In this document: one piece after another, positions 1 to 32,522 of the stretch
How positions within the stretch are numbered: the first letter of the stretch is position 1
Layout: each line of letters opens with the position of its first letter
Origin: Verrucomicrobiota bacterium
GTDB taxonomy: Bacteria > Verrucomicrobiota > Verrucomicrobiia > Opitutales > T3Sed10-336
Direction: 5' to 3'
NCBI GenBank assembly: GCA_003565135.1
Contig: PXDC01000476.1
Coordinates: 1 to 32,522 of the forward strand
DNA length: 32,522 nt
Translations under genes and position numbers: made by a program
Notes under the pieces: model-generated
The model's input: the letters and a program-made list of their open reading frames with translations, nothing else
Databases searched by the model: none
What the model was told of the DNA's origin: nothing

Positions 1-395
1 ACCTGGAAGAGGGATTTGCCTTTGACCGGTGTCACCGGGAACGTGCCCTTGGGCCCGTCGTACCCGAGCCGGGTCCCCTGCCCTCCGGCCACTGTGAAAG
101 CGGCCACTTTGCCTGCCTGCAGCAATGCCTCACCCCGTTCGCGCGCCGCTGTCCACTTCGGATCCCGTGTGGGGTCCGCCGGCAATGGAATGTAAGGAGC
201 CGGCTCCACATTTTCGAGGTCCCCCAGGCCCGAGTCATCGCGTCCGGCAATCAGGCCACCCAACTCTTCCAGGTCGATCTCCGCCGCCTGGGCCGCCAGA
301 CGATCCCGCTCGGCGGGCTGCAATTCACTCCAGAAACGAAAAACCTGCCCCTGGCCGGCTTCCTCGAAACGTCCCACGATCCGATCTTGTTTCAT
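1..395 (-). CDS. UDP-N-acetylglucosamine / UTP-sugar pyrophosphorylase family protein, N-terminal part (runs off window edge)
   Basis: Minus-strand frame from CAT at 393-395 reads MKQDRIVGRFEEAGQGQVFRFW...VAAFTVAGGQGTRLGYDGPKGTFPVTPVKGKSLFQ; the GGQGTRLG...PKG nucleotide-binding motif is typical of the UDPGP family. Confidence 0.85.
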   Translation of the reverse strand, partial: MKQDRIVGRFEEAGQGQVFRFWSELQPAERDRLAAQAAEIDLEELGGLIAGRDDSGLGDLENVEPAPYIPLPADPTRDPKWTAARERGEALLQAGKVAAFTVAGGQGTRLGYDGPKGTFPVTPVKGKSLFQ

Positions 396-645
396 GGCAA
401 AAATCAATGGCAGAGCCGAGAGTGAGTCCACACAAAACCACAGTGTCACACCATCAAGGGAACCTGCTCCGGAGTCAGGCCGGATTGGCGACAGTCAACC
501 GCGATAGATCCCGCCCCACTTGACTCCATGATTTACACGGCCACATTATCCATCCGAAACGGTCAATCGCGGACGAACCGGCTGGACAGGAAACTCAAAC
601 ACCACCCCTTTTCGCTCGAATCGATCATCAGTATAAACCACCCAC

Positions 646-852
646 ATGGTGACCCTGGAAGACGCCCGGGGACTGCTCGAGGAAGGGACGGGGCTGCTCG
701 CGCACAGCATTCGTGACGCATCGGTCGACGACGAATTGATCGCCCTGATGCTGGCGCGCAACGTATGCCTTACCCCCACCCTCACCCGGGAAGTTTCCAT
801 GTTTGTCCACGCCGAACGACCCGACTTCTTCGACGACCCCTTTTTCCTGGAT
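646..852 (+). pseudogene. Fragment of an imidazolonepropionase-like amidohydrolase
   Basis: Frame reads VTLEDARGLLEEGTGLLAHSIRDASVDDELIALMLARNVCLTPTLTREVSMFVHAERPDFFDDPFF, resembling an internal segment of amidohydrolases; no upstream metal-binding N-terminus and no downstream C-terminus; the open frame then runs into the tRNA. Confidence 0.6.
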
Positions 853-915
853 TTGGACCCGGGAACGATTCGCTCTTGTCAATCGCGAAAAACTCTCCAA
901 AAGTTTCCCCTTTCA

Positions 916-1000
916 GGAGAGGTGGCAGAGTGGCCGAATGTGCCTGACTCGAAATCAGGTGTACCGCAAGGTACCGGGGGTTCGAATCCCTCCCTCTCCG
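916..1000 (+). tRNA. tRNA-Ser (anticodon CGA)
   Basis: GGAGAGG...CCTCTCC acceptor stem, anticodon loop CTCGAAA between CCTGA/TCAGG, long variable arm (TGTACCGCAAGGTACC), GGTTCGAATCC T-arm, discriminator G. Confidence 0.95.
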
Positions 1001-1009
1001 CCTTTGACA
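985..1009 (+). repeat. 25-bp direct repeat copy 1 (tRNA-Ser 3' end plus 9 bp)
   Basis: AATCCCTCCCTCTCCGCCTTTGACA, identical to 1129-1153. Confidence 0.95.
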
Positions 1010-1153
1010 AGGCGCAGGCGCAGGCAAAGCGGGAAGAGGGTGGCGATGAGAACCCGCGGAGTGGGTTTGACGGAGCGCAGCGGAGAAGGGCGCCGCAGGC
1101 GGGGCGAAGCCCCGAGCGCCAGCGAGTCAATCCCTCCCTCTCCGCCTTTGACA
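1001..1153 (+). mobile_element. Candidate non-coding tRNA-tail cassette bounded by duplicated tRNA 3' end
   Basis: 144-bp unit between identical 25-bp repeats; hairpin-rich interior; no credible ORF. Confidence 0.5.
1129..1153 (+). repeat. 25-bp direct repeat copy 2 (isolated tRNA-Ser 3' end)
   Basis: AATCCCTCCCTCTCCGCCTTTGACA, identical to 985-1009 but with no tRNA body upstream. Confidence 0.95.
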
Positions 1154-1204
1154 GGGTGAAAACGGCGTTGCTTTTTCGACCCCGATTTCCGATGATGACG
1201 TAAA

Positions 1205-2581
1205 ATGCCGGCTTCGATATTGATTGTAGATGACGAGAAGCACACCCGGGAGGGATTGCAGCAGGCGTTGGAGGAGGATTACGACGTATATGTCGCCCGC
1301 AACGCCGACGAAGCCTTCAATTTGATGGAGGAAGAGCCTTTCGAGGTGGTTTTGACGGACCTGAGGATGGCGGGGAAGTCGGGAATGAAGGTTATTGACC
1401 GCGCGCTTTCGCTGCGGAATCGTCCGGTCTGTATCATGATGACCGCTTACGGGAGCGTGGAATCGGCAGTGGAGGCGATGAAGCGCGGCGCGTTTGATTT
1501 TTTGACGAAACCGGTCAACCTGGAGCAACTCGAACTTCTCATCCAGCGCGCATTGAAGTCGCGGCACATGGAGGAAGAGAACCGGCAGCTTCACCAGCGT
1601 CTCGATGAAAAATTCAGTTTTGAATCGTTCGTGGGCGAGTCCGGTGCACTGCGGGCCGTGATCGAGAAGGTAAAGCTGGTGGCACCGTCGAAGGCCACGA
1701 TCCTGATCGGTGGAGAGACGGGAACGGGTAAGGAGCTCGTGGCCCAGTCGATCCACCAGAACAGCGATCGGGCGAAGGGTCCTTTTGTTGTCGTGCATTG
1801 CGCGGCGCTGCCACCCACACTTCTGGAAAGCGAACTATTCGGGCATGAAAAGGGGGCGTTCACCGGTGCCACGGAACGCCGGATCGGACGGTTTGAGGCG
1901 GCGGACGGCGGAACGTTGTTTCTCGATGAAATCGCCGAAATCGACCAGACGACCCAGGTGAAACTCCTGCGCTTTCTCGAGCAGCGGACATTCGAGCGGG
2001 TCGGGGGGATGAAGCCGATGCACGTGGATGTCCGACTGGTGGCGGCCACCAACCGGAGCCTGGAGGAAATGGTGGCGGAAGGGGATTTCCGGGAGGACCT
2101 GTTTTATCGTCTCAACGTGGTGCGAATCGACATTCCGTCGCTAAAGGAACGCAAAGAGGACATTCCCGCTTTACTCACCCACTTTATCCATCATTACAGC
2201 CGGGAGAACCGGGTGCCGCCCGTGGTACTCGAACCGGGCGCCATGCAATTGCTGATCAATTACGAATGGCCGGGCAATGTGCGGGAATTGCGGAATTTCG
2301 CCGAGAACATCGTTATCCTGCACCGTGGAAAACGGGTGACCGAGCACGACCTGGACCCGAAGTTCCGCGGCGAGACGCTTCCGGCCCGTTCCGGGGCGGG
2401 AGACGTCCCGGTCACCAACCCGCACTCGGTGGAGGAGAATGAGAAGAAGATCCTGCGAAACGCGCTCCGGGAGGCTCATGGCAACCGGAGCAAAGCGGCC
2501 CGGTTGATGGGGATCAGCCGCCGCACGCTGCACCGCAAACTGGCGCAGTGGCCGGAGCTCGACGTTGTGGACCGGAAATGA
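1205..2581 (+). CDS. Sigma-54-dependent response regulator (REC-AAA+-Fis HTH, NtrC family)
   Basis: Receiver domain (ILIVDDEKHTREGLQQAL..VLTDLRM..DFLTKPV), Walker A GETGTGKE, GAFTGA motif, GGTLFLDEIAEI, C-terminal NRSKAARLMGISRRTLHRKL helix-turn-helix. Confidence 0.95.
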   Translation: MPASILIVDDEKHTREGLQQALEEDYDVYVARNADEAFNLMEEEPFEVVLTDLRMAGKSGMKVIDRALSLRNRPVCIMMTAYGSVESAVEAMKRGAFDFLTKPVNLEQLELLIQRALKSRHMEEENRQLHQRLDEKFSFESFVGESGALRAVIEKVKLVAPSKATILIGGETGTGKELVAQSIHQNSDRAKGPFVVVHCAALPPTLLESELFGHEKGAFTGATERRIGRFEAADGGTLFLDEIAEIDQTTQVKLLRFLEQRTFERVGGMKPMHVDVRLVAATNRSLEEMVAEGDFREDLFYRLNVVRIDIPSLKERKEDIPALLTHFIHHYSRENRVPPVVLEPGAMQLLINYEWPGNVRELRNFAENIVILHRGKRVTEHDLDPKFRGETLPARSGAGDVPVTNPHSVEENEKKILRNALREAHGNRSKAARLMGISRRTLHRKLAQWPELDVVDRK

Positions 2582-2644
2582 ATGCCGCAATTTTGGCGGT
2601 TCCGGGATTGTTTCCTTGATTCCGCAAGGTGCCTCCGATTAGCT

Positions 2645-3544
2645 ATGAGACCTTTTACCCGTATGAAGTACCACTTTGTTTTTTCTCTAACCGTCCTGGC
2701 ATTCGCGACTTCGCTGGTCGCGGAAGAGCAGCCCGCGCTGCGCATCGGGGGCAGCGATTTGTTTGACGAAGCCTTCCGGGAAGCCATCGAGCGTTTCGCC
2801 GAAACCGAGGATTTGGCGGTGGACGTCCGGCTGGAGGGGAGTTACGCGGCTCGCACCGCGCTTGCCGAAGGGGGACTGGACCTGGCGATCCTGGCGGTTC
2901 CGGCCGGCGGCGAGGAGCACCTGGAAGGGTACGAATCGTATGGTTTTGCCTACCAGACGGTCGTTTTTGCGATTCATCCGGAAAACACCGCCAACGAACT
3001 CACACTCGGTCAGGTGTCGGGGATTTTCGGCGCCGAGGAGCTGGTGTCGTACGGCCGCTGGGGTGAACTGGGGGCGGGCGGCGAATTGCGTCCCCGGGCG
3101 ATCGCGACGTACTCGATCGCACAGGGACAGAGCATCGCGGTCGATTTGTTCACCCATGAAGTACTCAGGAATCCCCGGCTTCGGGGCGGGGTCGCCTACC
3201 TGAATTCGGTCGACGAATTGTTGGCCATGGTGGATGAAAGCACGGCGGCAATCGCCCTCCTTCCGCGCACCCCGCCGCCGGGCAGCCCGGTTCAGACGGT
3301 GGCATTGGCCCGCGACGACGGGGATATCGCTTTTGGGCCGAGCGCGGAGAACGTTCACAACGGGGACTACCCGATCCGGTTGCCGGTTTACCTCGTTTTC
3401 CCCGCGGATGCCGGCGATCGCGTCCGGGAGCTGTTGCTTTTCCTGACCGGGGATGAGGTGGCTGAAATCGTCCGGGAAAGCGGCCTCATGCCCTTGCCCG
3501 GCAGTGCGCGGAACCGGCTCAGGTTCGATTTCGAACAGCTTTAA
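2645..3544 (+). CDS. PstS-like periplasmic substrate-binding protein
   Basis: Signal peptide (MKYHFVFSLTVLAFATSLVAEE), then LRIGGSDLFDEAFREAIERFAE...DLAILAVPAGGEE; C-terminal YPIRLPVYLVFPAD...LLLFLTGDE pattern as in phosphate-binding proteins. Start at 2645 or 2663. Confidence 0.7.
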   Translation: MRPFTRMKYHFVFSLTVLAFATSLVAEEQPALRIGGSDLFDEAFREAIERFAETEDLAVDVRLEGSYAARTALAEGGLDLAILAVPAGGEEHLEGYESYGFAYQTVVFAIHPENTANELTLGQVSGIFGAEELVSYGRWGELGAGGELRPRAIATYSIAQGQSIAVDLFTHEVLRNPRLRGGVAYLNSVDELLAMVDESTAAIALLPRTPPPGSPVQTVALARDDGDIAFGPSAENVHNGDYPIRLPVYLVFPADAGDRVRELLLFLTGDEVAEIVRESGLMPLPGSARNRLRFDFEQL

Positions 3545-3605
3545 CGATTGCCCGGACGGTTGTCGCCGGCTACGGCGGAGCGCGCCGGTAGAGGGGCGGT
3601 GGGTT

Positions 3606-4535
3606 TCACAGCGCCCCGCCGGTTTTTTGCGGATAATCCAGGCCGAGCCGCACGGCGTCGGCCATCGTTATGAAGGGACGTATTTGGGCCACGTCGTGGA
3701 CCCGCACCATGTGGCATCCCCGGGCGATGCCCCACACCGCCGTGGCGGCGGTCCCTTCAAGGCGGCGATCGACCGGGCGATCCAGGATGAGACCGAGAGT
3801 GGATTTGCGCGAGGTTCCGAGCAGGACGGGATAGCCGAGGGAACAGAAACGCTCGAGCCGTTTGAGCACCTCCAGGTTGTGCCGCGGTTCCTTGCCGAAA
3901 CCGAACCCGGGATCGAGCCAGATCTGGTGGGAGGGGACGCCCGCTTCTTTTGCCAGGGCCACGCCGACTTGAATATCGCTGAACAGCTCCGGCCAAAAAT
4001 CGTCGTATTCGGGCTTGGCACGGTTGTGCATAATGATCGCGGGGCAGCGCCATTCGGCTGCCACGCGGGCCATGGGCGAACCTTCCAGCCGGCTGCAGTC
4101 CCCGTTGTCCGCGACGGTTTTTCGCCAGGTTTCCAGGAGGCGGGGAGCCATATCGGCGGTCAGGCCCCAGACATCGTTGATGATATCGGCGCCGGCCTCG
4201 AGCGCGGCGCGGGCGACCCCGGCTTTGTAGGTGTCCGCGGAAACGGGGGCGTCGGGATACCGTTTGCGAACCGATGTGATGACGGGAAGGAGGCGTTCGA
4301 TTTCTTCTTCAGCGGAGATGGGACGGGCTCCCGGCCGGGTCGATTCGGCGCCGATATCCAGAATGTCGGCGCCCTCGCGGAGCAGGCTCCCCGCGTGCTC
4401 CGCCGCCCGTTCCGGGCTCAGGTGAAGGCCGCCGTCGGAGAAGGAATCCGGCGTCACATTGATCACCCCCATGATCAGCGTTCGATCCCCGATCGCGGGA
4501 AGGGGACGGCCGTGTGGACTTTGCCAGGTGGTCAT
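3606..4535 (-). CDS. folP: Dihydropteroate synthase
   Basis: LIMGVINVTPDSFSDGG and DILDIGAESTRPGA signatures; LLGTSRKSTLG near C-terminus. Confidence 0.95.
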   Translation of the reverse strand: MTTWQSPHGRPLPAIGDRTLIMGVINVTPDSFSDGGLHLSPERAAEHAGSLLREGADILDIGAESTRPGARPISAEEEIERLLPVITSVRKRYPDAPVSADTYKAGVARAALEAGADIINDVWGLTADMAPRLLETWRKTVADNGDCSRLEGSPMARVAAEWRCPAIIMHNRAKPEYDDFWPELFSDIQVGVALAKEAGVPSHQIWLDPGFGFGKEPRHNLEVLKRLERFCSLGYPVLLGTSRKSTLGLILDRPVDRRLEGTAATAVWGIARGCHMVRVHDVAQIRPFITMADAVRLGLDYPQKTGGAL

Positions 4536-4768
4536 TTCGAGATTACCCTAGTGCGGGAATGGAGAAAGGGGGAAGGGAAAAACGCCGTGTGAACCGACGA
4601 TCGATCGAACGGACCTGCCCGCAAGAAAAGGGAAAAGAACGACCGGTACGAAACCGGGGCCGGTGGCGACGGGGAGCAGAATTCGTCCGCACCCGGCCGG
4701 GGGGTGTTCGAAGGGTGCGGGGAAGAACCGCTTGCCTACGGCTTGCGGTACCGCTATCAAGCTTCCAC

Positions 4769-6283
4769 ATGAAAGCGTTTTATTCCATACGGTCACTCCT
4801 GTGGGGAGGTTTGCTGCCGGCGTTTCTGATTTCACCGGTCGGGTATCCGGGCTCGCTGGAAGCGGGTACCGGGGCGGAGTACCGGGGGCTTTGGGTCGAT
4901 GCCTGGAGAGAGGGGATCAAATCGGAAGACGAAGTCGAACAGTTGATCGCCGATGCCCGCGCCGGCAATTTCAACCTGATCCTGCCGAACGTGCGGAGGT
5001 ACGGAGACGTTTTTTACCAGAGTGATGTCGAACCGAAAGCGGCCGAACTGGAGTCGGGATTCGATCCGCTCGAAGCGATGATCCGTCATGCCCGCAAAGA
5101 GGATCCGCCCATCCAGGTGCATCCCTGGGTTGTCACGTATCCCCTGTGGCACCGTCAGCACAACGCCCCCCGCCAAATGGGCCATGTCTTCAACCAGCGT
5201 CCGGATTGGATGACGCGGAACCGGGAGGACGAGCTTTGGGACGGGCGGACGTACGTACTCGATCCCGGGCATCCCGAAGTGCAGGACCACCTGTTTGCGA
5301 TCGCGATGGAGTTGGTGGAGAACTACGACGTGGACGGAATCCATTTCGACTATATCCGCTACCGGACGCCGGAGTGGGGGTATAACGAGGTTGCGGTGGA
5401 GCGATTTAACCGCCTGCGCGGCCGCGAGGGGCTGCCGGAGGAGCGGGACCCGGCCTGGATGCAGTTTCGGCGCGACGAGGTCACCGCGCTGTTGCGGCGG
5501 GTTTTCCTGGCCGTTAAGGAAAAGAATCCGGGCGTGACGGTGTCGGCCGCGACCATAACCTGGGCGCCGGGACCGGCGACCGATGATGACTGGCCCGCAA
5601 CCGCGGCCCACCGCCGGGTCCTTCAGAATTGGGCGGCGTGGATGGAGGAGGGTATTCTCGACATCAACATGCCCATGGCCTATTTCGAGGACGACCGGTA
5701 CCGGGGGGCCTGGGAACGATGGAACCGGTTCATCAAGGACAATCGACACGGCCGGCACGCGGCGATAGGGGTCGGTTTTTTCGAAAACCCGGTAGAGGCC
5801 ACGTTGCGGCAGATCCGCGACGCACGGATGCCAACCGATGTGGGAGACGGGCTGGAGGGAGTGATCGGTTTTTCCTACCGCAACACCAACAGCGAAGGGG
5901 TTCCCCGCATAAATTTCCTGGGGGCTTTGACCGCAACCGGGCATTCCGGGGGGGACACTCCCGCGGTTTTCGCCGAACCGGTTCCGGTGCCGGAGGCGCC
6001 CCCGCTGAGCGCGGAGGGGCAGGGGCACCTCCGGGGGACGGTTTACCGGTCGGCCGGCGGCGAGCCTGCCGGGGACGCCCGATTGAGGATTTCCGGGGCC
6101 GAGGACCGGGATTTCCACGCCGACGGGTCCGGCACGTACGGGCTTCTGGGGCTCCCGGCCGGAGAATACCGGCTGACGGCGTCCGTCCCGGGCTCCGGAA
6201 CGGACGGGGCGGAGCTTTCCGGCAGCGCGGCGGTGACCGTGCAGGCGGGAAAAGTGGTCAGCCGGGATATTGTCGTTGAGTGA
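4769..6283 (+). CDS. GHL10/DUF187-type glycosidase with C-terminal carboxypeptidase-regulatory-like beta domain
   Basis: Signal peptide, EYRGLWVDAWREGIKSEDEVEQLIADARAGNFNLILPNVRRYGDVFY..., VDGIHFDYIRYR; C-terminal GHLRGTVYRSAGGEPAGDARLRISG...GLPAGEYRLTAS. The annotated ORF start at 4514 lies upstream of the likely start. Confidence 0.8.
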   Translation: MKAFYSIRSLLWGGLLPAFLISPVGYPGSLEAGTGAEYRGLWVDAWREGIKSEDEVEQLIADARAGNFNLILPNVRRYGDVFYQSDVEPKAAELESGFDPLEAMIRHARKEDPPIQVHPWVVTYPLWHRQHNAPRQMGHVFNQRPDWMTRNREDELWDGRTYVLDPGHPEVQDHLFAIAMELVENYDVDGIHFDYIRYRTPEWGYNEVAVERFNRLRGREGLPEERDPAWMQFRRDEVTALLRRVFLAVKEKNPGVTVSAATITWAPGPATDDDWPATAAHRRVLQNWAAWMEEGILDINMPMAYFEDDRYRGAWERWNRFIKDNRHGRHAAIGVGFFENPVEATLRQIRDARMPTDVGDGLEGVIGFSYRNTNSEGVPRINFLGALTATGHSGGDTPAVFAEPVPVPEAPPLSAEGQGHLRGTVYRSAGGEPAGDARLRISGAEDRDFHADGSGTYGLLGLPAGEYRLTASVPGSGTDGAELSGSAAVTVQAGKVVSRDIVVE

Positions 6284-6385
6284 TACGGTTCCGGGTCCGG
6301 TTCGGATCGTGTTTAACGGTTGAGGATATTTCGGAATTCCGTTTGTCTTATTCCCGTCCGGGTGTGATTTTTCGCCCCGAGGCCT

Positions 6386-7525
6386 ATGCTCGATTACCTG
6401 CGCAGTCTATTCAACCGGCATTTTTCCGATCCCCAGGTCATTATCCTGATCCTGCTCCTGGTCGGGGCCGCTTCGGTAATCCTCCTTTTCGGCAAGCTCC
6501 TCGCCCCGGTAATTGCCAGCGTAATCATCGCCTATCTCCTGGACGGCCTGGTGGGAGCCCTGAAACGGAAGCGCGTTCCCCGGTGGCTGGCGGTTTTGTT
6601 TGTGTTCGTCGTCTTTCTGGCGGGGCTGTTTTTCGTCATCTTTGCCCTGGTGCCCCTGCTGTACCGGGAGATGACCCGGCTTCTCCAGGAGATGCCGCGC
6701 ATGATCGCAACCATGGAGGCGTACCTGCTGGACCTTCCGGAGCGTTATCCCGAGCTGTTTAACGAAGAACAGATGATGCGGTTGATTCAGAACCTCAGGC
6801 CGGAGGTGGAGCGCCTGGGGGAAACGGTTCTCTCGGCGTCATTGACCCTGCTGCCGACCTTGATGGCGGCGGTGGTTTATCTCGTGCTCATGCCCCTCAT
6901 GGTGTTTTTCTTCCTCAAAGACAAGATCAAGATCCTCAACTGGTTCAAGAGCTACCTGCCCCGGGACCATTCCCTGGCCGGGCAGGTTTGGCATGAAACC
7001 AACCGACAGGTGGCCAATTACATTCGCGGTAAGTTCTGGGAGATCCTGATCGTCGGGCTGGTTACGTACGTGACCTTTTTCCTGCTGAATCTGAATTATG
7101 CCGTGCTCCTGGCGGTGCTGGTCGGACTTTCCGTCCTCATTCCGTACATCGGCGCCGCGGTGGTTACGTTTCCAATCCTGACCATCGCCTATTTTCAATG
7201 GGGTTGGAGTCCCGAGCTGGTCTATGTCATGATCGCCTACGCAATCATTCAAACGCTCGACGCCAACGTGCTGTTTCCCCTGCTTTTTTCCAAAGTGGTC
7301 GACCTGCACCCGGTGGCCATCATCGTGGCCTTGCTCTTTTTTGGAGGAATCTGGGGATTCTGGGGCATTTTCTTCGCGATCCCGCTCGCCACCCTGGTCA
7401 AGGCCGTCCTGAGCGCGTGGCCGCGGACCGGCGGCAGCGACCCGGAGAGCGAAACGGAAGGGGTCGCCTTGGCGGGGCCCCGGCCGTCGACAAAATCGCT
7501 CAGGTCGGAGCCCTCGCAGTCCTGA
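6386..7525 (+). CDS. AI-2E family transporter (multi-pass membrane protein)
   Basis: Multiple hydrophobic helices; LVGLSVLIPYIGAAVVTFP, DANVLFPLLFSKVVDLHPVAIIVALLFFGGIWGFWGIFFAIPLATLVKAVL. Confidence 0.9.
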   Translation: MLDYLRSLFNRHFSDPQVIILILLLVGAASVILLFGKLLAPVIASVIIAYLLDGLVGALKRKRVPRWLAVLFVFVVFLAGLFFVIFALVPLLYREMTRLLQEMPRMIATMEAYLLDLPERYPELFNEEQMMRLIQNLRPEVERLGETVLSASLTLLPTLMAAVVYLVLMPLMVFFFLKDKIKILNWFKSYLPRDHSLAGQVWHETNRQVANYIRGKFWEILIVGLVTYVTFFLLNLNYAVLLAVLVGLSVLIPYIGAAVVTFPILTIAYFQWGWSPELVYVMIAYAIIQTLDANVLFPLLFSKVVDLHPVAIIVALLFFGGIWGFWGIFFAIPLATLVKAVLSAWPRTGGSDPESETEGVALAGPRPSTKSLRSEPSQS

Positions 7526-7532
7526 GGGACCC

Positions 7533-8552
7533 TTACGGATCCCTCTTCCCGGCCAGCTCGCGGGTCATGGCGATCAATCCGGTCACCACCCGGCTCATCC
7601 TCTCGTAATCGAGCTTGTCGGGGGTGTCGTCGACGGTGTGGTAGTAGGGGTAGCGGAAGGGCGCGGTATCGGTGACCATAAATCCGCGGTAGCCGGCCTG
7701 CCAGAAAGCCCAGTGATCGGACCAGCCGACACCGGGAATAAAGCCGGGAACGGCCGCGCCCTCCGAGGGAAAGGCGGTGTTTTCGCGGAATGCGCGAATG
7801 CCGTCCCGCAGAAGCCCGCGTGACCCGGTGTCGGCCACGAAGGCGATAAAGTTTCCGGTGTTGGGGTAGAGGAGTTGAAATGGAAACGGGTACTGCTGGC
7901 TGCCGGGTGCGTCGGAGTAATAACCGATGGTTTCCAGGCTGACCATGCCCACGATGTTTTCCCCCCGTTCCCGGCTCCGCTGTGCGTACACCAGGCTTCC
8001 CATGTTCCCGGTCTGGAAAAAGGGAGGTTCTTCGTTGGCAAAAGCGACGAACCGGAGCGTCACGGCCGTTTCAACACCGGCGAAAGCGCGGGCTATGGCC
8101 AGGAGCGCGGCGACCCCGCTGGCATTGTCGTTGGCCGCCGGAGTACCCGCCACCGAATCGTAGTGGGCGCCGAGCACGAGGATGTTTTCCGGACGCTTCG
8201 AGCCCGTGATTTCGGCTTCCAGGTTGTAGCAGGTCCTGCCTTCGGTGGAGAAGGTCTGCCGGTCGACGTCGTAGCCGGCCGCCCGCAGCGACGCCTCGAT
8301 GAAATCGGCGGCGGCCAGGTAGTTGTCATAGGCGAAAACGTTGCGGTCACCGATTTCAGACGCCAGTGATTTTACGTCCGAAGCCAGGTGCTCCTTCAGA
8401 AGGGACTCCGCTTCCGTCAGCGGTTTCCAGGGGCCGTCGTAACTGCTGGAGGGCATTCGGATCATGGCGAACCAGGCGATACCGGCGGTCGCCGCGACCA
8501 GGATGAAGACCGCGCTCAGGCGGACGCGCAGGGTCGCGAACGGTGCATTCAT
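7533..8552 (-). CDS. M28 family metallopeptidase
   Basis: Start at CAT 8550-8552 (MNAPFATLRVRLSAVFILVAATAGIAW signal anchor); NILVLGAHYDSVAGTPAANDNASGVAALLAIARAF; ANEEPPF; HTVDDTPDKLD. Confidence 0.9.
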   Translation of the reverse strand: MNAPFATLRVRLSAVFILVAATAGIAWFAMIRMPSSSYDGPWKPLTEAESLLKEHLASDVKSLASEIGDRNVFAYDNYLAAADFIEASLRAAGYDVDRQTFSTEGRTCYNLEAEITGSKRPENILVLGAHYDSVAGTPAANDNASGVAALLAIARAFAGVETAVTLRFVAFANEEPPFFQTGNMGSLVYAQRSRERGENIVGMVSLETIGYYSDAPGSQQYPFPFQLLYPNTGNFIAFVADTGSRGLLRDGIRAFRENTAFPSEGAAVPGFIPGVGWSDHWAFWQAGYRGFMVTDTAPFRYPYYHTVDDTPDKLDYERMSRVVTGLIAMTRELAGKRDP

Positions 8553-8705
8553 GTGGGGGGTTCTATCATTTTTCCTGACAAACGGAAAGGGTGTTGTAGG
8601 GTGTGGGGGCGAATCGATCGAAACGGTGTCGGTTCGCCACTGCCTGGCGTGGAGCCGGGCCGTGCGGGGAAATCGCAACGGGGAAACCTTGGGGAACGAT
8701 GTGAT

Positions 8706-9116
8706 ATGGGTGAAAAGATGATGAAAAGCGAGGACGAATGGCGCGACAGCCTGACGCCGGAACAATTTGAAGTGCTGCGGAAGCAGGGTACGGAACGGCC
8801 GTTTTCCAGTGATTACAGCCAGCATAAGGAGGCCGGGATCTATTGCTGCGCCGGGTGCGGTCAACCGCTGTTTTCCTCCGCGTCCAAGTTTGATTCCGGC
8901 AGCGGGTGGCCGAGTTTTTACGCGCCCTTTGATGACGCCGGCATTGCCACCAGAATGGATCGCAGTTTGTCCATGACGCGCACGGAAGTCCTCTGCAAGC
9001 GGTGCGACGGCCACCTCGGACACGTCTTCGACGACGGTCCCGAACCGACCGGTTTACGCTACTGCATCAACGGGACTGCCCTGGAGTTTAAGCCGGGGGC
9101 ACAGAGAGAGACGTAA
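8706..9116 (+). CDS. msrB: Peptide-methionine (R)-S-oxide reductase
   Basis: KSEDEWRDSLTPEQFEVLRKQGTERPFSSDY...YCCAGCGQPLFSSASKFDSGSGWPSFY...CKRCDGHLGHVFDDGPEPTGLRYCIN. Confidence 0.95.
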   Translation: MGEKMMKSEDEWRDSLTPEQFEVLRKQGTERPFSSDYSQHKEAGIYCCAGCGQPLFSSASKFDSGSGWPSFYAPFDDAGIATRMDRSLSMTRTEVLCKRCDGHLGHVFDDGPEPTGLRYCINGTALEFKPGAQRET

Positions 9117-9218
9117 GGTCATCATTCGGCCCGTTCCTCCGGCGATTTCGCCACCCGGCAAAGCCGCCGGCGCGGACCGGGAACGGGTGATTGCCGTCCC
9201 CGGCGCGCCGGCGCGCGG

Positions 9219-9743
9219 TCACTCGACCGTCATGATGCCGACCATTCCCGCCGGAGTGTGGCCGGGGAAGCTGCAGATGTAGTCGTAGTCTCCCGTTTCG
9301 TCCGGAGCGATGAACGTGATCGTGTCACTTTCACCCGGCCCGAGCAACCGGGTTGCCGCGATTACCTCGTCTTCCCGTTCCGGCGGGATGTACTCGTTGC
9401 GCACATGCCGCTGCGCCGCGTTGGCGAAGTCCATCTTGTCCACACCCATTTGCAGCACCACCAGGTTGTGCCCCATGGATTCCTTGGGCATTGTGCCCAC
9501 GTTGTTGAAGACGATCGTGACGTGCTGACCGGCCTCGACGGTGAATTCCGTAACGTCGAAACGCATATTGTCGTCACCGCCGATCTCGATGGTGAAGCCG
9601 TTCTCCGGAGGCGGCGTTTCGGTGACGGTGTCGGGAGCGGGCGAGGGCGCCGTCTCGGTCACTTCCCCGTTCGGCGCGCACGCGGCGATCATTGCCGCCA
9701 CAGCGATGGTGGCCAGGCATTTCGTGTAGGTCGATATATTCAT
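9219..9743 (-). CDS. Azurin-like cupredoxin, predicted lipoprotein
   Basis: Lipobox-like MIAAC; NMRFDVTEFTVEAGQHVTIVFNNVGTMPKESMGHNLVVL...YDYICSFPGHTPAGMVGIMTV (His/Cys/His/Met type-1 copper pattern). Confidence 0.9.
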   Translation of the reverse strand: MNISTYTKCLATIAVAAMIAACAPNGEVTETAPSPAPDTVTETPPPENGFTIEIGGDDNMRFDVTEFTVEAGQHVTIVFNNVGTMPKESMGHNLVVLQMGVDKMDFANAAQRHVRNEYIPPEREDEVIAATRLLGPGESDTITFIAPDETGDYDYICSFPGHTPAGMVGIMTVE

Positions 9744-9777
9744 GGTTTTTCTTCTTTTCGGGGTAGAGAGACGGTAC

Positions 9778-10695
9778 TCAGGGATTCAAGGCTGCTTTCA
9801 GGTCGGCGACAACCTCATCGGGGGACCACGCGTTGCCCCGCCAGATGTTTTTCAACTGCCGGTCCGGTCCGATGAGAACGGTGGCCAGGGCGTGATCGAT
9901 ATTGTCGGACTCGGGGTCGTCTTCAATGTAAACCGAAAACCGGGTGGTCATCTCGTCGATACGATCCCGGCCCCCCGTGGCGAACGTCCAGGATTCGGTG
10001 TCGTCGGTGTATCGGGTCGCGTATTCGGCGAGAACTTCGGGTGTATCGAACTCGGGGTCGATCGTTACACTGATCAGGTGCGTTTTTTCCTGGAGATCCG
10101 TGTCCTCCGCCACCCGGTCCTGGATGGCCTGGAAGTTTCCTGACATGAGCGGACAAAAGTCCGGGACCGGGCACCGGGTGAAAATAAAGGTCAGGACAAG
10201 TGCTTTATCCTCGAATTCGTGGAGGTAAAACGGTTCGTTATCCTGGTTGATGAGCCGGAAATCGGGGACGAGATCGCCCACCTCAAGGCGCGGGACCCTG
10301 GGATCCGCCGGACGTCGGGCGCCGCCTCCGGCCGGTGAGGACGGGACGGCGTCGTCGGCCAGTTTTTCGATGCGGTCAATATACGATTCCCGCGCGCGCA
10401 CCACGTACCGGAACCGGACGGCGTCTCCGGCTTCCAGCCCTTCGGCCAGAGTCGGATCGGCGAGGTGGAAGGGCATGGTCATGGCCGCCATGAAACCCGG
10501 AATTTCCTCGTGTTCGATATTGAGGGTCTCCCGGTCGCTCGCAATGCCCCGTATGCGGCCGTTAACCTCAAAGACGCGGGCGTCTTCGGCGATCGACTCC
10601 TCAGCCGGGTCGCCGGGCCCGTCGCCGCAGCCGGGAGCGACGATGAGCATGATTCCAACTATAAGTGGGAGGATCGATGGGCCGTGTCTTTTCAT
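9778..10695 (-). CDS. CusF-like domain fused to Sco1/SenC-family copper chaperone, predicted lipoprotein
   Basis: N-terminal APGC lipobox-like motif; CusF-like HEEIPGFMAAMTMPF; Sco-like LVLTFIFTRCPVPDFCPLMSGNFQAIQDRV and DNIDHALATVLIGPD. Confidence 0.85.
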   Translation of the reverse strand: MKRHGPSILPLIVGIMLIVAPGCGDGPGDPAEESIAEDARVFEVNGRIRGIASDRETLNIEHEEIPGFMAAMTMPFHLADPTLAEGLEAGDAVRFRYVVRARESYIDRIEKLADDAVPSSPAGGGARRPADPRVPRLEVGDLVPDFRLINQDNEPFYLHEFEDKALVLTFIFTRCPVPDFCPLMSGNFQAIQDRVAEDTDLQEKTHLISVTIDPEFDTPEVLAEYATRYTDDTESWTFATGGRDRIDEMTTRFSVYIEDDPESDNIDHALATVLIGPDRQLKNIWRGNAWSPDEVVADLKAALNP

Positions 10696-11032
10696 AACGA
10701 AGCGCTTAAAACCATACCCGGGAGTTGGAAATTCCTTGAGCCGTGCCGATTTTTTGTCAATATCGCCCCTACCTGTCGAAATTCAAAACCCTGAGCCGCA
10801 TTTCGTATCTTTCTCGAAAGCGCAGGCATCCGGCGAATTACGGATGGCCTTATTCCGGTTTTCGGTTTTGCTGCGACAACAAAAAACTCCTTCCATTCTC
10901 GATGATCGTCAAGCTAAACAACGCCATTCGTGAATAAGAAGTCAGGGCGCGTGGCTCGTCGACCCGGCTGTGCCGGCGATGTTTCCCGCTTCCTGTAACA
11001 AAAGCTGATCAACCCTCCATAGGACTACTGAT

Positions 11033-12919
11033 ATGAGATTCGTACCCAAATCCCGATTCCCACGATGGATACCGCTGCTGGCAACCCTTCCGATTCTCGG
11101 GGCCTGTGCGCCGGATGATGTCACCCGGGATAACGACCGTCGCTCGCCGGCGGAACTTTCCTACGTCGCCCCGGGCGATTTTGACGACTATTACCTGTTC
11201 TATTCCGGCGGCCATTCCGGCAATGTTTTTGTGGCCGGGATTCCGTCCATGCGGCACATCGTGACGATACCGGTATTCACCAAATACCCGGGCAAGGGTT
11301 ACGGTTACGATGACGTTACGAAGGAGTTGCTGGGAGACTACACCTGGGGCGATATCCACCACCCGGCGCTTTCCAAGACCGACGGCCTTTACGACGGGCG
11401 CTGGCTTTTTGTAAACGACAATGCCCATAACCGGGTCGCGCGCATCGACCTGCGCGATTTCAAGGTCAAGGAGATCCTCGGGCCGATTCCGAATACGAGC
11501 GGGAATCACGGTTCCTCCTTCGTCACCGAAAACACCGAGTACATCATGGGGGGAACCCGGTTCTCGGCACCGATACCAAAAGGGACGTACGCCCATCCGG
11601 AAGAATACGAGGATGCGTTCAACGGCGTCATCACGGGTATCCGGGTCGATCCGGACACGGGCGACATGAGCGTGGGGTGGCAGGTTCTGACTCCCCCGTT
11701 TAACTGGGATCTTTCGTCCACGGGGAAGGGCCCGAGCAGCGGATGGGCCTTCTTTACCTCGTACAACACCGAGATGGCTCACACGGTACTCGAAGCCAAC
11801 GCCAGTCAGCTCGATCGCGACCTCGGCGCGGCGGTCAATTGGCGCGCGGCGGAACAGGCGGTCGCCGACGGGAACTATACGGAGATCGACGGCGTCCCGG
11901 TGATCGATCCGGCCGAGGTGCCGGGCGTGATGTACTTTCTGCCCATCGCCAAGTCTCCCCACGGAATGGACACCGATCCGTCCGGGCAATGGATCGTGGC
12001 GGGCGGCAAGCTCGACCCGACCGCGGGGGTTTACAGCTTCGAGAAAATTCAGGCCGCGATCGAGGCCGAGGACTTTGAGGATGAAAAGCGGGGGGTTCCG
12101 GTCCTCAATTTCGACAGCGTCCTGGAGGGGCAGGTGCCGGTCGGGCTGGGCCCGCTTCACACGCAGTTCGACGGGCGAGGCAATGCTTACACCTCCATGT
12201 TCATCGACTCCCAGGTCGCCAAATGGCGGTTGCCGCCCTGGAGCGACGAAGAGAAAGCCGACCTCGAAAGTGTGGTGGTCGATAAAATCGATGTCCATTA
12301 TAACATCGGGCACCTTGTGGTCGGGGGCAGCGATACGCGGGAACCCTACGGGAACTGGCTCGTGGCCATGAACAAGCATGCCGTCGGACGTCACATCAAA
12401 GTTGGCCCGGGCATTCCCGAAACCAGTCAGCTTATCGATATCACGGGCGACGAAATGCGCATGGTCAAGGAGGCCTTCACCGATAAGGAACCTCATTTCG
12501 CCCAGATCCTGAGAGCCGACAAGATCGATCCCATCGAAGTCTACCCCCGGGCCGAAAACGAGCACCCGCACGCGATCTGGAGTTTCGACGACGCCGAGAT
12601 TGTACGCAACGGAGATTCGGTGGAGGTGAAGATGATCTCCATTCGCAGCCGGTTTGTTCCGGACATCGTCGATGTGCGGCAGGGGGACACGGTCACCTTT
12701 CACATCACGAACACCGAGCAAACGCCCGGTCTGACCCACGGCTTCGGTATTGGGGAAATGGATATCAGCGGCAATATCGATCCGGGAGAAACCAAAAGTT
12801 TTACGGTGGAAATGGATAAACCCGGCGTTTTCCCGTTTTACTGCACCGTTTTCTGCTCAGCGCTCCACCAGGAAATGCAGGGTTACATTTCCGTCCGGCC
12901 GGCGGAAGAAACCGAATAG
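11033..12919 (+). CDS. nosZ: Nitrous-oxide reductase (Sec-type, probable clade II), predicted lipoprotein
   Basis: YYLFYSGGHSGNVFVAGIPSMRHIVTIPVF, DIHHPALSKTDGLYDGRWLFVNDNAHNRVARIDL, HGMDTDPSGQW, CuA motif FYCTVFCSALHQEMQGY; no twin-arginine motif; PILGAC lipobox. Confidence 0.95.
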   Translation: MRFVPKSRFPRWIPLLATLPILGACAPDDVTRDNDRRSPAELSYVAPGDFDDYYLFYSGGHSGNVFVAGIPSMRHIVTIPVFTKYPGKGYGYDDVTKELLGDYTWGDIHHPALSKTDGLYDGRWLFVNDNAHNRVARIDLRDFKVKEILGPIPNTSGNHGSSFVTENTEYIMGGTRFSAPIPKGTYAHPEEYEDAFNGVITGIRVDPDTGDMSVGWQVLTPPFNWDLSSTGKGPSSGWAFFTSYNTEMAHTVLEANASQLDRDLGAAVNWRAAEQAVADGNYTEIDGVPVIDPAEVPGVMYFLPIAKSPHGMDTDPSGQWIVAGGKLDPTAGVYSFEKIQAAIEAEDFEDEKRGVPVLNFDSVLEGQVPVGLGPLHTQFDGRGNAYTSMFIDSQVAKWRLPPWSDEEKADLESVVVDKIDVHYNIGHLVVGGSDTREPYGNWLVAMNKHAVGRHIKVGPGIPETSQLIDITGDEMRMVKEAFTDKEPHFAQILRADKIDPIEVYPRAENEHPHAIWSFDDAEIVRNGDSVEVKMISIRSRFVPDIVDVRQGDTVTFHITNTEQTPGLTHGFGIGEMDISGNIDPGETKSFTVEMDKPGVFPFYCTVFCSALHQEMQGYISVRPAEETE

Positions 12920-12932
12920 TCCGTTCAGAGAT

Positions 12933-12980
12933 GCCACCCGCGCCGGGGATCCCGCCATAAGGGAGCCTCCCGCGGGTGGC
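12933..12980 (+). terminator. Stem-loop after nosZ
   Basis: GCCACCCGCG (12933-12942) perfectly complementary to CGCGGGTGGC (12971-12980), followed by CCTTTAAAA. Confidence 0.45.
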
Positions 12981-13136
12981 CCTTTAAAACGTGATGACCG
13001 GAGATTGGCAAGGGCCCGGAACTGTGATTGCGGGGGGTGCGCCGGCAGACATCGATTGTTGTCGTGATGATTTGCATGGCGGCTCGTTCCGGTTAGATTC
13101 CTAGGCAGCGATTCACATCCGAAACCGACGAACCAT

Positions 13137-13781
13137 TTGAACGTGCAGGGATTTCTCAAAAAACAGGAGCTTTTTTTACGGAAACCGCTCAACGTCTGGT
13201 CGCGACTCTGCCTGGTTCTGGCGGCCGTTTGTCTGGGCGCGTCTTTCTTTTTTCCGCTTTGGGAGATCCGTCTGGTCGCTCCGCAGTATCGCGACGGCCT
13301 GGAGCTCTACATATACTCCTATCAACTGCAGGCCGGCAACGACGGGCAGCACCTCGATGAAATCAACCTGTTGAATCATTACATCGGGATGCAGCCGATT
13401 CGTGAGGCTGATTTCGTGGAAATGACCTGGATTCCGTTCGCCTTCGGAATCTTCATCCTTTTGTCCCTGCGAGGCGTCGTCTTCGGACGCATGGGCAATG
13501 TCGTCGATCTCTTTGTGCTGTTTGCCTATTTCGGGCTTTTTTCGATGGGCAATTTTTATTACCGGCTTTATTCCTACGGGCACAATCTCGACCCCAGGGC
13601 GCCTATGACGATCGAGCCGTTTACCCCGGTGCTGTTCGGGAAAAACCGGATCGCCAATTTCACCCAGTTCAGTTACCCCGACACCGGAAGTTATTTTCTC
13701 ATGGCGTTTGGCCTATTGATCCTGGTGGCGGGTGTGTTGTCCCTCCGGGAAAAGCCGATTGTCCCCGAGGAAGCCGTTTGA
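13137..13781 (+). CDS. Integral membrane protein in nos cluster (possible NosB-like)
   Basis: Several hydrophobic segments; DEINLLNHYIGMQPI motif in a loop; sits between nosZ and nosD. ORF-track start codon at 13137 is TTG-like in context, so the exact start is uncertain. Confidence 0.65.
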   Translation: MNVQGFLKKQELFLRKPLNVWSRLCLVLAAVCLGASFFFPLWEIRLVAPQYRDGLELYIYSYQLQAGNDGQHLDEINLLNHYIGMQPIREADFVEMTWIPFAFGIFILLSLRGVVFGRMGNVVDLFVLFAYFGLFSMGNFYYRLYSYGHNLDPRAPMTIEPFTPVLFGKNRIANFTQFSYPDTGSYFLMAFGLLILVAGVLSLREKPIVPEEAV

Positions 13782-13833
13782 TGAGACCGGCGCAAACACG
13801 AATGTTTTGCCTGTAGCCATTGATGGAGGAAAA

Positions 13834-15168
13834 ATGAGATTCACCCGGAGCACCTGGCTTATTCTCACGGGGATCGCCCTGGCGGTTTTTCCACCGGTCA
13901 ACCTGGCGGCCGAGACGCTTTCCCTGCAGGAACGCATTGATCGTGCCGCCCCGGGGGATGAGATCAGGGTCGACGGCGGCGTGCATCACGGGGAGCTGGT
14001 TGTCGATCGCCCGGTTATCCTGACCGGTATCAACCGTCCGCACCTGAAGGGTGGCCGCGAAGGTCACACCGTCGCAATCCGGGCCGAAAACGTAACTCTG
14101 CGCGGTTTCCGAATCTCGGGCTCGGGACTCAATCTCTCCCGCGACCACGCCGCGGTTCATATCAGTGCCGCCGGTGCCCGGATTCTCGAAAACGAGATCG
14201 CCGATTCGCTGCACGGTGTTTATGTGCGCGGAGTTGATGGAGTCCGGATCGAGGGGAACCGCATACGCGGGATCGAAGAAACCGAGGCCGAAAACATCGG
14301 CGCCGTGGTTACCGGAACCGTAGGGGCGGGCGATATGTGCTCGGTCTCCCGCGACCGTCGGGGTAACGGGATTCATTTCTGGAAGTCCAGCGGAAATACG
14401 GTACGGGGCAACGAAGTTTCCGGCGTGCGCGACGGCATTTATTTCTCCTTTACACGGCAGAGCCGGGTGGAGAACAACCTTGTGTATGACGCGCGTTACG
14501 GGCTTCACTACATGTATTCGGATAATAATTACCTTTCCGGCAATACCTTTACGAATAATTCGGCCGGGGCCGCGCTTATGTTTTCCAAAGAGGTGGTTTT
14601 GCGGGAAAACAATTTTGTCGAGAACCGCGGTCCGCGGGCGTACGGCCTGCTCCTGCACAACGTCGACCGGTCGACCCTCGAAAACAACCGCATGAAACAC
14701 AACCGGATCGGTTATTACATGCAGAACAGCCACGCCAATACCGCCCGTCGGAATGATTTTGTCCGCAATTACATCGGACTTCGACTCACATCGAGCTCCA
14801 CGGGCAACCTTTTTGCCCACAACCAGGTCGGGCATAACCTGCACAATATCGATTTGGCCGGCCGCGACAATCGCAATGACTGGCAGGAGAATGGAAAGGG
14901 AAACCGCTGGCTCGATTCGCCCACCCTCGACCTCGACCGGGATGGCGTAAGCGAACTTCCGCATCGCGAGGTCGACCTGTTCGGCCCGTCCCGGGACGAT
15001 TTTCCCTTTATTGCATTTCTCTCGGAAAGTCCCGGCATGAAGGTTCTGCGCTTCGCGCTGCAGCGGGCGCCGGTTCCCGGCATTCACTTTATCACGGATA
15101 CCCGTCCCCTCGCGCCGTCGCGGCGCGGCCCCGATCCCTCCGAGATCGAAGCCGGCAGCGCCCGATGA
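13834..15168 (+). CDS. nosD: NosD copper-assembly beta-helix protein
   Basis: Signal peptide; LSLQERIDRAAPGDEIRVDGGVHHGELVVDRPVILTGINRP; repeated parallel beta-helix units; GGAGGAAAA upstream of ATG 13834. Confidence 0.9.
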   Translation: MRFTRSTWLILTGIALAVFPPVNLAAETLSLQERIDRAAPGDEIRVDGGVHHGELVVDRPVILTGINRPHLKGGREGHTVAIRAENVTLRGFRISGSGLNLSRDHAAVHISAAGARILENEIADSLHGVYVRGVDGVRIEGNRIRGIEETEAENIGAVVTGTVGAGDMCSVSRDRRGNGIHFWKSSGNTVRGNEVSGVRDGIYFSFTRQSRVENNLVYDARYGLHYMYSDNNYLSGNTFTNNSAGAALMFSKEVVLRENNFVENRGPRAYGLLLHNVDRSTLENNRMKHNRIGYYMQNSHANTARRNDFVRNYIGLRLTSSSTGNLFAHNQVGHNLHNIDLAGRDNRNDWQENGKGNRWLDSPTLDLDRDGVSELPHREVDLFGPSRDDFPFIAFLSESPGMKVLRFALQRAPVPGIHFITDTRPLAPSRRGPDPSEIEAGSAR

Positions 15169-15842
15169 TCGAGATCCGCAAGCTGAACAAGACCTACGGT
15201 GAGACCGTCGTCCTTCGCGGGGCTGACCTCGTGGTGGAGGATGGGAGGATCACCTTCCTGGTGGGGGACAACGGGGCGGGGAAATCGACCACGCTCAAGA
15301 TCCTGGCCGGCCTGGTCCGGCCCACCTCCGTGGAACGCCTGGAGATAAACGGGATAGACGCCCGGCGCAGGCGTAAAGCCCAGGTCTCCACAGCCTATCT
15401 CCCGCAGGGAGCCTCGTTCCACCACGCCATGACCCCCGCGCAGACCCTTGATTTTTACGGCCGCCTCCGCGGCGTTTCCCGTCGCCGGATCCGAGGGCTT
15501 ACGGAGACGTTCGCGCTCGAAGCCTTCGCCGGCCAACCGGTAGGGGAGCTTTCCGGCGGTATGGTCCAGCGGCTCGCGTTGGCCGTAATGTTCCTGCCCG
15601 ACGCTCCCGTTCTCCTGGCCGACGAACCTGTGGCCAGCCTCGATCCCGATTGGCGGGATCGCCTTCAGGAGCTTCTTCGGGAGGAAGCGGCGAGAGGAAA
15701 GACGGTCCTGGTCGCGACGCACTTCCTGGATGAGTGGCGCACGACCGGGGATCGCGTTGTGGTTTGTCGCGACGGTGTTATCCGGCCGCATCCTTTGTCC
15801 CGGGACGAGGGGGACGACCGGGGGAAAGTAGGCTCGTCATGA
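15165..15842 (+). CDS. nosF: NosF ABC transporter ATP-binding protein
   Basis: Walker A GDNGAGKSTT, LSGGMVQRLALAVMFLPDAPVLLADEPVASLDP; ATGA overlap with nosD. Confidence 0.9.
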   Translation: MIEIRKLNKTYGETVVLRGADLVVEDGRITFLVGDNGAGKSTTLKILAGLVRPTSVERLEINGIDARRRRKAQVSTAYLPQGASFHHAMTPAQTLDFYGRLRGVSRRRIRGLTETFALEAFAGQPVGELSGGMVQRLALAVMFLPDAPVLLADEPVASLDPDWRDRLQELLREEAARGKTVLVATHFLDEWRTTGDRVVVCRDGVIRPHPLSRDEGDDRGKVGSS

Positions 15843-16624
15843 CATCCCTTCGTTCCACCTTCGTCGCCTTCTTCCGCCGCGAGGTTCGCACCGGCTGCCG
15901 GAACCGTTTTTTGCACGGCTTTACCCTTCTCAGCCTTCTGGGCGGAATCGGTATTGCCGTCTTCGCGCCTTCGGGCGGTTCGATTCCCTTCTTGCAGCTT
16001 CAGGTGATCCTGTACCTGATTCCGCTTTTCGGGGTGCTTATCGGTGTCAGTTCGGCTCATGGTGAGTTGGAGGAAAGGGGAGTGCTCCTGAGCCAGCCGA
16101 TCTCGCGGTTCGCCTGGGTGGGCGGTAAAGCCGCCGCTCTCGTTTTAACCGCCGGAACCATCCTGGCGCTGGTTTTTGTTCCGGCCCTTTTTGCCGGCGC
16201 AAGATTCTGGCCCACGGCCGGGCTTTGGGCACAGGGAGCGTCGCTCGCGGCGGTGTTTCTTCTTCTCGGTCTGGCGGTCGGCTTTTCCACCGGCGACCGG
16301 GTCCGGGGCCTTATTTACGCGGTGCTCTTCTGGTTGTTTTTGCTCGTCGGATTCGACCTCCTCGCCTTCGGTGGGGCGCAGGCCCCTTTTTTCCAGCGGG
16401 CTCCGGTCCTTTGGCTCGCCATCCTCCTGTTCAACCCGGTGGACGCGGTTCGCGTGGCCGCCCTGTTTCAACTCGAGGAGATCCCGTTTCAGGTCCCGGG
16501 GGATGCGCCATTCCTGGCCTTTTGGATCGATCACCTCTTGATTTGGAGCTTTTTCCTGGCGGTTGTTTGGATAGCGGGCCTTCTGGCCTGGAGCCGTTAC
16601 CGCCTCGATCGTTACCCGGTGTAA
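15839..16624 (+). CDS. nosY: NosY ABC transporter permease
   Basis: Start at ATG 15839 overlapping nosF stop; multi-helix membrane protein with SSAHGELEERGVLLSQPISRFAWVGGKAAAL. Confidence 0.9.
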   Translation: MTSLRSTFVAFFRREVRTGCRNRFLHGFTLLSLLGGIGIAVFAPSGGSIPFLQLQVILYLIPLFGVLIGVSSAHGELEERGVLLSQPISRFAWVGGKAAALVLTAGTILALVFVPALFAGARFWPTAGLWAQGASLAAVFLLLGLAVGFSTGDRVRGLIYAVLFWLFLLVGFDLLAFGGAQAPFFQRAPVLWLAILLFNPVDAVRVAALFQLEEIPFQVPGDAPFLAFWIDHLLIWSFFLAVVWIAGLLAWSRYRLDRYPV

Positions 16625-16732
16625 GTATGGCGGGAACCCCTTTTTCGCGGTTTGCCATTGCCGTCGGTGCCGCCGCGGGATTGGGTTGACAGCCACCGGG
16701 AGTCGAATCCCCCGGCATTTCCGCAGGAATTC

Positions 16733-17014
16733 ATGGTCAAGCGAGGCAGACATCGATCCACCGACAAGGAAGGGGCCCGGGCGATCGCCCGTATTGAAAA
16801 GGTGCCCGGGGTGAAGGCGGTAATCATCGGCCAGTCGATCGGGGGCAAATCGATCGGGGCGGGCGCGGAGCGTGTTGGATTCCGTGTTCAGAGGCCGGAA
16901 CCGGGAGGCTGCAAGGCCGTCATCAAAACGTCGCGCGGCGTGCAGGAGGCCTTTATTCGCATCGAACCGGGAGAGGTCGACCGGGTGATTGCCGCGCTGA
17001 GAAGTCTGCGGTAA
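16733..17014 (+). CDS. Small conserved-looking basic protein of unknown function (93 aa)
   Basis: ATG 16733; MVKRGRHRSTDKEGARAIARIEKVPGVKAVIIGQSIGGKSIGAGAERVGFRVQRPEPGGCKAVIKTSRGVQEAFIRIEPGEVDRVIAALRSLR. Confidence 0.6.
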   Translation: MVKRGRHRSTDKEGARAIARIEKVPGVKAVIIGQSIGGKSIGAGAERVGFRVQRPEPGGCKAVIKTSRGVQEAFIRIEPGEVDRVIAALRSLR

Positions 17015-17095
17015 ACCCTGGGACCGGTCAAATGACGGCGGGGCGTCCGCACGACCCTACCGCTACGCTTCAGTCTTTTCGGGCACAATGACCGG

Positions 17096-17167
17096 TGCCA
17101 GGGGGGAGATTCGAACTCCCGACCAAAGGCTTATGAGTCCTCTGCTCTGCCACTGAGCTACCCTGGC
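17096..17167 (-). tRNA. tRNA-Met (anticodon CAT)
   Basis: Reverse complement GCCAGGGTAGCTCAGTGGCAGAGCAGAGGACTCATAAGCCTTTGGTCGGGAGTTCGAATCTCCCCCCTGGCA folds as cloverleaf; anticodon loop CTCATAA. Confidence 0.9.
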
Positions 17168-17187
17168 GGAAAAAGGGGAAAATAGCG

Positions 17188-17228
17188 GAATTTTCCGGGG
17201 GGATGCCAGAAAAATTTCCGGAAAATTC
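17188..17228. repeat. 11-bp perfect inverted repeat
   Basis: GAATTTTCCGG (17188-17198) and CCGGAAAATTC (17218-17228). Confidence 0.8.
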
Positions 17229-17371
17229 TCATGTCACGTTTGGATGCGGCGAGTCAACGCCTTAATTTTCCCGGGTCGTCTGATTTGACTCGGTGCCGGA
17301 ACAACGTCTGAATGTAATAGCTTTTTTTCTAAATGGCGACCTGCGCCATGATTGACCTCGCACCATTCCGA

Positions 17372-18682
17372 ATGAACACGTTCTCCCCTCTTTTTCTGTT
17401 TTCGTTTGCATTCCTGCTGCCCCCGGTGGCCTTCGCCCTGTCGGGCGATACCCGGACGGTTCCCATCGGCGAGGGATGGGCGCGGAATTCGGTGAACGCG
17501 GTGATCTTCCGCACCCATGCCGTGACATCCTACCGGGATCGGCAATACGCGGCTTATTATGACGCCGAAGGCCAGGTCGTTCTCGCCCGGCGGAAGCTGG
17601 GATCGGACCAATGGGAGATTCACAACACAGGGTACCAGGGAAACGTGCGGGACGCACACAATGCCATTTGTATCGCTGTCGACGGCGAGGGATACCTGCA
17701 TCTCTCCTGGGACCACCACGGGCATCCGTTGACGTACAGGCGGAGTCTGGAACCGGAATCGTTTGAATTTTCCGAACCCCTCTCCATGACCGGGGAGTTC
17801 GAGAACCGGGTGACCTACCCCGAGTTTTTCAATCTGGACGACGGCGGGTTCGTGTTCATGTATCGGGACGGGGGTTCGGGAAACGGGCGGATTCTCCTGA
17901 ACCGGTACGATACCGCGACGCAGGAATGGAGCCCGCGGCAACATCCGCTGATCGACGGCGAGGGTGAGCGAAACGCCTATACCAACCAGATCGCCATCGA
18001 CGGCGAGGGTCGCTGGCACCTGTCGTGGACCTGGCGTGAGACCTCGAATGTCGCCACCAACCACGACATCGGTTACGCCGTCTCGCCGGATGAGGGACGG
18101 ACCTGGTACCGTTCGGACGGCCGGCCGTACGATCTGCCCATAACCCGGGACGAGACCGAAGTGGTGCGGGAGATTCCCCAGAACAGTGAGCTCATAAACC
18201 AGTGTTCCATGGCGGTCGATTCCCGCGGACATCCCATGATCGCGACCTACTGGCGGCCGGAAGGGGAGGAGGTGCCGCAGTTTCACCTTGTCTGGTACGA
18301 CGGAGAGACGTGGCACACCAGCCGAGTGACCGAGCGCACGACCCCTTTTCGCCTGGCGGGCGGCGGAACCCGGCGCATTCCGATCTCCCGTCCGAAACTG
18401 GCGGTGGATGACGATGACCGGGTATTCATGCTTTACCGCGACGATGAACGGGGCGGACGGATTTCGGTGGCGATAAGTGAACGTCCCGGCCGCGATGATT
18501 GGGTGCACCGTGATCTCAGCGCCGAATCGGTGGGGTTGTGGGAGCCCAACTACGACGTTTCAATCTGGGAACGGAAGCGGGAGTTGCACATATTCAAGCA
18601 ATTTGTCGGCCAGGGGCAGCGGGAAACCCTGGAGGACGTGCCACCCCAGACGGTTTCGATCCTGGAGTGGAAACCCGAATAG
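17372..18682 (+). CDS. BNR-repeat (BNR_4-like) secreted protein
   Basis: Signal peptide MNTFSPLFLFSFAFLLPPVAFA; RDAHNAICIAVDGEGYLHLSWDHHGHPLTYRRS; FEFSEPLSMTGEFENRVTYPEFFNLDDGGFVFMYRDGGSGNGR. Confidence 0.8.
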   Translation: MNTFSPLFLFSFAFLLPPVAFALSGDTRTVPIGEGWARNSVNAVIFRTHAVTSYRDRQYAAYYDAEGQVVLARRKLGSDQWEIHNTGYQGNVRDAHNAICIAVDGEGYLHLSWDHHGHPLTYRRSLEPESFEFSEPLSMTGEFENRVTYPEFFNLDDGGFVFMYRDGGSGNGRILLNRYDTATQEWSPRQHPLIDGEGERNAYTNQIAIDGEGRWHLSWTWRETSNVATNHDIGYAVSPDEGRTWYRSDGRPYDLPITRDETEVVREIPQNSELINQCSMAVDSRGHPMIATYWRPEGEEVPQFHLVWYDGETWHTSRVTERTTPFRLAGGGTRRIPISRPKLAVDDDDRVFMLYRDDERGGRISVAISERPGRDDWVHRDLSAESVGLWEPNYDVSIWERKRELHIFKQFVGQGQRETLEDVPPQTVSILEWKPE

Positions 18683-18754
18683 GAAAGGCGGACCGGGTTC
18701 GCGGTTGAACCTTCGGCACCGAAAAGTCACCCGTCGGCCTCGGCCCGTGTCCGA

Positions 18755-20629
18755 TCATTTTTCGACCGGTATGACAATGCCGCGCATGATGATGTTCTGG
18801 GCGAAGATAAAGATGATGATCGTCGGAATCGACGCGATTAGGACCGAGGCGAAGATCCCTCCCATGGAGGCGGTTTCCTGGAACTGGTAGAGCCAGACGC
18901 TCAATAACCACATCTCCTGACTGGGCGCCACCAGCAGTGCGTAAAGGAACAGGGTGTAGGCACTGTTAAAAGCCTGGAGAGCCACCACGGCGAGGATCGG
19001 CTTGCTCAAGGCCATGGTGATCTGAAAGAAGATCCGGATTTCCGAAGCGCCATCGATGGTGGCCGCTTCGTAAAGCTCCGTGGGAAGGGAGTCGAAGAAT
19101 CCCTTCAACAGGAATATGAGGTACCCGTTGGCCACGGTCGGAAGAACCAGCGCCGCGAACGTATTCATCATGTTCAGGTTCTGCAGGATGATAAAGGTCG
19201 GAATGAGGGTGACCATGGGTGGAAAAGCCATGGTGGCCATCAACAGCAGAAGGATCTTGTAGGAACCGGGGAGTTTGAAACGGGAGAGGGAATACGCCGC
19301 CAGCGGATTGACCAGCAGGGCGAGGCTGACGGAAAGCGTGCAGAAAATAACCGTGTTGAGGAAGGCCCGTCCGCGCAGAAAAAGGGCGTCCGCCACGTTG
19401 ATGAAATTGCGGACCGAATACGTCCAGCGCAGGGAACCGGTATGGGCCAGGACGTGATCGAGCTCGAGTTCCGCCATGGGCGGAAAGACATCCTGGTAGT
19501 CGGTGTAATCAGTGCCGTACCTCTCGTTCAGGTTCTCGATATTTCCGTACGTGTCCTCCAGCCATTCGCGGAAGGCGAACTCGGGACCGTAGAGGCGGTA
19601 GGCATCCGGGTCGAGCTCGACAAAAAAGTCGTGATAATCGGCCCGCCGGCTTCCGCTGAGCCACTCGCCGGCGGGAAGGGAGATCTCCGCAAAATCGGTT
19701 TTATCCGCGGCCCAGGCGGTATTCAGTTCGTCAATCGTCCCGTAAAGATCCTTCAGGTAGTCACGGTAATCCCCGTCGTCCACGTCGACCAGGAGCACGA
19801 AGCTCGGGTTGATCTCATCCCGGACGAACTCGAGCCATTCGGTTCGGAATTCCGGCTGGCTCCCGGGCGGTGCGCGGGCCGGCAGGCGAAAGTCGGCATA
19901 GGAATCGATGTGGAGGCCTTCGTGGGCTTCGTTGAAAGCGTGGGTGTCGCTCTGGCCGTAAACGGGATAAACCATCGTTTCGAGGAAGAACCCGGTTAGG
20001 GACACGACGGAACGTTCCGCCAGGGGAGCCTCCTCCAGCATCCGGAAATACTCCTGGAACAAGGGGTCGTCCGGAACATCGAACCGGAACGAGAGCCAGT
20101 CGGTCGGCGGAATAACCAGGTTGATCCAGTTGTTGATGACACCCCCCGTGGCCCGGTTATAGGCACTGAGGTCGCCGTCGAAGCGATCCGCGATCCGGTT
20201 TCGCAGCTCCCGCAGGGCTTCGGGGGTGGTTCGGTCGCCGCGGATCCCACCCAGCAGTTGCCAATGACGGGGCAGGGAATTTTCCTCGTAATAGGCGTGG
20301 AAGTCGTCCACGCGTTCCCGGTTGATCCCTTCCGGCACGGCGGCGTTTTCGAACGAGAAATTCTGCTGCAGGTGTGCCTGGTTCAACTCGTTAACCCGCT
20401 GGTTGTACTTGGTCTCGAGGAATTTCCGGTAAAGGACTTCATCCTCGAACAGGAAGCTGGGGATCAGGTCGAGGTCCGTTTCGTCCATTTCGCTCCGAAG
20501 GGATCCGGAAACCATGATGGCGAAAGGATAGATCATGGTTACCGCGCCCAGGGTCAGGATCGCGAATATGGCGGCGATGGTCAGTTTTCCCTGGACGGTT
20601 CGGGCCTGGACTTGGGAGATGATCGGCAT
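18755..20629 (-). CDS. MalG-like carbohydrate ABC transporter permease with large extracytoplasmic insertion
   Basis: TM1 near N-terminus, C-terminal permease domain with EAA motif LYEAATIDGASEIRIFFQITMALSKPILA; ~375 aa inserted between TM1 and TM2. Confidence 0.9.
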   Translation of the reverse strand: MPIISQVQARTVQGKLTIAAIFAILTLGAVTMIYPFAIMVSGSLRSEMDETDLDLIPSFLFEDEVLYRKFLETKYNQRVNELNQAHLQQNFSFENAAVPEGINRERVDDFHAYYEENSLPRHWQLLGGIRGDRTTPEALRELRNRIADRFDGDLSAYNRATGGVINNWINLVIPPTDWLSFRFDVPDDPLFQEYFRMLEEAPLAERSVVSLTGFFLETMVYPVYGQSDTHAFNEAHEGLHIDSYADFRLPARAPPGSQPEFRTEWLEFVRDEINPSFVLLVDVDDGDYRDYLKDLYGTIDELNTAWAADKTDFAEISLPAGEWLSGSRRADYHDFFVELDPDAYRLYGPEFAFREWLEDTYGNIENLNERYGTDYTDYQDVFPPMAELELDHVLAHTGSLRWTYSVRNFINVADALFLRGRAFLNTVIFCTLSVSLALLVNPLAAYSLSRFKLPGSYKILLLLMATMAFPPMVTLIPTFIILQNLNMMNTFAALVLPTVANGYLIFLLKGFFDSLPTELYEAATIDGASEIRIFFQITMALSKPILAVVALQAFNSAYTLFLYALLVAPSQEMWLLSVWLYQFQETASMGGIFASVLIASIPTIIIFIFAQNIIMRGIVIPVEK

Positions 20630-20706
20630 GAGGTGGACGTTGAAGGGAAGAAGTCAAAAGTGAAAAGTGGGAGGATTTCGAGTAATCCATTTCCGGTTTC
20701 AAGACT

Positions 20707-23481
20707 CTAGCCACCGGCGCGGAATTCGGCGTTGGAAAGAAGTTTCAACTGATAGGCGGTAAAGGCGATAAGCAGGGCGCCCATCATCCAGGCCATGGCG
20801 GTGCCTTCGCCGAAGTTCAGCTCGACGAAGGTGCGGAAGAAAATCTCCAGCGAAAGAATGGTGGTGGCTTCGCCCGGTCCGCCCCCGGTCATGATGAGAA
20901 TGAACTCCTCGCCACCGCGGAAAGCGACAATGACCGCCCAGACAAACTGGATTACGATCAGGTATTTCAATCGCGGCAGGATAATGTAAAACACTTTGTG
21001 CCAGTTGCCCGCGCCGTCGATTTCGGCCGCCTCATAAAGGTCGTTGGGAACGCTCTTCAGGGCCGCCAGGTAAAGGATGCAGCCGGGGCCCATGCTTGCC
21101 CAGATCATCGGAACCACCACGCAGAGCATGGCGATATCCGGAGACTGCGTCCACCGGAGCGGCTCCAGGTCGAAAGTGCCGACGACGTTTCCCAGAAGGG
21201 CGAATGCGGCCCCCAGGTTTTCGTTGCGCGCGACGTCGAACAATGGGCTCAGGGTCAGTCCCAGGAAGGCGAGTCCTACCACCCAAAGGGTAATCTTCAA
21301 CCCCCGCGGCATCTCTCCCAGCCGGATAGGCAGGGCGAACAGCAGGTAGATGATCGAGCCCCAGATGCCGAGTGCCCCGAGCTTGAGCAACGTTGCTCCG
21401 CCGGGGCCGAGATTGTTGAGACTGAGCAGCAGTTGGTTGAGCACCCCCTGTTCGCTCGGATCGTAGAGCTGCCGCCACAGGAACATAACCACCACCCCGA
21501 TGAGTACGGCCGGGAGGTAATAGATGGTACGAAAGATATATTTGGCCGTATTGGTGGGAACTTCCTGCAAAAGGATTGCCAGGGCGATCGGGGGCCAGAA
21601 ACCGAGGCAGATGGAAAGGGTGACGAAGTAAAAAGTGCGCAGCAGCGCCCGCCAGAACTGTTCGTCGAAAAGCGTGTTGGCGAAGTTATCCACACCCACC
21701 CATAAACTGTCCTGAACCACGCGGTAATCCATGAACGAAATGCTGGCTCCTCCCATGATAAGGGGGAAGTACTGCCAGGTCAGAACCAGCCCGATTCCGG
21801 GAATCAACAGGAGGTATCCCCAGGCGTACCGGCGCCAGTTCTGCTGTCCGGTCACCGGTGCGCTGACCCTGGAAAAATAGCGCCAGACATGAGCCATTCC
21901 CAGGCTGAAGACGATGGCGATGATCAGGATGACGCCGGCGCCGATCCAGCGACGTTGCTGCATCTGTTCGGGGGGGATCAGGCCGAGAACCTTCAAATTG
22001 AACTCCTCTACCGTCTCCTCCAGGTATCCCTGGATGACGCTGATGGCTTCGTCGTCGGTCATGCCGGCGAAATCGTCTTCCAGCGCACGGTTTATGGGAC
22101 GGGACATCCACCGGTAGATGTTCATGGTTTCGGCCCCGTAGGGTTCCGGAACGCCGTTTTCCATGGCCGTCTGAAAGGCTTCGCGCCATCCCGGCGGAAC
22201 CCGTCGCAAGACGCGTTCATACCCGAACCGCTCCAGGTACTCGGGATTGACGAACATGCCGTAACCGTTCTCCACGAAAATTCGCGTCCGCAGGCGGTGG
22301 GCCTCATCGCTGGTGATGTACCAGAGGTAACGCATCACCGCCAGCTTCTGTTCCGGTTTGGAACCGCTGAAAATGCCCATCATACGGGCGTTAACCTCGC
22401 TGCCCCGTAAACCTTCGGGCGTCACCGGCACCGGGGCGATTCCGACCTGCTGCGGATTGATGGCCGCCAGCATCTGCTCGTCCAGGTAGCTGAACTGCAT
22501 GCCGACGTTCCCGCGCTCCCATTCGAGGTCGCGAGGGCCGGTGGTCAGCCCGGCGGCACCGTTGATGACCCGGCCGTCATCCCGTGTAAAGGGCTCCCGA
22601 ATGAGGCGCCAGAAAAAATAGATCCCTTCCGCCGCCTCCCGGCTGTCGAAAGCCGCCCGCCAGTTGCCGTCTTCGTCCTGTTCCTGAGCGCGGGCGCCTT
22701 TCGAGACCATGAACGAGTAGGCCTGGTAGCTGGTGCCGTGTCCGGCTCCGAAGAGCATCCCGTACTGCCTCCGCTCGGGCACACGGAGGATGCGGGCGAA
22801 CTCGATCATCTCATCCCAGTTTTGGGGCGGCCTCTCGGGATTCAATCCGGCTTCACTGAACACATCCTTGCGGTAAAGCAGGGCTTGCACGAGGTTGCTC
22901 GTGGGGATGGCCCAGACATGCTTCTCATCGCTTCGTCCGCTGAGGTCTTCGCGGTAGACAACCGGCCAACTCGGTTCCGGCACCCGTTCGCGGATCAACT
23001 CCAGGGCTTCTTCGATTTCCCCGGGGGTCGGGTCGGCCAGCCAATTGTCCCGTTCGTCGGTCCGTCGTACTCGTTCGTCGTCGCTGCGGATGCGGGCCAG
23101 CATGACCTCGAGGGGTTCGAGGAAGCCCTGCTCGATGTAGGTGGAGGACTGGCGGAAATTTACGTAGATCGCGTGGGGTGGGATCCCGGCCGAGATAGCC
23201 ATGAGCGGACCGACGTCCATCTCGGAGGTTCCGCCGACAATCGGCATGGTGAACGGTTCGATGTCGTATTGAGGGTACTGATCGTAGAACGAACGCAGGA
23301 CCTCCCTCTGGGTGATGGCGACAATGTCCGTGTTGGTCGGGTTGGGCAGCCCATCCGCCCGAAAAGTAACGGTTCTTCCCTCGTCCCCCCGAAGGGAGGT
23401 CGTCGGGCCGGGAATCGACGTCAGCAGAGCCGAAAGCAGAATGAGAAAGGCAGTCAGTTGTATTCCGGCCCGGGTCGGCAT
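20707..23481 (-). CDS. Fusion of family-1 extracellular solute-binding protein and MalF-like ABC permease
   Basis: N-terminal signal peptide and SBP (RDNWLADPTPG..., LYRKDVFSEAGLNPERPPQNWDEMIEFARIL); C-terminal permease (YAWGYLLLIPGIGLVLTWQYFPLIMGGAS..., EAA motif DLYEAAEIDGAGNWHKVFYIILPRL). Confidence 0.9.
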   Translation of the reverse strand: MPTRAGIQLTAFLILLSALLTSIPGPTTSLRGDEGRTVTFRADGLPNPTNTDIVAITQREVLRSFYDQYPQYDIEPFTMPIVGGTSEMDVGPLMAISAGIPPHAIYVNFRQSSTYIEQGFLEPLEVMLARIRSDDERVRRTDERDNWLADPTPGEIEEALELIRERVPEPSWPVVYREDLSGRSDEKHVWAIPTSNLVQALLYRKDVFSEAGLNPERPPQNWDEMIEFARILRVPERRQYGMLFGAGHGTSYQAYSFMVSKGARAQEQDEDGNWRAAFDSREAAEGIYFFWRLIREPFTRDDGRVINGAAGLTTGPRDLEWERGNVGMQFSYLDEQMLAAINPQQVGIAPVPVTPEGLRGSEVNARMMGIFSGSKPEQKLAVMRYLWYITSDEAHRLRTRIFVENGYGMFVNPEYLERFGYERVLRRVPPGWREAFQTAMENGVPEPYGAETMNIYRWMSRPINRALEDDFAGMTDDEAISVIQGYLEETVEEFNLKVLGLIPPEQMQQRRWIGAGVILIIAIVFSLGMAHVWRYFSRVSAPVTGQQNWRRYAWGYLLLIPGIGLVLTWQYFPLIMGGASISFMDYRVVQDSLWVGVDNFANTLFDEQFWRALLRTFYFVTLSICLGFWPPIALAILLQEVPTNTAKYIFRTIYYLPAVLIGVVVMFLWRQLYDPSEQGVLNQLLLSLNNLGPGGATLLKLGALGIWGSIIYLLFALPIRLGEMPRGLKITLWVVGLAFLGLTLSPLFDVARNENLGAAFALLGNVVGTFDLEPLRWTQSPDIAMLCVVVPMIWASMGPGCILYLAALKSVPNDLYEAAEIDGAGNWHKVFYIILPRLKYLIVIQFVWAVIVAFRGGEEFILIMTGGGPGEATTILSLEIFFRTFVELNFGEGTAMAWMMGALLIAFTAYQLKLLSNAEFRAGG

Positions 23482-23610
23482 CGTGTTCTTTTCAGAAAAT
23501 GGTTTCGTAACGCGGTGATGGGTGATTTGAGGCGTCGTTCGAGTCTGCCTCCCGAAAAGTCGATGGATTTTGTGAAGATTCCGGCTTTAGAGGAGGATGG
23601 CAAGAATGAT

Positions 23611-23667
23611 CGGGAAAAAACCACCCGGGAGCTTTCCATTTCCCCTCCCGGGTGGGGAAATGGGAAG
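23611..23667 (-). terminator. Overlapping stem-loops with T-tract (terminator/attenuator-like) downstream of the BNR lipoprotein gene
   Basis: CCACCCGGGAG (23621-23631) pairs with CTCCCGGGTGG (23645-23655), followed on the minus strand by TTTTTTCCCG; alternative stem 23632-23645 / 23654-23667. Confidence 0.65.
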
Positions 23668-23675
23668 CGGCTCTC

Positions 23676-25127
23676 TCAATCGCCCGGGAGGGATTCGTTG
23701 AAATGACCCGTTTCCGCCGGTTTCCAGGTATCTCCTCCGTCCGGCGACACCAGGACCATCCGGCTGTAAAAGCGGTGCTGATCGGAAATTTCCCGCAATG
23801 TGCGGTCCAGGTGGCTGAAGGACAGGTACAAACTCCCCTGACGGTCCACGGCCAATCGTTGATTGAAGATGCTGTAAATCGCCCGTTCCGGAACGACCAG
23901 GAGCTGCGCTTCGCTCCAGGGTTCGCCCTTCCGTTTTCTCTGGTAGGACAGGCCCGCGAACTGGTCGCGCTCGGCATCCGCCAGGTGCGGGTAGTCGGCA
24001 ATGCCCCGGCGCCAGTGGCGAAAAACGAGGTGCAGGGTGTCGTCCGGGTCGCAAACCAGGGAAACGTACGTCTGACCCCCGCGCTCCTCACCCGATACCG
24101 CGATCCAGCCGTCCGCCAGTACCGGTTCGGGATCCGTCCATCCGTCCTCGATGCTGTTCGGCTCCAGCGATCGGGCGTAATAAAAGCTCTGCCCGTGATG
24201 GGCGCCGGTGACTACGTGGAGGTAACCCTCGCTGTCGAACACAACCCCCGGCATGTTGTGGGAATTGTTGGCGGGCCGGTTCGGCGCGACGAACACCGGC
24301 CGGCTGACTTCGCGGGTCGCGTGGTCGTAGGTGGCTCCAAAGGTGGGCGATTCGACGGCGTTTTCCTCGTCGGTCACCTCCGCCCAGAAAAAATGGGTCC
24401 GGCCGTCCCGTGTGGCGGCGAACGGCGAGCCGCCGGAGTGTTGACCGAGCGCGACCAGCATGTCACTGACTTTGACCGGTTCGGGAACCACGACCTGATC
24501 GTCTTCCCAATAGGGCTGGAAAACGTAGAGGTTGTGCAGGCGTGCCCAGCGATCCGGATGATCGTCGTAGCGTTCGCGGACCATGAAAAACGGGGGCCCG
24601 GGAATGTCGTTGTGGCCCGCACGGTGTTCCACCGGGCGCGAGTTGGCCGGGAGTTCCACCGTGGACACGGTTTCCCAATAGTCCGTTGAATAAAGGAGCA
24701 CGTGCGGCCGCGAGCCGTCCTCCAGGCGGATAACGAGGAAGGTGTAGGACCGGTCTTGTTCGTCAAAGATGACCCGTGGCTCCACCAGTCCGCCGGCGTA
24801 AACGGTTTCCCGGAAATTCGGGTAAGCTTCTTTCAGCGGACCGATGAGGTCTTTTTCCACCCACTCACCGCCCCGCAGCGTGTGAATATAGGCGGTTTCG
24901 TGGATGTGGGTGCTCCGGCTGCGGATATAGGGACGGTTATGCCGGTCGAATCCCGGAATGTTGCGGGTGTACTCCGGTTCGTAGCCGAAGAGTTCGGCCG
25001 GTTTCTTCTCCGGCTCCAGAACAAAGGGTGGGGGGGGCGTCCCGGTGAGCTGGTCCGAGCAGCCGGGAAGGGCCGCCAGGGATGACAGGGATAAGAGGAC
25101 GGGAATCAGGATGGTGCGTCGTTTCAT
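23676..25127 (-). CDS. BNR-repeat (BNR_4-like) predicted lipoprotein
   Basis: MKRRTILIPVLLSLSSLAALPGCSD lipobox; GHNDIPGPPFFMVRERYDD, HSGGSPFAATRDGRTHFFWAE, NNSHNMPGVVFDSEGYLHVVTGAHHGQSFYYARS. Confidence 0.75.
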   Translation of the reverse strand: MKRRTILIPVLLSLSSLAALPGCSDQLTGTPPPPFVLEPEKKPAELFGYEPEYTRNIPGFDRHNRPYIRSRSTHIHETAYIHTLRGGEWVEKDLIGPLKEAYPNFRETVYAGGLVEPRVIFDEQDRSYTFLVIRLEDGSRPHVLLYSTDYWETVSTVELPANSRPVEHRAGHNDIPGPPFFMVRERYDDHPDRWARLHNLYVFQPYWEDDQVVVPEPVKVSDMLVALGQHSGGSPFAATRDGRTHFFWAEVTDEENAVESPTFGATYDHATREVSRPVFVAPNRPANNSHNMPGVVFDSEGYLHVVTGAHHGQSFYYARSLEPNSIEDGWTDPEPVLADGWIAVSGEERGGQTYVSLVCDPDDTLHLVFRHWRRGIADYPHLADAERDQFAGLSYQRKRKGEPWSEAQLLVVPERAIYSIFNQRLAVDRQGSLYLSFSHLDRTLREISDQHRFYSRMVLVSPDGGDTWKPAETGHFNESLPGD

Positions 25128-25403
25128 AGGTTGATTGGGAAGCGTAAATCCGGCGGGCCGTGTTCCAATAAAAAAATGCCCGTCCCCTACCTGAGAAAAC
25201 AAAGGGAAGGCGAGGTTCCGGTCTTTGGAGCCGCGAAGCACAGGGCGAACGCCGATTACTCCCGTGCCGGCTCCCGGTGCCGTGACGAAGCCGGAAAACG
25301 GTCGGAGATCACCGGATTTTCGAGGCGGGCGACGTATTTCCCGCCACCTGCCTCCATGATGGGAATAATCAGAATGCTACTCGGTTAAGGATCTTTCTAT
25401 TCA

Positions 25404-25486
25404 ATATCGAAATCGAAATCGGGATCGCTATCGAAATAACTGATAGAAATTGTGTTAGCGAATTTTCGATACCGATGTCGATACCG
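25404..25486. repeat. Hexamer-periodic (NNTCGA-like) imperfect inverted repeat
   Basis: TATCGA AATCGA AATCGG GATCGC TATCGA (25404-25433) and TTTCGA TACCGA TGTCGA TACCGA (25463-25486); arms roughly complementary. Confidence 0.75.
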
Positions 25487-25590
25487 ATTTGCTCCGCCAT
25501 CTCCGCTTCGCTCTGTCGATCCCGATGGAGGGGCTTCTTATCCGAGTGCCATTCGGAATAATCACTTTTCGACAGGTTACGGGGTCGGTT

Positions 25591-28548
25591 CTAAAGTCTT
25601 TCCACGCGGAGACGCATGAAGCGCTTCGACGTGCCGGCAACCGGCGTATTATCGCGGACCGTGACACGCTCGGTTTCCCCGAGTGTGGAAACCTCCTCTT
25701 CGGTGTATTCATCTCCTGAATACCAATCCGAAAGGTTTTCGGAGACTTCGACAACAAAACGGATGTCCGGCGTGGGGATGGGGCGTTCGTAAGTCAGCGA
25801 AAGCCGCCCCTCGGAAATTTCCGCAACCGGAAGGTCGCCCGGTTGGGCCGGTTGCCACGGGTCGAGGTCGAGGGCGTACTTGACGAGATTCGGTATCCCG
25901 TCACCGGCCGGGGACGCCAGGTCGGCTCCGGTTTCAGGATCGTTGCGTTCCTCCTCCGAGAAGTTTTCCGCCCACCAGGTGTCGATGGGGCGCGCCGCGA
26001 TCGCCAGGACGGCCGTGCTTTCGCGACCGGCGCTGTAGGCGGTTCCGTGCCTGAGGCGGAGGCTGACTTCGGTGGCCTCCGGGATAAACGCCCCGTCCAC
26101 CAGGCGGACCGGCAGGCTGGCGGATGCGCGGTTTACCGATATGCCGACTGTTTCCGGCATGGCTTCCACGTCGATAAGGTCGGCGCCGGGCCCGGTCACC
26201 TCGTACTCGACCCAAATGCGCCCGTCGCGGATGCCCCGACGCTCGAGAGCCCACGTGAACGAGTCGTCTTCCGACGGGACCAGAACTCCGTTCGTTTCCC
26301 CGAAGCTGACGATCGATATCAGTCCGCCCGAACCGCGATCCGGGTCGAGTCGGTCTTCGAGTTGTTTCAGGTAGAGGCTCTGCGGGTTTACGTGTTCGCC
26401 CTGGGATATCCAATAACCGTCTTCGGCGTAGTCCGGAAACGATCCCGCCCATTTGGTGCCTTTCACCCCTATGGCCCAGTTCTGGGCCGTGGGCGGATTC
26501 TGGTTGGCAATGCGGTTGGCCGAGGAGTTCCAGATGACGTGATTCGCGCCCGCCCATCCGTGCCCGGAGCCGAAATTGAGGCGGTTCTGCACGTTGATAT
26601 CCCGGTGCGGAATCTCAATGTTATCGTACAGGGCGCCCGTTGCCCAACGGTGGTGCGGGCCGGTATCGGAATAGGAGTGCTCGCCGCGACTCTGGAGAAA
26701 TACATTGGGGCCATGGGTGCGGCTGCTGGTGCCGTAATCGTGCCGCGCGTAGCGGGCGTAGCAGCGTTGGACCAGGCAAAGCTGCCCTCCCTGTACGTAG
26801 AAAGGGTAACGCCGGCTTCCGCTGATCGTGGAGATCGGGTCAAGCAGCGCGCTGTCCTCCACGGTGATCCACTTCGATCGTCGCTCCATCAGGACCGTTC
26901 CGAATCCGAAATGGACACCGGTCAACTCCCGTGCCCAGGCGTTCTGTACCCGGTCGAATACGACGAATGTCCAGGCGTGATCCTCGTCGTCCGGGGAACC
27001 GTCGTAAGCCGAAACCGACCGGATGTTTTCGATGCCGACCTGCGAGATCCGTTCCGGAAAGGTGTAGGTGTAGATCCACCCGCCGCCGTACTGATCTTCC
27101 AGGGCGTTCATGACCGGCGCATCGATGGTGATTTCGTTGCCGTCGATGGCCGTGATGACCCGGTCGTACTGGATATCGTACTGCCCGGCCTGCCACTGGG
27201 TGATCGGCAGGCCGTCCGATCGTTCCGGGATCTCGTCCATCCCGATGGCCGAAATCCATTCCTCGGTGCTGGGACGGTAGACGATGATGGTGTCACCGAC
27301 CTCGAGGCCGCTCGCGTCGTCGACGCGGAAGCTGCGTGCCCCGACCGGAACATAGGCGTCGGTGATGATCCGGTTGCCGGAAGTGCGATTCCAGGTTCCG
27401 GCAGTGGCGCCGACCTCGATCAGGGTGCGACGGATGGTTCCGGTGGCGTGGATTACGGTTCCATCCTCCCCGCGTCCTTCGCCCCGCAGAACGATGCCGC
27501 TGGAGGAAATGCGCAGCGATCCCTCGACTTCGTACGCGCCCCGTTTCAGGAGTACCGCTCCGCGAAATCCGTCCTGGTCCTCGGGAATGACGGCCACGGT
27601 GTCGATGGCCGCCTGGATCCGTTCGGTGTCGTCTCCGGCTTCAGGTTCGAGGGTGACCATGACCGGGACGTCCTCCGGGATGGGTACCCCGCCCCCCATG
27701 TACCCGGCGCTGGAGAAGTCCGGAATGCGGTTGCCGGCGTGATCTTTCGTGTACGCGAGACGGCCGTCCTCGCCGGGCACCGCGTTAGGGGGCTCTTCCT
27801 CTTCGTATTCCGGCTCGGTCACGGTTACCTCGTCGATGTCGAAGGTGACCACCGATTCGCTGTCCGGGTTGACATTGAAGGAATGAATGGGACCGACCCC
27901 GGAGGAGGAGCGGGCAAAGACGTAACTGGAGATAACCGATTCGCCGTTTATCCAGACCGAGGCCGTGCCGGGCGACAGAGACCGCTCCGTGCCGTCGGGC
28001 GCCGGGTAAACGATCCGGGTGCCGGCGTTGTTGACAAAAACTTCGAAATGCCGGACTTCGTCGTTGGAGCCGTAGTAAGCCTCCGGGTTGACGCCGCGAA
28101 TGGTGGCGGCGCTGGGCCGGAGGGAGAGAACGTGAGCCCGGTGGTTTCCGTCGCCGGCGTAAAAGTTGATGTTCAGCCAGCGGTGGTCGTTTTCCGTGGA
28201 TCGTCCCACAAAGTCGAAACTGAGCCGAACCACCTCGCTGGGCGAGTCGAGACGGGCGTAAACATTGAAATTTCCCGCGTCGATCCCCCGCAGGAAGCGG
28301 TTCCCGGTGCCGGCACCGAATAATTCGTCCGGATCGTCCGCGATTTTCAGCTCTCCGTGACCGGTCGAAACCGAATGCCATGGTCCGCCCTGGCCCTGTG
28401 TTTGCGGTAATCCGTCCAGCGGCGCGCCGTTGAAGTCGTCGTGGAAAAGAACCGTTTCGGCCGCCAGGACCGGGGACAGAATCAACGAGACGATGGCCGG
28501 CAACCAGTTCCTGTGGAAGCTCTTGGGAACGAATAGGCGAGGATCCAT
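25591..28548 (-). CDS. Large secreted right-handed beta-helix protein, candidate polysaccharide lyase/hydrolase
   Basis: Signal peptide; N-terminal LamG-like/jelly-roll segment; GDDTERIQAAIDTV...FRGAVLLKRGAYEVEGSLRISSSGIVLRGEGRGEDGTVIHATG; C-terminal RFVVEVSENLSDWYSG module. Confidence 0.75.
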   Translation of the reverse strand: MDPRLFVPKSFHRNWLPAIVSLILSPVLAAETVLFHDDFNGAPLDGLPQTQGQGGPWHSVSTGHGELKIADDPDELFGAGTGNRFLRGIDAGNFNVYARLDSPSEVVRLSFDFVGRSTENDHRWLNINFYAGDGNHRAHVLSLRPSAATIRGVNPEAYYGSNDEVRHFEVFVNNAGTRIVYPAPDGTERSLSPGTASVWINGESVISSYVFARSSSGVGPIHSFNVNPDSESVVTFDIDEVTVTEPEYEEEEPPNAVPGEDGRLAYTKDHAGNRIPDFSSAGYMGGGVPIPEDVPVMVTLEPEAGDDTERIQAAIDTVAVIPEDQDGFRGAVLLKRGAYEVEGSLRISSSGIVLRGEGRGEDGTVIHATGTIRRTLIEVGATAGTWNRTSGNRIITDAYVPVGARSFRVDDASGLEVGDTIIVYRPSTEEWISAIGMDEIPERSDGLPITQWQAGQYDIQYDRVITAIDGNEITIDAPVMNALEDQYGGGWIYTYTFPERISQVGIENIRSVSAYDGSPDDEDHAWTFVVFDRVQNAWARELTGVHFGFGTVLMERRSKWITVEDSALLDPISTISGSRRYPFYVQGGQLCLVQRCYARYARHDYGTSSRTHGPNVFLQSRGEHSYSDTGPHHRWATGALYDNIEIPHRDINVQNRLNFGSGHGWAGANHVIWNSSANRIANQNPPTAQNWAIGVKGTKWAGSFPDYAEDGYWISQGEHVNPQSLYLKQLEDRLDPDRGSGGLISIVSFGETNGVLVPSEDDSFTWALERRGIRDGRIWVEYEVTGPGADLIDVEAMPETVGISVNRASASLPVRLVDGAFIPEATEVSLRLRHGTAYSAGRESTAVLAIAARPIDTWWAENFSEEERNDPETGADLASPAGDGIPNLVKYALDLDPWQPAQPGDLPVAEISEGRLSLTYERPIPTPDIRFVVEVSENLSDWYSGDEYTEEEVSTLGETERVTVRDNTPVAGTSKRFMRLRVERL

Positions 28549-28659
28549 GGGTTTAGCTTATCACAAAACAGAGACGAAATTCCGATAGAATTCGGTTTGG
28601 GGTCACCTTTTTTCTGTTTCGGGATGCTTCGTGCTTGTGAATCCGGTGCGCCCGGACTT

Positions 28660-30132
28660 ATGCAAGCTCCTGTGAAGAACCGCCCGCCGCACGTCATCAT
28701 ACTCATGGCCGATCAACTGCGCGCCGATTTTATCGGCGAACACACTCCGAATATTTGCGCCCTGATGAACGAGGGCACTTCGTTTTCACGGGCGTATTGC
28801 GCGTCACCTCTCTGTGTGCCGGCCCGCGGAGCTTTTTTTACCGGCTGTTATCCGAACCGAAACGGTTCCCTCATCAATCCCTGGCGTGAGGCCGATCGAT
28901 CGCATGGCTACGTCCGCCCCGAGGTGCCGACGCTTTATTCGCTCATGGAGGACAAGTGGGACAGCTGGCACGCGGGAAAGCAGCACCTTTTTCAGGAGGG
29001 GAAACTGGATGAGGATCCGGACAGTAAAACCCGCTGGCTCGGGAGGCGCAGGATGCAGGATTACGGCGATTTCGTGCGTGCCGCGGGGGTGCGCCCACCG
29101 GGGGGAGCGAGGTACCGTGGGCTGGTTCCGGAAATGGTGGGCGGCCGCGCGACCCATCCTCGATGGTACAGTATCCCGGCGACGGGACGTTACGAACACG
29201 ACTATAGGTATTTTTTCGATGGATACATAAATTCCCGCGGAGTGGAGGCCATTGACGGGCGCGACCCGGCTCGGCCGTTTCTGCTCAACCTGATGTATCT
29301 CGCCCCGCACCCGCCGCTGGAAATCCCGGAGCCATGGTACTCCCGCGTAAAGTCCGTCGAACTGGCGGACAACGTGGCTCGGTGGGACACGGGACAGTCG
29401 CCCCTGCAGTTGTACAACCTGCCGGGTTTCATCGGTTCCGGATACAGTCGCGACGACTGGTGGGAAATCTGGCGGGTATACGCCGGGCTGGTCAGCCTCC
29501 TGGACGATGCCATTGGCGAGATCCTGGGGAAACTCAAGGCGGAAGGGCTCTACGACGATGCCCTGATCGTTTTTACGGCCGACCACGGTGAAATGCTGGG
29601 GTCGCACTGTGCCTGGCAGAAAATGTGCATGTACCAGGAGTCAACCCGGGTTCCCCTCAGCATCAAGTTGCCCGCGGGAGCCCGGCAGGTTTCCGCTTCG
29701 GACGAACTCGTCAGCCATGTCGACGTTCTGCCCACGCTTTGCGATTTCCTCGGTATGGAACCGCCGGCAAATCTTTCCGGCGTTTCCCTGCGGTCGGTGG
29801 TGGAGGACGGAACCCCGCTGGAACGGGAGGCGGTTTTTATCCAGGCGGACGGTAACGGGGCCCGGGGGAATTTCCAGCGCTGTGTGGTGCGGGGCGATCA
29901 CAAACTTATTGTCGACCTGTTCAAGGACGAGGTGTTCTTCGAACTGTACAACGTGGTCGACGACCCGGAGGAGCAATTCAACCTCGCGTGGGAGGAAGGC
30001 GATCGGGTGGCCGTTCTGCTCGAGCTTCTGACCGCGGAAATGCGGGCCGGCCATGATTTGATCGAAATTCCGGCGGACGCCTACGCCCGCTTCCGGGATG
30101 ATTACGCCGAGTTGCGGCCTAGCCGAACGTAA
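28660..30132 (+). CDS. Sulfatase (Cys-type formylglycine motif)
   Basis: PPHVIILMADQLRADFIGEHTPNICALMNEGTSFSRAYCASPLCVPARGAFFTGCYPNRNG; C-V-P-A-R motif; VFTADHGEMLGSH. Confidence 0.95.
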   Translation: MQAPVKNRPPHVIILMADQLRADFIGEHTPNICALMNEGTSFSRAYCASPLCVPARGAFFTGCYPNRNGSLINPWREADRSHGYVRPEVPTLYSLMEDKWDSWHAGKQHLFQEGKLDEDPDSKTRWLGRRRMQDYGDFVRAAGVRPPGGARYRGLVPEMVGGRATHPRWYSIPATGRYEHDYRYFFDGYINSRGVEAIDGRDPARPFLLNLMYLAPHPPLEIPEPWYSRVKSVELADNVARWDTGQSPLQLYNLPGFIGSGYSRDDWWEIWRVYAGLVSLLDDAIGEILGKLKAEGLYDDALIVFTADHGEMLGSHCAWQKMCMYQESTRVPLSIKLPAGARQVSASDELVSHVDVLPTLCDFLGMEPPANLSGVSLRSVVEDGTPLEREAVFIQADGNGARGNFQRCVVRGDHKLIVDLFKDEVFFELYNVVDDPEEQFNLAWEEGDRVAVLLELLTAEMRAGHDLIEIPADAYARFRDDYAELRPSRT

Positions 30133-31249
30133 ACTCCGTCTGGCCGAGACCGGCCGTCCGGGCATCATTTTGCGTCCGCTTTCGCGGAGTCTTGCGCCGC
30201 TTCGCTTCCGCCGATGCCCGGCCGAGTCCGGCCGGCTTTTTCCATTCGCCGATCAACGATTCCATTTCCTCGCGTTGGCCCCGGGCATGATCGAGCGCCA
30301 GTTCCAGGTCACGGCGGAGGCGGGCTTCGATTTTGCCGCGGTCCCTGACGCGGGAGAACCTCCAGGCGGGGTCGCGACGGGCTTCGCGCAGGCGGCGCCG
30401 GACCTCCTTGAGTGAGTCGCGAAATTTTCTCCCGACTTTTTCCAGCAGCGTTATGCCCGTCGCCTCGGTCACCCGGTCCTCTTCCACTTCACAGAGGGCC
30501 AGGAGCGTGTCGAGGTGCTCGAGATTGCCTTCCTGATAGGCTTCCTGGGCTTCGTGCCAAAGCTCATTCTTCCGGGCGGTGATTTCGCCCTGGACATCCG
30601 GGTGCAGTTTGCGGGCCAGAAGTCGGAAACGGTCCTTGAGACGGGTCAGGCGGCTTCCTTCCTCGAGGGACCGCGCCGATGACGCCGCCTTTCGCGCGGT
30701 GGCATGGTCGTTGGCGGTTCCGCCGGTCCGGCCGGTGAACTCGCGGAACATCTCCTCCGCCTCATCGTCCTCACATCCGAATACATCGCGGAAAAACGCG
30801 TCGAAAGCGTCATCTTCGTCATCGTCTTCGTCAAAGTCGAAATCCTCATCGGCGTCGTCAGCGTCGCCGTCCTCCCGGTCCCGGTGCTCGCGGTCGGCCA
30901 TTACGCGGCGGTAGGCGGCACGGTGGCTGCCGCCGCGGTAATGGTACTCAAATTCAACCTCCTCAATCAGTTCGGCATGTTGCCGAACGATGGATTCTTC
31001 CCGTTCCACTTTCGCAGTCAGCTCGCCCAAGCGGTCCCGGTACCAACGCTCAAAGGCGGGGCGATCCTCGTTTTCGTAGCGGATCCATTCCGAACGGGCC
31101 TCCTCCAGCCGGTTCATCGCCAGACGGCATTTTTCGAGCGCATCCCGTTTTATCGGCTCCTGGTCGAGGGTGACGAGCGCGCGGCAGGGGTTGCGCCGTA
31201 TGTTCCGCGGCTGGCGGTGGGCCGTTTTCTTCGGTCGTTTTTTTGCCAT
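30119..31249 (-). CDS. J-domain-like protein with acidic tract
   Basis: LKDRFRLLARKLHPDVQGE...KNELWHEAQEAYQEGNLEHLDTLLAL (HPD motif); DDADEDFDFDEDDDEDDAFDAFF tract; basic C-terminus. Confidence 0.65.
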   Translation of the reverse strand: MAKKRPKKTAHRQPRNIRRNPCRALVTLDQEPIKRDALEKCRLAMNRLEEARSEWIRYENEDRPAFERWYRDRLGELTAKVEREESIVRQHAELIEEVEFEYHYRGGSHRAAYRRVMADREHRDREDGDADDADEDFDFDEDDDEDDAFDAFFRDVFGCEDDEAEEMFREFTGRTGGTANDHATARKAASSARSLEEGSRLTRLKDRFRLLARKLHPDVQGEITARKNELWHEAQEAYQEGNLEHLDTLLALCEVEEDRVTEATGITLLEKVGRKFRDSLKEVRRRLREARRDPAWRFSRVRDRGKIEARLRRDLELALDHARGQREEMESLIGEWKKPAGLGRASAEAKRRKTPRKRTQNDARTAGLGQTEFTFG

Positions 31250-31367
31250 CAGCGCCTTAAGTGAACGACGATGACCGGCCGGGGCAATGGTAAAAAGGGT
31301 AGGGTAACCCGTTCGTTCGACCGCCGTCGTGCGGGGAGTGGAATCCGATGTCGATTTTCGGATAAGT

Positions 31368-31403
31368 GGGCAGGCCGCCTACCCCTAAGCGGCCTGCCCT
31401 TTT
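31368..31403 (+). terminator. Orphan plus-strand Rho-independent-terminator-like hairpin
   Basis: GGGCAGGCCGC (31368-31378) / GCGGCCTGCCC (31389-31399) perfect 11-bp stem followed by TTTT. Confidence 0.6.
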
Positions 31404-31416
31404 AGTTACCCCAAAA

Positions 31417-31433
31417 CCTCCGCTATGCGGAGG
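31417..31433 (-). terminator. Short hairpin with T-run on minus strand
   Basis: CCTCCGC-TAT-GCGGAGG; minus strand continues TTTTGGGG. Confidence 0.45.
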
Positions 31434-31666
31434 AAAGAAGTAATTAAGCACGATTCCCGGGGAATAGCAAAAGGATTTGCGAGCGGAAACCGGCGATCGC
31501 GTTCGATTGTCGACACTATAAGCGCTTCCGTCCGCACGCCCCGATGATCCGTAGCCTGTTCTAATTAACAACGTGCGCGATTCCCGAAAGCGGGTCCGCC
31601 GAATGTCGGATGGGCGCGGCCGGTGGCCGATGCTGGTTTCCGTCCGGATCCTTTTCGTCCGGCGAA

Positions 31667-32522
31667 TCAGAGTCGGTCCCAGGAAATGGGTTGGGCCAGG
31701 TCGAGTCGCGGCAGGTTTTCCCGGACCGCCTCCGGGTATTTTTGACCGGCACCGGTATTGAAAATTACGATACGGTCCGATTTTCGCACCACGCCTTGTT
31801 CCAGCAGTCGCGGCAGGGCCGAGAGGCAGACCGCCGTTTCCGGGCAGAACGATAGTCCCTCCCGGGAAACGGCATGGCGCAGGGATTCCCCGATCTCCGC
31901 TTCCGGCACGGCAATGGCGACACCGCCGCTCTCCCGCACGGCATCGAGAATCATGAAATCACCCACCGCCACCGGCACACGGATGCCGCTCGCCACCGTG
32001 GCCGCGTTATCGAACTTTCGGGCAAACCGCTCGCCGCGATCGAATGCCCGGACGATGGGGGCACACCCCTCGCTCTGGCAGGAGATCATTTTCGGTTTGC
32101 GGGAGGATTTCAGCCAGCCCAGCGCCTCCAGTTCCGCAAACGCCTTCCACATGCCCACCAGTCCCGTTCCGCCCCCGGTGGGGTAGAGGATCGCGTCGGG
32201 CAGTTCCCAGTCGAGCTGCTCGGCCAACTCGAGACCCATGGTCTTTTTTCCCTCGATTCGGTAGGGTTCTTTCAACGTGGACAGATCGAACCAGCCGCGT
32301 TTTGTCTTTCCCTCGCCCACAATTCGGCCGCAATCGTCGATCAGGCCGTTGACCAGGTAGGTCCGTGCTCCCGCCAGCCAGCATTCTTTCCGGTTGATCG
32401 CCGGAGTGTCTTCCGGCATGAAAACAAACGCCTCCATGCCGGCTCGCGCGGCGTAGGCCGCCATGGCTCCGCCCGCGTTTCCCGCAGTGGGAGCGGCGAC
32501 CGAGCGGATGCCGAATTCGTGG
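31667..32522 (-). CDS. thrC: Threonine synthase, C-terminal part (runs off window edge)
   Basis: PTAGNAGGAMAAYAARAGMEAFVFMPEDTPAINRKE, YPTGGGTGLVGMWKAFAEL, NTGAGQKYPEAV. Confidence 0.85.
   Translation of the reverse strand, partial: HEFGIRSVAAPTAGNAGGAMAAYAARAGMEAFVFMPEDTPAINRKECWLAGARTYLVNGLIDDCGRIVGEGKTKRGWFDLSTLKEPYRIEGKKTMGLELAEQLDWELPDAILYPTGGGTGLVGMWKAFAELEALGWLKSSRKPKMISCQSEGCAPIVRAFDRGERFARKFDNAATVASGIRVPVAVGDFMILDAVRESGGVAIAVPEAEIGESLRHAVSREGLSFCPETAVCLSALPRLLEQGVVRKSDRIVIFNTGAGQKYPEAVRENLPRLDLAQPISWDRL

Follow-up and report, generated by a model that had tools for sequence, protein, structure and literature searches.

The stretch of DNA analysed here (the window) comprises 32,522 nucleotides of contig PXDC01000476.1 from a Verrucomicrobiota bacterium. 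An open reading frame on its reverse strand (18755-20629), beginning with ATG, encodes a MalG/UgpE-type ABC transporter permease of 624 aa. As proposed in a first-pass annotation made from the sequence, this permease carries a large extracytoplasmic insert built from repeats. Toward the C-terminus the protein is a conventional permease (PF00528, aa 459-617, E=4.8e-12), and the NCBIfam scores of the protein, 81 bits for UgpE and 65 bits for MalG (both below the equivalog cut-offs), place it nearer to UgpE. The first transmembrane helix, TM1 (aa 16-34; 20528-20584, reverse strand), was located by hydropathy and is conserved in the family alignment. The permease core extends from TM2 to the C-terminus (aa 422-624; 18758-19366, reverse strand), with TM2 at aa 422-440 by hydropathy. 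Between TM1 and TM2 lies the insert of about 380 aa with five tandem repeats (aa 44-421; 19367-20500, reverse strand); the span assigned to it earlier, 19365-20490, corresponds to aa 47-421 and falls between the same two helices. The core contains the EAA coupling motif ELYEAATIDGASEIRIFFQITMA (aa 518-540; 19010-19078, reverse strand), which was read from the sequence and is the ATPase contact site in type I importers. Counting three transmembrane helices back from the cytoplasmic EAA loop, the insert would be situated outside the membrane. It contains no Cys, and 72 Asp/Glu stand against 34 Lys/Arg (counted over aa 42-421).

The gene 77 nt upstream (20707-23481, reverse strand) encodes a protein of 924 aa in which a substrate-binding protein (SBP; PF01547, aa 181-394) is fused to the N-terminus of a MalF/UgpA-type permease (PF00528, aa 736-908). 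A second permease and an SBP are thus encoded alongside the first, an arrangement conserved in relatives, and the 624-aa permease itself combines a BPD_transp_1 domain with an EAA motif (ELYEAATIDGA, aa 518-528), as expected for the CUT1 class. The two genes would then encode the membrane components of an ABC importer of the CUT1 (MalFG-like) type with a tethered SBP. Because the longest loop of the partner after the SBP measures 42 aa, the fusion has no equivalent of the MalF loop P2. An apparently additional pair of hydrophobic segments relative to the standard MalF core is seen at aa ~701-742 of the fusion. MalK/UgpC-type ATPases scored above the NCBIfam cut-off in 11 of the 12 related genomes that were searched; in the window's own genome, which is 82% complete, the best UgpC-type match reached 298 bits (cut-off 432), and no match to the OB_MalK domain was found.

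Five homologous repeats of about 58-73 aa each make up the insert: repeat 1 (aa 44-99, core aa 67-99; 20333-20500), repeat 2 (aa 104-175, core aa 142-174; 20105-20320), repeat 3, which is degenerate here (aa 188-250, core about aa 223-250; 19880-20068), repeat 4 (aa 259-319, core aa 288-319; 19673-19855) and repeat 5, the best match to glycoside hydrolase family GH42 (aa 327-384, core aa 353-384; 19478-19651), all on the reverse strand. A unit HMM iterated over 64 relatives yielded the 32-residue core YRKFLEAKYGDIEALNRAYGTDYASFEDVPLP, and the units of the relatives are mostly spaced at 65-79 aa. For scoring the insert of the window, the HMM was built without close relatives, and 2000 shuffles of the insert, among which the top single match was 5.4 bits, served as the null. 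Matches were obtained at aa 353-384 (44.1 bits), 288-319 (32.8 bits), 67-86 (16.5 bits) and 147-162 (9.2 bits); four units are therefore individually significant, whereas repeat 3 (1.9 bits) is not significant by itself. These four are the units named in the first-pass annotation (aa ~67, ~142, ~288 and ~353), and they are real. Its count of four was replaced by five, as it had overlooked repeat 3, the position of which (aa ~223-250) is clear in relatives (E down to 2e-14). In hhalign comparisons with the other repeats, probabilities were 91-97% for repeat 1, 91-98% for repeat 2 and 92-98% for repeat 3. Position-specific profiles for the five positions (47 proteins) matched in every pair, with probabilities of 91-99.5% over 33-58 columns and E=5e-22 for repeat 4 versus repeat 5, and we regard the repeats as significant. 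Where the longer matches hold, the layout is a helix (D)W..F, a short strand, a helix FR.FL..KYG, a helix I..LN..YGT and an extended segment S(F/W)..I..LP.

An AF2 model of the window permease (4 sequences) had a pLDDT of 49.6 over the whole protein. Its better-modelled parts are predicted as ordered helices and not as disorder: repeat 4 shows a helix (aa 259-272), a strand (aa 278-280) and two helices (aa 285-296 and 299-306) with pLDDT mostly 64-92, and repeat 5 (pLDDT mostly 63-84) has the same helix-strand-helix-helix order. The insert of a relative (L006; pLDDT 64.1, pTM 0.59) was modelled with the same helix pattern. Neither model, both being of low confidence, gave a global Foldseek match below E=0.001, and a TIM-barrel-like array was dropped as a candidate for this reason. 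Local Foldseek matches were to GH42, GH50, GH14 and GH167, with a superposition on 6PTM of 0.8 Å over 36 columns at 39% identity. The loop between TM1 and TM2 (P1) of the MalG-like subunit may bear five helical repeats arranged in tandem as a rod or an arch, each of them built on the fold of GH42 subdomain H as a structural brick rather than an active site.

The resemblance of the repeat motif to GH42-type beta-galactosidases, pointed out in the first-pass annotation, is significant. PF02449 matches the 624-aa permease with E=4.7e-12 (top stretch aa 352-387, corresponding to profile positions 153-193 of 376) and 24 of 25 homologues; the family profile matches GH42 structures 9ta3 (E=9e-6) and 1KWG (E=1.6e-4), and a profile of repeats 4-5 matches GH42 enzymes of the same phylum with E=1e-9 over 54 columns, running through the next DW.RF helix. 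The shared segment is subdomain H only, a helical excursion that follows barrel strand 4 and precedes the next helix, also present in GH164, with the helix-turn-helix FR.WL..YG.I..LN..(W/Y)GT in common over 36-58 aligned residues. The same-phylum GH42 enzymes contain one copy of the unit, as opposed to about 1-6 tandem copies in the permeases, and the permease insert is devoid of what surrounds the unit in the enzymes. A complete (beta/alpha)8 catalytic domain was not found, given the short Pfam stretch and the lack of a global fold match in the low-confidence models; the only Asn-Glu pairs of the insert (aa 80, 233 and 368) lie in or at the LN motif rather than ahead of the motif helix, where the acid/base Asn-Glu of GH42 follows strand 4. 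Trp182 of 1KWG, which we take to be the sugar-contacting residue of subdomain H toward the neighbouring subunit (numbering counted off the alignment), aligns with unit column 24, where Trp occurs in 0 of 231 permease units. With catalytic residues, barrel and sugar-contact Trp missing, the insert does not constitute an enzyme and is unlikely to contain a sugar site of the GH42 kind; a GH42 enzyme fused to a permease is ruled out as well, since the subdomain-H segment alone is present. The insert and GH42 thus appear to have structure but not enzyme chemistry in common, and either common descent or convergence would be compatible with the data. As Pfam labels the repeats 'beta-galactosidase', wrong annotations may arise.

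The function proposed in the first-pass annotation was that of a glycan-recognition arm, in which the repeats would bind periplasmic poly- or oligosaccharides and hand these chains to the SBP. The genes of the window agree with such a role. Convergent with the permease gene is one (17333-18682, forward strand) for a homologue of structures 5MUK/5MVH (E=4.9e-141), which we take to be GH145-type, with a weaker match to L-rhamnose-alpha-1,4-D-glucuronate lyase (E=8.7e-35). A BNR-repeat protein is encoded upstream of the SBP fusion (23676-25241, reverse strand), and a sulfatase at 28597-30132 (forward strand). The BNR protein, the sulfatase and the rhamnose-type enzyme look like a glycan-degradation neighbourhood, and the flanking genes suggest sugar polymers of plant or algal walls for the organism of the window. 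The motif itself comes from sugar-active enzymes, aromatic positions are common in the permease units, and the tip of subdomain H in GH42 contacts sugar in the adjacent subunit (PMC10688820). However, in addition to the missing Trp, the Pfam search found no carbohydrate-binding module in the insert, and beside the relatives carbohydrate genes are no obvious conserved neighbours, several relatives adjoining housekeeping-type genes (names judged by eye); deducing the importer substrate from the neighbours was abandoned for the same reason. The position of the insert in loop P1, its co-occurrence with the fusion and its coevolution with the SBP, described below, point to the fused SBP instead. 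Glycan recognition is thus a possible function but an unlikely one, less supported than docking of the SBP; of the earlier reading, the permease, the repeat-built insert and the GH42-like motif stand, and the glycan-recognition function is not supported.

Of 390 Verrucomicrobiota genomes sampled, 131 (about a third) contain a relative of the insert permease (E<=1e-40), and a scan of viral contigs found none. Named relatives are from one MAG each of Opitutia, the PVC group and Lentisphaerae, and some of the carriers have small genomes in which other MalG-like permeases are few. Lengths as read range from 471 to 911 aa, with the N-terminus over-extended in a few proteins, and about 1-6 units are detectable, or zero in one case; unit counts differ both between and within the clades of the permease tree. 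Among the proteins examined in ten genomes, no tandem units were recognised outside permease-type proteins, other proteins giving short single-unit matches. One apparent non-permease array (L141, 731 aa) was rejected because its sequence reads as a divergent insert permease; it is one of several divergent paralogues per genome in G270 and G261, which suggests that the system has expanded in this lineage.

The variation in copy number, along with the degenerate repeat 3 of the window protein, would be expected if the loop had expanded neutrally by repeat duplication without any function. This is highly improbable, as the insert is kept throughout the family and its residues invariant in the alignment of 25 homologues include R140, W168, G213 and W265. 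Arrays of helical repeats that vary in copy number typically serve as scaffolds for protein binding, and the array might accordingly hold other periplasmic proteins, such as glycosidases or outer-membrane or cell-wall partners, in a channelled uptake complex. We regard this as improbable, because no conserved third gene accompanies the pair in the contexts listed and it is the SBP with which the insert covaries. In one family (f54), a PIF1-like helicase with an HRDC domain (L059, 1277-3406) lies between the fusion and the insert permease, and L058 has an ORF of similar size with a Walker-type N-terminus.

The insert permease is nearly always accompanied by the SBP-permease fusion. Fusion-bearing genomes were defined by a match to the SBP-permease fusion at E<=1e-60 (n=31), and all 31 contain an insert permease: 29 according to the survey at E<=1e-40, one by an adjacent ORF (G107) and one by an 833-aa frame elsewhere in the genome (G140). 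This co-occurrence is partly expected, since most pairs are operonic; in two families (f47 and f57), however, the two genes are unlinked and nevertheless retained, the fusion being found elsewhere in 8 of 9 genomes tested. The partners of insert-less MalG paralogues measure 305-425 aa and are thus too short to carry an SBP.

Covariation was assessed from pairwise distances of 27 pairs, with insert and SBP compared after regression on both membrane domains and significance determined by permutation. The partial correlation between insert and SBP was 0.53 (linear), 0.50 (log), 0.47 (cubic) and 0.48 (rank) for the 27 pairs, 0.42 without the clade of the window and 0.46 for proteins of 590-680 aa only (p=0.001 in each of these six regressions, all of which were run on one data set). 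The corresponding values were 0.00 to 0.23 for the insert versus its own membrane domain and -0.25 to 0.12 versus the membrane domain of the partner. Insert divergence therefore follows the SBP rather than the membrane part of the same permease. This is support but not proof, because the sequences share ancestry and insert and SBP are both rapidly evolving soluble domains. The result also bears on the idea of a gate or cap, in which the array would shut the periplasmic mouth of the transporter to prevent leakage or futile ATP hydrolysis and would have little involvement in substrate contact or SBP specificity. The location of loop P1 at the pore entrance speaks for a gate, but a gate predicts divergence tracking the permease core, which was not observed, and we consider it very improbable.

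In E. coli, MalE contacts loop P2 of MalF and loop P1 of MalG, according to the part of PMC3150292 that cites Daus 2007. As the insert here is located in P1 and the partner has no P2, docking of the SBP is the most economical reading: the array would dock the tethered SBP and place it over the translocation pore, as MalF-P2 and MalG-P1 do for free MalE. We assign a probability of about 50% to the insert being such a docking scaffold. Counting in favour are the 31/31 co-occurrence, the retention of both genes in f47 and f57, the short partners of insert-less MalG paralogues, the covariation, the absence of a P2-sized loop, the 0/231 Trp and the contact of subdomain H with the neighbouring chain in GH164, a family resembling GH42 (PMC7105311). 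On the other side, the AF2 models are weak (pLDDT 49.6 and 64.1), the covariation may partly reflect two fast-evolving soluble domains, and strict docking geometry would not obviously tolerate about 1-6 repeats with a similar partner. More tentatively, and with rather less confidence, one may suppose that GH42 subdomain H left its barrel, was duplicated in tandem, entered the P1 loop of a sugar permease and became a docking platform for a covalently tethered SBP, giving a type I architecture that is widespread in Verrucomicrobiota and replaces MalF-P2.

The system of the 624-aa permease is a new variant of the CUT1 importer; the first-pass annotation had suggested a distinct architecture, and no earlier description or characterisation of it was found in the open-access literature searched. 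With E. coli MalFGK2-MalE (CUT1, type I) it shares two BPD_transp_1 permeases with EAA motifs and, in 11 of 12 related genomes, MalK/UgpC-type ATPases, and it differs in the fusion of the SBP to the MalF-like subunit, the absence of MalF-P2 and the enlargement of MalG-P1 by about 380 aa of tandem repeats. Like MalF-P2, the insert is a large periplasmic addition to a CUT1 permease with a proposed role in SBP docking, but MalF-P2 lies between TM3 and TM4 of MalF and the predicted fold is different. GlnPQ and OpuA, in which substrate-binding domains are fused to a type I importer, likewise have the SBP covalently tethered to the permease (PMC8025302); they belong to other substrate families and have another permease type, and a repeat insert in a second permease subunit is not reported for them in the literature examined. 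Type I importers pose the mechanistic question of how a tethered SBP is kept above the pore, and a two-gene system with about 1-6 repeats provides a natural experiment on SBP positioning. The insert also exemplifies how part of a glycosidase can be reused as a structural repeat in tandem.

Two further regions of the window may be mentioned. A protein of 985 aa (25591-28548, reverse strand) has no significant family assignment and gives weak matches to designed SAKe proteins and DUF6298. A nitrous oxide reductase cluster (11033-16624, forward strand) comprises a NosZ-like protein (nos_propeller, cupredoxin) followed by NosD-, NosF- and NosY-like ORFs, for which the names rest on sequence alone. 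To this cluster, and not to the sugar importer, belongs the ABC ATPase encoded at 15165-15842.
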